Shown piece after piece: positions 1 to 64,000 of a DNA stretch of 64,000 bases. Made by a program: the position numbers and the translations under genes. Origin of the DNA: Candidatus Gastranaerophilales bacterium (GTDB lineage Bacteria > Cyanobacteriota > Vampirovibrionia > Gastranaerophilales > Gastranaerophilaceae); contig JAFQHZ010000006.1 in assembly GCA_017415185.1 (NCBI GenBank), forward strand, positions 1 through 64,000. Direction: 5' to 3'. The notes below the pieces were generated by a model, which saw only the letters and a program-made list of their open reading frames with translations, made no database searches and was not told where the DNA came from. Within the stretch, counting starts at the first letter, position 1; each line of letters starts with the position of its first letter.

Positions 1-553
1 CAACAGGTGCTAGAATTTGGTTATTTAGCTCAATTAAAGTTGTATCCAACCCCATTTCTATAAGGTTTTCAGCAATTTCTATTCCAATAAAACCGCCGCC
101 AATGACCGCTACTTTTTTAACAGGATTGTTTTTAATATAGCTTTTAATTTTATCAGCATCATTTAAAGTTCTAACAACAAAAATCTTGTCTTTATTTAAG
201 CCCGAAAAATCAGGAACAATAGGGCTTGCGCCGTTTGCTAAAACTAAATAATCATAACTTAATTTTTCATTAGAGCTTGTAATGACAAATTTTTCATCTT
301 TGTTTATTTCAACGACTTCTGTTTCTAAGCGAACATCAATATTAAACCAAGATTTGAACTTTTGAGGGGTCGAAACAAGGATACTATCTCTATTTGGAAT
401 AACATCAGAAATGTAATACGGCAGACCACAATTAGCGATTGAGACTTCGCTTGTTCGCTCTAGAATTATTATTTCAGCATCTTCATTTAGCCTTCTTAAT
501 CTTGTTGCACAACTTGCACCTGCTGCACCGCCACCAATAATTATTACCCTCAT
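1..553 (-). CDS. FAD/NAD(P)-dependent disulfide oxidoreductase, CoA-disulfide reductase/NADH oxidase type (3' end outside window)
   Basis: Flavin-dependent pyridine-nucleotide oxidoreductase. The N-terminus begins MRVIIIGGGAAGASCA, an FAD-binding GxGxxG Rossmann motif. The motif SIANCGLPYYI near residues 38-48 carries the single redox cysteine (about C42) typical of CoA-disulfide reductase, NADH oxidase and NADH peroxidase relatives. A second, NAD-binding Rossmann motif (VIGGGFIGIEIAENL) lies near residue 155. The ATG is preceded by the ribosome site AGAGGTG. The gene runs off the left edge, so the C-terminal dimerisation domain and exact substrate cannot be judged. The family assignment is firm; the choice among its members is not. 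Confidence 0.85.
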   Translation of the reverse strand, partial: MRVIIIGGGAAGASCATRLRRLNEDAEIIILERTSEVSIANCGLPYYISDVIPNRDSILVSTPQKFKSWFNIDVRLETEVVEINKDEKFVITSSNEKLSYDYLVLANGASPIVPDFSGLNKDKIFVVRTLNDADKIKSYIKNNPVKKVAVIGGGFIGIEIAENLIEMGLDTTLIELNNQILAPV

Positions 554-699
554 AAACACCTCTTTTGGTTGTTAACTGTATAAATATTAACATATTTAGC
601 AAAATTATTCAGTTGTATTAACAACAAAAAATCATTTATTTCTACGATACAAAAGTAGCTTCAAACCCTTTATCATGAACCTCGGAGGAAGGTTAAACT

Positions 700-975
700 A
701 TGGTCTCAAGTATCCCAATGAATATGGGCTATAACAATAATCCTTATATTGTAATGCCTTTGAACAAAACTCGTGATGATGGAATGACTGTTGAATGCTC
801 GACTCCTGCAACAAAATTCCCTGATGAGTTTATGAATAATTTAGACGATATTAAAGCAGCTGATGCTGATGGTAATAATATTATTAGCTTGTGGGAACTT
901 CAAAACTTTGAAGGTAAAACAGAATTTGCTCAAACAGTTTTAGAAATAATGGAAAAAATACGCACAAGATTTTAG
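700..975 (+). CDS. Small EF-hand-like protein, function unknown
   Basis: A 91-residue soluble protein with no signal peptide or membrane segment. Residues about 54-65 read DADGNNIISLWE, which fits a calcium-binding EF-hand loop (acidic or Asn at loop positions 1, 3, 5 and Glu at 12), although position 6 is Asn instead of the usual Gly. The ATG is chosen because a very strong ribosome site, GGAGGAAGG, lies just upstream. It stands alone between two leftward genes. Calcium binding is inferred from a single loop, and no role can be assigned. A second protein in this window (near 27.4-29.7 kb) has a more canonical EF-hand loop. Confidence 0.7.
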   Translation: MVSSIPMNMGYNNNPYIVMPLNKTRDDGMTVECSTPATKFPDEFMNNLDDIKAADADGNNIISLWELQNFEGKTEFAQTVLEIMEKIRTRF

Positions 976-998
976 ATATAGAAATTATCAAGTTTAAT

Positions 999-2261
999 TC
1001 AATATTTTTTAATATAACTAAACAAATCATATTTTCTTTTTATTGAATCATAAGTCATTCTACGAATTTTGCCCGTCACAGGATAATCAGCAAAAGCTCT
1101 ATCATGCAACCCGCCAATTGCCCATAGAATTCCAACATAACCATTTGCTGATGGTGCATCATAAGCAAATTTATCATTCAAATAAATAGCTGTTTTTAAT
1201 GCTTCTTCGGGTGTCGACATCCATTCCAAAATTTTCTTTGCCCAATACATTCTCAAATATCCGTGAATTGTTCCTTCTTTTATTAATTGGGTTTGTGTTG
1301 CATTCCATAATTTGTCGTGCGTTTTTGCACTTTCTAACATTTCTATTGAATAAATATATGGTCTAATATCGTATTTATGATTTTCAAGTGACATTTTTGC
1401 CCAATTTGGAATTGAAGAAAAATTTTTGAAACTTTTTGAATACAGACAAAAATTATCAGATAGCTCTTTTCTGATTATTAACTCCTCTAAAAAAGTCTCT
1501 TTATTAATATCTTTTACTCCTGATTGTATGACTTCCAAAGCTATTCTTTGAGAAGATATAAAACCCAAATTTAAATATTTAGATAAGCTGGAAACCACGT
1601 TTACTGAAGGATCGTTTTTATTTTCAGAATAATACTGTAACTTGTTTTTAATAAAATCATCTAAAACATAATCCGCTTCAACTTTATCAGAAGTTAAATT
1701 CATAAATTCAGTCAAAAATGGATAGATGTTATGATAAATTTTTATCCTTAGAGTCGCAGCACTATATTCTTGCTTTTTAGATACAAATTTTGCAGGGATT
1801 ATATTATGTCCGTCTATTTCGTATATTTTAAAATCAGCATTTTTTAAATAATCTCTTTTTAAAATCGGATTAAAATCAATAATTAAAATCGCAGGTTTCG
1901 TATTTTTTATTATTTCAACTGGTGTATTTTCAATAATTTCAAAATCTAAACCAATATTACTAAATTGTGTTTTAGTTTGTTCAACTTGGTTATCAATAAA
2001 TCTTTGTTTTTGTAGGTAGTCATATTTAATTTTTGGATGGATTATTTTAAGGGATAAATTTAATTCTTTGCTTTTTTCTATCGCAAATTGAAGTGCAAAA
2101 TTGTCTTTTGCTCTTATTTCTCTTTCGCAAAGGTAAACAATTTCCCCTTTTCTAATTGGCTTACTATTGAGCTCATAAATCCTTGCAGGATTGGTTTTTT
2201 GCTCTATAATGAAGTCTGTCGAAATATAATTCAACAAAGTATTTCTTATAATTCTTGGCAT
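999..2261 (-). CDS. phr: Class II CPD DNA photolyase
   Basis: Flavoenzyme that repairs UV-induced cyclobutane pyrimidine dimers using light. Class II signatures in the C-terminal FAD-binding half are clear: EELIIRKELSDNFC, HDKLWNATQ, GYLRMYWAKKILEW and NGYVGILWAIGGLHDRAF followed by PVTGKIRRM. The N-terminal half is the alpha/beta antenna domain. At 420 residues it is slightly shorter than many class II enzymes (about 440-480). No ribosome site precedes the ATG; instead a TAAAAT box ends 6 nt before it, so the message may be leaderless. Photoreactivation is unexpected for an obligate gut anaerobe and may indicate exposure outside the host. Confidence 0.9.
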   Translation of the reverse strand: MPRIIRNTLLNYISTDFIIEQKTNPARIYELNSKPIRKGEIVYLCEREIRAKDNFALQFAIEKSKELNLSLKIIHPKIKYDYLQKQRFIDNQVEQTKTQFSNIGLDFEIIENTPVEIIKNTKPAILIIDFNPILKRDYLKNADFKIYEIDGHNIIPAKFVSKKQEYSAATLRIKIYHNIYPFLTEFMNLTSDKVEADYVLDDFIKNKLQYYSENKNDPSVNVVSSLSKYLNLGFISSQRIALEVIQSGVKDINKETFLEELIIRKELSDNFCLYSKSFKNFSSIPNWAKMSLENHKYDIRPYIYSIEMLESAKTHDKLWNATQTQLIKEGTIHGYLRMYWAKKILEWMSTPEEALKTAIYLNDKFAYDAPSANGYVGILWAIGGLHDRAFADYPVTGKIRRMTYDSIKRKYDLFSYIKKY

Positions 2262-2410
2262 TTGTAAATTTTAAAATGCATAATCAGAAAATACATTAGC
2301 TAAACTTCCAAGAGGTAAATATAAAATTTCAGCTGTACAATAATATCAGATAACATAGCTGGTAGTTAAGTTAAATAATTTGTGCTATCATTCAAAAAAG
2401 AGGTATAGCT

Positions 2411-3082
2411 GTGTTTGATATTAATGTTTGGCTTGATATTATAATCAAAAAATTACAAAACGAATTTGAACAAAGATTATTATTTGTAGGGCTTCAGGGT
2501 AGTTATAACAGAGGTGAAGCAACCCCAAATAGTGATATTGATATTGTGGTAATTTTAGAAAATTTAAGTTTTGAAGACTTAAAAAAATATCATTTGATAA
2601 TTGATAGTATGCCAGATAAAGATAAATCTTGTGGTTTTATTTCAGGTAGAGAGGAACTGCAAAATTGGTCTAAATCGGACTTGTTTCAATTTTTCTATGA
2701 TACAAAATCTCTTATTGGTAACTTGCAAGATTTAATTCAAGCTCCAACTATAGAAGATGCGAAACAAGCAGTAAAAATTGGTTCTGAAAATTTGTACCAT
2801 ACTTCTGTCCATAGCTTTATTCATTCTAATAATCGTGCTGAAGATTTGAAAAATCTATATAAAAGTACTTTTTTTATTTTGCAGGCAAAATATTTTAAAG
2901 AAACTGAAAAATATATTCCAACAAAAAATCAACTTTTAGAAATACTAAATGGAATTGATAGAGATATTTTGAATATCTGCATTAATAGAAATAATATTAA
3001 TGATAATGAACCAATTGAACTTGAAAATTTATACAAAATGTTAATACAATGGAGTTCAGATAATATTAAAATGTTTTCATAA
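2411..3082 (+). CDS. Nucleotidyltransferase-fold protein (pol-beta superfamily)
   Basis: The N-terminal third contains the minimal nucleotidyltransferase signature: GSYNRGEA at residues 30-37 followed by SDIDIVVIL, with D42 and D44 as the metal-binding pair. The C-terminal half is helical with no motif I recognise. Such proteins include antibiotic nucleotidyltransferases, MNT-type antitoxins and tRNA- or protein-modifying enzymes; nothing here separates these. The start is GTG at 2411 with AAAGAGG upstream. It ends 11 nt before bcp and is probably cotranscribed with it. No HEPN toxin partner is adjacent, which argues against a MNT/HEPN toxin pair. Confidence 0.75.
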   Translation: MFDINVWLDIIIKKLQNEFEQRLLFVGLQGSYNRGEATPNSDIDIVVILENLSFEDLKKYHLIIDSMPDKDKSCGFISGREELQNWSKSDLFQFFYDTKSLIGNLQDLIQAPTIEDAKQAVKIGSENLYHTSVHSFIHSNNRAEDLKNLYKSTFFILQAKYFKETEKYIPTKNQLLEILNGIDRDILNICINRNNINDNEPIELENLYKMLIQWSSDNIKMFS

Positions 3083-3093
3083 GGATGTATATA

Positions 3094-3540
3094 ATGAACA
3101 ATATAAAACTACAAGGCATTGATGGTGATGGCATAGAAAAAGAATATTCTTTAAATGATTTTAAAGGGCAAAAAGTTATTTTGTACTTTTACCCAAAAGA
3201 TAATACTTCTGGCTGCACACAAGAAGCGTGCGATTTTAGAGATAACATAAACAGGCTAACAAGTTTTGCAACTGTAATTGGCGTTAGCCCAGATAGCATT
3301 AAAAGTCATTTAAAATTTAAAGAAAAACAGAGCCTCAATTTTATTTTGCTTTCTGACCCAGAACACAAACTTGCTGAAGCTTTTAATGTTTGGGTTGAAA
3401 AGTCTATGTACGGCAGAAAATATATGGGTATTGAACGCTCAACTTTTGTGCTAGATGAAAACTTGAATATTATTAAAGAGTGGCGCAAAGTAAAAGTCAA
3501 AGGCCACGTTGATGAAGTTATTGATTATTTGAATGCATAA
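3094..3540 (+). CDS. bcp: Thioredoxin-dependent peroxiredoxin, Bcp/PrxQ type
   Basis: Peroxiredoxin that reduces hydroperoxides using thioredoxin. The peroxidatic cysteine (C41) lies in PKDNTSGCTQEACDF and the resolving cysteine follows five residues later (C46), the PrxQ arrangement. The rest of the thioredoxin-like fold is present (YPKD, GVSPDS, LLSDPEHK) at the usual length of about 150 residues. An ATG at 3085 is in frame, but the ribosome site AAGGA (3081-3085) is correctly spaced only for the ATG at 3094, so that start is preferred. It is the last ordinary gene before the island, and an 11-bp repeat array begins directly after its stop codon. Confidence 0.93.
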   Translation: MNNIKLQGIDGDGIEKEYSLNDFKGQKVILYFYPKDNTSGCTQEACDFRDNINRLTSFATVIGVSPDSIKSHLKFKEKQSLNFILLSDPEHKLAEAFNVWVEKSMYGRKYMGIERSTFVLDENLNIIKEWRKVKVKGHVDEVIDYLNA

Positions 3541-3606
3541 TTTAAACAATTTTTAAACGTGTTTTAAACAGAATTTAAACGCCTTTTAAAAGATATTTAA
3601 AAGGCG
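3541..3606 (+). repeat. 11-bp phased TTTAAAC array, copy 1 (six units)
   Basis: TTTAAA starts at 3541, 3552, 3563, 3574, 3585 and 3596, exactly 11 bp apart, with consensus TTTAAAC plus four variable bases. It starts at the base after the bcp stop codon. The period is about one helical turn and not a multiple of three, so it is not coding. The last units also form the stem of a terminator hairpin. A second array of the same design lies at 15551. Confidence 0.85.
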
Positions 3607-3613
3607 TTTTTGT
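3576..3613 (+). terminator. Terminator after bcp
   Basis: AAACGCCTTTTAAA pairs with TTTAAAAGGCGTTT around a 5-nt loop, followed by a T run. It is built from the last units of the 11-bp array. Confidence 0.7.
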
Positions 3614-3631
3614 TCGTTTGCCCTTTCATAC

Positions 3632-3660
3632 TTTACTTTCTCTTGCTTTTGAGTGATGTA
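3632..3660 (+). promoter_or_regulatory. Island promoter element, copy A (integrase)
   Basis: TTTACT (3632-3637), a 17-bp spacer ending in GAGT, then GATGTA (3655-3660) continuing as ATGT. The integrase start codon lies about 22 nt downstream. The same layout recurs at 14831, 16659, 21615 (minus) and 23964 (minus). It reads as a promoter with a good -35 and a non-consensus -10; an operator or recombinase-binding role is also possible. Confidence 0.65.
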
Positions 3661-3681
3661 TGTTGCTCGAAAGGTTTGTAG

Positions 3682-4221
3682 ATGAATGCTGTTGACCCAA
3701 TAAAAAGCCTTGACGATATTAGAAAAATGAAAGAATTTTTGGCGAAAAAGCCGAGGAACGCTTTGCTCTTCAGCTTTGGGATAAATAGCGGATTGAGGAT
3801 TTCTGATATACTTGCGCTTAATGTCGGGGATGTTAGGGGCAAAGAGTATATTGAAATTAGAGAACTGAAAACGGGAAAGCGAAAAATATTTCCGATTAAT
3901 GATAAGCTGAAGCAGGAGATTGAAGAATTTACTAAGGGAATGCCGGAGGAACAACCACTGTTTTATACACAGAAGAGGAGACGAATGGAAAGGAGTCGGG
4001 CGTATAAGATTTTAAACAAAGCTGCAAGAGCTGTGGGGATAACAAGACGAATCGGTACGCATACGCTGAGGAAAACATTTGGATACCATTGCTACCAAAA
4101 ATACGACGATGTCGTGCTGCTACAAAAGATTTTTAACCACTCTTCACCCCAAATCACCCTCCGCTACATCGACATCGAACAAGAAGATATAGATGCAGTG
4201 TATAGGGAGTTTTATTTGTAA
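3682..4221 (+). CDS. Tyrosine recombinase, catalytic domain only
   Basis: Site-specific recombinase of the phage-integrase family. The catalytic set is complete: R39 in SGLRISD, a lysine near K66 in LKTGK, H127 and R130 in HTLRK, H153 in NHSS, and nucleophile Y162 in LRYIDI. It is only 179 residues and lacks the N-terminal SAM-like core-binding domain of full integrases, similar in size to FimB/FimE-type or orphan recombinases. Its base composition is richer in GC than its flanks, like the Mu-like operon at 18.2-21.6 kb. It lies at the left edge of the island and convergent to the next gene. It may move the island, invert a segment, or be a remnant that needs a partner for DNA binding. Confidence 0.88.
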   Translation: MNAVDPIKSLDDIRKMKEFLAKKPRNALLFSFGINSGLRISDILALNVGDVRGKEYIEIRELKTGKRKIFPINDKLKQEIEEFTKGMPEEQPLFYTQKRRRMERSRAYKILNKAARAVGITRRIGTHTLRKTFGYHCYQKYDDVVLLQKIFNHSSPQITLRYIDIEQEDIDAVYREFYL

Positions 4222-4225
4222 AATT

Positions 4226-4813
4226 TTATTTATTAATATAGTTGATATGGTGGTTTATGATATAAATTATTCTGTTGTATTGCTCAATAAAATAACCATC
4301 AAAACATATTTTATAATTGCTTTCAACTCGAATAATATTAGGTAATAAGTATTCTAATACGTCGTAATTTTCTAAAATATGACCATGATCAATAATATAT
4401 AAAAAATTTCTTTTAAATATTTGAAATTTTTGCAATTTTTTTAATTTTTTATCAATAACGTTAATAATTGCATCAAAATATATATTAGTATCAACCATAC
4501 CTTTTGTTAAAGATGAATAAAAACTGTTTGATTTTGGAGTTGTTCTTCCGATTTCACCTTTAAATTTCCCTTTTTTATCATATTTTTTTAAAGCCAAAAC
4601 GGCTTCATTATAAGTATAGTTTTTCCCGTGTATTTCTTGAAGGATTTTTATTTGTTCGCCATCAAAGTTTGATTGTGTTATTTCTAAACCAATATTATCT
4701 CTTATATTTCCAAAATCTGGTTCTTCTCTTTTTTCAAAATTATGTAACTTGGTGCCAAAGTAAAATTTTAGCCTTGCGAGTGCCAAGTATTCCTCGTTAT
4801 ATTTGTTATCCAT
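4226..4813 (-). CDS. Unknown protein with a nuclease-like PDF...IGLEIT motif
   Basis: A 195-residue protein I do not recognise. Residues about 30-50 read EEPDF, nine residues, then IGLEIT, which resembles the acidic core of PD-(D/E)xK nucleases (an Asp on one strand, Glu two residues before the last catalytic position) with Thr instead of the usual Lys. The rest is rich in Lys, Asn, Tyr and Ile with no signal peptide or membrane segment. It converges on the integrase with a 4-bp gap and lies just before the type I restriction operon, so a defence role is plausible. The nuclease reading is a weak inference. Confidence 0.6.
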   Translation of the reverse strand: MDNKYNEEYLALARLKFYFGTKLHNFEKREEPDFGNIRDNIGLEITQSNFDGEQIKILQEIHGKNYTYNEAVLALKKYDKKGKFKGEIGRTTPKSNSFYSSLTKGMVDTNIYFDAIINVIDKKLKKLQKFQIFKRNFLYIIDHGHILENYDVLEYLLPNIIRVESNYKICFDGYFIEQYNRIIYIINHHINYINK

Positions 4814-4955
4814 ATTTTATATTTTATCAAATTTAATTATTATTAATGATTATAGCATTGAGTTAAATTATATTTGTACAATATAAATATATTTATATTT
4901 TATATACGAAAAAGTCTCATCCTAATAAAGCAATAAAATCTATAGATATTATTTA

Positions 4956-4964
4956 TGCTATAAT
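4956..4964 (+). promoter_or_regulatory. Extended -10 promoter for the hsd operon
   Basis: TGC followed by the perfect -10 TATAAT (4959-4964), 24 nt before the hsdR ATG. The -35 region is weak, as is usual for extended -10 promoters. Confidence 0.5.
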
Positions 4965-4987
4965 TATCAAAGAAGTATGAGGTCTTC

Positions 4988-7378
4988 ATGGATAAAAAAT
5001 CTTTATCAGAAAGAGATATTTGTACAAAGTTTATTACTCCTGCAATTGTTGAAGCTGGTTGGGATAGAAACACGCAAATTAGAGAAGAAGTCTCTTTTAC
5101 TGCTGGTAAAGTTATCGTAAGGGGCAAACTAGTTTCTCGTGGTAAACAAAAACGTGCTGACTATATTTTGTATTATAAGAATAATATTCCTATCGCTATT
5201 ATTGAGGCTAAAGACAATAAGCATTCAGTTGGAGCAGGTATTCAACAAGGGATTGATTATGCAGAAACATTAGACATTCCTTTTGTATTCTCATCAAATG
5301 GCGATGCTTTTTTATTTCATGATAAAACCATTGATTTGGGCAAGAAAGAAATCGAACTTCCTTTAAATAAGTTTCCAAGTCCTCATGAGTTGTGGAATAG
5401 ATACAAAAAATATAAACAAATAGAAGATGCCGAAGTTGAATCTATTTATACTCAAAATTATCATACTGATGCGAGTGGCAAAGAACCACGATATTATCAA
5501 AGAATTGCTATAAATAGAGCCGTTGAAGCTATTGCTAAAGGTCAAGATAGAACGTTACTTGTTATGGCAACGGGTACCGGTAAAACTTATACGGCATTCC
5601 AAATTATTTGGAGATTATGGAAGGCTCGCAAAAAGAAAAGAATTTTATTTTTAGCTGATAGAAATATTTTAATCGACCAAACAAAAGCTCAAGATTTCGC
5701 ACCTTTTGGCGATAAAATGACTAAAATTACAAAACGACAAATTGATAAATCTTATGAAATTTATCTTGCTTTATATCAAGGTTTAACTGGTAATGATGAA
5801 GATAAAGACGCATATAAACAATTTTCACCAGATTTTTTCGATTTAGTTGTAATTGATGAGTGTCATAGAGGTAGTGCTAAAGAAGATTCTGCTTGGCGTG
5901 AAGTCCTTGATTATTTTAGTTCAGCTTCTCATTTGGGTTTAACTGCAACACCAAAAGAGACAAAAGATGTTTCCAATATTGAATACTTTGGTGAACCAAT
6001 TTATACTTATTCGCTAAAACAAGGTATTGAAGATGGTTTTCTTGCACCATATAAAGTTATAAGACCTCTAATTAATATCGATTTAGATGGGTTAAAACTA
6101 CCACAAGGAACTATAGATAAATACGGAAATGAAGTTCCTAATAAAGAATTTAATACAAAAGATTTTGACAAGAAAATTGTAGTTGATGAGAGAACTGAAC
6201 TTGTTGCAAAGAGAATTACAGAATATTTAAAGAAAAATAATAGATTGGATAAGACTATTGTTTTCTGCGTAGATATTGATCATGCAAATAGAATGCGCCA
6301 AGCATTGGTAAATGAAAATGCTGATTTAGTTGCTCAAAACTCAAAATATGTAATGAAAATTACTGGTGATGATAATGAAGGCAAAATGGAATTAGATAAT
6401 TTTATAGATCCTGAATCAACTTATCCTGTAATTGCAACAACATCAAAACTAATGACAACTGGCGTTGATGCTAAAACATGTAAGCTAATTGTTCTTGATA
6501 GCAATATTAATTCAATGACAGAATTTAAACAAATCATTGGTCGTGGAACTCGTTTGAGACCAGATTTTGGCAAGTATTATTTCACGATTATGGATTTTAG
6601 AGGCGTGACTCGTTTATTTGAAGACAAGGAATTTGATGGAGAACCTGTTCAAATAAAAGAAGTAAAAGAAACTGAAGAAATGCCAGCTGATGAACAAACA
6701 AAAGAAGAAATTATCGATATAATTGATGAAATTTCAAAAGAAGAAACAGTTGTAGATATCCCACCAGATATTGATTTAACCGATATTGAAACTCCGACAA
6801 GAAAATTTTATGTAAATGGAGTTGAAGTTGTCCAAGTTGGTGAACGTGTTCAGTATTATGGTAAAGATGGAAAATTAATTACCGAAAGCCTTGTTGATTA
6901 TACGAAAAAGAATTTAAAAGAGCAGTTTGCGACAATGAACGATTTTATTAAAAAATGGTCTGAGGCTGACAAAAAATCTGCAATTATTGAAGAACTGGAA
7001 GAACAAGGTATTTTGTTTGAAGAGTTGAGGGAAGAAGTTAAACAGAAAACAGGCAAGGATTTAAGTATTTTTGATTTAATTTGCCATGTTGCTTTTGATA
7101 TGCCACCGCTTTCAAGAAAAGAAAGAGCAGAAAAGGTTAAGAAAAGAAATTATTTTGGTAAATATTCTGAAAAAGCTAGAGCTATTTTGAACGCTTTAAT
7201 TGATAAATTCGCAGATGAAGGAATTATGGAAATTGAAAATCGTAGTATTCTAAATTTTCAACCTTTTGATAAATTTGGTACACCAGTAGAAATTATTAAA
7301 GAATTTGGTGGTAAGGATAGATACGAAGAAGCAATCCGAGAACTTGAAAAAGAATTGTTTAGTGATGAGGTGGCATAG
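4988..7378 (+). CDS. hsdR: Type I restriction enzyme, R (motor/nuclease) subunit
   Basis: ATP-driven translocase and nuclease subunit of a type I restriction-modification complex; it cuts unmethylated foreign DNA far from the recognition site. The N-terminal nuclease core is visible (ADYILYY with D58, then IIEAKD with E73 and K75). The superfamily 2 helicase motifs follow: MATGTGKTYTA near residue 195, VVIDECHRG near 290, LGLTATP, and motif VI QIIGRGTRLRPDFGK. The C-terminal third matches the EcoEI-type HsdR C-domain. At 796 residues it has the length of the shorter EcoEI-like R subunits and appears intact. It is first in the operon hsdR, membrane protein, hsdM, hsdS, abi. Confidence 0.93.
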   Translation: MDKKSLSERDICTKFITPAIVEAGWDRNTQIREEVSFTAGKVIVRGKLVSRGKQKRADYILYYKNNIPIAIIEAKDNKHSVGAGIQQGIDYAETLDIPFVFSSNGDAFLFHDKTIDLGKKEIELPLNKFPSPHELWNRYKKYKQIEDAEVESIYTQNYHTDASGKEPRYYQRIAINRAVEAIAKGQDRTLLVMATGTGKTYTAFQIIWRLWKARKKKRILFLADRNILIDQTKAQDFAPFGDKMTKITKRQIDKSYEIYLALYQGLTGNDEDKDAYKQFSPDFFDLVVIDECHRGSAKEDSAWREVLDYFSSASHLGLTATPKETKDVSNIEYFGEPIYTYSLKQGIEDGFLAPYKVIRPLINIDLDGLKLPQGTIDKYGNEVPNKEFNTKDFDKKIVVDERTELVAKRITEYLKKNNRLDKTIVFCVDIDHANRMRQALVNENADLVAQNSKYVMKITGDDNEGKMELDNFIDPESTYPVIATTSKLMTTGVDAKTCKLIVLDSNINSMTEFKQIIGRGTRLRPDFGKYYFTIMDFRGVTRLFEDKEFDGEPVQIKEVKETEEMPADEQTKEEIIDIIDEISKEETVVDIPPDIDLTDIETPTRKFYVNGVEVVQVGERVQYYGKDGKLITESLVDYTKKNLKEQFATMNDFIKKWSEADKKSAIIEELEEQGILFEELREEVKQKTGKDLSIFDLICHVAFDMPPLSRKERAEKVKKRNYFGKYSEKARAILNALIDKFADEGIMEIENRSILNFQPFDKFGTPVEIIKEFGGKDRYEEAIRELEKELFSDEVA

Positions 7379-7972
7379 ATGTTAGTAGCAACTTGGATTA
7401 CTGCAATATCAACTTTATTAATGATGATAGCAACATGTTGTATGGCTTATTTTGCTTGGAAAGCATTAGATAGTTGGAAAAATCAACAAAAAAGACAAAA
7501 ATTAGTTAATTTGCTAGAAGGTCTAAATAAGTACATTCAAGAACTTCAACTTTATGAATTAGAATCAATCGTTTATTCGAAACAGTCTAAAAATAATCCA
7601 GAAAAAGATTTCTCTAATAAGGCATTTTTAAATAATGAAATTAAGCTGATTGATAATGAAATGACAGAAGAATTTGGCAGTTGCATTTTGCTTTTGAAAA
7701 ATTGGTTGGTAGACCATGAAGAGCATGAACAAATTTTGAATGAAATATGCGCCAAAATGCAAGTATATAGAATTTCAATTGATGACTATAATAAAGTAAA
7801 AAAGGAACTTGTTGCAGAAATGCATACAAATGCAAATATAATGTATGGAGGATTAGATCCTGAATTATCTAAAAATGTTAAAGAATTAAAAGCTGTAGCG
7901 GTAACTAATAGAGAAGAATTAATTAAACTGGTAAACAGATTTAAAGAATTAAATAAAAAATTATTAAAATAA
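7379..7972 (+). CDS. Membrane-anchored helical protein inside the type I restriction operon
   Basis: A 197-residue protein I cannot assign. Residues about 3-27 form one hydrophobic transmembrane helix followed by KNQQKRQK, predicting a cytoplasmic C-terminal body; this body is Leu/Lys/Glu-rich and probably a helical bundle. The ATG immediately follows the hsdR stop codon and uses the ribosome site GAGGTGG inside the end of hsdR, so the two are translationally coupled. Standard type I systems do not need such a protein. Likely ideas are a membrane sensor, an accessory effector like those inserted in other hsd operons, or an anchor for the complex; none is shown by the sequence. Confidence 0.75.
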   Translation: MLVATWITAISTLLMMIATCCMAYFAWKALDSWKNQQKRQKLVNLLEGLNKYIQELQLYELESIVYSKQSKNNPEKDFSNKAFLNNEIKLIDNEMTEEFGSCILLLKNWLVDHEEHEQILNEICAKMQVYRISIDDYNKVKKELVAEMHTNANIMYGGLDPELSKNVKELKAVAVTNREELIKLVNRFKELNKKLLK

Positions 7973-7985
7973 TCGGAGAATATAA

Positions 7986-9419
7986 ATGCCAAATATATCA
8001 AGTGTTATAAAAGCGATACAAGACATAATGAGAAAAGATACAGGTGTTGACGGAGATGCACAACGTCTTTCTCAAATTGTTTGGATGCTATTTTTGAAGA
8101 TTTTTGCTGATAAGGAAGAAGAAGCGGAAATAATGAATGATGATTACAAATCACCAATAGCAGAAAATTATCGTTGGCAAACTTGGGCAAAAGATGACGA
8201 AGGTATGACTGGTGATGAATTAATTGCTTTTATTAACAATGATTTATTTCCTTATTTGCAAACTCTCGAAAACCAAGCCGATAAAAGAGCTTTAATTATT
8301 CAAAACATCTTTCAAGACACTTATAACTATATGAAATCAGGTACTTTGCTTCGTCAGGTTATAAATAAAATTAACGAAATTGACTTTAATTCAAGCGAAG
8401 ATAGACACTTATTTAATGATATTTATGAGCAACTTTTACAAAGTTTACAATCAGCAGGTAATGCTGGTGAATATTACACACCTCGTGCTGTAACTCAATT
8501 TATTGTTGATATGATTAATCCACAACTTGGTGAAAAAGTTCTTGACCCAGCTTGTGGTACAGGTGGCTTTTTGGCTTGTTCCATTGAACACTTGAAAAAA
8601 CAAATCCAAAGAGCAGAAGATGCTGATTCTTTAAATAACAATATTTATGGCATAGAAAAGAAACCTCTTCCACATCAACTTTGCACAACTAATATGATTT
8701 TACACGGTATCGATACACCTATAAACATTAAACGTGATAATACTTTATCAAAACCGATAAACAATATTTCACCTGCTGATAGGGTTGATTGTATCATTAC
8801 TAACCCACCATTTGGTGGCATTGAAGAAGAAGGAATTGAAAATAATTTTCCTGCAAGTTTTAGAACTCGTGAAACGGCCGATTTATTCTTAATTTACATT
8901 ATGAAGATGTTAAAACCGAATGGAAGAGCAGGTGTTGTATTGCCGGATGGTTCGCTCTTTGGAGAAGGTGTAAAAACAAGAATCAAAGAAGAATTACTGC
9001 AGGAATGCAATTTACATACAATAATTCGTTTGCCAAACGGGGTATTTAATCCATACACAGGTATTAAAACGAATTTGTTATTTTTTACGAAGGGTACTTC
9101 AACAAAAGAAATTTGGTATTATGAACACCCTCTTCCGAAAGGAATAAAAAACTATTCTCGTTCAAACCCAATTACAATAGATGAATTTTTACCAGAAAAA
9201 CAATGGTGGAATAATAGAGTAGAAAATGAACATGCTTGGAAAGTTTCTGTTGAAACAATTATAGAAAGAAGCTACAACTTAGATATTATAAATCCTTACA
9301 TAAAAAATAATGAAATTATTTTATCACGAGATGAAATCATTTCAGAAATACAAAATAGTTTAAATCAATGTAATTCAATATTTAATAAAATAAAAGAGGT
9401 TTTAGCCGATGAAAGTTAA
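7986..9419 (+). CDS. hsdM: Type I restriction-modification, DNA methyltransferase subunit
   Basis: N6-adenine methyltransferase subunit that protects host sites and joins HsdS to form the core complex. The HsdM N-terminal helical domain (DAQRLSQIVWMLFLKIF) is followed by the S-adenosylmethionine-binding motif DPACGTGGFL near residue 185 and the catalytic NPPFGG near 275. Length (477) is typical. The start is ATG with CGGAG upstream, 13 nt after the preceding gene. The last 11 nt overlap hsdS, showing coupled translation. Confidence 0.95.
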   Translation: MPNISSVIKAIQDIMRKDTGVDGDAQRLSQIVWMLFLKIFADKEEEAEIMNDDYKSPIAENYRWQTWAKDDEGMTGDELIAFINNDLFPYLQTLENQADKRALIIQNIFQDTYNYMKSGTLLRQVINKINEIDFNSSEDRHLFNDIYEQLLQSLQSAGNAGEYYTPRAVTQFIVDMINPQLGEKVLDPACGTGGFLACSIEHLKKQIQRAEDADSLNNNIYGIEKKPLPHQLCTTNMILHGIDTPINIKRDNTLSKPINNISPADRVDCIITNPPFGGIEEEGIENNFPASFRTRETADLFLIYIMKMLKPNGRAGVVLPDGSLFGEGVKTRIKEELLQECNLHTIIRLPNGVFNPYTGIKTNLLFFTKGTSTKEIWYYEHPLPKGIKNYSRSNPITIDEFLPEKQWWNNRVENEHAWKVSVETIIERSYNLDIINPYIKNNEIILSRDEIISEIQNSLNQCNSIFNKIKEVLADES

Positions 9420-10677
9420 AATTTCTGATATTTTTGATTTTGAGAAAGGTGCCTTACAAAGTTCCAAATGTGTTATAGGGGAATATGATTTCATAACAGC
9501 TAGTTCTGATTGGAAAAAACACAATGTATATACACATGAATGTGAAGCATTAATTATAGCAGTTGCTGCTTCTGGTTCTTTAGGAAGAACTCATTATGTT
9601 AATGGTAAATTTATTGCAAGTGATTTGTGCTTTATTTTGCAACCAAAAGCAGAATTTAAAGAAAAAATTAATTTGAAATTTTATTATGAATACTTTAATT
9701 TTATAAAAGATGATTTGGTGTATAAAACTGCGACTGGTAGTGCTAAAAAAGCTATTAATAAATTAAATTTTGCACAATATGAAATAATTTTTCCAAATAA
9801 AGAATATCAAGATAAAATTATTCAAAAATTATGCGAATTTAAAAAATATTTTGGAATCTTGAATGAAAATTTTGAATACGATGCTAAATTAGTAGATAAA
9901 CTTCGTCAATCAATTTTGCAAGATGCCATTCAAGGTAAACTAGTTCCACAAAATCCAAACGATGAACCAGCATCAGAATTGCTTGAAAGAATAAGGGTGG
10001 AAAAGGAGCAACTAATCAAAGCTGGAAAGATAAAAAAAGAAAAATGCATAATTATAGATAATAAATATGAAATTGTTATTCCTAAGAATTGGTGTATGTG
10101 CGTTGTTCAAGATATCTCTTTAAAAGTTACAGATGGAGAACATTCAACTCCTCAAAGAGTAAATAGTGGTTATTTTTTATTGTCTGCACGAAATGTAACA
10201 AATCAAGGATTGAAATTAGATAACGTAGATTACGTAGATGAAAGCGAATTTAATAGAATAAGAAAACGATGTAATCCAAACAAAAATGATGTTCTAATGT
10301 CTTGTAGTGGTAGTGTTGGTAGAGTTTGTTTGGTGGATAAAGATAATTGTTATGTAATGGTAAGAAGTGTTGCAATGGTAAGACCTCATAAAAATATTTA
10401 TCCTAAATATTTAGTCTATGTACTAAAATCAGATTTTTTACAAAAACAAATTGAAAAATCTTCAAAAATAACGGCTCAAGCAAATTTATTTTTAGGTAAG
10501 ATTATTGAACTTCAAATACCATTGCCCCCTACAGAAGAACAAAAACGCATTGTTGCAAGAGTAGACGAATTAATGTTGCTATGCGATAAGCTTGAATTAG
10601 AGAATAATAATGCACAAAAATCTTCTTCAGATTTATTACAATCAATAATGCAAAAATATTTCACCCCGGAGGTTTAA
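9409..10677 (+). CDS. hsdS: Type I restriction-modification, DNA specificity subunit
   Basis: Specificity subunit that recognises the bipartite DNA target. It has the canonical two-repeat build: target-recognition domain 1 (about residues 1-150), central conserved helix region (VDKLRQSILQDAIQGKLV and following), target-recognition domain 2 (about 210-370), and the second conserved helix (PLPPTEEQKRIVARVDEL). Length (422) is normal and no frameshift is seen. The gene overlaps hsdM by 11 nt. No second hsdS fragment or inverted repeat pair was seen nearby, so specificity switching by inversion is not suggested, despite the integrase upstream. Confidence 0.93.
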   Translation: MKVKISDIFDFEKGALQSSKCVIGEYDFITASSDWKKHNVYTHECEALIIAVAASGSLGRTHYVNGKFIASDLCFILQPKAEFKEKINLKFYYEYFNFIKDDLVYKTATGSAKKAINKLNFAQYEIIFPNKEYQDKIIQKLCEFKKYFGILNENFEYDAKLVDKLRQSILQDAIQGKLVPQNPNDEPASELLERIRVEKEQLIKAGKIKKEKCIIIDNKYEIVIPKNWCMCVVQDISLKVTDGEHSTPQRVNSGYFLLSARNVTNQGLKLDNVDYVDESEFNRIRKRCNPNKNDVLMSCSGSVGRVCLVDKDNCYVMVRSVAMVRPHKNIYPKYLVYVLKSDFLQKQIEKSSKITAQANLFLGKIIELQIPLPPTEEQKRIVARVDELMLLCDKLELENNNAQKSSSDLLQSIMQKYFTPEV

Positions 10678-10680
10678 TTG

Positions 10681-11637
10681 ATGAGTGCATCTCCGTTTCA
10701 AAAAGCATACGAATTTGAAGAAAAATATGGGATTGATAGGTTAAAACTGTGTATTCAAAATGCCGAAATAGCATATAAAACTTTTGCACCTGAAACAATT
10801 GATTATTGTAAATGTATTATTGAATCGGTTGCTAAACAAATAATTGCTGATAACAATATTGAGTATGACAAAGAATGGACTCTTGCGCAGTTAACAAAAA
10901 AATCCATAGATTGTTTAAATTTTGAGAATCAACATATTAGAAAGGCACTTACAAATATTATTGAGACTTATTCAACAGTAAGAAATCAACAAGGAATTGC
11001 CGCCCACGGGCATATAGAAAATGGCACTATCCCGACAGAAACAGATGTTAGGATATTTGCTTCTGCATTTTTTCATTATATAGAAATTATTTCAGCACTA
11101 TTAGATAAATCAAAAATTAATACTAATTATACAAACATAAAATTTGAAAAAATCGATGAAGTCCCAGAATACAATTATGCAAATAAGTATATTGATAATA
11201 ATGTAAGGGTATCATATGAAGATGGTTCGATTTTTATAAATGGTCAAGAAATACGTCCAAGTAGTATTTTGTATAACTTTGACAGGTTAGCTTATGGTGA
11301 GATGAATAACGAATGTTTTGATAATTTAAACAAAAGCAGAGATTATTTGGAAGAATTAGTATTAGAATATTATCTAGAATCTTTTATTGATGAAAATCCT
11401 CTTCTCATCGAGGATTCATTATATATTTCTATTGATGAGAATATGACATTTAAAGATACTTTTATATATGCAAAAGGTACGTTAAACTGGGAAGAGGTTG
11501 AATATGATGAAAACTCAGATTTACCATTAAAAGCAAGCTGTACATCTTGGTTTGAAGTATGTTTTAGTTATGAATTTGATTCTAGTATTAATGAATTTTC
11601 ATACAATATTGAGTCTTTTGAATTTATAAATTATTAA
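10681..11637 (+). CDS. Abortive-infection protein, Abi_C-like HEPN fold
   Basis: The first 140 residues match the pattern of the Abi_C domain: EYDKEWTLAQLTKK, then a helix, then VRNQQGIAAHGH, the R/N...xAHG signature of HEPN-type RNase folds found in abortive-infection proteins. The remaining 170 residues form a separate acidic domain that I do not recognise. The ATG at 10681 is preferred over a TTG at 10678 because GGAGG at 10668-10672 is optimally spaced. The ribosome site lies inside the end of hsdS, so the gene is coupled to the restriction system and may act as a back-up that kills the cell if restriction fails. The RNase activity is inferred from family knowledge. Confidence 0.75.
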   Translation: MSASPFQKAYEFEEKYGIDRLKLCIQNAEIAYKTFAPETIDYCKCIIESVAKQIIADNNIEYDKEWTLAQLTKKSIDCLNFENQHIRKALTNIIETYSTVRNQQGIAAHGHIENGTIPTETDVRIFASAFFHYIEIISALLDKSKINTNYTNIKFEKIDEVPEYNYANKYIDNNVRVSYEDGSIFINGQEIRPSSILYNFDRLAYGEMNNECFDNLNKSRDYLEELVLEYYLESFIDENPLLIEDSLYISIDENMTFKDTFIYAKGTLNWEEVEYDENSDLPLKASCTSWFEVCFSYEFDSSINEFSYNIESFEFINY

Positions 11638-11658
11638 CACAAAGGAATTAGAACAAAT

Positions 11659-11982
11659 ATGAATATTTTAATTTTAGGAAATGGTTTTGATATTGCACAT
11701 GAATTACCAACAAAATACAATGATTTTTTGGAATATTGCATTAAAAAATATTCAATTGATAAAACTTCTAGATATATCGAAAAAGCAGAATCTTTTACAA
11801 ATAATTTGTGGTTAAGACATTTTATATCCATTCAACCAGAAGGTGACAAATGGATTGATTTAGAAAATGAAATATACAATGTAATTAAAAATCTCAATAA
11901 AAGCTTACAGAGTATAACAAACAATTACAAAACTACTGATTTCTATTATGAATATATATATATATTCAAAAAATCAAATTGA
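11659..11982 (+). CDS. AbiH-family protein, N-terminal fragment (frameshifted)
   Basis: The N-terminus MNILILGNGFDIAHELPT is the hallmark of AbiH-like phage abortive-infection proteins (GNGFD, usually followed by LPTxYxDF). The frame runs through a TA dinucleotide tract and stops shortly after it at 11980-11982, while the rest of AbiH continues in another frame from 11948. Adding one TA unit joins the frames exactly. The gene follows the Abi_C-like gene by 21 nt and probably belongs to the hsd-abi transcript. It may be a phase-variable gene caught in the OFF state, a true pseudogene, or carry a sequencing error at the tract. Confidence 0.75.
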   Translation: MNILILGNGFDIAHELPTKYNDFLEYCIKKYSIDKTSRYIEKAESFTNNLWLRHFISIQPEGDKWIDLENEIYNVIKNLNKSLQSITNNYKTTDFYYEYIYIFKKSN

Positions 11983-12775
11983 AAAAGATTATAATTTAAG
12001 AAATATAATTAGTAAATTTCAAAAGATTGAGATTTTAGGCGAATATGGTGAACTTCAAATTAAGCAATATATACATAATCCACAGGTCTATCGATTTACA
12101 AGTTACAAAGAATTAATTCAATTGTTATATGAACACCTTCGAGAGTTTACAAAAGAATTTGACAAATACTTATTAGATGAAATAACTCCGAAAATTGGGA
12201 ATAAAAATTTCAATTATTCTTTGTTAAAGAGCTCTTCCGTTAGAGTTTTAAATTTTAATTACACTAATACATATGAACAATTATATAGTCCGCATAGTAT
12301 ATATGCTGACTCAAATCCGAAATTTGCTTATATTCACGGAAAAACTTGTGCTTCAGAAGACTGTAACTTGGTTTTAGGTGCACACTCCTTTTTTAATAAA
12401 AAGCCAAATGTTTTAGATGAAGAAATAAATGTAGAATTTAATATTTTTAAAAAACATAATCAAAGACATAGGTACTCTACTATAGAGTCCTATCAAACAT
12501 TATTAAAAGAACTTGGTGATAAAAGAAAAATTATTGTACCAAATTTTCATATAATAGGACATTCTTTAGACAAAACAGACCATAGCATTTTAAAACATAT
12601 TTTACAGGTAAGAGAAAGGTCTGTAATTAATGTCTATTATCACAATCAGGATGCTCTTGAACGAATGATAAATAATATAACTGAAATAATCGGTGAAGAG
12701 GAAGTTATGTCTAAAGTTAGATTTATAGATCAACATGATCCTAAGCTAGGAATTTTAATTCCAATTAAAGATTGA
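11948..12775 (+). CDS. AbiH-family protein, C-terminal fragment (frameshifted)
   Basis: This frame holds the conserved remainder of AbiH: VLNFNYTNTYEQLY, YIHGK, LVLGAHS and the C-terminal IIGHSLDKTDHSIL motif. The nominal start MNIYIYS lies inside the TA tract and has no ribosome site, so it is unlikely to be a real start; the fragment makes sense only as the second part of the upstream ORF. Together the two parts give about 370 residues, the normal AbiH length. The catalytic-looking residues of the family are preserved, which points to recent interruption or phase variation over long decay. Confidence 0.75.
   Translation: MNIYIYSKNQIEKDYNLRNIISKFQKIEILGEYGELQIKQYIHNPQVYRFTSYKELIQLLYEHLREFTKEFDKYLLDEITPKIGNKNFNYSLLKSSSVRVLNFNYTNTYEQLYSPHSIYADSNPKFAYIHGKTCASEDCNLVLGAHSFFNKKPNVLDEEINVEFNIFKKHNQRHRYSTIESYQTLLKELGDKRKIIVPNFHIIGHSLDKTDHSILKHILQVRERSVINVYYHNQDALERMINNITEIIGEEEVMSKVRFIDQHDPKLGILIPIKD
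11951..11966 (+). repeat. TA dinucleotide tract inside abiH
   Basis: Seven uninterrupted AT units (11952-11965) at the exact point where the AbiH frame breaks. Eight or five units would give a continuous reading frame. Slippage at such a tract is a known route to phase variation. Confidence 0.8.
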
Positions 12776-12841
12776 TGTTAATATATGCAAAATAAACATT
12801 AAGAAATAATTTACAAAGACTGAGATAAATAAAAAGTTTGT

Positions 12842-12847
12842 TATAAT
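12842..12847 (+). promoter_or_regulatory. -10 box giving a probable leaderless tcmP message
   Basis: Perfect TATAAT whose last base is 7 nt before the A of the tcmP ATG at 12854. There is no ribosome site between them, so transcription should start at or next to the start codon. Confidence 0.5.
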
Positions 12848-12853
12848 TGTTTT

Positions 12854-14074
12854 ATGATTAACACAGCGCAAGAACATTTTATAGAAGAAAAACCACATAC
12901 AGAAATCAAACATAAGCTTTTTAAAGCTGCTCTTGATACTAGTATTGCGATTGCAAACGGAATAAATTATTCAAAAAAAGAAAATAAATCATATACATAT
13001 ATTGATTTATATGCCGGTGCTGGAAAATTTAATGATGAGCATAAGGGTTCACCTTTATTAGCAATAAATTCCTTTGAAAAATATAGTGATACAACTAAAC
13101 GGTCTTTTGCTAATATCCAAATGGTTGTAGCAGAAAAAGATGCGAAAAATATTGAATGTTTAACCCAAAATATAAATGAAGAAAAACAAAATTTATCTTT
13201 AAATGATTTATCCTGTACTTTCTGTAATGGGTCTTGGGAAACTCATTCAGAAATGTTAAAAAAACATATCAAATCAAGTCAATGGGGATTCGTTTTTGTC
13301 GATCCTTTCTCTTTAGAATTAGATTTCAATAAATTAATAGAATTAATTAATGAAAGTCCTTATTACAAAGATATTTTAATACTTATAAACAAATCTGCGC
13401 AAGAGAGAATTCTTGGGAAAATCGATGAACCAGATATTAACAAATTATGCGATTATTTTAATATAACTGAGTCCAACTTAAAAAGAATGTTTGATTTTGT
13501 AAAATCAAAAGGAGGGTCTAATGAAACTGTAATTCAACATTTGATAAAAAGGTCTATTAGTAAGTTAGATAAAGATTATGTAATAAATGTAGCAATTACA
13601 AGAACAAGGAATGGAAAGCTCGAAGATTCTAACAGGTTTTATTTATGTTTAATTACAAGTGCTATTGGTGTCGCAAATAGTTTTCTCGAAAAATACGCCG
13701 AAGAACTTGAAGATAAAACATTGAAAAATAATAATATGCAGTTAAGCTTATTAAATACTTCCCCGATAACAAGATATGTTTCATTGGAGGAGCAAGTAAT
13801 AAAAATTTTAACTAAAGAGGATTTAACATTGTTTAAACTTTCTCAAAAAATGTATAATGTATTCCATTCTTGGAAAGATTCTGACGGAAATGCAATACCT
13901 CATAGACAGGCTCTTTTAACAGCAATAAATAATTTATTAAATAATAGGAAAATAAAATTAATTACTCCTGAAAAAGCAAGACTTGGTTGTATAAGCAATA
14001 AAACCAACAAACTACTATCTCAATCGCTTAATACAAAAGAAGATGCAAAAAGCATTAAAATAGGTCTTATATAG
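12854..14074 (+). CDS. tcmP: Three-Cys-motif partner protein TcmP
   Basis: The sequence near the N-terminus ([16 protein letters not shown], then [11 protein letters not shown] and GSPLLAI) and the later [10 protein letters not shown] fit the TcmP family, a conserved partner of proteins with a three-Cys motif. YIDLYAGAG and VFVDPF resemble motifs I and IV of a Rossmann-like methyltransferase. The C-terminal 120 residues look like a winged-helix DNA-binding tail. The partner gene is present, convergent and overlapping at the 3' ends by 8 nt. TcmP function is not established; the pair often travels on mobile or defence-rich DNA. Its message is probably leaderless. Confidence 0.82.
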
Positions 14075-14774
14075 GTAGTTCTTTCCACTCACGTCCCTGA
14101 AGTGTGCAGCCTGCTATTTTCTTGCTTACGCCACCCCATTGTTTGAAAAAGAATGGAATTTTATTTTCTAAGCAGTTATCTCTTATAGATGTTACCCAAT
14201 TTTCTTTTATTGGTCTTGCTCCTGGGCCACTTTCACCACCTACAATCACCCAATTAATATTATCTAATGAAAGATCTTTAATTTCTGTTAACATCGGTTC
14301 AATTGATAAATATTTGATATGTGCAGGTGTATTAATTAAATAAGGAATTCGTCGTTTTTGTTTATCAGATTCAACTGTCACACCTAGCCAAATATTTTTT
14401 GTCCATTTTAACTTAGGGGCAATTTGTTCTAATCTTTCTGCACGTTTTGTTAGAACCTGAAATGTATGCCATTTAGCCTTATTCATTACTTCAAAAACTT
14501 TTATAATAAATTCATCCGGAACGTCTTTATGAAATAAATCACTCATTGAACAAACAAATATAATTTGAGGTTTTTTCCAAGATAAAGGCTCTTTTAGACA
14601 ATCTTCATGGGTAGTTACTTGAAAACAGTTTCTATATTTTTCTTGCCCCATCGCATGTAATCTTCTTGCCATGCGTTCCGCATAGCAATTTTGGCATCCT
14701 TCACTGATCTTAGTGCAACCAGTAACAGGATTCCAAGTTGATTCTGTCCATTCAATCTTCGACTTTGTTGCCAT
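14067..14774 (-). CDS. Three-Cys-motif protein, phage Gp37/Gp68 (DUF5131) family
   Basis: DUF5131 proteins are uncharacterised and first noted in mycobacteriophages. The N-terminal motif [16 protein letters not shown], then [14 protein letters not shown], contains cysteines spaced C-x6-C-x2-C, resembling but not identical to the iron-sulfur cluster motif of radical SAM enzymes. [26 protein letters not shown] and [13 protein letters not shown], all conserved in the family, are present. Length 235 is typical. The ATG at 14774 (MATKSKIEW) is preferred to an upstream TTG, because family members start at this position. The TcmP partner is encoded tail-to-tail. A radical-type or metal-dependent reaction is an inference. 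Confidence 0.87.
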
Positions 14775-14830
14775 AATATAATATTGTAATTCTTGCAAAG
14801 AAAAATATAACCTCTGTTTATATGATTATA

Positions 14831-14859
14831 TTGACTTTCAACTACTCCCGAGTGATGTA
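14831..14859 (+). promoter_or_regulatory. Island promoter element, copy B
   Basis: TTGACT (14831-14836), 17-bp spacer ending in GAGT, then GATGTA (14854-14859) and ATGT. It is followed by AAAGGAGG and the ATG at 14886. This is the closest copy to a consensus -35. Confidence 0.7.
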
Positions 14860-14885
14860 TGTCACAACCTAAAAGGAGGTTGTGT

Positions 14886-15101
14886 ATGGAAGAAAGATTT
14901 GTTATTAAAAGAAAAGATTTTAAAAAGTTAGAACGGTATGCTGAAAATATTTATAACACGGCAGTAGTTATTGATTATTTTTGCTCATCACAAAAGGAAT
15001 ACGAAGAACTTTATAACCTAGCGCCTATTGTAAAAAATCTTCGTCGTGATGCAGATCAAGTTAATGCGTTTTTTATAAACTATCCTGAAAGCATTGATTA
15101 G
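14886..15101 (+). CDS. Small orphan protein, function unknown
   Basis: A 71-residue, charged, probably all-helical protein (MEERFVIKRKDFKKLERY...) with no signal peptide, membrane segment or recognised motif. The ATG at 14886 is chosen because AAAGGAGG lies 7 nt upstream; an in-frame start at 14859 would overlap the promoter. It has its own copy of the island promoter, shared with the integrase and transposase genes, so it may be part of mobile-element control. Its 3' end overlaps the convergent ogt gene by 29 nt. Confidence 0.6.
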   Translation: MEERFVIKRKDFKKLERYAENIYNTAVVIDYFCSSQKEYEELYNLAPIVKNLRRDADQVNAFFINYPESID

Positions 15102-15546
15102 TTTCTAGCTTCAAAAGTTGTTCTTTTCTATCAACGCCGCAAGCAAAGCCTGTTAATTTGCCCGTTTTTGAAATAACTCTATGACAAGGAATTATAAGCA
15201 AAATCGGATTTTTATTACACGCTGAGCCAACTGCTCTTTGTGCATTGGGCTTGCCTACAGCTTCAGCGATTTCCTGATAAGATTTCGTTTTACCATAAGG
15301 GATTTTTAATAATTCTGCCCAAACTTTTTTCTGAAATTCAGTTCCTTTCGGCGAAATATTTAGTTCAAATTTGGTCCTTTTACCCTCAAAATATTCATCA
15401 AGTTGTTTTACTACTTCTGCAAAATATCCAATCCGTTCGGAAATTTTTGAGCGACTTTCAACAACTCTAAGCCTTTGAATAGTATCGTTTTCAAGCTCAA
15501 TTTCTAATATACCAATTGGTGATTTGTAGTAAAATTTTTCTGTCAT
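15073..15546 (-). CDS. ogt: Methylated-DNA--protein-cysteine methyltransferase
   Basis: Suicide repair protein that moves the alkyl group of O6-alkylguanine onto its own cysteine. The active-site motif is complete: LLIIPCHRVISKTGKLTGF. The helix-turn-helix part (FQKKVWAELLKIPYGKT, then YQEIAEAVGKPNAQRAVG) is also present. At 157 residues it is the usual Ogt size. The 3' end overlaps the small gene at 14886 on the opposite strand. The start ATG has no strong ribosome site, because the 11-bp TTTAAAC array occupies the space directly upstream. Confidence 0.93.
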   Translation of the reverse strand: MTEKFYYKSPIGILEIELENDTIQRLRVVESRSKISERIGYFAEVVKQLDEYFEGKRTKFELNISPKGTEFQKKVWAELLKIPYGKTKSYQEIAEAVGKPNAQRAVGSACNKNPILLIIPCHRVISKTGKLTGFACGVDRKEQLLKLETNQCFQDSL

Positions 15547-15550
15547 AAAT

Positions 15551-15605
15551 TTTAAACATCTTTTAAACGCTTTTTAAATTGCTTTTAAAAGGCTTTTAAA
15601 CACCT
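15551..15605 (+). repeat. 11-bp phased TTTAAAC array, copy 2 (five units)
   Basis: TTTAAA starts at 15551, 15562, 15573, 15584 and 15595, exactly 11 bp apart, consensus TTTAAAC plus four bases of which the last is often T. As in copy 1, the array is in the + orientation and touches a stop codon (TAA of the FMN reductase, 15596-15598 on the minus strand). It fills the whole gap between that gene and ogt. Confidence 0.85.
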
Positions 15606-16129
15606 TTACCCATTTCGTAGGCTTGTTGAATAAACGGTGTGCCGTTGATTTCGCCTCGTTCGTAAACGCCTTTGGCATAGATTACGCCCATTTCTTTTGA
15701 GCCTTCAAGGCACGCAGCCAAACCTCTAAAACACTCCAAAGTACAATCCATTGTATGTTTTTCATCTTCTGCAGCAGTCATAATATAATAAAATTCTTTA
15801 TCTCTAAATTCAAGCCAACGAGCAACAGTTCTATCGATTACGGCCTTTAATTGCGCTGAAATTGAATAAAAATAAACAGGGCTTGAAAGCACAATTACAT
15901 CAGCATCAAGCATTTTTTGTAAAACTTCTGCCATATCGTCTTTAATTAAGCAAACTCCTGTATCTTTGCAAGCGTAGCAAGCCTTGCAATAGCCGATATT
16001 CTTCCCTGCAACGAATATTTTTTCAACCTCGTTACCCGCTTCAATTGCGCCTTTCATAAACTCGTCGCAAAGTGTATCTGAATTTCCGCCTTTTCTTGGG
16101 CTACCTGATAATATCAAAACTTTTTTCAT
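15596..16129 (-). CDS. Flavodoxin-fold NADPH-dependent FMN reductase
   Basis: FMN-binding oxidoreductase of the NAD(P)H-dependent FMN reductase / iron-sulfur flavoprotein group. The flavin phosphate loop SGSPRKGGNSDTL is at residues 8-20 and the second loop SSPVYFYSISAQLKAVID near 80-97. A cysteine cluster (YCKACYACKDTGVC) near 48-61 has the compact spacing seen in iron-sulfur flavoproteins, so a [4Fe-4S] cluster is possible. A strong ribosome site (AGGAG) precedes the ATG. It lies 11 nt after the YjbR gene on the same strand and probably forms an operon with it. Confidence 0.88.
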   Translation of the reverse strand: MKKVLILSGSPRKGGNSDTLCDEFMKGAIEAGNEVEKIFVAGKNIGYCKACYACKDTGVCLIKDDMAEVLQKMLDADVIVLSSPVYFYSISAQLKAVIDRTVARWLEFRDKEFYYIMTAAEDEKHTMDCTLECFRGLAACLEGSKEMGVIYAKGVYERGEINGTPFIQQAYEMGKGV

Positions 16130-16140
16130 AATAAACTCCT

Positions 16141-16506
16141 TTATTCAATATTTTCAACTCGTTTTTTGAGCTTTGGTGCGGTTATATCAAAGCTTTTTCG
16201 AATAATTGCGTCCAAAACCACAGGCTCAATATTACTCACATCAACTTTGCACCAATGCGTTTTGTTCATATGCCAAGCCGGAAGAATACTTTCCGGATAT
16301 TGATCTTTTAAAATAAAAATCGTCTCAGGTTCAGCTTTAAGGTTAATAAAAAGCTTGCCATCTTGCTCGAAAACCACCCCAAACCATTTGTTATTAGACT
16401 TGTGTCGCAAAATCGGCGTGTTTTCATACTTATCATCCGAAAAAGGATAAGTTTCAATCGCATCTTCACCTATCAGGCATCTTTTAATAAGCTGTTTTTT
16501 ATTCAT
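16141..16506 (-). CDS. MmcQ/YjbR family protein
   Basis: Small DNA-binding-fold protein of the MmcQ/YjbR family (double-wing fold). Recognised by ETYPFSDD near the N-terminus, a central FGVVF strand, INLKAEPE, and the ending with HWCKVDVS and IRKSFDITAPKL. Length 121 is typical. The molecular function of the family is unsettled despite the structural likeness to DNA-binding proteins. It is upstream of and likely cotranscribed with the FMN reductase. Confidence 0.88.
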   Translation of the reverse strand: MNKKQLIKRCLIGEDAIETYPFSDDKYENTPILRHKSNNKWFGVVFEQDGKLFINLKAEPETIFILKDQYPESILPAWHMNKTHWCKVDVSNIEPVVLDAIIRKSFDITAPKLKKRVENIE

Positions 16507-16658
16507 CGCAATCCTATTTGTTCAAAATGCTAAGCACAATTTGCAATAACTACTTTGCCCTTTTGAAGCTCATTTTCCATACTTCAATTATAACTCAAAT
16601 TTTCAATATAAGTTTGAATATTAAGTGTGTTGAAATGATACAAAAACCGCTGTACAAG

Positions 16659-16687
16659 TTGATGTTTCTGCTTATACGAGTGATTAA
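16659..16687 (+). promoter_or_regulatory. Island promoter element, copy E
   Basis: TTGATG (16659-16664), 17-bp spacer ending GAGT, then GATTAA (16682-16687) continuing ATGT. It is followed by GAAAGGAG and the ATG at 16713. Confidence 0.65.
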
Positions 16688-16712
16688 TGTTATAGCTTGA
16701 AAGGAGCACGAT

Positions 16713-16913
16713 ATGGCAGAAAAAGATTATCACTTATTCGGAACAAAAGTTTTGAATTTGAAAACGCAAGAAATTGGTTTGTTAATTTGTACTTGGAAAA
16801 ACAGGTTTGCTGATGCCGAAATCGACTTTGCAACTTGTGTTGATAGGCAAGGCAAAAGATACAACATTGAACTTGATAATATAAGAGGATTTGAAGATGA
16901 TTTTGAAAAATAG
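16713..16913 (+). CDS. Small orphan protein, function unknown
   Basis: A 66-residue protein (MAEKDYHLFGTKVLNLKTQE...) with alternating hydrophobic stretches that suggest a small beta-barrel, for example LGLLICTWKNRF-like strands, but no family I recognise. AAAGGAG lies 8 nt before the ATG, and the gene sits directly behind copy E of the island promoter. The next gene starts within its last 17 nt, so the two form a coupled pair. Confidence 0.6.
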   Translation: MAEKDYHLFGTKVLNLKTQEIGLLICTWKNRFADAEIDFATCVDRQGKRYNIELDNIRGFEDDFEK

Positions 16914-17130
16914 AAAAACTCGTGAAACTTTAGAACTTGAATATTCTGAATTTAGAAAAAAGTTTGCAAAAGAAATTCAAATTGCCTTTGAAAGTTTTCG
17001 CAAAACCGAATTAAATAAACCTTTCTACAATTACAAAGACGACAATTCTATTGAATTTAATTTTTATTTTCAAATAAGATACAACTTCAATAATTTCGGA
17101 AATTCAGTTTGGTATATAGAAAAAATGTAA
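16897..17130 (+). CDS. Small orphan protein, coupled to the preceding gene
   Basis: A 77-residue basic/aromatic protein (MILKNRKTRETLELEYSEF...) with no signal peptide and no known motif. The ATG at 16897 is chosen over a TTG at 16891 because AAGAGGA (16883-16889) is spaced correctly. It overlaps the previous gene by 17 nt in another frame. It ends 6 nt before the convergent DUF2971 gene. Confidence 0.6.
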   Translation: MILKNRKTRETLELEYSEFRKKFAKEIQIAFESFRKTELNKPFYNYKDDNSIEFNFYFQIRYNFNNFGNSVWYIEKM

Positions 17131-17136
17131 ACAATC

Positions 17137-18174
17137 TTATTCTATTTCTATATATTCCATTTTAAATTCTGGTGATTCCGTATCAATAAACATTTGGTAT
17201 GTTTTTATATTTTTTTCTTTGGCCAAAGTCATTAGTATTTTTTTATTAATATCACTTATTTCAACACCTAAATATATTGCTGTTGGTTTTAAAGAAAGAT
17301 ACTTTCTTAATTCTTGCGTACGCCCCAATGACATTAATCTCCATTCCTTTTCATAACTCCAATCAGTTGATTTATTTAATAGCGCTTTTTGCACTACAAA
17401 TTGATCGTCAATTGGAATTATTGGCTTATTGGTTTGAGAAGGGAAAATTTCATAATTTGCAATATATGTTAGAAGTGGTGTAACATCAAATCGTTCATTA
17501 GAATATCTAACAGGATAAAACATTTCATAATGACTTTTATCACAATTTTTGCCACATATATCACATTCCCCAATATAATCTTTTAAGTTATATTCAAGAG
17601 CAAAACCTTTATGTGAATCAGCATAATGAGACCACATTAAGATAGACTCGATATCCTCTGAAAAACAAGCAATCTTAGGAACTGTTTTTAAATACCTAAA
17701 AGCTATTTCTTTTGAAGCTTGGTATAAATTGTCTATAAAATCTTTATTATTGTTTACAACTTCTTGAATTTCTTCAATTGGAATTGTTTGCAATTTCTGT
17801 AGAAAAATTATTAAATTTTCTTTTAATTGAGGATTAATTTCTAAATTATTGATTACATTCAAAAAGTTATTAATGTTATTGTTAAGATTCTCAGGTTGGA
17901 TACTATTGGCAATGATATTGTTAAAATTCTCTTTTTTTATTCTTATTAAAGAATCATAAGGATCATTAAAGAATTCTGCTGGAGATAAAGATAAAATATC
18001 TTTATCAAAATCACTTAAAGCAAAATCCGATATTTTACGATAACGAAAAACCTTAGTTGGAGTAATTTCTTTAACAAGGGTTTTTATAGCACTTAGGTTC
18101 TCCAACCATAAGTCTTTTTCCATATATTCGTTTATAATTGTATTGTAGAATAGTTCATAAAATTTATTTTTCAT
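17137..18174 (-). CDS. DUF2971 family protein
   Basis: A 345-residue protein with the DUF2971 hallmarks: KVFRYRKISDFAL near residue 38, LSPAEFFNDPYDSL, then IACFSEDIESILMWSHYAD and KGFALEYNL, and later YEKEWRLM. DUF2971 proteins are of unknown function but frequent in phage-defence islands. The insert between about residues 85 and 160 is Asn-rich and probably helical. AGGAG precedes the ATG. It is followed leftward by the small gene pair on the opposite strand and preceded by the Mu-like operon on the same strand, about 60 nt away, with no clear terminator between. Confidence 0.8.
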   Translation of the reverse strand: MKNKFYELFYNTIINEYMEKDLWLENLSAIKTLVKEITPTKVFRYRKISDFALSDFDKDILSLSPAEFFNDPYDSLIRIKKENFNNIIANSIQPENLNNNINNFLNVINNLEINPQLKENLIIFLQKLQTIPIEEIQEVVNNNKDFIDNLYQASKEIAFRYLKTVPKIACFSEDIESILMWSHYADSHKGFALEYNLKDYIGECDICGKNCDKSHYEMFYPVRYSNERFDVTPLLTYIANYEIFPSQTNKPIIPIDDQFVVQKALLNKSTDWSYEKEWRLMSLGRTQELRKYLSLKPTAIYLGVEISDINKKILMTLAKEKNIKTYQMFIDTESPEFKMEYIEIE

Positions 18175-18233
18175 ACAATTAATACTCCTGATAATGTCTT
18201 TAAAATAGCATAAAAAAAGTTAAAAATTTACCC

Positions 18234-18641
18234 TTATTCCATTCCCAAGAACTCTTTTTCAATTTGTTTGATGAAGTCTTCGGAGAGTTGGCCGGTGGGT
18301 TTAGGAGTTTGAGTTTGTTCTTTGAGTTCGATTTTTACCAAGTCTGGCAAGTATTTTAGCAGGTTTGTCAGAGTATAAAACTCTGACTGGTTCACAGGCT
18401 TTTTGTTTTGCATATCCGTTGTGATTTTTGCCATTAGTTTTTCTACAAACCCTTGCAACTCTTTTGAAAAAGCCTCCTTTTTCGCAAACTTCGCGGCTTT
18501 TTTCTTATCCCACTCGTACTTTTCTCTCCAATAAAAAAGTGTGCGACGAGAGACATTCAAATTTTTACAAATTTTGTCGACTGACAAATTATCTTGCAAA
18601 AACAGCGTTTCTGCGTGTTTATAATATTTCATTTTACTCAT
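18234..18641 (-). CDS. HTH protein of the Mu-like operon (DUF1804/terminase-small-subunit-like)
   Basis: A 135-residue protein whose N-terminus (MKYYKHAETLFLQDNLSVDKICKNLNVSRRTLFYWREKYEWD) contains a helix-turn-helix of the kind in DUF1804 proteins and phage small terminase subunits. The C-terminal half is a helical, charged tail. The start at 18641 (ATG AGT AAA) is chosen because GAGGA lies 6 nt upstream; the stop codon of the previous gene overlaps this region. It is the last gene of the operon transposase, MuB-like, core-binding protein, HTH. It could be a regulator or the sequence-specific DNA-binding partner. Confidence 0.7.
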   Translation of the reverse strand: MSKMKYYKHAETLFLQDNLSVDKICKNLNVSRRTLFYWREKYEWDKKKAAKFAKKEAFSKELQGFVEKLMAKITTDMQNKKPVNQSEFYTLTNLLKYLPDLVKIELKEQTQTPKPTGQLSEDFIKQIEKEFLGME

Positions 18642-18642
18642 T

Positions 18643-19197
18643 TTAATCCTCAAAAATTATTCTATTCATACTAAATTCGTTCTTTTCATTAAGCCTCTTA
18701 ACCTGAAAACTACAGCATTTTGAGACCAAGCCTTGTGACTTACAATATTTCAAAAGTTGGTTAAGTTGCGTCAAAGTATTCTTCAGTCGTCGATGTCCCA
18801 AATTACGTGTTTTGCAACTTGCATAAAAGGTTTTAATGTCGTCGATTGTAATTTCTTGAACTGTTTTGCCCCTAAAAAATGACAAGATATTTATCCTAAA
18901 AATCGATTCATAAGTTTCGTAAGTCCTTTTTGTGCAAGCAGTTTTGGCATATTTTTCTAAAAAGAATTTTACGGCAGTTTCAAAGTTTAAAGGCACATCC
19001 CCCATAGCTTCAGTTGAAAATATCGCATAGTCAATTGTTTCTACTTTTTCAACGTATTTGTAGCAACCTTGATCAAACGCTATTTTACCCTCGTTCAAGA
19101 GGCGTTCAAGCTCCGTTTCAACGTCGGTTTCGGCTATCATTTCGATTTCGTCGAGTGTAAACTCCCGCAATCGTTTCGCTAATTTTTCTATGTTCAT
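18643..19197 (-). CDS. Winged-helix plus integrase core-binding domain protein, no catalytic domain
   Basis: Residues about 10-48 (FTLDEIEMIAETDVETEL and following) look like a small winged helix. Residues about 75-160 match the SAM-like N-terminal core-binding domain of tyrosine recombinases (FLEKYAKTACTKRTYETYES, then LKNTLTQLNQLLKYCKSQG). It ends at 184 residues with none of the catalytic R/H/R/H/Y residues. Its start overlaps the stop of the MuB-like gene (ATGA). The function is unknown: perhaps a DNA-binding accessory for transposition. It is curious that the recombinase at 3682 has the opposite content, catalytic domain only. Confidence 0.65.
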   Translation of the reverse strand: MNIEKLAKRLREFTLDEIEMIAETDVETELERLLNEGKIAFDQGCYKYVEKVETIDYAIFSTEAMGDVPLNFETAVKFFLEKYAKTACTKRTYETYESIFRINILSFFRGKTVQEITIDDIKTFYASCKTRNLGHRRLKNTLTQLNQLLKYCKSQGLVSKCCSFQVKRLNEKNEFSMNRIIFED

Positions 19198-19874
19198 AAT
19201 AAACCTCTAATCGTTTCTAGCGTATATTCGGTTATGCCGTTGTCTTTTGCGTAGATTTCAAGTTGGTTAATAAGTTGGACGATTTGCCTAAAGCGATTGT
19301 ATTTTAGGTGAATATACTCAATACTTTCAGTCGTAAACGGAATTTCTGAAAGGCTATCGAAAATTTGCGTTAAATCAGCCACCCCGAATGTTTCAAACTT
19401 CACGATTTCAGAAAACCTATCGTATAAATGTTTGTAGCGTTCGAGCTTTTTATGCACCAAGCTCATCCCCACAAACACAATCGGACATTCGGTCTTGTCG
19501 TGAATATCCCTAAGCGTTTCAATCGTCTTAAAATCGTTCATCAGATAGTCGATTTCGTCAATAATAATCAACTGTGGCTTGGCTTTGAGCTTTTTAACAA
19601 TGATATTAAAATTATTTGAGCTCAAGTAGCTTGGAATTTCGTCCATTTCTTTGACCAATTCCTCTAAAAGCCAACGGACGGACATCAAATTCGCAGCCCT
19701 TAAATAAATTGCATCATATTTGCAAGCAAGCCAAAGTGCCGTCTGCGATTTGCCTAGCCCAGGCTCGCCATAAACTAGTGCCATTTTGGGAATGTTCTTG
19801 GGTTTGTTTTGTAAATTTTCAATAAGTCCGATAAAATTTCGCACATTTTGCGTTTTAACAAAAGTTTTATTCAT
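19194..19874 (-). CDS. MuB/TnsC-like AAA+ transposition ATPase
   Basis: ATP-dependent target-DNA-binding protein that activates a DDE transposase and selects target sites. Walker A is MALVYGEPGLGKSQTA near residue 32-47, Walker B is QLIIIDEIDYL, and a sensor-like VFVGMS follows. The ATG at 19874 lies within the transposase stop region (ATGAATAA overlap of 8 nt), a typical arrangement for A-B gene coupling; a longer in-frame ORF upstream lacks a better start. At 226 residues it is shorter than phage MuB (312), like the compact MuB/IstB-type partners of mini-Mu transposons. Confidence 0.85.
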   Translation of the reverse strand: MNKTFVKTQNVRNFIGLIENLQNKPKNIPKMALVYGEPGLGKSQTALWLACKYDAIYLRAANLMSVRWLLEELVKEMDEIPSYLSSNNFNIIVKKLKAKPQLIIIDEIDYLMNDFKTIETLRDIHDKTECPIVFVGMSLVHKKLERYKHLYDRFSEIVKFETFGVADLTQIFDSLSEIPFTTESIEYIHLKYNRFRQIVQLINQLEIYAKDNGITEYTLETIRGLL

Positions 19875-21441
19875 ATAGCAATCGATACTCCTTTGTCTTT
19901 TTAAATTCTGTAATCCAAGCATCATCGGGGTTGTGCTTAATTAGGTATTCATATTTTTCACTATTATTTTTGAACATTCCTTGAACGATAGTTGAACACT
20001 CTTTGAACTCGGTTTGAACAATTGGCTGTTCAATTTTATGTTCAATTAATTTGATTTCTTCCTGTGGTAGATAGGCTTTGAGGCTGTTTATTGTCTTTCT
20101 TTTTAGCCGTTTTTGTTTTTGGATTTTCTGCTTAAAATCTTCCAAATCTTCGACAGTCCCTAAAATTTTTGCCATCGGATGAGTTTCTGTTACACGTTCT
20201 GCCGTGCATAAAAACTCGCCTTTTAGGGTGTAGACTTTGATATGCGTCAGGTCAAAAAGGTTGTATTTTATAAGCACTTTGCTTTTGAACCCATAAAGTC
20301 GTTCGTCAAAATAATCGCAGTTTAAAAAGCGAATGCCGTTTCGCTGAATGGTTTTGACCTCTGTCGCAAGCATCAAATCATCAAGCTGATTTATGTCGAT
20401 ATTTTGCCTTTTTCTAGCCTCAAGAACCTCGGCGACTGTCATATTTGGTGCATTTGTGCAGGGTTGAGAGTTTTTGAAATTCAGCCACATATCAATCATT
20501 TTTATCGCCTCGTCAATTGTTGGAATATAATCGGAGTGCCAATTCTTGTGCAACTTTTCATTCCTTAAAAGATATGCAGGCTTATTGTCAATGGACGAGC
20601 CGACATAGCTTGATAGAAGTTTCTCAAAGCCTTCTTGAAACTCTTTGAAAAATCGTTCAATGACTTTTGCTCGTGCGTTGTAGGGTTTTGCAAAAACAGT
20701 TTCAATACCTAGTTTTGCATATAGACCATAAAACCCTAATTCGCCGAAGCCTTTGTCGTCAGTGAAATACTTTGCTCTGAACGCCCTGCCGTTATCCTGA
20801 TAGACGATTTTCGGTATCATATCGAGGTTTATAATTGCGTTTCGCAGGGCTGATGCGATGCATTGCACGTTTTCTTCATGCATAATTTCGTAGCCGACAA
20901 GTGCTGTTGATTTCCAATCTAAGAACCCGACAAGCGTTGCTCTGCTTGGTTTGCCTGTAAATGGATTTATCACCTGAAACGCTAGTTTATGTCCGTCTGC
21001 GACCAAAATATCGCCTACATCAAGCAGGCTTGCATCACGTTTTATGTATGGTTCAACCTTGTCAGACAAAGCCTTTTCGCTATCTCGGGCGAGCACCCAT
21101 TTATCGTAATTGTTGTTTTTGAACCACATTGCGTAACGGCGAAACGTGATATCTGCAGGGATAAAGCTTTGTCCTTGCTCACGCAGTTTGTATTTAGTAA
21201 GCGCTGTCGCTTTGCCAATAGAAATTCGGTTTGGGTGCAAAAGCAAGCCCATAAATATTTTGATTTCTTCGTCAGTAAGGCAAGTGCGATAGTCGTTAAC
21301 GCTAGCGTATTTATACTGTGGTAGTAGCTTTTGATAATCGTCAGTTCCACCAAGCATGGCGTGCCAGCGATGTAATGAGCCACGAGAAATCTTGCCTATA
21401 ACTTGGAATAGATGCGAGTTTGACGTGTTGTGTAAATTCAC
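19867..21441 (-). CDS. Mu-like DDE transposase (main open part; 5' end cut off by a stop codon)
   Basis: Transposase of the Mu A family. The catalytic triad is visible: D149 in LVADGHKLAF, D216 in VYQDNGRAF and E262 in KVIERFFKEF, followed by the Mu-type C-terminal beta-barrel domain and a charged tail that would contact MuB. The first Met of this open frame has no ribosome site. The same frame continues upstream through 21582, interrupted by a single TAA at 21529-21531, and the true start is probably there. Translation from 21441 would lack part of the N-terminal DNA-binding region. GC content is higher than in neighbouring genes, suggesting separate origin. Confidence 0.85.
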   Translation of the reverse strand: MNLHNTSNSHLFQVIGKISRGSLHRWHAMLGGTDDYQKLLPQYKYASVNDYRTCLTDEEIKIFMGLLLHPNRISIGKATALTKYKLREQGQSFIPADITFRRYAMWFKNNNYDKWVLARDSEKALSDKVEPYIKRDASLLDVGDILVADGHKLAFQVINPFTGKPSRATLVGFLDWKSTALVGYEIMHEENVQCIASALRNAIINLDMIPKIVYQDNGRAFRAKYFTDDKGFGELGFYGLYAKLGIETVFAKPYNARAKVIERFFKEFQEGFEKLLSSYVGSSIDNKPAYLLRNEKLHKNWHSDYIPTIDEAIKMIDMWLNFKNSQPCTNAPNMTVAEVLEARKRQNIDINQLDDLMLATEVKTIQRNGIRFLNCDYFDERLYGFKSKVLIKYNLFDLTHIKVYTLKGEFLCTAERVTETHPMAKILGTVEDLEDFKQKIQKQKRLKRKTINSLKAYLPQEEIKLIEHKIEQPIVQTEFKECSTIVQGMFKNNSEKYEYLIKHNPDDAWITEFKKTKEYRLLYE

Positions 21442-21582
21442 AAAATCATAATCAACTTGGAGTTTGTTGTTAGCTTTTCGCCTAAACTCAAGCCATTTGT
21501 GGATTAAATCAAGCCTTGCAAGTGCAATTTACTTTGACTTTTCCGGTGTGAATTTGATTGTATCAAGTTGGTTTTGCATCAT
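21442..21582 (-). pseudogene. 5' part of the Mu-like transposase gene with in-frame nonsense codon
   Basis: Starting at ATG 21580-21582 behind the ribosome site AAGGA, the frame reads MMQNQLDTIKFTPEKSK, then TAA, then IALARLDLIHKWLEF, and joins the main transposase frame without a shift. The stop replaces what is most likely a CAA glutamine codon (one C-to-T change). Upstream lies copy C of the island promoter at the expected distance. Hence the gene is a probable pseudogene or needs readthrough. Confidence 0.75.
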
Positions 21583-21614
21583 CTCAAAATCCTTGTAATG
21601 CCTGTGCACACACA

Positions 21615-21643
21615 TTCATCACTCTGTTTGAGACAGAAGTCAA
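21615..21643 (-). promoter_or_regulatory. Island promoter element, copy C (transposase)
   Basis: On the minus strand: TTGACT (21638-21643), 17-bp spacer ending GAGT, then GATGAA (21615-21620) and TGTG. The transposase ATG at 21582 is about 33 nt downstream. Confidence 0.7.
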
Positions 21644-21646
21644 GTG

Positions 21647-23074
21647 TTAAATATTTACGTCTTTAGGGATTTTTAATTGTTCATCTGGTATGTTATGCTT
21701 CTTTTTTAGCCGTTCTAAAAATTTATGTAGAATTTGCCAATTATTTGAAAGTTGTTTTTTTATTCCGACCTTTTCTTTAAAACCAAAATCCTTTTCAAAA
21801 ATTTTTTGAGCTTTTCTGACATATTTATAGAAGTTTCCATATTCAGATTCTTCATTTGCAAGGTGAGTATACAAACCATAAATCTTTTTTATGGGGATTT
21901 TTCTATTATTATAAAAGTTATTTAGTACCATACTGCGAGTATGTCTAATAGCATCTTTCCAAAATCTAGTAAGTGTGGCATCTCGCATGAGTATTTTCTT
22001 ACCATTGTATGTAAATCCTAAATATTGTAATTCGCCTCCAGATGTAACAGTCGGATTAAATATACAGGGTTCATAAAAACATTCGTTTTCTATAAATTTA
22101 CAACAAATTGTTTTTTCTTCCGAAAGTTTAAGATTTAAATCCTCAATAGCCTCTTTTACTATTTGTAATATTTTCTCTAACATTTCTTTTGTATCTACAA
22201 TTATCAAAATATCATCAGAATATCTTCTGTAATAGCCACTACATTCATTTATCAATTTTTGAATTTTTATATCAAAATCAAGCATATAAATATTAGCTAA
22301 TGTACCAGAAATATTTGTTCCTTGTGGTATTCCCCGTTGTTCTTTGTTATTTTTTATCAACTCTGGAAGGTTTTTAATAATATTTCTAAAAGTTTTAGGC
22401 GAACAAATTTTATCAAAAGAATGAGTATCATTGTTCCAAAAAGCACGACGATTTGATTTTATGTATTTGCAATGTAAAATCTCATCTAAATCAATGTAGT
22501 GAAAGTCTGTTAAAATTTTATAAATTTGAAACCAATCATCAGATAATTTCTCTGTTTCTAAGACTTTACACATATTCTTTTTTAATATTGACCAGTCTAA
22601 TGTGTCAAAGAACTTCTTGATATCTAAACCAACAGCATAACAGTTTTTTCTTTGTTCAATCTCCTTAAAAGCCTCAGCAGCAAAATCTATATTTGATTTA
22701 CCAGTTCCCTTGGGATTTTTATCTATGTGTCTGTATGCGATACTACAATCTAAACCTTCTGACATAATCAATTCTTCATATTTATTCAAAAGAAGTTCAT
22801 TATAATATGAAAATATATACGAATCAGAATGGCAGGAGTAAAAAATTTTCCTTGTTTTATAAGGATCTAAATTTAAACCTTGTTCAATTTGTAACTTCTT
22901 TTTTGCAAGCTTAAACTGTTTTATTTCAAAGTAAATAAATGGGAAAAAGCAATGCGACTTAACATTTTCTCTACAAGCTACAATACTTTCAGCTTTTTTC
23001 TTGTTGAGTTTTGTATCAAAATGTAATCTATTTTTTACTTTTGAAAACCAGTTTTTTGTTTTTTTCTTTTTCAA
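21647..23074 (-). CDS. Defence-type reverse transcriptase, DRT2-like (UG group)
   Basis: A 475-residue RNA-dependent DNA polymerase with no maturase, nuclease or integrase domain. Polymerase motifs: VGLDIKKFFDTLDW (motif A), RGIPQGTNISGTLANIYM (motif B) and YRRYSDDILIIV (motif C with YSDD), then SEEKT. The N-terminal region (KTRKIFYSCHSDSYIFSYY, IAYRHIDK, GKSNIDFAAEAF) resembles the 'unknown group' RTs now known as anti-phage DRT systems, closest in my memory to DRT2. The start is TTG at 23074, supported by AGGAGG four nt upstream. About 285 nt of hairpin-rich sequence precede it, as expected for the ncRNA template of DRT2. It lies between promoter copies C and D. DGR, retron and group II intron identities fit less well. 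Confidence 0.75.
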   Translation of the reverse strand: MKKKKTKNWFSKVKNRLHFDTKLNKKKAESIVACRENVKSHCFFPFIYFEIKQFKLAKKKLQIEQGLNLDPYKTRKIFYSCHSDSYIFSYYNELLLNKYEELIMSEGLDCSIAYRHIDKNPKGTGKSNIDFAAEAFKEIEQRKNCYAVGLDIKKFFDTLDWSILKKNMCKVLETEKLSDDWFQIYKILTDFHYIDLDEILHCKYIKSNRRAFWNNDTHSFDKICSPKTFRNIIKNLPELIKNNKEQRGIPQGTNISGTLANIYMLDFDIKIQKLINECSGYYRRYSDDILIIVDTKEMLEKILQIVKEAIEDLNLKLSEEKTICCKFIENECFYEPCIFNPTVTSGGELQYLGFTYNGKKILMRDATLTRFWKDAIRHTRSMVLNNFYNNRKIPIKKIYGLYTHLANEESEYGNFYKYVRKAQKIFEKDFGFKEKVGIKKQLSNNWQILHKFLERLKKKHNIPDEQLKIPKDVNI

Positions 23075-23360
23075 TTGTCCTCCTGAGAGGGAGAGTTGAC
23101 TCTTTTCGGACCGCAGACATCCTAACTCCCCTCAGGTTTTGGGCCACCGAAGTGGCTTTGCCATACATAATATATGTATTCTGCTACTCACAAAGGAAAT
23201 TATAAGAGGTATAATAATGTTAAATTACTATAACACTGATATAATTATCACCTGTTCACTAGTGTTAATTGTATCAACTCTAGTGGCTTATGTTTCGAAG
23301 CGTATGGTTGCGAAGCTGACGTCAGCGAGCAAACAAAGCGAAGAAACATATGCTTGCCAA
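23075..23360 (-). ncRNA. Candidate structured ncRNA/leader of the reverse transcriptase
   Basis: On the minus strand, reading toward the RT, four hairpins are visible. (A) 23286-23353: a long stem closed by TATGTTTC/GAAACATA, with GCTGACGTCAGC inside. (B) 23231-23267: TAACACT/AGTGTTA. (C) 23143-23156: GCCAC-TTCG-GTGGC with a stable UUCG loop. (D) 23082-23136: CCTGAG/CTCAGG with an inner GGAGTT/AACTC arm. Local GC is far above the surroundings. Position directly 5' of a DRT2-like RT is where such systems encode their template RNA. The exact ends and promoter are not determined; TTGTCA near 23370 may be a -35. Confidence 0.6.
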
Positions 23361-23444
23361 ATATATGACTTGACAATGTGCACTCAACTATCAATAAAGA
23401 TTACTATAGCTGATGTTATAATTGTAAATCAGATTTTATTTTAA
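23217..23444 (+). CDS. Possible small membrane peptide, antisense to the RT leader
   Basis: An ATG at 23217 with AAGAGGT upstream opens a 75-residue frame with one hydrophobic segment (DIIITCSLVLIVSTLVAYVS, residues 8-27). It lies opposite the structured leader. It could be a small toxin-like membrane protein, or only the accessible part of a longer stop-free frame (23100-23441) that exists because the complementary strand is copied by the RT. I cannot choose between these, and it may also be chance. Confidence 0.3.
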   Translation: MLNYYNTDIIITCSLVLIVSTLVAYVSKRMVAKLTSASKQSEETYACQIYDLTMCTQLSIKITIADVIIVNQILF

Positions 23445-23478
23445 ACTTTAAAAATTAAGGAAAATTTAATATTTCTAT

Positions 23479-23767
23479 CTCATGGACAATTCGGCACATA
23501 TCAGTTTGTGAGTAAAAATAAAATTGCACTATTTTGCACTTTTTTGCACTGGGGGAAGTTTAGTAACTGTGCTTGATAGACCCTGAATCAAGTTCAGGGT
23601 GACGTTTTTTAGTGCAATTTTGTGCAAGAAAAGGGACAAAAGTGCAAAAATTCAGACGCAAATCTCTACACTAAAAAACAGGCTATAATCGCCTGTTTAT
23701 CTAATTTTTTATTAAATTTTCTTATATCAAATGTCCTGTTTCCCTATATCCTGTTTCCCTATAATAG
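23479..23767 (+). repeat. TTGCAC-iteron repeat, copy 1
   Basis: Direct copy of the element at 26006-26402. It contains three TTGCAC sites exactly 10 bp apart (23524, 23534, 23544), then a hairpin ACCCTGAA/TTCAGGGT (about 23580-23600), then three inverted sites GTGCAA at 23612, 23622 and 23642 (10 and 20 bp apart), then the hairpin at 23676 and a CCTGTTTCCCTATA tract present twice. The iterons look like binding sites of a transposase, plasmid-type initiator or regulator. It fills most of the gene-free stretch 23445-24032; the rest of that stretch (23768-23960) is AT-rich without coding signs apart from the tRNA-like segment. Confidence 0.75.
23676..23698 (-). terminator. Terminator hairpin in repeat copy 1
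   Basis: AAACAGGC/GCCTGTTT stem with a 7-nt loop; a run of six T follows on the minus strand. It could end transcription arriving from the Fic gene. Identical stem in repeat copy 2. Confidence 0.6.
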
Positions 23768-23862
23768 GAGTTAATATATATTTAAAAAGTTCCCATCTTC
23801 CACCTAGAGAGATATATTACTGATACACATATATAGACAGTCTTAATTTGATAGAGGGGGTT

Positions 23863-23882
23863 CACGAGGCTGGGACTCGCAA
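23863..23882 (-). other. Degenerate copy of the tRNA-Gly T-arm/3' region
   Basis: On the minus strand this reads GCGAGTCCCAGCCTCGT, against GCGAGTTCGAGCCTCGT in the intact tRNA-Gly at 26467-26541, preserving the 5-bp stem and 7-nt loop. About 16 of 20 positions agree. It could be an old attachment-site remnant; chance similarity is not excluded. Confidence 0.4.
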
Positions 23883-23963
23883 GCTCATTAAATATTCAGT
23901 TGTAACAATGTTTTTAGACTTCTTTTTCTATAATTTTCCTTTCAAATTTATCTTATATACACA

Positions 23964-23992
23964 TTAATCACTCTTCTTCGAGAGAAAGTCAA
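23964..23992 (-). promoter_or_regulatory. Island promoter element, copy D (orphan)
   Basis: Minus strand: TTGACT (23987-23992), 17-bp spacer ending GAGT, then GATTAA (23964-23969) and TGTGT. Downstream is GAAAGGA but then ATA instead of ATG, followed by a stop after six codons, so the controlled gene seems lost. About 86 percent identical to copy C over 35 bp. Confidence 0.65.
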
Positions 23993-24032
23993 GTCTTTTT
24001 CTAAAGATTTTTATTAAAAAGTTATTCAGAAA

Positions 24033-25139
24033 CTATTCACCATCGATGATATCAATCAATTTTTGGAAAGCATACAAATTTCCACGATTTCCGCTCGCTT
24101 CTCTAATTATTGATAAAACATCTTTTTCGGCTAATTTTTGCAAGATGGAGTTCGCCGTTTTTCGGTTTGTAATGCCTGTGGATTTTGCAAAAGCTGAAGT
24201 AGTAAATATTGGCTTAGCAAAAATAGAATCAATAATGCTAGATGTATATTGAGACTTAGTAGTTTCTTGAATGACATTTTTCATCTGATAACATAAATCT
24301 AATATTTGATTGATTTTTTGAGTGTTGATTTTAGATTGTTCAATAATTGCTTGTAAAAAAAATTTTATCCAATCTTGCCAATTATCTTCTTTGGTTATGT
24401 TTCTTAAATGATTGTAATACTCTTCTCTATGTATTTCAAAATATTCACTTAAATAAAAGATTGGTTGTGATAAATATTCTTTAGAATATAAAAATATTGG
24501 AATTAATAAACGTCCCAACCTTCCATTACCATCCAAGAATGGGTGGATAATTTCAAATTGGGCGTGTACAATCGCAAGTTGAATTAATAAATCAGAATAT
24601 TCATTATTAATAAAAGTTTCCCATTCTCCCAGATAATCAATAATTTCACTAGGTGCAGGTGGCACAAATGAGGCAGTTTCTATAGTGGAATTCTTAGGTC
24701 CTATCCAATTTTGTATCTTTCTAAACTCACCGCGAGCTTTATTTTCACCTCTTACTCCACTTAAAAGTACATTATGAATATCTCGGATCATATTTAAGTG
24801 TATAAAAGGACGTTCAGATAACAATTCTGTTGCGTATGTCATCGCAGAACGGTAATTTAAGATTTCTCGAATTTCTTGATCTTTAAATGCATTAAAATTT
24901 TCACCCGCATCGTGTTGCAAAACTTCTGTTAATGTTGCTTGAGTTCCTTCAATTTTAGATGACATTGTAGACTCTTTAGTTGTCATAGGAGCAAGCAAAA
25001 TTTGAGGATTAATTAAATGACTCAATGCACCGTTATAATTTGATAAAGCAGAGTGAGCCTTACCTATTAATGGTATTATTTCAGCAAAATCGATGTTTAT
25101 TTCAGCGATTTTTTTAGGTTTAGATGGTGTATAAGTCAC
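24033..25139 (-). CDS. Fic-domain AMP-transferase with N-terminal inhibitory helix and C-terminal winged helix
   Basis: Enzyme that transfers AMP (or another NMP) to hydroxyl groups of target proteins. The Fic motif IHPFLDGNGRLGRLL is complete, including the catalytic His. An inhibitory motif SSKIEG near residue 61 (S/TxxxE-G type) places it in the self-inhibited class II. The C-terminal 80 residues (TTSAFAKSTGITNRKTANSILQKL) are a winged-helix DNA-binding domain. At 368 residues it matches the common Fic_N-Fic-HTH architecture. The upstream region has several matching palindromes, suggesting autoregulation. It lies with the HNH gene between two iteron repeats. Confidence 0.92.
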   Translation of the reverse strand: MTYTPSKPKKIAEINIDFAEIIPLIGKAHSALSNYNGALSHLINPQILLAPMTTKESTMSSKIEGTQATLTEVLQHDAGENFNAFKDQEIREILNYRSAMTYATELLSERPFIHLNMIRDIHNVLLSGVRGENKARGEFRKIQNWIGPKNSTIETASFVPPAPSEIIDYLGEWETFINNEYSDLLIQLAIVHAQFEIIHPFLDGNGRLGRLLIPIFLYSKEYLSQPIFYLSEYFEIHREEYYNHLRNITKEDNWQDWIKFFLQAIIEQSKINTQKINQILDLCYQMKNVIQETTKSQYTSSIIDSIFAKPIFTTSAFAKSTGITNRKTANSILQKLAEKDVLSIIREASGNRGNLYAFQKLIDIIDGE

Positions 25140-25168
25140 GTTATTGTCTCCTATATTACTTATTATAT

Positions 25169-25318
25169 CACAAAATTTTGATTTGTGTGTAAAAATTCAA
25201 CAAAAAATATCCACAAATTATTTTGTGGGTCATGGAGGTATCACAAAATAATTTGTGCGTAAAATTTCAATGTTTTTTACTCGCAAAATATTTTTTGGGT
25301 AATTTGTGTTACACAAAT
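25169..25318. promoter_or_regulatory. Operator cluster upstream of the Fic gene
   Basis: Four related palindromes: CACAAAATTTTGATTTGTG (25169-25187), CACAAATTATTTTGTG (25212-25227), CACAAAATAATTTGTG (25242-25257) and AATTTGTGTTACACAAAT (25301-25318), with a degraded one at 25281-25299. The second and third are exact reverse complements of each other. Probable binding sites for the winged-helix domain of the Fic protein. Confidence 0.65.
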
Positions 25319-25365
25319 CATCTAAAAAAAGGAGTTTATATTGATTAAGTAATATCAGGATAGTA

Positions 25366-25944
25366 TCAAGGTCTTCTTGGCTCATTTCTAACATCAATAA
25401 TCTCTTTGTTTTTCATTTTAGCGACTTTTTTAACTAACATTCTATAAGCACCGGCTATAGTTGCAGTATTCATATACGGATGTCCATAATGATGGCCAAC
25501 ACCATTTAAGATTTCTGGAGCAAGATTTTTAATAATTGAATTTAATTCTTCAGGTTTGGTAACACCAAGTTCTTCCATTTCAGTGTAAAAATCTTTTTTA
25601 TATATAAACTCGTATACCTTTAGCCCAAGCCTATCCCAGAACGTGTCATACATTGCAACCCCATAAGCTCTAATCCAATCCCACATAATTTCTGGGTCAG
25701 TTATATTTGGATTATCTAAATGACATCTATGGCATAGCAAAACTAGATTTGAAGGTTCATCTTTTCCTCCTAACGATGCTGGAACAATGTGACATCTCTC
25801 CAAATTATATTCACAACCACAACGCCAACATCTTTCATGAGCTTCAGACGCATCAACACTAAGTCCACATTCGTCAACTAGTTGTTCAAAGAACCAATAT
25901 CTAACAATTTCTTCTTTTTTAGTTTTAATATTTTGCCTTTTCAT
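25366..25944 (-). CDS. HNH endonuclease-like protein
   Basis: A 192-residue protein with a zinc-stabilised HNH fold: CWRCGCEYNLERCHIVP, then SNLVLLCHRCH. The Cys pairs (CxxC and CxxC) hold the zinc, and CHIVP, N and H supply the catalytic beta-beta-alpha-metal residues. The N-terminal and C-terminal flanks are helical and not recognised. It has its own promoter: TTGAAC at about 25,990 and TATAAT upstream of CGGAG and the ATG on the minus strand. A restriction-like role is plausible in this context, but free HNH proteins also serve in phage packaging and homing. Confidence 0.85.
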   Translation of the reverse strand: MKRQNIKTKKEEIVRYWFFEQLVDECGLSVDASEAHERCWRCGCEYNLERCHIVPASLGGKDEPSNLVLLCHRCHLDNPNITDPEIMWDWIRAYGVAMYDTFWDRLGLKVYEFIYKKDFYTEMEELGVTKPEELNSIIKNLAPEILNGVGHHYGHPYMNTATIAGAYRMLVKKVAKMKNKEIIDVRNEPRRP

Positions 25945-26005
25945 ACAATACTCCGTTTTTTTATTTGAAATTTATTATAATTATACATATTAAAATTGTT
26001 CAAAT

Positions 26006-26402
26006 CTCAGAGATAATTATGTGTATCTCAGTCTGCGAGAGAAAATAAATTGCACTAAGTTGCACTTTTTTGCACGTCCAAAATTTTAGTGGCAAGCACG
26101 CACGAAAGCCTAAAACTCGCTTGCTCGTTAAGTCTTTCGGCTGGTTGCACCCGTCAAACTACGGCTCAAAAAAATTCGCCTTGTTTGTCGTGCAATTTTG
26201 TGCAAGAAAGCGTATTGGCGGCAGAGGGCTGAAGTCGCCAGCTTTGCTGGTGCGTGCCCGTTTAACGCCGCCAAACAAGCGAGGGACTAAAGTGCAAAAA
26301 TTCGGACGCAAATCTCTACACTAAAAAACAGGCTATAAGCGCCTGTTTGCCTAGATTTTTATTAAATTTTCTTATATCAAATTTCCTGTTCCCCTATAAT
26401 GG
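26006..26402 (+). repeat. TTGCAC-iteron repeat, copy 2, with GC-rich insertions
   Basis: Direct copy of 23479-23767. TTGCAC at 26050, 26060 and 26070 (10-bp steps), GTGCAA at 26190, 26200 and 26292, then the same hairpin (26326) and CCTGTTCCCCTATA tract. Relative to copy 1 it has two GC-rich insertions: about 26076-26189 and about 26208-26285. The second is bounded by TTGGCGGC (26215-26222) and GCCGCCAA (26267-26274) and holds an inner CCAGC/GCTGG hairpin, like a REP-type palindromic element. This accounts for nearly all of the gene-free stretch 25945-26439; an 84-codon frame here is judged spurious. Confidence 0.75.
26326..26348 (-). terminator. Terminator hairpin in repeat copy 2
   Basis: AAACAGGC/GCCTGTTT stem, T run on the minus strand, same as at 23676. 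Confidence 0.55.
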
Positions 26403-26439
26403 CAAAGCCATAAGAAGCTTGTCGAGTTGAGTGCAAAAT

Positions 26440-26465
26440 AAAAGACACCTTTTCAGGTGTCTTTT
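26440..26465 (-). terminator. Terminator of tRNA-Gly
   Basis: AAAGACACCT/AGGTGTCTTT stem with a 4-nt loop directly behind the tRNA 3' end, with A/T runs on both sides so it may work in both directions. Confidence 0.75.
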
Positions 26466-26466
26466 A

Positions 26467-26541
26467 TGGAGCGGGAAACGAGGCTCGAACTCGCGACATC
26501 TTCCTTGGCAAGGAAGCATTCTACCACTGAATTATTCCCGC
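26467..26541 (-). tRNA. tRNA-Gly (anticodon GCC)
   Basis: Minus strand: acceptor GCGGGAA pairs with TTCCCGC, followed by discriminator T and an encoded CCA. The anticodon arm CTTCC-TTGCCAA-GGAAG carries GCC, reading GGC/GGU glycine codons. The T-arm is GCGAG-TTCGAGC-CTCGT. Length is 75 nt with CCA. The 3' end faces the accessory island on its left, the usual relation of a tRNA to an integrated element. Confidence 0.97.
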
Positions 26542-26696
26542 AAATCAAGTTTGCTTAATTATAATACACTATCAAAAAAAATAATCAAGCATTATTTTAA
26601 AACCTTGTAAAAAAATATTAAGCTTTAAAACCAAAAATGAACAAAATAAAGTTTTACACGTTTTAAATTATGTAAGCAAAAGCAATGGGGGCAAGT

Positions 26697-26978
26697 ATGA
26701 AAACAGGATGTGTTTTGTGTTTAATGGCTATATTTGGTTTTATTTTAATGACAAAACCATCATTTGCAAATGCAAGATACTATAATAATCCATATTTTGC
26801 CACTGACTCTCGCTATGATTATATGTATGCAAATCCTCCAAGACACAGCCTTGGTGCGTATGGCAGATATATCATGTCTTCTTCTAAAGTAAGATATGTT
26901 CATTCGCCTTCAAGACTTAAAGGCGTGCGCCATGCGGCAAAAATTAATGCATATAATATGCAAGCTTACGGTTATTAA
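26697..26978 (+). CDS. Small secreted Tyr/Arg-rich protein
   Basis: A 93-residue protein with an N-terminal signal peptide (MKTGCVLCLMAIFGFILM..., cleavage likely after SFA or ANA near residue 25). The mature part is rich in Tyr, Arg, Asn and Ser, with no motif I know. The start at 26697 is chosen because GGGGGCAAG is a suitable ribosome site for it; the in-frame ATG at 26685 overlaps that site. It probably forms an operon with the His-rich protein that follows 21 nt later, and both are predicted to be exported. Confidence 0.65.
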   Translation: MKTGCVLCLMAIFGFILMTKPSFANARYYNNPYFATDSRYDYMYANPPRHSLGAYGRYIMSSSKVRYVHSPSRLKGVRHAAKINAYNMQAYGY

Positions 26979-26999
26979 TAGCTTTTTAAAGGAGTTAAA

Positions 27000-27311
27000 A
27001 TGAACAAGAAAATTTTATTATCTTCGTTGCTTTTTGCTGCAATTTTTCTGGGAGTAAATTCAGCTCAAGCAGCTCCTCCCCCAGGACACGGAGGACATCA
27101 TCCATCAAAAATGCACAGACCGCCAATCCATCATCACCACATGCATCGTCCGCCTGCAATGCATCATCATCACCATGTCAGGCACAGCAGTGGATTTATT
27201 AGCCCTTATTATTACAGCGTCTATTATCCGCTAGGTTTTACAACGCCACGGATATACTACCCAACACACCATTATGGGCATCTTGGAGCAACATTCCATA
27301 TTTCATTATAA
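27000..27311 (+). CDS. Secreted histidine-rich protein
   Basis: A 103-residue protein with a clear signal peptide (MNKKILLSSLLFAAIFLG..., cleavage after AQA). The mature part has dense His-Pro blocks: GHGGHHPSKMHRPPIHHHH, MHRPPAMHHHHHVRH, then a Tyr-rich tail. Histidine-rich exported proteins often bind Ni, Zn or Cu, but this may also be a low-complexity structural protein. AAAGGAG precedes the ATG. A hairpin terminator follows at once, so it ends the short operon with the preceding secreted protein. Confidence 0.7.
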   Translation: MNKKILLSSLLFAAIFLGVNSAQAAPPPGHGGHHPSKMHRPPIHHHHMHRPPAMHHHHHVRHSSGFISPYYYSVYYPLGFTTPRIYYPTHHYGHLGATFHISL

Positions 27312-27335
27312 GAGAGGAATTTTCCTCTCTTTTTA
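27311..27335 (+). terminator. Terminator after the His-rich gene
   Basis: AGAGAGGAA/TTCCTCTCT stem with T run; begins at the stop codon. Confidence 0.8.
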
Positions 27336-27421
27336 GTTAAAGAAATGTAACAAGAAATTTTACAAAAAAAGCAAATATGTATAAGTTATATACTTTATAT
27401 ATATACAAGGTGGAAACTTAT

Positions 27422-29704
27422 ATGAATTTGCAAGCAATACTCCAAGGGTTCGCAGAATACCTCGAAGAACAAAACACCAAAAACAATAGACAGTATCAAA
27501 TTGATACATCAAACCTTGCTGTGAGTATTTTTGCGCATGCAACAGAATTCAAAAAATATATTTCAGAAGAATTAAATATTTTTGAAGATATTAAATCCCT
27601 AAGCGTAAGCGAAATTCTTTCAATGGAAGTTGAAAACGGACAACTAGTTTCGCCCGATGAAGAAAATCAAGAAGAAGAAATCTTCAAATCAAACACATTA
27701 TTAGACGAACTTAATATTCTAAACGAAACTTCGAACGAAGATATCCCACAAGAAATCACAGAAGAAATTCCTGAAGAATTAACAGAAACACCCGAAGAAG
27801 AATTAATTGAAGAACCACAAGAAGGCTTAAGCGAAGAAACTTCTGCGCAAGAAACCCTCGAACAAATAACAGAAGAATTACCAATCGAAGAAACAAGCGA
27901 AACAGAAGAAGAATTAGAAGAAGAAAACGAAACTAGCGAAGCTTTACAAGAAGAAAATTCAAACATTTTAATTGAAATCTTTAATAACATTTTGCAAAGC
28001 AATGAAGTAATAAGCAATTTCGATGCCGATGAAAGCGGAATTCTAGACAAAGAAGAAATATTAAACTTTATAAATTTAATGAACGAATCAGACGAAGATT
28101 CTGAAAACTTCTCTTTAAATGACTTATTCTTTGGAATAGAAGAAGTTAAAAAAGACGAAGAAGACCTTGAAGCTGATGAACTTGAAGAAGGTCTTAACAC
28201 TGATAAAACCGAAGAAGAACTTCAAGACGAAGAAACTGAAATTGAATCAACAACACAAACAGAAGAAGGCTCTGAAACTGACGAAAACGAAGAAACAAAA
28301 GCAAAAGAAAGCAACTCAACAACAGATACAGATAAAAATACAGAATCCGAAACAAATTCAAACACAAACACAAACACAAATTCTTCTTCAAATTCATCAA
28401 ATGTATCATATACAGGCGGCAATAGCTCTGGCGGTAGTGCAAGAAGAAGCAGCGCAAGCTCATCCACAACAGGACGAGGAAGTTCCAATTCAAACTCTCT
28501 TGCAAACATGTCTAAAACAGAATTGCAAAGCGAACTAAGCAAAGCAAACACACAACTTCAAACACAACAAAGCGAATTGTCATCAGTATTAGACGGAAGC
28601 GATTCAAGAATTCAAGCCAAAAACGAAAATGTTGAAAATCTTTATTCAACTTATCAAGAAGAGCTTAAAACCGTTGATGTTGATATGGCACAACAAGTTG
28701 ATACTCTTAAAGGAGATATCAGCGCAAAAGAAACCGAAGTAAACACAAAAGAACAAGAAATTGTTAATCAACAAATCACAATTTCAAATTGTGAAACAGC
28801 ATACAACAATGCAACAGCTACAAGACAACAACTTGAGTCTTCTTTGGCTTCATTAAATTCTGCTGATACTTCCAATATGGATGAGAGTCAAATTGCCGAT
28901 TTAAACGCAAAAAAAGCAAGCTTAACTCAACAAATAGCATCCGCAAAAGAAGCCGAAAACACCGCAAAGGCAAATCTTGAAACCGAAAAAACAAAACTAG
29001 AAGAATTAAACACACAAAAACAAGAACTTCAAGCAAACCTTGATGAGCTTAATTTGCAAATGACTGATCTTGAAGCTCAAATTGCCGAAAAATATCCACA
29101 AGTTCAAGCTTCGCTTGATGCATATAACCAAGCAAAAGATGAAGCTGAAACGTTTAAATCAGGATTAGTTGAATCAGCAAAAGCAGAAGTTGAAAAAACG
29201 CAAAGCAGAATAGGCGAAATTAACACTGCTCTTAACAACTTAGCAAATCAAGAAACCAAAAAAGAATATAGTTTAAGTCCTTTGAATTTATATGACGAAG
29301 AAAAGGGCGAAATGCTTATTAATACAGCAAGAAGAATGCTTGAACAACGAGGCTCAACAACAGGATATTGTGCAACAGGCGTACATCACACAATAAAAAT
29401 GGCTTATGGAATATCAATGGGCGGAAACGGTTGCGATTGGGATACAAATATGGAAAAACTTGTTGAACAAGGTTTATTTGTTGAAGTAACAAGTGAATAT
29501 CCAAACGCAAGTTCTCTAAAAGAAGTAAAAGCAGGTGCAGTAATCTGTTGGGAAAACACTGGCGTACAAGATGGTAGCGGTGGACAATATGGACACGTTA
29601 CAATTGCCGACGGTCAAGGCGGAGAAATCTCAGACCATTATCAATCACTCATTTTAAGCGTAGGCGGAAGAAGCGACCTATATAGAGTATTTATACCAGT
29701 GTAA
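27422..29704 (+). CDS. Large acidic protein with EF-hand, coiled coil and C-terminal CHAP-like amidase domain
   Basis: A 760-residue protein; the ATG at 27422 is chosen for its AAGGTGG site. Order of parts: N-terminal unknown region (1-70); a very acidic stretch of EE- and ET-rich quasi-repeats (about 75-190); an EF-hand loop DADESGILDKEE near 200; a second acidic region; a Thr/Asn/Ser linker (about 300-355); a long coiled coil (about 360-605); and a C-terminal domain with GYCATGVHHTIK and YGHVTIADGQGG, the Cys and His blocks of CHAP peptidoglycan amidase/endopeptidases. No signal peptide is visible, so export, if any, is by another route. It may be a calcium-responsive cell-wall enzyme or surface protein. 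Confidence 0.75.
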   Translation: MNLQAILQGFAEYLEEQNTKNNRQYQIDTSNLAVSIFAHATEFKKYISEELNIFEDIKSLSVSEILSMEVENGQLVSPDEENQEEEIFKSNTLLDELNILNETSNEDIPQEITEEIPEELTETPEEELIEEPQEGLSEETSAQETLEQITEELPIEETSETEEELEEENETSEALQEENSNILIEIFNNILQSNEVISNFDADESGILDKEEILNFINLMNESDEDSENFSLNDLFFGIEEVKKDEEDLEADELEEGLNTDKTEEELQDEETEIESTTQTEEGSETDENEETKAKESNSTTDTDKNTESETNSNTNTNTNSSSNSSNVSYTGGNSSGGSARRSSASSSTTGRGSSNSNSLANMSKTELQSELSKANTQLQTQQSELSSVLDGSDSRIQAKNENVENLYSTYQEELKTVDVDMAQQVDTLKGDISAKETEVNTKEQEIVNQQITISNCETAYNNATATRQQLESSLASLNSADTSNMDESQIADLNAKKASLTQQIASAKEAENTAKANLETEKTKLEELNTQKQELQANLDELNLQMTDLEAQIAEKYPQVQASLDAYNQAKDEAETFKSGLVESAKAEVEKTQSRIGEINTALNNLANQETKKEYSLSPLNLYDEEKGEMLINTARRMLEQRGSTTGYCATGVHHTIKMAYGISMGGNGCDWDTNMEKLVEQGLFVEVTSEYPNASSLKEVKAGAVICWENTGVQDGSGGQYGHVTIADGQGGEISDHYQSLILSVGGRSDLYRVFIPV

Positions 29705-29759
29705 TAAAATTTTAAAAAACATAGTTGAATAAAAACTTTTGTGCTAATATCAACGTATT

Positions 29760-32408
29760 ATGATGAAAACAGTTGATGAAATTAGGGAAGGTTTTTTAAA
29801 GTTTTTTGAAGAAAAACATAATTCTACTCGTGTTAAAAGTTCTAGTCTTATCCCGGACAATCCAACATTACTTTTAACAAGTGCAGGAATGGTGCAATTC
29901 GTACCATATTATTTAGGGATTGAAAAATGTCCTTATGAGCCAGCAAGAGCAACAACTTGTCAAAAATGCGCTCGTGCAGGCGGAAAAGATTCAGATATTG
30001 AAAATGTAGGTCGTACTCCTCGCCACCACACATTCTTTGAAATGTTAGGCAATTTTGCCTGGGGCGATTATTATAAAAAAGAAGTTATTCCTTGGGCTTG
30101 GGAATTTGTTACAAGCAGCGAATACCTAGGACTTGATAAAGATAGGCTCTGGGTAACAATTTTTGAAACAGACGACGAAGCTTATGATATTTGGGTTAGT
30201 CAAACAGATATTAACCCAAAAAGAATTCTTCGCAAAGGCAAAAAAGACAACTTCTGGGGTCCTCCAGGACCAACTGGCTCTTGCGGACCTTGCAGCGAAA
30301 TTCATTACGACCTTGGTTCACATTTAAAATGTAGCGACGATTGCGGAATCGACACTTGCGAATGCGACAGATGGGTTGAAATTTGGAATATGGTTTTCAC
30401 CGAATTATTCCAAGATGAAGAAGGCAATCAAACCCCACTAGACAAAAAGAATGTTGATACAGGCATGGGGCTTGAAAGAATCGCAATGGTTGCTCAAGGC
30501 GTTGAATCAACTTTTGAAACAGATGTTTTAAAACACATTTTAAATAAAGTATGCGATATTACCGGCAAAACTTATAAAGAAAATTCTAAAACCGATATTT
30601 CACTTAGAATAGTAACAGACCACGCTCGCTGCGTTAGCTTTATGATAGCAGACGGCATAATGCCTTCAAATGAAGGCAGAGGCTATGTTTTAAGAATGAT
30701 TTTAAGACGTGCTTTGCGCCATGGCTATTTATTAGGTCTTGATTTACCATTCATGGCTCCAATTATTGAAACAGTAATCGAAAAATATTGTACTCAATAT
30801 CCAGAGCTTAAAGAAAACGAAGCGAAAATCAAAGCAACAATTTTAAAAGAAGAAGAACGTTTTAAATTAACTCTTGATAAAGGTTATCAATTAATTGAAT
30901 CATTAATTGAGTCAGCAGACAAAGTTATTTCAGGCGCTGACGCTTTTAAATTGTACGACACTTATGGCTTCCCGTTTGAATTAACAAATGAAATCGCACA
31001 AGAAAAAGGCTTAAGCGTTGATGAAGCAGGCTTTAAGGCTGCAATGCAAGAACAAAAAGAAAGAGCTCGTGCAAGTGCACAAAAAGTGGTTATCACTGAC
31101 GATTTAAATTATATTAACAACCCTGCAACAGAATTTGTTGGCTATGAAAAATTTGAAAGCAATGCAAAAATTCTTTCAATTGTTGATGAAAATGGAAACA
31201 ATATCGAAATCGCTAGAAATGGCATATTCGATATCATATTAGACAAAACTCCATTTTATGCTGAATGCGGTGGTCAAGCAGGCGACTCCGGTGTTTTAAA
31301 AATCAATGAGCAAAATTATGAAGTAATTAAAACATTCAAAGTTCAAGATATTTTTGTTCACAGAGTAATTGTTGAAGATGCTGAAATTAAAAAAGGCGAC
31401 AATGTTTTGGCTAAAATTGACATCGAAAGACGTCAAGAAATTACAAAACACCACTCATTAGCTCACTTGTTGCAAGCTGCATTACAAAAAGTATTAGGCG
31501 GAAAAGAAGTTCATCAAGCAGGTTCTGCTGTTGATGAAAATCGAACTCGATACGATTTCACATTTGATAGAGCTTTAACTCCGTCTGAAATTGCCAAAGT
31601 TCAAGACATACTAAACTCTTGGATTAGCGCTAATTTAGTTAGAACAACTAAAGTTATGTCAATCGATGAAGCAAATGCATCAGGCGCTATGGCGTTGTTT
31701 GGCGAAAAATATGGCGACTTTGTTCGAGTAGTTTCTTTCAATAAAAATGATGAATGTTTTTCAAAAGAACTTTGTGCGGGTTGCCATGTTGATTCAACTC
31801 TTGAATTAAGAATGGCAAAGATTGTAACAGAAACAGCTTGCTCTGCAGGTGTTCGAAGAATCGAAGCAGTTTGCTCTAATTCAGCATTTGAATTATTAAA
31901 TTCCAAAGCTGATATGCTGGATGAATTATCAAAAATCAACAAAGTTCCAGCCGATAAAATTCAAGAAAAAATTGAAAAATTAACCGCTGAAACTCGCGAA
32001 CTTTCATCAAAACTTGGAGATTTAGAAGCGGCAAGAGCAAAAGACAGCTTTAACACATTTATGGGTAAAGCAAAAGAAATCAATGGGGCTAAAGTTTTAA
32101 TAACCAAAACTGAAGACTTCCCACCAAACGCAATTAAACTTGGACTTGAACTTGTTGCAAAAAAACTTGGCGAAAGCGTTTGCGTATTCTGCTCAATGAA
32201 AAAGGACGGAACCGTTTTTGTTAGCGCAAAAGTTTCCGATTCATTAGTTTTAAAAGTGCAAGCTGGTAAAATCGTTGGTGAAATTACCAAGGCGCTTAAA
32301 GGAAATGGCGGCGGAAAACCACAAATGGCTCAAGGAATGGGTAAAACCCAAGAAGGAATCGAAGATATCTTATTAAAAGTCGAACAAGATGTTTTAAATT
32401 CACTATAA
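29760..32408 (+). CDS. alaS: Alanyl-tRNA synthetase
   Basis: Charges tRNA-Ala with alanine. The class II core is at the N-terminus (RTPRHHTFFEMLGNFAWGDYYK), followed by the tRNA-recognition domain, the editing domain with HHSLAHLLQAALQ and the zinc ligands CAGCHVDST, and the C-terminal oligomerisation (C-Ala) domain ending in GGGKPQMAQG. At 882 residues it is full length. The first two codons are both ATG and no ribosome site is seen; TAATAT lies 9 nt upstream, so a nearly leaderless message is possible. A strong terminator follows. Confidence 0.97.
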   Translation: MMKTVDEIREGFLKFFEEKHNSTRVKSSSLIPDNPTLLLTSAGMVQFVPYYLGIEKCPYEPARATTCQKCARAGGKDSDIENVGRTPRHHTFFEMLGNFAWGDYYKKEVIPWAWEFVTSSEYLGLDKDRLWVTIFETDDEAYDIWVSQTDINPKRILRKGKKDNFWGPPGPTGSCGPCSEIHYDLGSHLKCSDDCGIDTCECDRWVEIWNMVFTELFQDEEGNQTPLDKKNVDTGMGLERIAMVAQGVESTFETDVLKHILNKVCDITGKTYKENSKTDISLRIVTDHARCVSFMIADGIMPSNEGRGYVLRMILRRALRHGYLLGLDLPFMAPIIETVIEKYCTQYPELKENEAKIKATILKEEERFKLTLDKGYQLIESLIESADKVISGADAFKLYDTYGFPFELTNEIAQEKGLSVDEAGFKAAMQEQKERARASAQKVVITDDLNYINNPATEFVGYEKFESNAKILSIVDENGNNIEIARNGIFDIILDKTPFYAECGGQAGDSGVLKINEQNYEVIKTFKVQDIFVHRVIVEDAEIKKGDNVLAKIDIERRQEITKHHSLAHLLQAALQKVLGGKEVHQAGSAVDENRTRYDFTFDRALTPSEIAKVQDILNSWISANLVRTTKVMSIDEANASGAMALFGEKYGDFVRVVSFNKNDECFSKELCAGCHVDSTLELRMAKIVTETACSAGVRRIEAVCSNSAFELLNSKADMLDELSKINKVPADKIQEKIEKLTAETRELSSKLGDLEAARAKDSFNTFMGKAKEINGAKVLITKTEDFPPNAIKLGLELVAKKLGESVCVFCSMKKDGTVFVSAKVSDSLVLKVQAGKIVGEITKALKGNGGGKPQMAQGMGKTQEGIEDILLKVEQDVLNSL

Positions 32409-32412
32409 ATTT

Positions 32413-32439
32413 AAACCCTCTCAAACGAGAGGGTTTTTA
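32413..32439 (+). terminator. Terminator after alaS
   Basis: AAACCCTCTC/GAGAGGGTTT stem, 4-nt loop, T run. Confidence 0.9.
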
Positions 32440-32477
32440 ATATTGCAATAAATATTTTTCAGAGGTTTTAATAATAT

Positions 32478-33416
32478 ATGAAAATTCAACCAATAAGCTT
32501 TGAAAAGAAATATAAAAAACCAAGAACAGGCAAAAAGGAAATTCAAAAAACTCAAAGTATTTCACAGATGCCTAAAATGACACCGCAAGAATATATTACG
32601 CTGCTTAAAAATCAAGCAAATTCTGCACTAAGCGAAGCACAAAAAATTAAACAAACTGCAAATTCAATTAAAATTAGAAGTTATGAAATAGCTGCTAAAG
32701 CAAAAAGAAACAAAGAATTTGCAGATGGCTTATATGTTGCAATCAAAGAAAACCCTAATTCGTTAAGCAAAAATTTCATTGTCCAATATCAAGGAACAAC
32801 ATATAAAGTTGAAAACCAAAAAGGTAAATATAAAGCAATTGGTCAATCAAGAGGCTTTTTTGGCAAAAAAGATGTTTTTGAATATGAAATAAAAAAAGGT
32901 GAATTTACAACAACTATTTTAAAAGGATATTCAAAAGAAAAAGAAATAAACTCTTATGAGGTTGCCGAAGAATATCATTTCTTTGAAGATAGATGGCTTG
33001 AAGTATTTTTTGATACAAAAACTAATGAGTTTAAAAACTCCAAAGAAAAATTTAGTTTTGTCTTGGGTGATCAACTTCATACATATTGCACAAATTCCAA
33101 AACAAAACCTAATGATTTCAGCTATGGCGAGTTTGAAACATTAATTAGTTATGATTCAATCGGCAAATTATCTTATTATAGCATTGGCTTAAATAATCTT
33201 TCAGAAAAAGTATCCACAATTAAAAAAGGTTATCATTTTTATTGCGACAAATTAAGTAGCTACTTTAAAGATTGCTATATGAAAGAAAAAGGCGAATATT
33301 ATGATTGCAACAACAAAGTTATGGTGCAATACACAAATGGCAAACCAGAAGTTGGATATATAAATTATAAAGTAACAAACGAAAAACCAGGCTTTGATTT
33401 TCAATATAAGTTTTAA
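32478..33416 (+). CDS. Unknown protein, N-terminus MKIQPISF
   Basis: A 312-residue protein of no family I can name. Residues about 35-80 are a Gln/Ala/Lys-rich amphipathic helix, and the rest is rich in Tyr, Phe, Lys and Gly with repeated short strands (for example YKVENQKGKYKAIGQ), suggesting a beta-rich domain such as a MORN- or WG-like repeat sheet. There is no signal peptide. The start MKIQPISFEKKY resembles a short N-terminal tag on several unrelated-looking proteins of this lineage, as far as I recall. It stands alone between a terminator and a pseudopilin gene. Confidence 0.65.
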   Translation: MKIQPISFEKKYKKPRTGKKEIQKTQSISQMPKMTPQEYITLLKNQANSALSEAQKIKQTANSIKIRSYEIAAKAKRNKEFADGLYVAIKENPNSLSKNFIVQYQGTTYKVENQKGKYKAIGQSRGFFGKKDVFEYEIKKGEFTTTILKGYSKEKEINSYEVAEEYHFFEDRWLEVFFDTKTNEFKNSKEKFSFVLGDQLHTYCTNSKTKPNDFSYGEFETLISYDSIGKLSYYSIGLNNLSEKVSTIKKGYHFYCDKLSSYFKDCYMKEKGEYYDCNNKVMVQYTNGKPEVGYINYKVTNEKPGFDFQYKF

Positions 33417-33496
33417 TATAAATAACCCAAATTAATTAAAACGCCTTGTAATATATATATATATATTAACATTTTTTCGTAAATAAAGGAGAATTT

Positions 33497-34264
33497 ATGA
33501 AAAAATGTTTTGGTTTTACACTGGCTGAATTGATGATTGTTTTATCGGTAATTGGCGTCTTGGCGGCAATTTTATTGCCAGCTGCAAGAAATGCAATGCC
33601 GAATCAAGATTTAATGAAATTCAAAAAGGGACATAGCACGCTAACACACACAATAAGAGAATTGGTTAATTCAGACAAATATTATAAAAATGGGGATTTA
33701 GGAATAAAAGCAGATGGAACAATGCTATATTCAAAAGCATCCTACCATGGCTGCGGAACAGAATTTCTTGGCAATGATTCAACAGTTAAATATTTTTGCG
33801 AAACATTTGCTGATATAGTTAATACAAAAAGCGTAAATTGTTCAACCGAAGTCGCAGGCGGAAACGACGCAAGAACAATGATAATTCTAAGAGAAGATGG
33901 TGGCTCAACTGGCTGGGGGCAGACCTATGCAAATGCAAAAATATTACTAGACAGACACTGTAAACAAAATGCTTCAATAATTGGCCCAGAAATTGTAACA
34001 TCAGACAATATTACATATTATCAAACAGACCCAAACGGAACTTTTGGAATAATTTGGTCGTCTTGCACAAAAAACGATGTCTTATTTAACATTAAAAGAA
34101 ATGCTCAATGGGAATCACCAATATACAAGCCGTTTTGTATGGATATAGATGGAATTGCAAAAGGAGAAGACCCGTTTGGTTTTGGAATAAGAGCAGATGG
34201 AACAATATTAAATGGCGCAAGAGCAAGCGAATGGCTCAAAAAATCAATTAATGGTAAAGATTAA
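33497..34264 (+). CDS. Type IV pilin-like (pseudopilin) protein, paralogue 1
   Basis: The N-terminus MKKCFGFTLAELMIVLSVIG has the prepilin peptidase signature: short basic leader, cleavage before the Phe of FTLAE, Glu at +5, then a hydrophobic helix. The globular part of about 220 residues has paired cysteines (HGCGTEF, KYFCETF, VNCSTE, SSCTKN, KPFCMD) and a conserved ending DIDGIAKGEDPFGFGIRADG. It would be processed by PilD and assembled by a type IV pilus or type II secretion machine encoded elsewhere. A related gene lies at 47163-47852. AAAGGAG precedes the ATG. Confidence 0.85.
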   Translation: MKKCFGFTLAELMIVLSVIGVLAAILLPAARNAMPNQDLMKFKKGHSTLTHTIRELVNSDKYYKNGDLGIKADGTMLYSKASYHGCGTEFLGNDSTVKYFCETFADIVNTKSVNCSTEVAGGNDARTMIILREDGGSTGWGQTYANAKILLDRHCKQNASIIGPEIVTSDNITYYQTDPNGTFGIIWSSCTKNDVLFNIKRNAQWESPIYKPFCMDIDGIAKGEDPFGFGIRADGTILNGARASEWLKKSINGKD

Positions 34265-34292
34265 AAAAGGTCGGTTAAAACCGACCTTTTGT
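34263..34292. terminator. Bidirectional terminator between pseudopilin and gltD-like genes
   Basis: AAAAGGTCGGTT/AACCGACCTTTT hairpin flanked by A and T runs between convergent genes. Confidence 0.85.
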
Positions 34293-34298
34293 TTTTAT

Positions 34299-35672
34299 TT
34301 ATCCAAGTGCTTCAATAATTGCCTTGGCTGCTCGTTTTCCCGCGCCCATTGCGTTAATTGCAGTCGATGGACCTAATGGCGCAACGTCTCCACCAGCATA
34401 AATTGCTTCAACAGAAGTTTCGCCTTTTTCATTAATTACGATGTATCCTTTATTATCGCAAGTTAATTCCAATTCCTCATTAGCAGCGCTTCTTTGGATA
34501 ATTGGGTTTGGACCAGTTCCCAATGAAACAATTACACTATCAAGCTCAACATCAACAAATTTTCCAGTTCCAACTGGTTTTTGTCTGCCTGATGCATCAG
34601 GTTCACCCAACTCCATTACTTCAAATTTCATTGATTTAACCCAGCCATCAACTCCATTAATCTCAACTGGAGCATGCAAGAATTGGAAATCAACGCCTTC
34701 TTCTTTAGCATGGCGAATTTCTTCCAAACGAGCAGGAAGTTCTTTTTCAGTACGGCGATAGAAAATATAAACTTTTTCATATCCTACACGAACAGCTGTT
34801 CTTGCCGCATCCATTGCAACATTACCACCGCCAATAATTGCAGTAGTTTTGCCAACTTTTAATGGTGTTGGAGTATCTGGACTTTGCGCATGCATTAAAT
34901 TAACTCTTGTTAAAAATTCATTAGCACTATATACGCCATTTAAATTTTCACCAGGGATATTCATCATTTTAGGCAACCCAGCACCTGAACAAATGAAAAT
35001 TGCTTCATAGCCTTCTTCTTGAAGTTGTTTAATTGTAATTGATTTTCCTACGATAACGTTTTTAAAGAATTTCACTCCCATAGCTTTTAAGGATTCGATT
35101 TCTCTATCTAAAACAGTTCTTGGAAGTCTAAATGGAGGAATGCCATATCTTAAAACGCCTCCAAATTCGTGCAATGCTTCAAAAATAGAAACTTCAAAAC
35201 CAGCATTTCTAAGATCAGCCGCAGCAGTCATTCCAGCACAACCAGAACCAACAATCGCTACCTTTTTGCCGTTTGGAACAATTTCAACTTTTTTTGCTTT
35301 AGTATTGTCACCAACATATCTTTCTAATGCGCCGATAGCGACGCTTTGTCCTTTAATTCCAAGAACACAATTTCCTTCACATTGTTTTTCTTGAGGACAA
35401 ACCCTTCCACAAACAGAAGGAAGCATTGAAGATTGGCGAATAATATCTCCTGCGCCTTCTAGGTTATTTTCTTTAATTTCTTTGATAAAAGAAGGAATAT
35501 CAATATTAACAGGACATCCTTGTTTACATCTTGCATTTTTGCAAGTTAAACATCTTGAAGCTTCAAGTGATGCTTGTTCGGGTGTAAAGTTTTCTTCTAC
35601 TGCATTAAAATTATGACGTCTTTCAAATCTATCTTGTTCTTTTTGTCTTTGTCTTTCTACTTTTTCAGCCAT
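34299..35672 (-). CDS. gltD: Glutamate synthase small subunit-like NADPH oxidoreductase
   Basis: FAD/iron-sulfur enzyme that passes electrons from NADPH to glutamate synthase or to related partner enzymes. N-terminal cysteine clusters (CLTCKNARCKQGCP and CGRVCPQEKQCEGNC) bind two [4Fe-4S] centres. Next come the FAD motif VAIVGSGCAGMTAAADL and the NADPH motif TAIIGGGNVAMDAARTA. At 457 residues it is the short, GltA/GltD-type form. No large glutamate synthase subunit is next to it, so it may be a free-standing form (NADPH-ferredoxin type, similar to NfnB/SudA) and the symbol is tentative. Confidence 0.88.
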   Translation of the reverse strand: MAEKVERQRQKEQDRFERRHNFNAVEENFTPEQASLEASRCLTCKNARCKQGCPVNIDIPSFIKEIKENNLEGAGDIIRQSSMLPSVCGRVCPQEKQCEGNCVLGIKGQSVAIGALERYVGDNTKAKKVEIVPNGKKVAIVGSGCAGMTAAADLRNAGFEVSIFEALHEFGGVLRYGIPPFRLPRTVLDREIESLKAMGVKFFKNVIVGKSITIKQLQEEGYEAIFICSGAGLPKMMNIPGENLNGVYSANEFLTRVNLMHAQSPDTPTPLKVGKTTAIIGGGNVAMDAARTAVRVGYEKVYIFYRRTEKELPARLEEIRHAKEEGVDFQFLHAPVEINGVDGWVKSMKFEVMELGEPDASGRQKPVGTGKFVDVELDSVIVSLGTGPNPIIQRSAANEELELTCDNKGYIVINEKGETSVEAIYAGGDVAPLGPSTAINAMGAGKRAAKAIIEALG

Positions 35673-35743
35673 GTTGTAAGCTCCCTTTATAAGTCAATTT
35701 GCTACTTTTATTGTATAATAAAAATAATTAACGAGGTAAGATT

Positions 35744-36547
35744 GTGACAAAAATTAAACTTTGGGTAAGCGATATTGATGGAACTTTAATGAATTACGAT
35801 AGTTCATATACTCCTCGAATGGCTAATTTAATAGAAAAAATAAACAAATCTGATTGCAAACTTGTTTTAGCAACAGGAAGAATGTTTATGGGCGCTGATT
35901 TTGTAGCTCAAAAATTCAATTTAAATAATCCTGTTATATGCTATCAAGGAGCAGTTGTCAGAACAAAAGAAAAAATTCTTTGGCAAAAACCAATCAAAAA
36001 TGAGCTTGCTTATGAAATTATTAATTATTTAAAAGAAAAAAATATCCATACTCACGTCTACAACAACGACATTTTATACATCGAAGACGATAACAAAAGA
36101 ATAATGAGCGCATATTGCGATAATCGTGGAACAACTTATGAAGTTATTGAAGATTTTAATCAGTTAAAGCTAAACAATGTTCCAAAAATTTTGGGTGTAA
36201 TTGAAGATAAAAATTTAATGCAAGAAATTAAAAACGAATTAAGCAAAAAATATAAAAATATTTTGACAATTGTTCAAAGCTCTCCAATTTATCTTGAAAT
36301 AAACGACATCGAAGCTTCAAAAGGTCACGCATTGGACTTTTTAAAAGAATATTGGAATTTAAAAGATAATCAAGTAATCGCTTCAGGAGATCAAGACAAC
36401 GATATTGAACTTTTAGAACACGCTGGAAACAAAGTTTGCGTTGGTTCAAACAGTCAAAAATTAAAAGAAATTGCAAATTATCATTGTAAAGACGTAAACA
36501 GCGACGAACTTGTTGATTTAATAGAAAGATTGGTTTTATGCGAATAG
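35744..36547 (+). CDS. HAD-superfamily phosphatase, Cof/IIB type
   Basis: Phosphohydrolase acting on small sugar or nucleotide phosphates. Motif I is SDIDGTLMNYDSS near residue 9 with the nucleophile Asp, motif II VLATGRMF, motif III KGHALDFL, and motif IV ASGDQDNDIELL. The C2-type cap places it in the Cof family. The start is GTG at 35744 with GAGG upstream. Its last 10 nt overlap ispF, so the two are translationally coupled, although no functional link is known. Confidence 0.9.
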   Translation: MTKIKLWVSDIDGTLMNYDSSYTPRMANLIEKINKSDCKLVLATGRMFMGADFVAQKFNLNNPVICYQGAVVRTKEKILWQKPIKNELAYEIINYLKEKNIHTHVYNNDILYIEDDNKRIMSAYCDNRGTTYEVIEDFNQLKLNNVPKILGVIEDKNLMQEIKNELSKKYKNILTIVQSSPIYLEINDIEASKGHALDFLKEYWNLKDNQVIASGDQDNDIELLEHAGNKVCVGSNSQKLKEIANYHCKDVNSDELVDLIERLVLCE

Positions 36548-37011
36548 GAATTGGTTATGATATTCATAAACTTGTTGAAAAAAGAGATTTAATTCTTGGG
36601 GGAGTCAAAATTCCTTATGAGCTTGGTTTATTGGGTCATAGCGACGCCGATGTTTTAATTCATGCGATAATTGATTCAATGCTTGGCGCAGTAGCACTTC
36701 GAGACATTGGTTTTCATTTTCCTGACACAGACGAACGTTTTAAAGACGCAAACAGCATGGATTTGTTAAAAGAAACAAAAAAATTAATTCAAAAAGAAGG
36801 CTATAAAATAGGAAATATTGATTCTAATATCATTTGTCAAAAACCAAAACTAATGAGCTATATTGAAGAAATGAGAGCAAACATTGCAAGCGTTTTGGAG
36901 CTTGAATTAAATCAAATTTCTATTAAAGCAAAAACTAACGAAAAAATGGACTCAATAGGAAACGGCACCGCTATCGTTGCAAATGCCGTTTGTTTGTTAA
37001 ATAAAATATAA
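36538..37011 (+). CDS. ispF: 2-C-methyl-D-erythritol 2,4-cyclodiphosphate synthase
   Basis: Zinc enzyme of the MEP pathway of isoprenoid synthesis; forms MEcPP from CDP-ME 2-phosphate. Hallmarks: MRIGIGYDIHKLV at the start (D and H are metal ligands), LLGHSDADVLIHAIIDSMLGA, DIGFHFPDTD and the end KAKTNEKMDSIGNG. At 157 residues it is full length. It overlaps the HAD gene by 10 nt and converges with the next gene. Confidence 0.97.
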   Translation: MRIGIGYDIHKLVEKRDLILGGVKIPYELGLLGHSDADVLIHAIIDSMLGAVALRDIGFHFPDTDERFKDANSMDLLKETKKLIQKEGYKIGNIDSNIICQKPKLMSYIEEMRANIASVLELELNQISIKAKTNEKMDSIGNGTAIVANAVCLLNKI

Positions 37012-37017
37012 GTTTGT

Positions 37018-37413
37018 CTATCTAAGACCAAACATTAATCGATTGTAGCTTCCCAAGGATGATAAACTATCCATTCCATCTTTGGGTTTTGTCATTGAAT
37101 TGGCTTGACTATATCCTTGGGGATAAAAATATCCGCTTTGGGCATATAATTGCTCCCCTTGAGTTGCTTGTTCTTGAGTTCCATTGGCTTCAAGCTGTTT
37201 GACAGCCAATTTTAAACAAGTTTTTGCTTCTTGAAAGCTAATTCCGTAAGTTTTTGAAATTTTAGAAATAAAATTCTCAGGCACAAATGAAGATGGCAAG
37301 CCTTGCTCTACCAATTCATCAACAATTTCCTCGCAAGCTAAAAAACGATTCGAATCACTAACTTGTGCATTGTTATCATTTTGATTTTGTATTGCGTTGA
37401 TGTGCTGAGTCAT
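37018..37413 (-). CDS. Unknown Gln/Asn-rich small protein
   Basis: A 131-residue cytoplasmic protein without known family. The first 25 residues and the last 50 are Gln/Asn/Ser/Tyr-rich and likely disordered. The middle (about 25-75) is a compact helical segment (FLACEEIVDELVEQGLPSSF, ISFQEAKTCLKLAVKQLE) that might be a small helix-turn-helix or protein-binding module. It is transcribed alone toward ispF. Confidence 0.6.
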   Translation of the reverse strand: MTQHINAIQNQNDNNAQVSDSNRFLACEEIVDELVEQGLPSSFVPENFISKISKTYGISFQEAKTCLKLAVKQLEANGTQEQATQGEQLYAQSGYFYPQGYSQANSMTKPKDGMDSLSSLGSYNRLMFGLR

Positions 37414-37507
37414 CTTATCGACCTTTTGAAAACTACTGACATATTAATAAAAACATTTATTGATATCGTATTTCAAAAGTATATACTTTTTTAACATTTC
37501 TTTACAT

Positions 37508-37541
37508 TAAAAAAGCCCCTGCAAAACAGAGGCTTTTTTTA
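37508..37541 (-). terminator. Terminator behind the glycyl-radical domain gene
   Basis: AAAAAAGCC...CTG/CAG...GGCTTTTTT hairpin with a T run on both strands; ends the pfl operon on the minus strand. Confidence 0.85.
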
Positions 37542-37554
37542 TTTTTGTTTCTAA

Positions 37555-37794
37555 TTAACCAATTGAAGCGTGGAATGTTCTTGAAATAACATCGTCTTGT
37601 TGTTCTTTAGTTAATTTGATGAAATTAACAGCATAGCCTGAAACTCTAATTGTTAATTGAGGATATTTTTCAGGATGCGCTTGAGCATCTAACAATGTTT
37701 CTCTATTGAACACATTAACGTTTAAATGGTGACCGCCTTTTTCAACGTAGCCATCAAGTAAGTTAATTAAGTTTTCTTCTTGTTGTGTAGCCAT
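37555..37794 (-). CDS. grcA: Free-standing glycyl-radical domain of pyruvate formate-lyase
   Basis: A 79-residue protein equal to the C-terminal domain of Pfl[36 protein letters not shown] (the Gly of RVSGY is the radical site) and [17 protein letters not shown]. Start ATG 37794 has AAGGAA upstream; a longer in-frame ORF is an extension into the GC-rich intergenic element. In other bacteria GrcA/YfiD of this type is a spare part that rescues an oxygen-cleaved PFL that has its own radical domain. Here the neighbouring PFL lacks that domain, so this would be an essential second subunit, which would need PFL activase. Confidence 0.9.
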
Positions 37795-37811
37795 TTTATT
37801 TTTTCCTTTAT

Positions 37812-37962
37812 TTTGTCTACTGTCATGGCTCCTGCGGGTATCTCGCTTTAAATTTGCTATCGCTTTGCTGTCGCAAATTCGCTCGATTATCCTACGTCGC
37901 CGATTAATAGCTTCGCCTAAAAACGTCAAATTTTACAATTTGCCTGTTTTTAACGGCTCCGC
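37812..37962. repeat. GC-rich palindromic insertion between the two pfl genes
   Basis: A GC-richer stretch in an AT-rich genome, with AATTTGC/GCAAATT around a 15-nt loop (37851-37879) and other inverted segments. Similar style to inserts at 26076-26285 and 56822-56917. It may be a REP-like element; it separates two genes whose products must be made together. Confidence 0.5.
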
Positions 37963-37963
37963 C

Positions 37964-40006
37964 CTAACAACATCCAGTTGCACATCCGCAATCAAGCTGA
38001 ATATCAAGGTCGCCCATGAATACTTCGTCTTTTCCTAGTGCATTAGGAATGATTGAGAATGTATTTGAAATACCATCTTGAGCATCGTCAAATGGAAGTT
38101 TAGCAACAGAAGCAAGTGAAGCTACTGCGCCATTTGTGTCACGACCATGCATTGGATTAGCTCCCGGTGCTAGAGGAACACCCATTTTTCTTCCGTCTGG
38201 AGTGTTGCCAGTCTTTTTACCATATACAACGTTAGAAGTGATTGTTAAAATTGGCATTGTAGGAATTGAATTTCTGTATGTATGATGTTTTCTAATCATA
38301 TTCATAAATTTAGAAACTAATTCAACTGCAATTGAATCAACTCTGTCGTCATTGTTGCCGTATTTAGGGAATTCGCCTTCTGTTTCGTAATCAACAACGA
38401 TTCCGTCTTCGTCTCTAACTGTTCTAACTTTTGCATATTTGATTGCAGACAATGAATCAGCAACAACTGAAAGTCCAGCAATACCAGTTGCAAAGTAACG
38501 TTTAACATCTCTATCATGAAGAGCCATTTGAGATCTTTCATAGCAATATTTATCATGCATGTAATGAATTACATTTAATGTATTTACATACAAACCAGCA
38601 AGCCATTCCATCATGCCTTCAAATCTTGACATTACTTCATCATAATCTAAGTATTCAGAAGTAATTGGAGCATATTTTGGTCCAACTTGTGTTTTGATTC
38701 TTTCATCAACACCGCCGTTGATTGCGTATAATAAGCATTTTGCTAAGTTAGCACGAGCGCCAAAGAATTGCATTTCTTTACCAACAACCATTGATGAAAC
38801 ACAACAAGCAATTGCGTAATCATCACCGTGTGTAACTCTCATCATATCATCGTTTTCATATTGAATTGATGAAGTTTTGATAGAAATATGTGCACAATAT
38901 TCTTTAAATGCTCTTGGTAATCTTTTTGACCAAAGAACTGTTAAGTTTGGTTCTGGAGCAGCGCCAAGGTTTTCTAAAGTATGAAGATATCTGAATGAGT
39001 TTTTAGTAACCATTGAACGGCCATCGATACCCATACCACCGATTGATTCTGTTACCCAAGTAGGATCGCCTGTGAATAATGAATTATATTCAGGAGTTCT
39101 AGCGAATCTTACTAGTCTTAATTTCATGATGAAATGGTCAATCATTTCTTGAATTTGTTCTTCGCTGAATGTTCCATTTCTTAAATCTCTTTCAACGTAA
39201 ATATCAAGGAATGTTGAAGTTCTACCGATTGACATTGCAGCGCCGTTTTGTTCTTTAACTGCTGACAAGTAACCGAAATATAACCATTGAATAGCTTCTT
39301 TAGTGTTTTGAGCAGGTTGAGTAATATCAAAACCATAAATTCTACCTAATTCAGCCATTTCTTGAAGAGCTCTGATTTGTTCAGAAATTTCTTCTCTTAA
39401 TTGGATGCGTTCAGCTGTCATTTCGCCTTCAAGAGAAGTTAATTGAGCTTTTTTGTCTTCGATTAATCTATCGATACCATAAAGAGCGATTCTTCTGTAA
39501 TCGCCAATGATACGACCACGACCATAAGCATCAGGAAGTCCTGTAATAATTGCAGAGTGTCTTGCTGCTTTCATTTCAGGAGTATATGCATCAAATACAC
39601 CTTGGTTGTGGGTTTTTCTGTATTTTGTGAAAATTTCAGATACTTCAGCATCTACTTCGTAACCATAAGATTTGCAAGCAGTTTCAGCCATTCTGATACC
39701 GCCAAATGGTTGCATAGAACGTTTTAGAGGTGCATCAGTTTGAACACCAACGATTGTTTCTAAATCTTTATCGATGTATCCAGCACCATGAGATGTGATA
39801 GTTGATACAACTTTTGTATCCATATCCAAAACGCCGCCGTTTTCTCTTTCTTTTTGGAATAATTCGCAGCATTTTTCCCATAATTTTGTTGTTGCTTCAG
39901 TTGGACCAGCCAAAAAGCTAGCATCACCTTCATAAGGTGTATAGTTTTGTTGGATAAAGTCGCGAACGTTTATTTCGCTTTGCCACTTACCAGGTTTAAA
40001 TGTCAT
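37964..40006 (-). CDS. pflB: Pyruvate formate-lyase catalytic subunit, lacking the glycyl-radical domain
   Basis: Converts pyruvate and CoA to acetyl-CoA and formate. It matches PflB along its length up to [14 protein letters not shown] (680 residues against about 760). The active-site pair of cysteines is present ([11 protein letters not shown]). After ALGKD the normal radical domain is missing and the protein ends with a short acidic, Cys-rich tail [13 protein letters not shown]. The missing domain is supplied by the gene immediately downstream. AAGGAGA precedes the ATG. Split PFL is uncommon. The Cys tail may bind metal or join the subunits. Confidence 0.93.
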
Positions 40007-40110
40007 TATGTATCTCCTTTTTTACATTTAATTTTGATAAAATTATAACACAAAAATAAAAAGCAACCTGCTTATAAAAAAATTAATTTTTTCTTAATTT
40101 TAGGGCATTT

Positions 40111-40956
40111 TTAACCCTTAACCGCACCATCATTAGAGCCTTGAATAAAATATTTTTGCAAAGCCAAAAAGAAAACAATAATCGGAATTATTGAAACAAT
40201 TGAACCAGCTGCAACAAGGCGATAATCAGAGCTAAAAGCGCTTGAAAGATTGTTTATTCCAACAGGCAAAGTAAACAATTGTTCATTTGTTAAAACAATG
40301 CTTGGCCATAAAAATTCACCCCAAGAACCAATGAAAGTAAAAATCGCCAAGAGCGCAATTGTTGGTTTAACCATTGGAAGAAGAAGTTTTATGAAAATCT
40401 GAAAAGAATTACATCCATCCACAATGGCACTTTCTTCAATTTCCCTTGGAATAGTCAAAAAAGCCTGACGCATTAAAAATATTCCAAAAGCATTAACAGC
40501 AAAAGGAAGAATCAAACCCAAATACCCAAATATTTCGCCATAGCTATCAATCAAATGAAGCTTAAGGGTAATAATATAAACAGGAAGCATAATCGTTTGA
40601 AAAGGAACCATTATTGTTGCTAATATCGCAAAAAAAGCAACTTTTTTTCCTTTAAATTCCATTCTTGCAAGAGGATATGCAGCTAACGCTGACAAAATCA
40701 CGTTTAAAATAACTGTTATTGAAGCAACAATAAAGCTATTTAAAACATATTTTGCAATTGGAACAAGCTTCAAAACTTCAACAAAATTATCAAGCGTAAA
40801 ATCCCTTGGGATAAACACTGGAGGATAAGCAAAAATATTTTCACTTCTTCCTTTTAGTGCAGTCGACAAAAGCCACAAAAAAGGAATTAAAGATAAAATG
40901 CAAATCAATATTAAAATCAGATGCGTAAATATTTTTTTAGAATTCGCTAAGTTCAT
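40111..40956 (-). CDS. Sugar ABC transporter permease, MalG type
   Basis: Inner-membrane permease of the carbohydrate uptake transporter-1 family. Six predicted transmembrane helices and the EAA loop (EIEESAIVDGCNSFQIFIKLLLPMVKP) that contacts the ATPase. Length 281 is typical. It overlaps the partner permease by 4 nt. No solute-binding protein or ATPase gene is nearby, so the other parts must lie elsewhere; many such importers share one common ATPase. Confidence 0.93.
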   Translation of the reverse strand: MNLANSKKIFTHLILILICILSLIPFLWLLSTALKGRSENIFAYPPVFIPRDFTLDNFVEVLKLVPIAKYVLNSFIVASITVILNVILSALAAYPLARMEFKGKKVAFFAILATIMVPFQTIMLPVYIITLKLHLIDSYGEIFGYLGLILPFAVNAFGIFLMRQAFLTIPREIEESAIVDGCNSFQIFIKLLLPMVKPTIALLAIFTFIGSWGEFLWPSIVLTNEQLFTLPVGINNLSSAFSSDYRLVAAGSIVSIIPIIVFFLALQKYFIQGSNDGAVKG

Positions 40957-41822
40957 ACCTTGTATTTATCCTTTTCAAAAACAAAAATATTTAGCATTGA
41001 AAAACCCATAACTACAAAAAGCAAAATGACAGCGCCTGCACTAGCAAGCCCCAAGTCAAGATTTTCAAATGCTCTTTCATAAATATAATAAACAATTGTT
41101 TTAGTAGAATCCATTGGTCCACCATGGGTCATAACATAAATTTCAACAAAAACTTTCAACGCCGAAATTGAGCTGATTGTTGAAACAAGAGCAATCATAG
41201 GCATTAAATGAGGAATTGTAATTGCCCAATGTTTTTTAAATCCAACAATTCCATCAACATCTGCTGCTTCATATAATTCTTTTGGAACACTCATTAAAGC
41301 GCTAAGATAAATCATCATATAATATCCGACGCCTTTAAATATTGTCACAAGAGCAACCGAAAACATTGCAACTTTTGGATTAGTGAGCCAACCAACTGGT
41401 TCAAACCCAATTTTTTCAATAAAAAAATTCAAAAGCCCGCTTGGCGCATAAAGCCATTTAAAAGCAATTGCCACAACAACAATTGAAACAACAACAGGCA
41501 AATAAATTAAAACTTTATATGTGTTTTTAAACTTGATATTTTGATTGATTAAAATCGCCAAAAATAACGGAAATATAACCAAAAAAGGCACACACAATAT
41601 CAAAAAATAAAATGTATTTAAAATTGTTTTTAAAAACAAAGGCGAATTGATAAGAGAAATATAATTATCAAAACCAACAAAAGTCGGCTTATATATATTA
41701 TTTCCATAATCAAAAAAACTTAATTCAATCGTTTCAAAAAACGGGAAAAAGAAAAACAATAAAAGAATTATACCCGCAGGCAATAAAAATAAATATGCAC
41801 TCAAATTCTTCTTCATATCCAT
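40953..41822 (-). CDS. Sugar ABC transporter permease, MalF type
   Basis: Partner permease of the previous gene. Hydrophobic start (LSAYLFLLPAGIILLLFFFF), six helices and the EAA loop (PKELYEAADVDGIVGFKKHWAITIPHLMP). Length 289. The first gene of the pair, transcribed away from the amidase gene. TATAGT lies 8 nt before the ATG with no ribosome site between, so this message may be leaderless; a second ATG at 41816 is possible. Confidence 0.93.
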   Translation of the reverse strand: MDMKKNLSAYLFLLPAGIILLLFFFFPFFETIELSFFDYGNNIYKPTFVGFDNYISLINSPLFLKTILNTFYFLILCVPFLVIFPLFLAILINQNIKFKNTYKVLIYLPVVVSIVVVAIAFKWLYAPSGLLNFFIEKIGFEPVGWLTNPKVAMFSVALVTIFKGVGYYMMIYLSALMSVPKELYEAADVDGIVGFKKHWAITIPHLMPMIALVSTISSISALKVFVEIYVMTHGGPMDSTKTIVYYIYERAFENLDLGLASAGAVILLFVVMGFSMLNIFVFEKDKYKV

Positions 41823-41916
41823 AAATAAATACTATATTAATCTACGCAAAAATTCAACAATCCGTATTAGTTATTATTATTTAAGATGGTGTTAAAATTG
41901 TACTAGAGGAAAACTG

Positions 41917-43920
41917 TTGAATTTAGCAAGAATATTAATAACAACATTATTTATGCTGATAATGGCGGGACAAGGTGCGCTTTGTGCCGATTTTCGAATT
42001 GAAGATATTGTAATCGATTCATCAGATAGATTGATTTTCATTAAAGGAAAAGGAAATTACAAAGAAAATTTGCAAACAATCGAAGTTCCAACCCCTGGTT
42101 CTGATTCAATTCGTTTAATTAACAATATCACAACTTTTACAATAACAGCACCTGCTCGCTATGTTGTAGACATTCCAAACGCAACATTAAATGGTCCAAA
42201 TAGAACTTATAAAATTCAAAATTCAACAGTTTTACAAAGCGTTCAACTTGCACAATTTTCAACAAATCCTCATATTGTGCGTGCTGTTTTTACTTTAAAC
42301 AAAAACACGGATTTAACTAAGCTTTCAACCCATACAAACGGAACAAATATTATTATAAAATATTCTCCAAAAATCATAGATAATTCAATTCAATATAAGT
42401 TTTACACTCCAACAGGAGATTCAGGCACAGGCTCCGGGCTTCAAAACACAAGCGCAATTGTAACATACAACAACACAAACGAATCAAAAGCCATTGTTCC
42501 AAGATTTCAAACAAGATATTATTTGAGTCAAGTAAGTCAAAATACAGATGGATTAATCCTTAGAGGAATAGGCAACATTGCTTATCAAAGAGCAACATAT
42601 TCTCCTGATAATACACAGGCAAGCTTCTTATTAGACAATACATCATTAATTTCAAAGCTTGACAACAAAACATACAAAATTCCATCAAGCCAAGAAAACA
42701 CCGATGCAACGCTAACAATAAACAAAATCAATTCAAAAAAAGTAAAATTAACGCTGAACGGAAACAATATAAGAGATTATAGATTTGTTATTTCTCCAGA
42801 TGGACAAAGTTTATTTATTTCTCATAGAAATTTCATTATAAACACAATTTTTTCAACAAATCCTGCCATAGTAAATTCTTATAAGGCTCAAAAAACTTCT
42901 ACTGATTATAAATTAATCGAAATGTTTTTCGATAAAAGCGTAACATACGATATTTTTGAAATGAACGACAACTTATATCTTGATGTGAATAATCTTGGCG
43001 ATTATAATTTGCAAGCATTCGAAGAAATGCTCACAACAACAGATATAAAAGTTCAAGCTCTTAAAATTTCATCAGATAAAACTCGCTTTATAATTCCAGC
43101 AAAAGAACTAAACTTTGCTTATGCGAATGTTGAATCTAATGCAAAATCAATCAAACTTGTTTTCAAAGACAAACCGCCAATTGCTCCTAGCGAAAAAGAG
43201 CCGGAAATCATTATTATTGCAAACAACAATCAAGACAAAAAAATTGATATCAAAACAGTTGAAAAATTGGAAGACAAGAAAAACGACAACATTAATGTAA
43301 TTTATATTCCAAAACAAGAAATTCCAAAAATAGAAAAACCAAAAAAACCAAAAGAAAAACCAACAATTTCTGCAATGAAAAAAGTAGTAATCGATCCAGG
43401 ACACGGCGGCGCTGATAGCGGGGCTATTGGTGGCGGAGTGTATGAGAAAGATTTAAATCTTGATGTTGCAAAAATCGTTCAAGAAAAATTAATGAAAAAA
43501 AATATTTATGTTTATATGACAAGAACAAAAGACGAGACTTTGTCTTTAGAAGACAGGGTTAATTATTCAAATGAACTTAATCCTGATATTTATGTGAGCA
43601 TACATACAAATTCAACAGTTAAAGAAGACACATACGGGCTTGAAACGCATTATTTCAAAGACAACAGCTATGATTTAGCACAAATCGTCCATAACGAATT
43701 TGCTTGCGGAAAAAACTTAAGAAAATGGGACACTTTAGACAGAGGTGTGTTTAAATCTCGTTTTTATGTTATAAATCATACAGAAGCTCCGGCAATTTTA
43801 ATTGAAATGGGCTTCATATCAAATCTTGAAGAAAGAAACAGATTAACCAAAAAAGGTCGCAAGGAAGATATTGCTGATTCTATAACAGAAGGCATATTGG
43901 AGTATTTAAAAACAAAATGA
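41917..43920 (+). CDS. amiC: N-acetylmuramoyl-L-alanine amidase with AMIN domains
   Basis: Periplasmic zinc amidase that cleaves septal peptidoglycan. Signal peptide (MNLARILITTLFMLIMAG..., cleavage after LCA). Two AMIN-like beta domains (about residues 25-130 and 200-410), a Lys/Pro-rich linker (KIEKPKKPKEKP), then the Amidase_3 domain: VVIDPGHGGADSGAIGG with the first zinc His, a Glu in GVYEKDLNLDVA, ADRVN-like region, SIHTN, and the C-terminal ILIEMGF catalytic Glu. The start is TTG at 41917 with AGAGGA upstream. It overlaps murI by 4 nt, linking wall turnover and D-Glu supply. Confidence 0.92.
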   Translation: MNLARILITTLFMLIMAGQGALCADFRIEDIVIDSSDRLIFIKGKGNYKENLQTIEVPTPGSDSIRLINNITTFTITAPARYVVDIPNATLNGPNRTYKIQNSTVLQSVQLAQFSTNPHIVRAVFTLNKNTDLTKLSTHTNGTNIIIKYSPKIIDNSIQYKFYTPTGDSGTGSGLQNTSAIVTYNNTNESKAIVPRFQTRYYLSQVSQNTDGLILRGIGNIAYQRATYSPDNTQASFLLDNTSLISKLDNKTYKIPSSQENTDATLTINKINSKKVKLTLNGNNIRDYRFVISPDGQSLFISHRNFIINTIFSTNPAIVNSYKAQKTSTDYKLIEMFFDKSVTYDIFEMNDNLYLDVNNLGDYNLQAFEEMLTTTDIKVQALKISSDKTRFIIPAKELNFAYANVESNAKSIKLVFKDKPPIAPSEKEPEIIIIANNNQDKKIDIKTVEKLEDKKNDNINVIYIPKQEIPKIEKPKKPKEKPTISAMKKVVIDPGHGGADSGAIGGGVYEKDLNLDVAKIVQEKLMKKNIYVYMTRTKDETLSLEDRVNYSNELNPDIYVSIHTNSTVKEDTYGLETHYFKDNSYDLAQIVHNEFACGKNLRKWDTLDRGVFKSRFYVINHTEAPAILIEMGFISNLEERNRLTKKGRKEDIADSITEGILEYLKTK

Positions 43921-44696
43921 TTAATAATTCAATAGGTTTGCTAGATAGCGGAGTGGGCGGTTTAAGCGTATTGTCTGAATTATATAAAATAATGCCCAAT
44001 AAAAATTATGTTTTTTTTGGCGACACCAAAAATGTCCCCTATGGAACAAAAACTAGTGAAGAAATTTTCAATTATACAAAAGATATTTTAAACTTTTTTG
44101 TTTCAAAAAATATAAAAACAGCTGTCTTTGCTTGTAATACAACAAGCGCAGTTGCTTATGATAAATTAAAGGAATATTTTGAAGATAAAATAAAAATTTA
44201 TCCACTAATCCAATCCGTTGCAAAATATGCAACGGAAGGTTTAAAAAACAACGACACAATCGCAATTCTTGCAACAAAAGCAACCATTAATTCAAAAAAA
44301 TATGATGAAGAATTAAAAAAATATAATCCAAACATTAATGTTTTAGGAATTGACTGCACAGGCTTTGTTGAAATTGTTGAAAATAGACTTTATGACAACA
44401 AAGAATCAATCGAATTAATCAAAGAAAAGCTTGAAATCGCAAAGAAAAATAATGCCAAAAAAATCGTTTTAGGATGCACACATTATCCATATTTAATAGA
44501 TATATTTAAAAATATTTATAATGTTGAATACTTTAATCCTGCAAACACAATAGCTCAAATTGTGAAACAAGATTTAAATGACAATTTTAATCAAAAAGGA
44601 ACATTAGAATTTTATGTTTCGAAAAATCCAAATGATTTTATCTTGAGCGCAAAAACTTTCTTTGATGTTAAAGAAGCAAAATTAATAGAAATTTAA
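43917..44696 (+). CDS. murI: Glutamate racemase
   Basis: Makes D-glutamate for peptidoglycan. Full set of motifs: GLLDSGVGGLSVLSEL, FFGDTKNVPYGTK, the first catalytic Cys in FACNTTSAVAY, the second in LGCTHYPYL. Length 259 is typical. The ATG overlaps the amidase stop (ATGA). A hairpin terminator begins at its stop codon. Confidence 0.96.
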   Translation: MINNSIGLLDSGVGGLSVLSELYKIMPNKNYVFFGDTKNVPYGTKTSEEIFNYTKDILNFFVSKNIKTAVFACNTTSAVAYDKLKEYFEDKIKIYPLIQSVAKYATEGLKNNDTIAILATKATINSKKYDEELKKYNPNINVLGIDCTGFVEIVENRLYDNKESIELIKEKLEIAKKNNAKKIVLGCTHYPYLIDIFKNIYNVEYFNPANTIAQIVKQDLNDNFNQKGTLEFYVSKNPNDFILSAKTFFDVKEAKLIEI

Positions 44697-44720
44697 AACC
44701 CTGCCATTTGGCAGGGTTTT
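44695..44720. terminator. Terminator between murI and the zincin gene
   Basis: AAAACCCTGCC/GGCAGGGTTTT hairpin between convergent genes. Confidence 0.85.
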
Positions 44721-44735
44721 AGGTGGAAAATGTTT

Positions 44736-45305
44736 TTAGTTTAATCCTGCATACACAGGGTTTGTTGCGATAAGCTTTTGAATTCCTTGAACACCGCCTT
44801 TTGTTCTTATTTTAGCGATTGTATTTTCACGTTTTGCTAAAGGTTCGCTTGAAGCAACTAAATCTTGATTTCTTTTTACAAATTCAGTCCAAGCTTGAGT
44901 TTCAGAAATCCACGCTCTTAATTCTTCAGCTTTTGTATTTGTAAAAGTATGATGTTGTGATTCGTGAGCAATTAAACAAGCAATACATTCAGGGCTTGCA
45001 CCTCTATGTTCAGAAGAAATATAAATTACTAAGCCATTATTTTTTGTTCTTGCAGTAATAGCTTCAGCATCGCCATATCCAAACATATTTAAATCACGAA
45101 ACATTACACGAATAGGTTTTCTTGTAGCGTTATTGCCATTCAAAATTGAAATAACATCACGTCTATTAATTTCATACAAAGAATCAAGGGCAGAAACAAT
45201 TTTTGCATTGGTAGAAATTCTTGAATAATCAACAGCTAATACTTGCTGAATTTCGCAAGCAAACATACTGAATACCAAGCAAACAACTAATAATAATTTT
45301 TTCAT
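44736..45305 (-). CDS. Secreted zincin-like metallopeptidase
   Basis: A 189-residue exported protein. Signal peptide MKKLLLVVCLVFSMFACE..., with cleavage probably after VLA; the Cys at 17 lies too late for a clear lipobox. The motif LIAHESQHHTF is an HExxH zinc site with Glu downstream (KAEELRAWISETQAW) as a possible third ligand. I do not recognise a named family. The start at 45305 is supported by GGTGG and by the signal peptide; a longer in-frame ORF upstream is rejected. It could be a periplasmic protease. Confidence 0.75.
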   Translation of the reverse strand: MKKLLLVVCLVFSMFACEIQQVLAVDYSRISTNAKIVSALDSLYEINRRDVISILNGNNATRKPIRVMFRDLNMFGYGDAEAITARTKNNGLVIYISSEHRGASPECIACLIAHESQHHTFTNTKAEELRAWISETQAWTEFVKRNQDLVASSEPLAKRENTIAKIRTKGGVQGIQKLIATNPVYAGLN

Positions 45306-45486
45306 TTTTTCCACCGTAAATTTAGTTTTATCATCCTTTGTATAGTTTGTATAAACGACACTTATTTTGAAAAACTTTAGAAAAATGTTCATTATTTTAA
45401 TGATTTCTTTACAAATGTTAATAATATTCTTTAAAACTACCAAAATAACGAATATCAACAAAAAAAATTAATTTTAAAATTCATTA

Positions 45487-46032
45487 ATGATTAAAAAAAT
45501 CAAATTTGAAATTTTATATTGCACAATATTTGCGCTAATTTTATATTCAATTTTTATTCCTCTTGCCTGCTATTGCTCGGAAGAAACAAAAGTTATAATA
45601 ATCACAAAAGAAGATATTAAAAACGCAAAACCTCGCTCGCCATATCAGGTAAACTTTTCAAATAAGGATTTAAAAGCAATAGAAATTATGGAGCGTAGGC
45701 ATTTTCCAAGAACATATCCCGAATTTTCAGACAAAGAACGCTTAAAAAACCTTGAATATGAGCTATTAGGACGAATTTGGGAATTTACGCCTCAAGAAGA
45801 AAGAATCAAAAAGTTAAAACTCGCCTCTTCAAATACTGCGCTAATCGGAACAGCGCTTCCAGCATCGATTTCATCAAAAAGAAATGCGAAAAAATTAAGA
45901 AACAACGAAATCCAATTAAGACAAAGGGACAATGTTGGGTTAATTGATGGGTTTTTGAGGTTGATGAGCCCAGAAAAATATGAAATTTACAGAAAAAGCG
46001 CAGACAAACTATATTATAAATATGAATATTAA
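45487..46032 (+). CDS. Membrane-anchored or exported protein of unknown function
   Basis: A 181-residue protein with one hydrophobic N-terminal segment (ILYCTIFALILYSIFIPLA, about 9-27), either a membrane anchor or a signal peptide. The rest is basic and helical, with an R/K-rich middle (SSKRNAKKLRNNEIQLRQRD). No ribosome site is obvious; the start is the first ATG. Not recognised. It lies between the zincin gene (divergent) and the omega-like gene. Confidence 0.55.
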   Translation: MIKKIKFEILYCTIFALILYSIFIPLACYCSEETKVIIITKEDIKNAKPRSPYQVNFSNKDLKAIEIMERRHFPRTYPEFSDKERLKNLEYELLGRIWEFTPQEERIKKLKLASSNTALIGTALPASISSKRNAKKLRNNEIQLRQRDNVGLIDGFLRLMSPEKYEIYRKSADKLYYKYEY

Positions 46033-46087
46033 AGCCACTTGCATGTAATTATTTCTCATTGTAAGATTATTATTATAGGAGATAATT

Positions 46088-46333
46088 ATGAGTCAAATTA
46101 CAAAAACCGCTTGGGATTTAAACGAAAAAGCCCCAAACAGATATCAATTAGTTTACGAATTAATTGAATTAGCAAAAAAATTAGTTGATGAATCTCAAAT
46201 GAAAAAACCTAGAGACGACTTTGGTTTTGATGTTGAAATTCCTTTTGATTCAAACGTTAAAAAAGAAAAACCTGTTCAACATGCTATTATGGTTAAAGCA
46301 TCTGAATCAGACGATGATGGTCTAGTAGGCTAG
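46088..46333 (+). CDS. rpoZ: Possible RNA polymerase omega subunit
   Basis: An 81-residue acidic protein. Its N-terminal half (NEKAPNRYQLVYELIELAKKL) resembles the omega-subunit signature in which NRYxLV starts a helix that wraps the beta-prime C-terminus. The usual second conserved block (KPVxxALxEI) is seen only loosely as KPVQHAIMVKASES. Size fits. A good ribosome site (TAGGAGA) precedes the ATG. The next gene starts 24 nt later and is probably cotranscribed. The assignment is tentative. Confidence 0.55.
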   Translation: MSQITKTAWDLNEKAPNRYQLVYELIELAKKLVDESQMKKPRDDFGFDVEIPFDSNVKKEKPVQHAIMVKASESDDDGLVG

Positions 46334-46356
46334 TTTATCTTTTTTATTTATCAAAT

Positions 46357-47166
46357 ATGGAAAAAATCAAAGAAACTCTTGATTATATAAATTCTAAAAC
46401 AAACAACCTAAATGCCGATGTCGCAATTATACTTGGCTCTGGCTTAGGTTGTTTTTGTGATGGTTTAGATGGAATTCGCCTTAAATATGATGAAATTCCT
46501 CATTTTGGAAATAGCGACGTAAAAGGTCACAAAGGAGAACTTCTTTTTTGTGAAATCGAAGGCAAAAACTGCATAATAATGCAAGGAAGATTCCACTATT
46601 ACGAAGGAAATTCGCTTCAAGTTGCAACATATCCAATCAAAATATTTAAAAAATTAGGAATTAAAACCCTTTTTATAACCAATGCAGCAGGCGCAACCCA
46701 CCAAGGACTTAATATTGGCGATATTATGCTTATGAGTGACCATATTAATTTTATGGGAACAAATCCACTAATTGGCAAAAACGACGAATCATTAGGCGAA
46801 AGATTCCCTGATATGAGCAATTGCTATACAAAAGATTTGCAAATATTGGCCAAATCTTGCGCTCAAGAATTAAATATTGATTTAAAAGAAGGCATTTATC
46901 TTGCAACAACAGGTCCAAGCTATGAAACAGCAGCAGAAATTCGTGCTTTTAGAATTCTTGGAGCAGATGTTGTTGGGATGAGTTCAGTTCCTGAAGCAAT
47001 TGTTTCGAACTATTTAAAATTAAACACTGTTGGCTTCAGCTCAGTAACAAACTTTGCAACAGGCGTTAGTGAAAATAAATTAAATCACCAAGAAGTGCTT
47101 GAAATTGGCAAAATCACAAGCCAAAAACTAAGCAAATTAATCAAACTAATGATTTCTAAAATTTAA
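46357..47166 (+). CDS. punA: Purine nucleoside phosphorylase, trimeric (PNP-II)
   Basis: Splits inosine, guanosine and their deoxy forms with phosphate for purine salvage. Motifs: IILGSGLGCFCD, MQGRFHYYEG, ITNAAGATHQGLNIGD, TTGPSYETAAEIRAF, VGMSSVPEAIVS and VTNFATG. The Asn and Glu of the purine site are present. Length 269 is typical. It converges with the pseudopilin gene, with a 4-nt overlap of stop codons. Together with deoC near 61.5-62.1 kb it points to nucleoside catabolism. Confidence 0.96.
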   Translation: MEKIKETLDYINSKTNNLNADVAIILGSGLGCFCDGLDGIRLKYDEIPHFGNSDVKGHKGELLFCEIEGKNCIIMQGRFHYYEGNSLQVATYPIKIFKKLGIKTLFITNAAGATHQGLNIGDIMLMSDHINFMGTNPLIGKNDESLGERFPDMSNCYTKDLQILAKSCAQELNIDLKEGIYLATTGPSYETAAEIRAFRILGADVVGMSSVPEAIVSNYLKLNTVGFSSVTNFATGVSENKLNHQEVLEIGKITSQKLSKLIKLMISKI

Positions 47167-47852
47167 TCATTATCTTGTATTGAACGATTAGTCCAAGCTT
47201 CTGCACGAGTTCCGTGAACAACTCTTCCATCTGCACGAATTCCATATCCAAATGGAGCTTCGCCTGATGATATTCCATCAATATCAAAGCAATAAACTTT
47301 ATAAGCAGAATCAAAACCATTGCCATCTTTAAACTGAACATCTTCAGCTTTTGGAGGCGCAAAAATTCTTTTTCCGCCTGAAACAGAAGCAAAAGTTGTT
47401 GTTTGGGAAGCTTCAAACCAAGTTACATTATCAGAAGACACCACTCTTGCGGTGTTTGCTTGTGCAGTTGCACAACAAGAATCAAATTTATCTTTAACAG
47501 TACTTGTTAAACCGCTTGAAGCATTAACATAAGTGCAACCTGAAGCACTATATGAACCACTGCAATCAACGGATTTTGTTGTCACAATATCAGCAAACGT
47601 ATTACAAAAATATGCACTGTTAGGAGCAGTTTTGTCAAAACGAGTGCCCAAATCGCCGTCATGATAATATTTATCAGTATTTACCAATTCCCTAACTGTT
47701 GTGGTTAAGGTTGAATTTGCCTTTTGAAATTTCATAACATCTTCATTGGGCATTCCATTTCTTGCAGCAGGCAACAAAACCGCTGCTAAAACGCCAATAA
47801 CAGAAAGTACAATCATTAATTCAGCTAGGGTAAACGCTCTATAAAATCTCAT
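47163..47852 (-). CDS. Type IV pilin-like (pseudopilin) protein, paralogue 2
   Basis: Same design as the gene at 33497: leader MRFYR, then FTLAELMIVLSVIGVLAA, then a globular part with several Cys (YFCNTF, VDCSGSY, SGCTYV, DSCCATA, KVYCFD) and the ending DIDGISSGEAPFGYGIRADG. The two share near-identical N-terminal 60 residues and C-terminal 40, but the middle differs. PilD-processed minor pilin or secretion pseudopilin. A Shine-Dalgarno-like GGAGC precedes the ATG. Confidence 0.85.
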   Translation of the reverse strand: MRFYRAFTLAELMIVLSVIGVLAAVLLPAARNGMPNEDVMKFQKANSTLTTTVRELVNTDKYYHDGDLGTRFDKTAPNSAYFCNTFADIVTTKSVDCSGSYSASGCTYVNASSGLTSTVKDKFDSCCATAQANTARVVSSDNVTWFEASQTTTFASVSGGKRIFAPPKAEDVQFKDGNGFDSAYKVYCFDIDGISSGEAPFGYGIRADGRVVHGTRAEAWTNRSIQDND

Positions 47853-47910
47853 TTTTGCTCCTGAGTCACATATTTATTATATGCCCAATTTGTCTAAAAT
47901 TAAATATTTT

Positions 47911-47930
47911 AAAGCCCCAAAAGGGGCTTT
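47911..47930 (-). terminator. Terminator after ferritin
   Basis: AAAGCCCC/GGGGCTTT hairpin; the T run on the minus strand is imperfect. Confidence 0.65.
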
Positions 47931-47935
47931 AAATG

Positions 47936-48445
47936 CTATCCAATCACAGGAGCAACAAATGTTCTTGCTCCTAATTCTTTATCTAGCGCAAACAAACCAC
48001 TTTTGTCATCGCCAATCATTTCAAGTTGAGCTAAAACACCGCCAACGTTTGCTTCTTCTTCAACTTGCTCTTTTAAATACCAATTTAAAAAGATTGTCGC
48101 AGCTCTGTCACGCTCTTCTTCTGCCACATCCATTAAAGCATTAATTCTTGATGTAACATATTCTTCATGTTTTAAAACTGCCCTAAAAACTTCTAATGGA
48201 GATTCCCAATTTGTTTCTGGTTTGTCAATTGAATGAAGCTCAACTTTGCCGCCTCTTTCAATAACATAATCAAACATACCCATCGCATGAGCGTGTTCTT
48301 CTTGAACTTGAACGTCCATCCAAGTAGCAAAACCATTTAAATTAAGGTTTAAAAAATAAGCTTTCATAGAAAGATATAAATATTCTGAATATAATTCTTT
48401 ATTAATTTGATCGCAGAACGCTGCTTGCATTTTTTCACTAATCAT
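47936..48445 (-). CDS. ftnA: Ferritin (bacterial FtnA type)
   Basis: Iron-storage protein forming 24-mers. Ferroxidase ligands are in place: KELYSEYLYLSM (Glu 17), EEHAHAMGMFDY (E50, H53), and Glu/Gln in KEQVEEEANVG. Length 169 is typical. The start overlaps the end of the DUF475 gene by 8 nt, an odd coupling of iron storage with a TerC-type membrane protein. Confidence 0.95.
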   Translation of the reverse strand: MISEKMQAAFCDQINKELYSEYLYLSMKAYFLNLNLNGFATWMDVQVQEEHAHAMGMFDYVIERGGKVELHSIDKPETNWESPLEVFRAVLKHEEYVTSRINALMDVAEEERDRAATIFLNWYLKEQVEEEANVGGVLAQLEMIGDDKSGLFALDKELGARTFVAPVIG

Positions 48446-49490
48446 TATTTTTCTCCTTTTTATTGTGTATTACCGAACAAATAAATGCTCCAATGATAAA
48501 CACAAGTCCAACAAGACCTGTTACAATTTCTGATACTTCATAGAATGATGAAACAAACATAATTAAAGCCAAAGCCCCGATTGCATAATGCGCACCATGT
48601 TCAAGATAAATATATTCTTGAAGAGTCTTTTTCTCAACAAGCATAATAGTCAAAGAACGCACAAACATTGCACCAATTGAAAGTCCAATTGCAATAATTA
48701 AAATATCTTTGCTAAGTGCAAACGCACCCAAAACCCCGTCAAGAGAAAAAGAAGCATCAATTAATTCTAAATACATAAAATTGATAAAACAAGAATTTGC
48801 AAAATTAAAACGAGGGGAACAATTTGCAATTGCTTGTTTTTTATCTGCATGCGCTTCAAGGGCTGATGAAATTCCATCAACAAGAAGATAAACAACAATC
48901 CCCCAAATTCCAGCAACAAGAACATCATGCTGATAATCAGCAGAAACAAAATTATGTGCTACAAAAAGCATAATTAAAGTTAAAACAACGTTTAAGCCAC
49001 GAACAGCGCCCAATGCAGCAAACTTATTTTCAAGCCAATCAAACCAATGAACTTCTTTATTATGATTCATAAAGAAAGTCAAAAACAAGAGCATTAAAAA
49101 CGTTGCGCCAAAAGTAATTATTGGAGGATGAGAAATATGCAAATAATGAGCATATTTATCAGGGTCGCTCAAAGCCATATTAATTACATCAACAAATCCC
49201 AAATGAGCAAATATTGCAACAACTGCTATTGGGAAAATAAGGCGCATGCCAAATACTGCAATCCAAATCCCCCAAGTTAGAAATCTTTTTTGCCAAATTG
49301 CGCTCATTTTTTCTAATTTTGCAGCATTTACAACAGCATTATCAAAAGACAGGCTAACTTCCAAAATGCTCAAAACTAAAACAATGAACAATGTTGCCCA
49401 TTCTACTCCTGGGTGCATGTGATGCGTCCAAAAATATGCAAGCAAAAAGCCAACAACCGTAAAAATATAAGAACTTGTAAAATACTTCAT
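48438..49490 (-). CDS. DUF475/TerC-family integral membrane protein
   Basis: A 350-residue protein with about nine transmembrane helices. The TerC-type motif with acidic and Asn residues is seen twice: LEVSLSFDNAVVNAAKL near residue 45, and LELIDASFSLDGVLGAFAL near 235. These probably line a metal-ion path; relatives act in manganese export or tellurium resistance. Coupled to ferritin downstream, suggesting a metal-homeostasis operon. Confidence 0.9.
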   Translation of the reverse strand: MKYFTSSYIFTVVGFLLAYFWTHHMHPGVEWATLFIVLVLSILEVSLSFDNAVVNAAKLEKMSAIWQKRFLTWGIWIAVFGMRLIFPIAVVAIFAHLGFVDVINMALSDPDKYAHYLHISHPPIITFGATFLMLLFLTFFMNHNKEVHWFDWLENKFAALGAVRGLNVVLTLIMLFVAHNFVSADYQHDVLVAGIWGIVVYLLVDGISSALEAHADKKQAIANCSPRFNFANSCFINFMYLELIDASFSLDGVLGAFALSKDILIIAIGLSIGAMFVRSLTIMLVEKKTLQEYIYLEHGAHYAIGALALIMFVSSFYEVSEIVTGLVGLVFIIGAFICSVIHNKKEKNND

Positions 49491-49502
49491 TTTTTTATCC
49501 TT

Positions 49503-50321
49503 CTATCCTGCTAAATATTGCAAAGTTGTGAAATACCCGTCCCAAACAGAGCTTGTTCCTTGCATTTTCTTTGCACGTTTTTCTTTTTTCTTTAATAATT
49601 TTGCTTGTTGTTTATTGAATTTTTTAGTCAATCTTTGTGAATTTTTTCTTTTTTCTATTGCAGGATTAATCATTTCAATAGCTTTTTTGTATGAATCAGT
49701 ATTATATCCGTTTTTTAATTTTGAAGCGTAATTGTATTCAATATAGTTATATGCATTCAAAATTCTTTTTTCTCCGCTTGGATGAGTTTGAAGGATATCA
49801 ATATAAGCATCACCAGAAATTTTATTCAAAAGAGAAGGCATAGCCAAAGGATTATAACCCGCTTTCACCATTAAATCTATTCCTGTAATGTCTGCTTCAA
49901 ATTCGTCACTTCTTGATAATTTGCTTTGAGCCAAATGTTGCCCTATTGCATTAACTGTTTCGTTTTTTGTAACCATACTAGCAACAACAGCAATTCCAGT
50001 GTTCAAAACCCCTTGCTTTGCACAATGACCATTGATGATATGACCCATCTCATGCCCGATAACGCCTGCAAGTTCTTCATCGTTATCAACAAATTGCAAA
50101 AGTCCTTTATAAACATAAATTTCTTTGTCTAAATTTGCATAAGCATTAACATCTTCTTCGTTTGAAACTTTAAATTCTATATCATAATTTACATTATTTG
50201 CTTTTAAAAGCTTGCTTCCAATAGTGTTTACCCTTTTAAGAGCAGCTTCAGAATCCCAATCGGTTGCAGCGTTTGCTATTGCAAACATCATTAAACAAAA
50301 AACAATTAATAACTTTCTCAT
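49503..50321 (-). CDS. M48-family metalloprotease, exported
   Basis: Periplasmic zinc protease. Signal peptide MRKLLIVFCLMMFAIANA. The zinc site is GVIGHEMGHIINGH (HExxH), with the third ligand Glu in SDEFEADITGIDLMVKAG. At 272 residues it is the short, BepA/LoiP-like form without TPR repeats, so likely a protein-quality-control protease of the outer envelope. The C-terminus is strongly basic (KKFNKQQAKLLKKKEKRAKK). GGAGG precedes the ATG. It lies 13 nt upstream of the DUF475 gene. Confidence 0.92.
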   Translation of the reverse strand: MRKLLIVFCLMMFAIANAATDWDSEAALKRVNTIGSKLLKANNVNYDIEFKVSNEEDVNAYANLDKEIYVYKGLLQFVDNDEELAGVIGHEMGHIINGHCAKQGVLNTGIAVVASMVTKNETVNAIGQHLAQSKLSRSDEFEADITGIDLMVKAGYNPLAMPSLLNKISGDAYIDILQTHPSGEKRILNAYNYIEYNYASKLKNGYNTDSYKKAIEMINPAIEKRKNSQRLTKKFNKQQAKLLKKKEKRAKKMQGTSSVWDGYFTTLQYLAG

Positions 50322-50349
50322 ATTTCCTCCGATAAAAATATTTTAATAT

Positions 50350-50375
50350 AAAAAGCGCTTCTTTTGAAGCGCTTA
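50350..50375 (-). terminator. Terminator after the small membrane protein gene
   Basis: AAGCGCTTC/GAAGCGCTT stem with 4-nt loop and T run on the minus strand. Confidence 0.85.
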
Positions 50376-50378
50376 TTT

Positions 50379-50783
50379 TTATTCGCTGTATTCAATATAG
50401 CTTTCGGATTTAGAGCTTGCATTTTCACTATCTAGCATGCAATATTGATATTGTTTTTTAAGATTTTGGTCTTTTGATTTAATTGTTATTGTGTAACAAT
50501 TTCCATCCTTTGTTGTTTCATATTTGTATTCTAGGCCTTTTTTAAGCTTAATTCCTTCTAATTTATCAGGATATTTTCCGTTTTTAGCCCTATAATCTTC
50601 AACATATTTTATTATAGGTTCGGCTGGTTTTAATTTTTTATCAGTATTTAAAAAATCCAAATCAGCATTTGCAAAACCGACAACTCCAAGTATTGCGCCA
50701 ACAACCAACAAAATTTGAATTAAAAAAAGCGCACCCAAAATCATCAAAAACCATTTAATAACGTTAGTAAGTCTTTCTTTCAT
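50379..50783 (-). CDS. Single-span membrane protein of unknown function
   Basis: A 134-residue protein: basic N-terminus, one transmembrane helix (WFLMILGALFLIQILLVVGA, about 9-30), then a small soluble domain with PIIKYVEDYRAKNGKYPDKL, a phrase also common in pseudopilin-like G proteins (helix, then GKYP), and a beta-rich tail. The start at 50783 has AAGGAA upstream; a longer ORF overlaps the previous gene and is rejected. It could be an envelope protein related to pilin-like folds. Confidence 0.6.
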   Translation of the reverse strand: MKERLTNVIKWFLMILGALFLIQILLVVGAILGVVGFANADLDFLNTDKKLKPAEPIIKYVEDYRAKNGKYPDKLEGIKLKKGLEYKYETTKDGNCYTITIKSKDQNLKKQYQYCMLDSENASSKSESYIEYSE

Positions 50784-50848
50784 ATAATACCCATTCCTTA
50801 TATCTAACCTTATTATACAGATTTTTGATATTTTTTCAATTAGACAAA

Positions 50849-51664
50849 TCACAAGCTCATATAGTAATCTTTTAAAATTTTGGTATCAATTTCGATATTA
50901 GGACTTTCGCAAACAATTGCGCCTTTAATATCGAATTTTTTAAAAGCCTTCATTAAATCTTTATAATTAAAATCAGCCTCTTCAAAAATTAAATGTCTTT
51001 TTTCGCCTTTTTGAGTGTATTCAATCCCTGCAACATGTCCATGGAAATTATTAAGCGCAATATTACCCAATTCGTTTCCAAGGCGCTCTAAAATATAGCA
51101 AAATTCATCATAAGTGTTAAATTTTCCATCTTCCCTTGCATGAATATGAGCAAAATCTATGCAAGGAAGAACTTGGGAAAATTCTTTTGAAACTTCAATA
51201 ATTTCATCCAAAGTACCCCATTGGCTTCTTTTTCCTGTTGTTTCGGGACGAATCCAAATATTATTATTTTCTTGTTGTAAAATTTCAACAATTTTTTTAT
51301 GCTGTTCTATCATTTTTTTAGTAACAGTTGCGCTATCGTCTCCTAAATAAAAAGCCGCATGATACGTTATAGAATATGCACCCAAATCCGCACCAGCTCT
51401 TGCAGTGTCTAAAACTCTTTTGATGCTTGCTTCTTGCTTATCTTCTTCTTTAGCATTTAAATTAATATAATATGGACCATGGTGAGTAATTAACTTTTCA
51501 TTGCGGGACAATATATGTTCTCTTGTTTTTTCGCTATATCTAACCCCATGAACAAATTCAACTTCAAGCCCGTCTAAATTCATTTCGTCGAGTTTCAAAA
51601 AAGCATTTGAATAATCTTTTGCATTGCTTGGAATTCCAGCAGTTAAAAAATGTAGTTTATCCAT
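50849..51664 (-). CDS. nfo: Endonuclease IV-like AP endonuclease
   Basis: TIM-barrel, trinuclear-zinc enzyme that cuts DNA at abasic sites. Metal-ligand blocks in order: ITHHGPYYIN, ITYHAAFYLG, IRPETTGKRSQWGT, LPCIDFAHIHAR, NNFHGH and IVCESP, matching those of Nfo. Length 271 is typical. Overall similarity to classic Nfo is moderate and it may be a divergent branch. The stop-start gap to the next upstream gene (the formyltransferase) is only 7 nt. Confidence 0.82.
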   Translation of the reverse strand: MDKLHFLTAGIPSNAKDYSNAFLKLDEMNLDGLEVEFVHGVRYSEKTREHILSRNEKLITHHGPYYINLNAKEEDKQEASIKRVLDTARAGADLGAYSITYHAAFYLGDDSATVTKKMIEQHKKIVEILQQENNNIWIRPETTGKRSQWGTLDEIIEVSKEFSQVLPCIDFAHIHAREDGKFNTYDEFCYILERLGNELGNIALNNFHGHVAGIEYTQKGEKRHLIFEEADFNYKDLMKAFKKFDIKGAIVCESPNIEIDTKILKDYYMSL

Positions 51665-51671
51665 ATTTCTC

Positions 51672-52622
51672 CTAGTTTAAAATTTCTCCTGCTTTTGGTG
51701 AAAAAATATCATAAAATTCTTTTGCCCCAAAAACACCCCATGTGCCAAGTTGAAAAATTTCAAGCGATAATATGCCGCCACGAGCTGCAATTAAAAGCTC
51801 TTTTTCATTCGTTTTTATAATTTCACCAAATCTATATTCGTGTTGTTTTTGATATGCTTTAGCTTTAATTATTTTCATATTAACCCCTCTAAAAAAAGCA
51901 AAAGCATTATAAAAAGGGTTGCTTGCGTTGATAAGATTTTCTATTTCAAAAACACTCGAATTATGCCATCTTATTTTAAAATTTCCATCAACTTTAGGGG
52001 CTTCTTTAAAACAACCTTCTTTTTCTTGAGGAACTCTTGGAATTTTTCCTTTTGTTTGCAAATCATTTAAAACTTCAATCAAGGCGTCCGAAAGCATAAA
52101 ATTTGTTCTATTGAATAATGTTCCCATAGTTTCATTTGGAAGCAAATCAAATTCTTTTTGATAAATAATATCGCCAGTATCAAATGTTTCATCAACAAAA
52201 TGCAAAGTTATTGCAGACTTCTTTTCGCCATTTTTAATAATATGAAAATATGGCGCAGCGCCTCTATAATCAGGCAATTTTGAAGGATGGGAATTAATGT
52301 AGCCATGTTTTGTTGTTTTAATAAAATCATTTGATAATTTATAATTATAAGAACACACAACCCCAATATCGGCCTCTAGGGCTTTTAGTTTTTCAATGCA
52401 TTCTTTTTCATTGCACGAATTTTCAAATTCAATTAAATTTAACCCTTTTAAACCAACAAAATGCTTAAAATATGGATAAGTTTCATGATTTTTCTTTGGA
52501 GGCACAACCCCAACAATATCAAAACCGGCATCAATCAAATTTGGCAAGCAAACCAACGCCATATCGGGCATTCCAACGAAAATTATTTTTAATTTTTTTC
52601 CCATATTATCTAATTTTTCCAT
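51672..52622 (-). CDS. Methionyl-tRNA formyltransferase-like protein
   Basis: Formyltransferase fold. The catalytic Asn-His-Asp set is present: INSHPSKLPDYRGAAPY gives N and H, and DETFDTGDII gives D. A C-terminal domain like that of Fmt follows (IRWHNSS, NPFYNAF). Real Fmt has SLLP where this has SKLP, so it may be a paralogue acting on an amino sugar or another amine. The ATG at 52622 lies inside trkH (13-nt overlap); ATG at 52604 is an alternative and neither has a clear ribosome site. Confidence 0.78.
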   Translation of the reverse strand: MEKLDNMGKKLKIIFVGMPDMALVCLPNLIDAGFDIVGVVPPKKNHETYPYFKHFVGLKGLNLIEFENSCNEKECIEKLKALEADIGVVCSYNYKLSNDFIKTTKHGYINSHPSKLPDYRGAAPYFHIIKNGEKKSAITLHFVDETFDTGDIIYQKEFDLLPNETMGTLFNRTNFMLSDALIEVLNDLQTKGKIPRVPQEKEGCFKEAPKVDGNFKIRWHNSSVFEIENLINASNPFYNAFAFFRGVNMKIIKAKAYQKQHEYRFGEIIKTNEKELLIAARGGILSLEIFQLGTWGVFGAKEFYDIFSPKAGEILN

Positions 52623-54061
52623 AAATCACGATTTAATATGGCCAAAAATGGAATAATTTCCAAACGACCAATTAACATTAGCAAAATCAAAATCCACTTT
52701 GTAGCACAATGAAGCGAATTAAAACTATCCATAGGACCCAAAATTCCAAATGCGGGACCAATATTTCCAATCGCAGCAGCAGACGATGAAATTGCAATTG
52801 TTGTATTGTTTTCAATTAAAACAATCAAAAATGCACCAAGTGCAAAAATTACAAGATAAAATATCACAAAAGCAACCATCTGAGTAATAATATCTTGCCC
52901 AACAGGCGCACCTTCAAGCTTTATTGGATAAACTCCTTGAGGATGAATGATTTTATTTAATTCACGCTTTAAATATTTTCCAATAAATATCCAACGAATT
53001 ATTTTAATGCCTCCAGAAGTAGATGTTGCACATCCTCCAGTAAAAAATGCCAAAAACAAAATAACTTTGCTTGTTGCATCCCAATTAATATAATTATCAA
53101 CAGCAAAACCCGTTGAGGTCATTGTTGCTGATATTTCAAAAAACGAGTTCAACAATGCCTTTTTAATTTCGTAATTTGAATTTATAAACAAACTAAGCGC
53201 AAGCATTAAACCCAAAATCAAAGTTATTCCAAAATATCCTTTAAATTCTTCGCTTTTAAAAATATGGGATATTTTTTTCTGCTTTAATCCTCGATATATT
53301 AAAATATAATTTATCCCTGCAATAAACATAAAAACAAACACACACAAGGAAACTTGGGAATTATGAAAATCATAAATGCTATTTTGCATGTGCGAAAAAC
53401 CGCCTGTTGCAATTGTTGAAAGGGAGGTTATTGTCGCATCATACAAATCTAATCCAAGATATTTTAATATAATTAATTCGATTAAAGTTAGCGCAAAATA
53501 TATTCCCCAAAGCCAACTTGCAGTGTATCTTATTCTAGGGGTTGGCTTGTCTTCGGTTGGCGCAGGAGCTTCCGCATAAAACATTTGACGACCAGCAACA
53601 GAAATTTTAGGCAAAACAGCAATAAACAAAACAACTATTCCCATTCCGCCAAACCATTGAGTTAGTGAACGAAAGAAAAACAATGTTTTTGGATAAATTG
53701 AATAATCATCCATAATGCTTGCACCCGTAGTTGTTACGCCACTCATTGCCTCAAAAGTTGCATTAGTGAAATTCATTCCATAAAAAAGATATGGAATTGT
53801 GCAAATTATTGCAAACAAAATCCAAGCAAAAAACACCGTTGTTAATGATTCCGATTTTTTAATGTTGTCTATTTCTTTTTGTTCTACTTTTTTAATTGAA
53901 AACAAAAATCCAAAAATAAGAGCAACAATACCTGTTATTAAAAATGGCACAACGGCATTATATTCCTTCAACAAAAGGGCGCATACAATAGGAATTACAA
54001 ATAAAATTCCTATATATTTTGCCATCATTCCTAAAATATTTAAAATTAAGCTATATCTCAT
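52610..54061 (-). CDS. trkH: Trk potassium uptake channel subunit TrkH
   Basis: Integral membrane channel that imports K+ (about 10 helices and four pore loops). Selectivity-filter-like loops are seen in GVTTTGASIM, STIATGGFSHM, ATMTSTGFAV and AAIGNIGPAFG. Length 483 is typical. It starts directly after trkA (stop and start share one base), forming the complete Trk channel pair. Confidence 0.95.
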   Translation of the reverse strand: MRYSLILNILGMMAKYIGILFVIPIVCALLLKEYNAVVPFLITGIVALIFGFLFSIKKVEQKEIDNIKKSESLTTVFFAWILFAIICTIPYLFYGMNFTNATFEAMSGVTTTGASIMDDYSIYPKTLFFFRSLTQWFGGMGIVVLFIAVLPKISVAGRQMFYAEAPAPTEDKPTPRIRYTASWLWGIYFALTLIELIILKYLGLDLYDATITSLSTIATGGFSHMQNSIYDFHNSQVSLCVFVFMFIAGINYILIYRGLKQKKISHIFKSEEFKGYFGITLILGLMLALSLFINSNYEIKKALLNSFFEISATMTSTGFAVDNYINWDATSKVILFLAFFTGGCATSTSGGIKIIRWIFIGKYLKRELNKIIHPQGVYPIKLEGAPVGQDIITQMVAFVIFYLVIFALGAFLIVLIENNTTIAISSSAAAIGNIGPAFGILGPMDSFNSLHCATKWILILLMLIGRLEIIPFLAILNRDLWKN

Positions 54062-55398
54062 TAGCTAAAGTATTCCTTAACTTTAACAACATCGTCTGTT
54101 TTTGTGAAAATCAAAAGCTTATCATTAGGCTCAATCGTTGTTGTTCCTTTTGGAATAATAACTCTTGAACCACGCCTAATAATTGCAATAACACAAGGGG
54201 TAGGCATTTTGATTTCCATTAATTTTTTTGCTTCAAATTCTGGTTTTAATTTTATTTCCAAAATTTCGCCTTGACCACGCTCAACGGTTGCAATAACTCC
54301 CGCACGAGAATCAATTACCCTGTTTTTAATTTCATTCACGCACGCCTCTGTTTGAGAAATTGCAACATCAACACCAACACGCTCAAACAGGCTTGCAGTT
54401 GTCCCCTGAGAAACCCTTGTAATAACTTTTTTAGCTCCAAGTTGTTTTGATAATAATGAACACAATAAATTCTTTTCGTCATTATTTGTAATAGCAACAA
54501 CAACGTCGCATTTGCCAATTTCTTCTTCTTCTAATAATTCAAGACTTGTTCCTGAACCATTTAAAACCAATGCCTTTTGCAGATTTAAAGACAAACATTC
54601 GCATCTTTCATAATCTGTTTCAAGCATTTTAAGATTAAGAGTCATTCTTTCTAGTTGTTGAGCAAGTTCATATCCAACAGACCCACCTCCAATTATCGCA
54701 ATTTTTTTAACTGAGGCTGAAGAATCAAAAAGTTCACTTGCAGCAATATCAAGCCCAATCGGAGTGCCCATTAAAATTACTTTATCATTTAAGAAAAATG
54801 TTGAAGAACCGTTTGGAATAAACAATTCATCATTTCTCACAATTCCAACAGCTAAAACTTCAGAATTAAAATAACAATCTTTAAGCTGTTTATTTAAAAG
54901 CTCAGAATCTTCTTTAATACGATATTCAAACAGTCTTGCTCTTCCTTGGGCAAAATTTTCAACATCAACCGCATCAGGAACAGTGATAATTTTAAAAATT
55001 TCTTGAACTAAAAGCTTTTGAGGCCAAATAATAGAATCAATGCATTGCGCATAACTTGATTTATATTCGTCTTTCATCAAGTTCAGTGATTCCATTGATT
55101 CTTTCTTTTGAACAAAACAAATTGTTTGAGCATTTGTAACCTGACGAGCCATTAAACAAGCAATTATGTTTTGTTCATCGTTGTCAGACAATGCAATAAA
55201 AGCGCTTGCTTTGTCAACTTCTGCATCTTTTAAAATTTTGATACTTATAGCGTCAGCGCACATTGTCGCAATATCAAGGCGAGACAATGATTCAAGCTTT
55301 TTTTGGTCAGGGTCAATTACAACAATGTCATAATCTTCAAACAATTCCCCTGCAATTGCACTAGCCATCTCATTTGCGCCATATATTACAATTTTCAT
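54061..55398 (-). CDS. trkA: Trk potassium uptake regulatory subunit TrkA
   Basis: Cytoplasmic NAD(H)-binding ring that gates TrkH. Two RCK units: the first Rossmann motif VIYGANEMASAIA (residues 3-15) and the second KIAIIGGGSVGYELAQ near 230, each followed by an RCK_C subdomain (FLNDKVILMG; IEPNDKLLIF). Length 445 is typical. Upstream member of the trkA-trkH pair. Confidence 0.95.
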   Translation of the reverse strand: MKIVIYGANEMASAIAGELFEDYDIVVIDPDQKKLESLSRLDIATMCADAISIKILKDAEVDKASAFIALSDNDEQNIIACLMARQVTNAQTICFVQKKESMESLNLMKDEYKSSYAQCIDSIIWPQKLLVQEIFKIITVPDAVDVENFAQGRARLFEYRIKEDSELLNKQLKDCYFNSEVLAVGIVRNDELFIPNGSSTFFLNDKVILMGTPIGLDIAASELFDSSASVKKIAIIGGGSVGYELAQQLERMTLNLKMLETDYERCECLSLNLQKALVLNGSGTSLELLEEEEIGKCDVVVAITNNDEKNLLCSLLSKQLGAKKVITRVSQGTTASLFERVGVDVAISQTEACVNEIKNRVIDSRAGVIATVERGQGEILEIKLKPEFEAKKLMEIKMPTPCVIAIIRRGSRVIIPKGTTTIEPNDKLLIFTKTDDVVKVKEYFS

Positions 55399-55408
55399 AT
55401 TTTAACCT

Positions 55409-56758
55409 CTAAAAAGGAAATTTCGGCATTCCAAAAGGCACTTTTCCTTTTTTAGCACCTTTCATGAATCCTCCAAACCCTTTCATTACTTTCCTCATTG
55501 TTTCAAATTGAGTTATAAATTGATTTAAATCGTTTATATCCATTCCAGCACCCGCCGCAATTCTTCTTTTTCTTGAAGTATTTAATAAATCAGGATTTTT
55601 CCTTTCAGCAGGCGTCATTGATTGAATAAAAACTTCGATTTTTTTGAATTGTTTTTCCCCTTCATGAGAAATTGTATCCGCATCATTTTTGGATATTCCC
55701 AAAGGAAGCATAGACAATATTCCACCAAAAGAACCGAGCGCTTTAATTTGTTTTTGAATTTTTAAGAAATCTTCAAAGCTAAATTGATCTTTCAGCATTT
55801 TTTCTTCAAGGGCTTTTGCTTCCTCTTGGTCAATATTCTTTTGCGCACGCTCAACCAAAGAAACAATATCGCCCATGCCTAAGATGCGGTTTGCCATTCT
55901 ATCGGGGTGAAATTCTTCCAAAGGAACGATATTTTCGCCAGTTGCAATCAATTTGATTGGTTTTCCAATTGATTGAACAATGCTTAGTGCACAACCGCCC
56001 TTCGTATCGCCATCTAATTTTGTTAGAATTACGCCATCAATTCCCAATTGCTCATTAAAATTAAGAGCCACATCAATTGCGCTTTGACCAATCATTGAAT
56101 CAACAACTAAAAGCTTTTCATTGATTTGAAAATTATGGTTGATTAACATCAATTCAGCCATCATATCAGAATCAATTTGAAGCCTTCCTGCTGTATCAAA
56201 AATCACAACAGTGTCATTATTTTCACAAGCATAATTCAAAGATTCACGAGCAATTTTAACAACATCTTTTTCGTTTTCAATCGCAAAGAAATCGATATTA
56301 TTGTCGTTTGCTAATGTTTTAAGTTGCAAAATTGCAGCAGGACGATAAACATCCAAACCAACCAAAAGAGGCTTTTTGCCTTCTTTTTTTAATTTAAGAG
56401 CAAGCTTAGCGCTTGACGTTGTTTTACCAGAACCCTGCAAACCCAACATCATAACAATTGAAGGATTAGTATCAAGCTTTAATGGTGATTGTTTTTGCCC
56501 TAAAAGAGCAGTTAATTCATCATTTACAATTTTAATTAAAGTTTGCGATGGATTGGTCGATTTAACAACATCTTCACCAAGTGCTTTGTCTTTAATTGAA
56601 GAAATAAACGATTTAACAACATTCAAAGAAACATCTGCACCCAATAATGCACGGCGGATTTCTCGAAGTGCATCTTGCATATTTTCTTCTGTAAGTTGCG
56701 CTTGACCACGAGTTTTTGCAATTATTTCTTGTAATTTTTCGGATAAACTTTCAAACAT
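55409..56758 (-). CDS. ffh: Signal recognition particle GTPase
   Basis: SRP54 homologue that carries nascent membrane proteins to FtsY. N domain, then the G domain with GLQGSGKTTSSAKLA (G1), FDTAGR (G3) and TKLDGDTKGG (G4), then the Met-rich M domain ending in FGGFMKGAKKGKVPFGMP. Length 449 is typical. No 4.5S RNA gene was seen nearby. It lies 10 nt upstream of trkA. Confidence 0.97.
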   Translation of the reverse strand: MFESLSEKLQEIIAKTRGQAQLTEENMQDALREIRRALLGADVSLNVVKSFISSIKDKALGEDVVKSTNPSQTLIKIVNDELTALLGQKQSPLKLDTNPSIVMMLGLQGSGKTTSSAKLALKLKKEGKKPLLVGLDVYRPAAILQLKTLANDNNIDFFAIENEKDVVKIARESLNYACENNDTVVIFDTAGRLQIDSDMMAELMLINHNFQINEKLLVVDSMIGQSAIDVALNFNEQLGIDGVILTKLDGDTKGGCALSIVQSIGKPIKLIATGENIVPLEEFHPDRMANRILGMGDIVSLVERAQKNIDQEEAKALEEKMLKDQFSFEDFLKIQKQIKALGSFGGILSMLPLGISKNDADTISHEGEKQFKKIEVFIQSMTPAERKNPDLLNTSRKRRIAAGAGMDINDLNQFITQFETMRKVMKGFGGFMKGAKKGKVPFGMPKFPF

Positions 56759-56821
56759 ATAAATATTTTACTATAAAAAATTTTATAAGGGGAGGTTTTA
56801 TAAAATCGGGTTTAATTAATT

Positions 56822-56917
56822 ACTGTTGCTCGCTCGACTAACGTTGCGCTCCTTGCCATTCGGGTTATCCGCCTGAGCAAATTAAAATTTGCACGTCGGC
56901 TCCTTGCCTTTCGGGTA
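56822..56917. repeat. GC-rich intergenic insert with a tandem direct repeat
   Basis: GCTCCTTGCCATTCGGGT and GCTCCTTGCCTTTCGGGT occur as direct copies (about 56848 and 56899), separated by GCAAATT/AATTTGC. GC is much higher than in the flanks. Similar in style to the elements at 26076 and 37812; possibly REP-like. Confidence 0.5.
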
Positions 56918-56945
56918 TAAAAAAAGGGTCGAATAAATTCGACCC
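56918..56945 (-). terminator. Terminator after flagellin
   Basis: GGGTCGAAT/ATTCGACCC hairpin followed on the minus strand by a T run. Confidence 0.9.
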
Positions 56946-56981
56946 ACTGTATTGCCATCACCAGTTAGATATTTTTGCCTA

Positions 56982-57956
56982 TTATACTAAACTTAACGCA
57001 ATTGATGGAGCTTGGTTAGCTTGAGCTAATAGAGATGTTGATACTTGTTGCAAAATTGAATCTTGAGTATATTTAGATGCTTGTTCTGCAATATCAGTAT
57101 CTGTAATGATTGATTTTGCACTTGATAAGTTTTCATATTGAGTTGTTAAAGAACTCAATGCTGAATCCATACGAGTTCCAGCAGAACCGATGATTGATTT
57201 TCTATGAGTAATGTTATCAACTGCTAAATCAAGAGCTCTGATTGCTTGGTCAAATTCAGTTTCTCCTTCTTGTTTTCCAAGAGCTGCAACAGTTCCTGCT
57301 GGAGCAGATTTTGGATCATTGTATTCAACTTCAGTTGTAACAGTTTTGCCTGCTTGTTTTTGAGAAATAGTTAAAAGATTGAAATTAGATGCGCCAGTTA
57401 ATGCTGAAAATTCAACTGCTTTAAATAAATCTTCATTAGCATGAATTGTGTTATCAACTCCATCATTAGCACCAACTTGGAAAGTTGCACCATATTTTGC
57501 TAAACCGATTAAATCGTCTTTGTCTGTACCGTTGTGATCGCCAAACAAACGAAGTGAAGAGTGAGTTGCAGAAGAATTGATACGATCAATTTCAGCCATT
57601 CTTTGAGCAACTTCGTCTTGCATTGCACGAATTTCTTCTTCAGAATAAGTACCGTTTTTTGCTTGAAGAGTTAAATCGCGAATTCTTTGAATATTGTCTT
57701 CAATTACATCTAGGTTTCCTTCTGCTGTTGATAATAATGCATTTGCGTTTTGAACGTTCTTTTGAGCAATTTTGTTGCCGTTCAACTGCACTTCCATACG
57801 AGCAGAAATTACTGTGCCTGCTGCATCATCTTTTGCAGATAAAATTTGCAAACCTGATGACATTCTTTGCATAGTGTGAGACATGCTTGCTGTTGCATTG
57901 TTTAAAATGTTTTGAATTCTTAAAGAATCCACATTGGTGTTAATTACTACTGCCAT
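56982..57956 (-). CDS. fliC: Flagellin
   Basis: Filament protein of the flagellum. Conserved N-terminal D0/D1 (INTNVDSLRIQNILNNATAS, MQRMSSGLQILSAKDDAAG) and C-terminal D1/D0 (RMDSALSSLTTQYENLSSAK, DTDIAEQASKYTQDSILQQ, ANQAPSIALSLV) domains, with a short variable D2/D3 in the middle (about residues 140-220). Length 324. AAAGGAG precedes the ATG. The gene is alone, ended by a strong terminator, as usual for highly expressed flagellin. The upstream region has TAAATTAT and GTGATAGA, a poor match to a sigma-28 promoter. Confidence 0.96.
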   Translation of the reverse strand: MAVVINTNVDSLRIQNILNNATASMSHTMQRMSSGLQILSAKDDAAGTVISARMEVQLNGNKIAQKNVQNANALLSTAEGNLDVIEDNIQRIRDLTLQAKNGTYSEEEIRAMQDEVAQRMAEIDRINSSATHSSLRLFGDHNGTDKDDLIGLAKYGATFQVGANDGVDNTIHANEDLFKAVEFSALTGASNFNLLTISQKQAGKTVTTEVEYNDPKSAPAGTVAALGKQEGETEFDQAIRALDLAVDNITHRKSIIGSAGTRMDSALSSLTTQYENLSSAKSIITDTDIAEQASKYTQDSILQQVSTSLLAQANQAPSIALSLV

Positions 57957-58189
57957 GACAATACTCCTTTACTTTTTTAGATTTCTATCCGTAGAAACCA
58001 CTATATCTATCACTGATGATTAAATAATTTAATGGCAATTAACTATCTAACCCGCATAAACGAATCAATCGTTCATTACACTGTTATAATAATGGTTTTC
58101 AGCTTGTTAAAGAATTATAAAAAAGTAGCGATTTTCTATAACCAAAGTATAATTTTTATGTTAAAATTTTCTAAAATAGAGGAATGGTC

Positions 58190-59557
58190 ATGGCATTTAA
58201 AGCACCCGCAACAAAGACTACAACACCAATAAAGCATATCCCTCCGCATAATTTAGAAGCGGAAGCTGCTGTATTAGGTTCAATTTTAATAAATTCAGAC
58301 AGCATGAATAAAGTTGTTGAAATCCTTGAAGCGCAACACTTTTATTCACCACAAAATAAATTAATCTATGAAGCAATTTTTACGCTCTACAACCAAAACA
58401 AACCCTATGATGGACTTTCTTTGGCTGAATATTTCAAATCCAGAAACAAATTAGAAGACATCGGGGGCGTTGAATATCTTGGTGAATTAGGGCTTGATAC
58501 AGTTTTATCTTCAAATGTTGAATTTTATGCTGAAATTATCAAAGAAAATGCACTTAAAAGAAGATTAATCAACGCTGGTTCAATAATTATCGAAGAAGTT
58601 TTCAAAAACCCAGAAGCAAATGTTTCTTTAGAAATTGCAGAAAAAACAATCTTTGAAATTGCTCAACAAAAATCAAACCAAGATGTCCAAGTTATTTCAA
58701 ATCTTTTAATGGAAACGGTTGAACAACTGGAATTCAGATTCAATAACAAAGGCTCATACACAGGTGTTCCAAGCGGATATTATGACCTTGACGCAATGCT
58801 TGCAGGCTTTCAACGCTCAGACTTGATTATCCTTGCTGCACGTCCTTCAATGGGTAAAACTGCTTTTGCGCTTAATATTGCACAAAACATCGGAATCGAG
58901 CAAAAAATTCCTGTTTTAATATTTTCTCTTGAAATGTCAGCTGCGCAATTAACGCAACGTATTTTATGCTCAGAGGCTGAAATCGACGCACAAAGAGCAA
59001 GAACAGGTGAATTAAATGCATCTGAATGGGAAAAAATTGCAGACGTTATGAACAAGCTCCACGAAGCGCCAATTTTAATTGACGATTCTTCTGGCGTTAC
59101 TCTTTCGGACGTCAGAGCAAAAGCAAGAAGAGTTAAAACAAAATATCCCGATTTAGGAATGATTATCATCGACTATTTGCAATTGATTGAAGATAAATCT
59201 ACATCAGATAGAAACCAAGCAATTTCAGCAATATCTCGTGGTTTAAAATCCTTAGCTCGTGAATTAAGCGTTCCAGTTATTGCCCTTTCGCAATTGTCTC
59301 GTAAAGTTGAAGATAGAACAGTTAAAATCCCTATGATGTCAGACTTGAGAGAATCTGGCGCAATCGAGCAAGACGCAGACGTTATTATGTTTGTTCACAG
59401 GGAAGAATACTACGACAAAGAAAACCCTGAATTCAAAAACAAAGCCAAAATCATTATTGCAAAACAACGTAACGGTCCTGTTGGAGACGTAGATTTATTA
59501 TATTTTGGCGCAACAACCAAATTCAAAAACAAAATGAAACCCGTAATAGAAAGATAG
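58190..59557 (+). CDS. dnaB: Replicative DNA helicase DnaB
   Basis: Hexameric helicase that unwinds DNA at the fork. N-terminal domain (HNLEAEAAVLGSILIN), RecA-like C-domain with Walker A AARPSMGKTAFAL, Walker B MIIIDYLQLI, and SRGLKSLARELSVPVIALSQL plus DLRESGAIEQDAD. Length about 455 and no intein. The ATG at 58190 is chosen over one at 58184 because AGAGGA ends just before 58184 and fits the later start. Confidence 0.97.
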   Translation: MAFKAPATKTTTPIKHIPPHNLEAEAAVLGSILINSDSMNKVVEILEAQHFYSPQNKLIYEAIFTLYNQNKPYDGLSLAEYFKSRNKLEDIGGVEYLGELGLDTVLSSNVEFYAEIIKENALKRRLINAGSIIIEEVFKNPEANVSLEIAEKTIFEIAQQKSNQDVQVISNLLMETVEQLEFRFNNKGSYTGVPSGYYDLDAMLAGFQRSDLIILAARPSMGKTAFALNIAQNIGIEQKIPVLIFSLEMSAAQLTQRILCSEAEIDAQRARTGELNASEWEKIADVMNKLHEAPILIDDSSGVTLSDVRAKARRVKTKYPDLGMIIIDYLQLIEDKSTSDRNQAISAISRGLKSLARELSVPVIALSQLSRKVEDRTVKIPMMSDLRESGAIEQDADVIMFVHREEYYDKENPEFKNKAKIIIAKQRNGPVGDVDLLYFGATTKFKNKMKPVIER

Positions 59558-59582
59558 CTCTTTGATTATCAAAGAGCTATCT
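59553..59582 (+). terminator. Terminator after dnaB
   Basis: ATAGCTCTTTG/CAAAGAGCTAT hairpin overlapping the stop codon; works between convergent genes. Confidence 0.8.
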
Positions 59583-59599
59583 TCTTATAAATATAATAA

Positions 59600-60967
59600 T
59601 TAATTGTTTAAACTATGCAAAGGCGCGGGAACTCTTCCGCCTCTATTAACAAAAATTTCTGAAGAATAGTTATTAACTTTCATAATAGGGGCGCTACCCA
59701 AAAGCCCACCAAATTCAGCGCTTTCGCCAACATTTTTTCCAATTACAGGAATAATTCTCACAGCAGTTGTTTTTTTGTTAATCATGCCAATCGCCATCTC
59801 GTCAGCAATAATTCCCGCTATTGTTGAATTTGGAGTATCTCCAGGAATTGCAATCATATCAAGTCCAACAGAACAAACGCTTGTCATTGCTTCAAGTTTG
59901 TCAATTGTTAAAGAACCAATTGTTGCAGCTTCAATCATGCCAGCATCTTCTGAAACCGGAATAAATGCACCAGATAAACCCCCAACATAGCTTGAAGCCA
60001 TAATTCCGCCCTTTTTAACAGCATCATTAAGCATAGCTAGAGCCATTGTTGTACCATGACAGCCTGCTTGTTCTAGTCCCATTGCTTTAAAAATTTCAGC
60101 AACACTATCACCCTTTAGCGGAGTTGGCGCAAGGGACAAATCGATGATTCCAAATGGAATATCTAATTTTTTAGCTAATTTTCTTCCAATTACTTCGCCT
60201 GCGGCGGTGATTTTATACGCCATCCTTTTAATGCAAGAAGCAACTTCGCCAAAATCAGCAGTTTTAGGCAATTGAGCAATTGCACTTGAAACAACCCCAG
60301 GACCAGAAACACCAATATTTAGTGCACATTCTGCTTCGTTTACACCACAAAAAGCGCCAGCCATAAAAGGATTGTCGGTTACAGCATTACAAAAGCAAAC
60401 AAATTTTGCAGCACCGATTGAATCAGCATTTGCGGTCATTTGCGCAGTTTGTTTAATGACATCTGCTGTTTTTAAAACAGCATCCATATTGATTCCAGCT
60501 TTTGAAGTTCCAAGATTAACAGAAGAGCAAAGCTTGTTTGTTGTAGCCAAGGCTTCAGGAATTTGCTCAAAAAATCTTAAATCGCCTTTAGTAAAACCTT
60601 TATCAACTAAAGCAGAAAATCCGCCGATAAAATCAACCCCAACTTCAGCTCCTGCTTTGTCAATCATTTGAGCAAGATAAATATAGTCAACATTATCGCA
60701 ACTTTCTCCAATCAAGGATATTGGCGTAAGAGCAATTCTTTTATTAACAATTGGAATAGAATATTCGTTTTCGATTTCTGATGCGAAAGCAACCAAATTT
60801 GATGCATATTTAATGATTTTGTCGTAAATTTTAGCTGCTGTTTTTTTAGTATCAGTCGTGCAACAATCTCTTAAACTCAAAGAAAGAGTTGTTGTTCTGA
60901 TGTCAAGGTGATGGATTTTAACCATCTCAATTGTTTCTAATATTTGTTGTTGATTAAAATTTGTCAT
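59600..60967 (-). CDS. UPF0210 (DUF711) family protein
   Basis: A 455-residue member of UPF0210, named 'PFL family' for distant likeness to glycyl-radical enzymes. Family phrases: IHHLDIRTTTLSLSLRDC, GGFSALVDKGFTKGD, NLGTSKAGINMDA, FCGVNEAECALNIGVSGPG, GIIDLSLAPTP and AFIPVSEDAGM. Function is unknown. It follows the ACT-domain gene by 19 nt; this two-gene order is widespread, suggesting a joint role. Confidence 0.93.
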   Translation of the reverse strand: MTNFNQQQILETIEMVKIHHLDIRTTTLSLSLRDCCTTDTKKTAAKIYDKIIKYASNLVAFASEIENEYSIPIVNKRIALTPISLIGESCDNVDYIYLAQMIDKAGAEVGVDFIGGFSALVDKGFTKGDLRFFEQIPEALATTNKLCSSVNLGTSKAGINMDAVLKTADVIKQTAQMTANADSIGAAKFVCFCNAVTDNPFMAGAFCGVNEAECALNIGVSGPGVVSSAIAQLPKTADFGEVASCIKRMAYKITAAGEVIGRKLAKKLDIPFGIIDLSLAPTPLKGDSVAEIFKAMGLEQAGCHGTTMALAMLNDAVKKGGIMASSYVGGLSGAFIPVSEDAGMIEAATIGSLTIDKLEAMTSVCSVGLDMIAIPGDTPNSTIAGIIADEMAIGMINKKTTAVRIIPVIGKNVGESAEFGGLLGSAPIMKVNNYSSEIFVNRGGRVPAPLHSLNN

Positions 60968-60986
60968 ATTAACCTATTTTGCTTAT

Positions 60987-61271
60987 CTAAACTGTATGCA
61001 TCTTATCAAATATGTCTTTTTTTTGAACCCAAATTTCCATTTCAAGCTCTTCTCCAAGCGCCATCATTGAATCTTTGAATTCTTTAAAAGATACTTCTAA
61101 TTTTGAAATATCGCACAACATCATCATTGCAAAATTGTCTTGCATGATTGTTTGTTTAATATCTTCAATATTAACATTGTGTTGCAAAAGTTTATTTGAA
61201 ACACCAGCAACAATTCCCACTTTATCTGTTCCTGAAACGGTAATAATTACTTGATTATCAGCTTTATTCAT
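60987..61271 (-). CDS. ACT-domain protein, UPF0237 family
   Basis: A 94-residue single ACT domain: IITVSGTDKVGIVAGVSNKLL then NIEDIKQTIMQDNFAMMML. ACT domains bind amino acids or other small ligands, and this one is the likely regulator of the UPF0210 partner. The start overlaps the previous gene's stop by one base. Confidence 0.92.
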   Translation of the reverse strand: MNKADNQVIITVSGTDKVGIVAGVSNKLLQHNVNIEDIKQTIMQDNFAMMMLCDISKLEVSFKEFKDSMMALGEELEMEIWVQKKDIFDKMHTV

Positions 61272-61468
61272 TATTTAACATCTTCCTTAACTACAATTAA
61301 ATTATTCATGATTTTCATAGCAACTGTTGGAAAAACAACATTTTTAAGACCATCAGCAACGCTAACAACGCTTCCTGCCTTTAAAACAACTTCCTCTCCT
61401 TTATACATGAATGTATAATCCGTTGCTCTGTCTGAACGTATTGTAATTTTGTTTTCTTCTTTTGTCAT
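61271..61468 (-). CDS. Small protein of unknown function between deoC and the ACT gene
   Basis: A 65-residue soluble protein with predicted beta strands (TDYTFMYKGEEVVLKAGSVV), reminiscent of a small barrel. Not recognised. It shares one base with each neighbour's stop or start, so it is tightly embedded in a deoC, small protein, ACT, UPF0210 operon; GGAGAAG precedes the ATG. Confidence 0.65.
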   Translation of the reverse strand: MTKEENKITIRSDRATDYTFMYKGEEVVLKAGSVVSVADGLKNVVFPTVAMKIMNNLIVVKEDVK

Positions 61469-62121
61469 TAACCTTCTCCTAAAATAATATCAACACCACT
61501 TGATGTACCTAATCTTGTTGCTCCCGCATTAACCAATGCAATTGCATCTTGATAATTTTTAATTCCTCCCGAAGCTTTAACACCCAAACCATAAGGAGAA
61601 ACGATTTTATTCATAAGTGCAACATCTTCAACTTTTGCACCAACGCCGTTTTTAACAAAGCCCGTTGAAGTTTTAACAAAATTTGCACCCGCTTCAATTG
61701 CAATTTTGCAAGCGTCGGCAATTTCTTCTTTTGTCAACAAATCAGTTTCCAAAATAACTTTCAAATTATTATTTTGGCAAACATCTTTAGTTCTTTTAAT
61801 ATCAAGTTCTGCTTTTCTATAATCTTTATTTTTAATAGCAGAAATATTTAAAACTGTATCAATTTCATCAGCCCCAAGCTTAAGAGCAAGTTCTGTTTGA
61901 TATTGAGTCATTTCAATTGTATTATTTGCAAGTGGAAAATTAACCACAGTCACAATTTTAACGGCGCTATTTGCTAATAATTCCTTAGCAAGAGAAATAT
62001 AATTTGGATTAACACAAACACCAAAAAAATTATATTTCAAAGCGTCAGCGCTCATTTTTTCAATATCAAACCTTGTTGCATCAGATTTTAAAACCGTATG
62101 TTCAATATAATAGTTAATCAT
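61468..62121 (-). CDS. deoC: Deoxyribose-phosphate aldolase
   Basis: Splits deoxyribose 5-phosphate into glyceraldehyde 3-phosphate and acetaldehyde. TIM barrel with the Schiff-base Lys in FVKTSTGF and the second Lys in GVKASGGI; also VVNFPLAN and DEIDTVLN. Length 217. The ATG at 62121 (MINYYIEHTVLK) fits family starts better than the upstream in-frame ATG, which overlaps the dehydrogenase gene. Confidence 0.95.
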   Translation of the reverse strand: MINYYIEHTVLKSDATRFDIEKMSADALKYNFFGVCVNPNYISLAKELLANSAVKIVTVVNFPLANNTIEMTQYQTELALKLGADEIDTVLNISAIKNKDYRKAELDIKRTKDVCQNNNLKVILETDLLTKEEIADACKIAIEAGANFVKTSTGFVKNGVGAKVEDVALMNKIVSPYGLGVKASGGIKNYQDAIALVNAGATRLGTSSGVDIILGEG

Positions 62122-62131
62122 AGTAAAACTA

Positions 62132-63136
62132 TTATAGCAAAACAAGATTCTTTGCGCCAGATTTTATATCAAAAGACGAATTAATATTTTCCAAAACAAT
62201 ATCCAAAATTCTTTTTTGAGCTTCTTTTGTATTGTAAGCGTTATGCGGAGTAATTAAAACATTAGGCAAGCGCAAAAGTTTTCTTATAAAAAAGAACTTT
62301 TTTAAACAAAAAGATTTCATTTGTGAATTTTTATTGCACTTTTTCCAATTATGACAAAGATATTCTTCACATTCGACAACGTCAAGCGCAGCGCCTTTGA
62401 TTCTTTTTTCAATAAGCGCATAAAACAAAGCTTCGCTATCGACAATTTCCCCTCTTGCGGTATTTATCAAAATCGCATTTCTTTTCATTTTTGATATTGC
62501 AATTTTATCAATCAAATTTCTTGTTGAATCATTTAAAGGGCAATTAATCGAAATAAAATCAGATTTTTTTAACAATTCATCCAATTCAACAAAATTATAT
62601 GCGCCATTTTTATAAACATCATAAGCTAAAACTTCCATTCCAAAACCATGAGCAATATTGATAACTTTTCTTCCAATAGCACCGACCCCGATTACGCCCA
62701 TTGTTTTTGAAAAAAGCTCAATTCCCCTTAAATCGTCATGATTGATTTCGCCATTAAGAAGTGAATTTTGCGCTTTTAAGATTTTTTTTGATAATGTTAA
62801 AAGCAAAGAAAAAACATATTCTGCAACTGTCGAATTTCCATAATTTGGCGCATTAAAAACAAAAATATTATTATTTTTACAATATGCTAAATCAACGTTT
62901 GAATAACCAACACTCCTTAAAAAAATATATTTTAAATTTTTAAATTTTGATAGCGTTTTATTATCCAATTGCGAACTCACAAAAACGCTCAAAGCTTCGC
63001 AATCAAGATATTTTTCGTCAATGCGCAATGAATCATTTATTGGATTTTGAAAAAAATAAACCTCGTTTTCCATAAGTTTATTTTTTGAAAGATAATCAAG
63101 CTCGAATTTTTTAATATCATAAAAAAGTATTTTCAT
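62132..63136 (-). CDS. D-isomer-specific 2-hydroxyacid dehydrogenase
   Basis: NAD-dependent dehydrogenase of the D-lactate/2-hydroxyacid family. The NAD motif GVIGVGAIGRKVINIA is near residue 145, then the catalytic Arg in INTARGEIVD, Glu in DVVECEEYL and His in LITPHNAY. An extra stretch (about residues 262-290, rich in Cys, Lys and Phe) lies between the Glu and His blocks, as in D-lactate dehydrogenases of the LdhA type. Length 334. Fermentative D-lactate formation would fit the PFL-based metabolism, but other substrates are possible. Confidence 0.85.
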   Translation of the reverse strand: MKILFYDIKKFELDYLSKNKLMENEVYFFQNPINDSLRIDEKYLDCEALSVFVSSQLDNKTLSKFKNLKYIFLRSVGYSNVDLAYCKNNNIFVFNAPNYGNSTVAEYVFSLLLTLSKKILKAQNSLLNGEINHDDLRGIELFSKTMGVIGVGAIGRKVINIAHGFGMEVLAYDVYKNGAYNFVELDELLKKSDFISINCPLNDSTRNLIDKIAISKMKRNAILINTARGEIVDSEALFYALIEKRIKGAALDVVECEEYLCHNWKKCNKNSQMKSFCLKKFFFIRKLLRLPNVLITPHNAYNTKEAQKRILDIVLENINSSFDIKSGAKNLVLL

Positions 63137-63192
63137 AAGTTGAATATACTTTTTAAATTCAAAATTCTAATTCCCAAACAAGCTAAATTAAA

Positions 63193-64000
63193 CTAACATT
63201 CTTTTTTAGCTAAGAATTTTTTCATTTTATTATAATCAAAATCTTTTTCCCAACGAGCAACAACAGTCGTTGCAACACAATTGCCGATAAGATTTACGGT
63301 TGTTCTTCCCATATCTAAAATTTGATCAATTCCCAACAAAACAGCAACCCCAACAAGAGGAAGCCCAAAGCTTGCAAGCGTTCCTGTCAAAATAACAAGA
63401 GAAACCCTTGGAACTCCAGCAATTCCTTTTGATGTAAGCATTAAAGTAAACATTATCATTAATTGTTGTTCTAATGGTATATTAACCCCTGCAATTTGCG
63501 CACAAAACAAAGTCGCAAGAGTAAGATACATTGTTGAACCATCAAGGTTAAATGTATATCCCATTGGCATAACAAAGCTTACAATGCTTTTTGGAACGCC
63601 AAATTTTTCCATTAATTCCATTGCTTTAGGTAGCGCTGCTTCTGATGAAGCAGTTGTGAAAGCAAGCAAGGCTGGGTCTTTCATTGTTTTTAATAAACCC
63701 ATAAAAGGAATATTGACGATTTTGCAAGCAACAACCAAAACAATACCAACAAAAACAGCAAGAGAAAAATAAGTTATAGCAATTAATTTTGCATAACCTA
63801 TCATAACTTCAATGCCATTTTGTCCAACTGTTGCACTGATTGCGCCAAAAACCCCAACCGGCGCAAATTTCATAACGTATTCCGTAAATTTGAACATCAC
63901 ATCACATGTGCTTTGCAAAAAATCCAAAACAGGACGTGCTTTTTGACCAACCGCACAAACGGCAAGTGCAAAAAATATTGCAAACACGACAATTTGAAGC
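63193..64000 (-). CDS. Dicarboxylate/amino-acid:cation symporter (5' end outside window)
   Basis: Member of the DAACS (GltP/DctA) family importing C4-dicarboxylates or Glu/Asp with H+ or Na+. Diagnostic motifs: AFTTASSEAALPKAM (re-entrant loop 1), MPMGYTFNLDGSTMYLT (NMDGT-like unwound helix) and KGIAGVPRVSLVIL (loop 2). The frame is open to the window edge and the ATG at 63987 is internal (LQIVVFAIFFALAV reads through it), so about 130-150 N-terminal residues are missing. Substrate is not resolved. Confidence 0.93.
   Translation of the reverse strand, partial: LQIVVFAIFFALAVCAVGQKARPVLDFLQSTCDVMFKFTEYVMKFAPVGVFGAISATVGQNGIEVMIGYAKLIAITYFSLAVFVGIVLVVACKIVNIPFMGLLKTMKDPALLAFTTASSEAALPKAMELMEKFGVPKSIVSFVMPMGYTFNLDGSTMYLTLATLFCAQIAGVNIPLEQQLMIMFTLMLTSKGIAGVPRVSLVILTGTLASFGLPLVGVAVLLGIDQILDMGRTTVNLIGNCVATTVVARWEKDFDYNKMKKFLAKKEC

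Follow-up and report, generated by a model that had tools for sequence, protein, structure and literature searches.

A probably slipped AT tract in a putatively SIR2-like AbiH gene that closes a type I restriction-modification operon: a candidate OFF allele, reversible in principle

Slippage is familiar from restriction-modification genes and surface genes. AbiH is an abortive-infection family whose Lactococcus lactis member was reportedly described by Prevots et al. (1996). AbiH has been predicted to be a Sir2-superfamily enzyme, and such enzymes have been linked to type I restriction-modification (Makarova et al., 2012; PMC3506569); a 2025 survey gives its mechanism as unknown (PMC12322248). 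The hifA/hifB repeat of Haemophilus is (TA)9-11 (PMC2651432). In the open-access literature we found no abortive-infection effector that is switched by slippage.

Here we describe an AbiH gene, broken at an AT repeat, from a gut bacterium of the Gastranaerophilales type. The reading we favor, and hold with moderate confidence, is that a tract specific to this lineage slipped and left a recent OFF allele, reversible in principle, of a SIR2-like AbiH that stands last in a type I restriction-modification operon.

The split AbiH gene, its operon and its predicted function

In the window (the whole stretch of DNA analysed, 64,000 nt), the two parts of the gene match one Pfam family, PF14253, end to end, and each exceeds the family's gathering cut-off of 30.9. 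The N-terminal half (11659-11982, forward strand, frame 1; 107 aa) carries the GNGFD motif and matches profile positions 1-78 (E = 1.5e-15, 58.4 bits; PADLOC AbiH, 8.9e-14). The C-terminal half (11948-12775, forward strand, frame 2; 275 aa) carries the motifs NFNYT, HG, FKK..QR and GHSL..D and matches positions 89-254 (E = 5.1e-18, 66.5 bits). AbiH is thus not a single open frame in the source genome. The overlap of the two reading frames spans an exact (AT)7 tract (11952-11965, forward strand), flanked by GA and TC. To get from the N to the C frame, a shift of +2 or -1 (mod 3) is needed, so that five or eight AT units are in frame and seven are out. Once out of frame, the N half closes at a TGA (11980-11982), and a search of the C frame from the tract to 12775 for a second stop or frameshift found none. 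The preliminary description had likewise placed the two AbiH parts in different frames meeting at a seven-unit AT repeat, and both the open reading frames and the PF14253 matches bear this out. Its further statement, that one extra unit gives a single open frame with the conserved motifs, also agrees with our results: with eight units the gene is in frame, and 39 of the 40 columns that are invariant in 14 relatives are kept, the exception being L12, which is replaced by I.

AbiH is the last gene of a type I restriction-modification operon on the forward strand. It is preceded, in order, by hsdR, the restriction subunit (4988-7378; PF04851 and PF08463, PADLOC REase_I), a small protein of 197 aa with a hydrophobic N-terminus and no family (7379-7972), the methyltransferase gene hsdM (7986-9419; PF02384, 2.5e-78), the specificity subunit gene hsdS (9409-10677; PF01420, 1.4e-27) and a gene for a 319-aa protein (10678-11637). 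The last of these is a putative accessory abortive-infection gene, with weak matches to PADLOC AbiJ (1.2e-3) and Abi_C (0.034). The order hsdS, 319-aa gene, AbiH is kept at locus L105, and hsd genes also lie near AbiH at L023, L025, L028 and L035.

Several other features were seen around this operon. Downstream of AbiH (12854-14798), genes for TcmP (three-Cys-motif partner) and DUF5131 stand side by side on opposite strands, a PADLOC candidate defence pair (PDC-M30). A tyrosine integrase gene lies just upstream of the operon (3682-4221); this neighbor raised the idea of hsdS inversion, which we rejected, as hsdS takes part in no strong inverted repeats. At 18234-21441 stand transposition genes of Mu-like type (MuA- and MuB-like). 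The transposase has a relative 3-6 kb away from AbiH at L025, L026, L029 and L030, so that a Mu-like element may carry the defence island along or move next to it.

For the function of the intact protein we turned to an AlphaFold model of the L023 relative. The top 22 PDB matches of this model in Foldseek were all chains of SIR2-HerA entries (probability 1.00, E from 2e-4), a match at the level of fold only, with a TM of only about 0.38 and a model pLDDT of 75. At the level of sequence, no match of AbiH to any solved structure was found. By analogy, the conserved N of NFNYT and H of HG could be the counterparts of residues N133 and H171 of DSR2 (PMC11290490). Together, the fold matches and these motifs suggest an NAD+-consuming enzyme; intact AbiH would then be an NAD+-depleting, SIR2-like effector.

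The AT tract and the state of the gene

The abiH (AT)7 tract is far beyond chance for the window, which has a G+C content of 32%. When Markov models (orders 1-4) are fitted to the window, they give an expectation of 0.001-0.01 alternating A/T runs of at least 14 nt per 64 kb, and about 1e-4 or fewer in a gene of the length of AbiH. The window holds two such runs, the abiH tract and an intergenic (AT)8 at 33451-33466. The source genome holds 33 runs of (AT)7 or longer, of which only two lie in clear coding sequence, namely in abiH and at the N-terminus of a 597-aa ORF. (AT)7 is wholly absent from 13 of the 17 other genomes of the genus that were scanned.

Full-length, single-frame AbiH is found in many Gastranaerophilales-type genomes and in some others. 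When the DNA is aligned, the closest relatives, L023 and L024 (61-62% identity overall), are both exactly 4 nt shorter at the tract, which places the source lineage two units above the in-frame spacing of these relatives. The tract site is where AbiH relatives differ in length, and in the segment opposite it in the L023 model (residues 91-114), residues 91-98, 103-109 and 112-114 have pLDDT values below 50. None of the 46 intact relatives examined carries a dinucleotide run of more than four units, and the tract is not kept among them; the (AT)7 tract is therefore specific to the source lineage. In collections that hold one genome per species, and from which near-identical records may be left out, a pattern tolerant of tract length had no matches in viral contigs, and plasmids likewise gave none. 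The stretches of the source genome that we examined were those around AT tracts and AbiH genes.

In the mechanism that we propose, the AT tract, situated in the weakly conserved linker that joins the GNGFD segment to the NFNYT/HG part, would have slipped to seven units. At this length the gene is out of frame, and ribosomes would stop 17 nt past the tract, yielding a 107-aa fragment that lacks the likely catalytic half; AbiH would accordingly be OFF in the assembled genome. Since the break falls exactly on a slippage-prone tract and the gene is otherwise undamaged, AbiH could regain its frame by the same route. We infer that slippage caused the break, and that slippage back to an in-frame length, at a low rate, would restore AbiH.

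Apart from its frame, the gene shows no sign of decay. Amino-acid identity to outgroups is nearly equal for the source AbiH and for the intact L023 and L024, which, with the kept residues, indicates either that the break is recent or that the gene is still under selection. The source AbiH has nine lineage-unique changes, as compared to five and five in its two nearest relatives; a slight relaxation is possible on these counts, and the sequence comparison points to an evolution that is not clearly accelerated. The preliminary description had named, as what would speak against phase variation, reads and relatives all fixed at seven units with additional inactivating mutations; in the source AbiH no such further mutation was found.

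These observations have to be weighed against the possibility of a plain recent pseudogene, in which a single slippage or indel broke an AbiH that was perhaps costly, and in which the gene is now decaying and the tract was never a switch. AbiH is present above the cut-off in 57 of the 383 genomes of the family, and in at least five others of the roughly 60 family genomes that hold it, it is damaged without any repeat: by a frameshift in G095, by the loss of some 60 nt and a change of frame in a second copy in G027, by truncations in G347 and G356, and by an internal deletion in G248. Such ordinary damage indicates that AbiH loss is common and keeps the pseudogene reading alive, as does the restriction of the tract to one lineage. 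However, there is no second lesion, the conserved residues are kept, and the break sits exactly on the one long repeat of the gene, the sole repeat-sited break seen among damaged AbiH genes of the family. We regard simple decay as possible, though rather doubtful. That the tract has been kept as a phase-variation switch is an equally tentative proposal. As in phase-variable genes, tract length sets the reading frame and the tract is beyond chance; the intact relatives have no such tract at the same place. The earlier designation of the locus as a likely phase-variable defence thus holds for the slippage-prone break in an otherwise sound gene; an operating switch is possible rather than likely, with the tract absent from the relatives and AbiH lost by other routes as well.

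Two further explanations would leave AbiH intact or expressed. That the tract was misassembled or misread, and that the true gene is whole, seems quite improbable: some platforms are known to do poorly on dinucleotide tracts and the assembly is in 43 contigs, but the adjoining long genes are unbroken, and contig breaks near pilin-gene repeats a few hundred bases long suggest short reads, which would be good over 14 bp. Still less probable, to the point of being hardly credible, is that expression bridges the frame, through transcriptional slippage on an A6 run or +1 ribosomal frameshifting, or that the two halves are made separately. Just 3' of the tract there is indeed an A6 run (11968-11973, forward strand), a possible, weak transcriptional slippage site, and an ATG at 11948 opens the C frame. 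Against this, all relatives are single-frame, the run is short, its site is not conserved, and no Shine-Dalgarno-like sequence precedes 11948. A conserved programmed frameshift is ruled out by the relatives, which are in one frame.

If mixtures of tract length exist, the locus would be a slippage-controlled abortive-infection effector, a defence that is costly to misfire and that is carried by part of the population. As a plain pseudogene, the locus would be a further example of frequent defence-gene loss.

AT runs near pilin-like genes

Most other long AT runs of the source genome belong to a repeated intergenic promoter-like element, TTGWA-(AT)7-9-TAGAAT, found at loci L054-L084 and in the window at 33451-33466. 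Of roughly 30 copies, 25 precede a type IV pilin-like gene (FTLAE motif) by at most 400 nt, and the pilin-like protein of L072 matches N_methyl. Run lengths are seven units in two copies, eight in 20 and nine in three. GCTCCTxxAAAGGAGTAT and a start codon often come after the element; in pilin 5' leaders (e.g., L072:118-147) CTCCT stands opposite AGGAG across a short loop, so that a hairpin could mask the ribosome-binding site. A consensus scan of the window copy (33451-33466) gave no sigma-70 match with the repeat as spacer. For a large share of the AT elements, a contig end is at most 400 nt away (e.g., L055, L060, L074, L083 and L084); the assembly is probably interrupted there by pilin 5' regions that are nearly identical. 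Within the genus, the motif was found only in the source genome and in G001 (7-8 units). We considered whether the abiH tract is a copy of this element and rejected the idea, as the flanks differ. The pilin element is an observation separate from abiH, and one that may matter more.

The other coding run, an (AT)8 at codons 5-10, lies in frame in the 597-aa, unassigned and membrane-like ORF (L081:1988-3778), for which no homologue was found in the other 27 genomes of the genus. From its sequence, this ORF is a second candidate for coding-region slippage. One could envisage an AT-dinucleotide phasome of at least 25 pilin-like genes, abiH and the 597-aa ORF, in which slippage would vary pili and phage defence together. 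We think this unlikely; if true, surface pili and phage defence would be co-varied in an uncultured gut clade.

Comparison with known systems

The gene resembles the AbiH family in that both halves match PF14253, relatives are full-length and other defence genes lie nearby, but it is in two frames, and we know it from its sequence. It may resemble the SIR2-type NADase effectors (SIR2-HerA/Nezha and DSR2) in the fold matches of the L023 model and in the N and H motifs; it differs from them in a TM of only about 0.38 and in the lack of a sequence-level match, AbiH being known here from sequence and model. The linkage of Sir2 or AbiH to type I restriction-modification (Makarova et al., 2012) is the same here, with hsdRMS, the abi gene and AbiH in a row. 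This arrangement is not new, and the repeat and the frame break are the only additions. Like hifA/hifB and phase-variable restriction-modification genes, the locus has a repeat, here a dinucleotide tract, on whose length expression would depend. However, the hifA/hifB repeat acts via promoter spacing, whereas the abiH tract is intragenic and shorter, at seven units as compared to (TA)9-11. It is the (AT)n element of the pilin genes that resembles the promoter repeat of Haemophilus.
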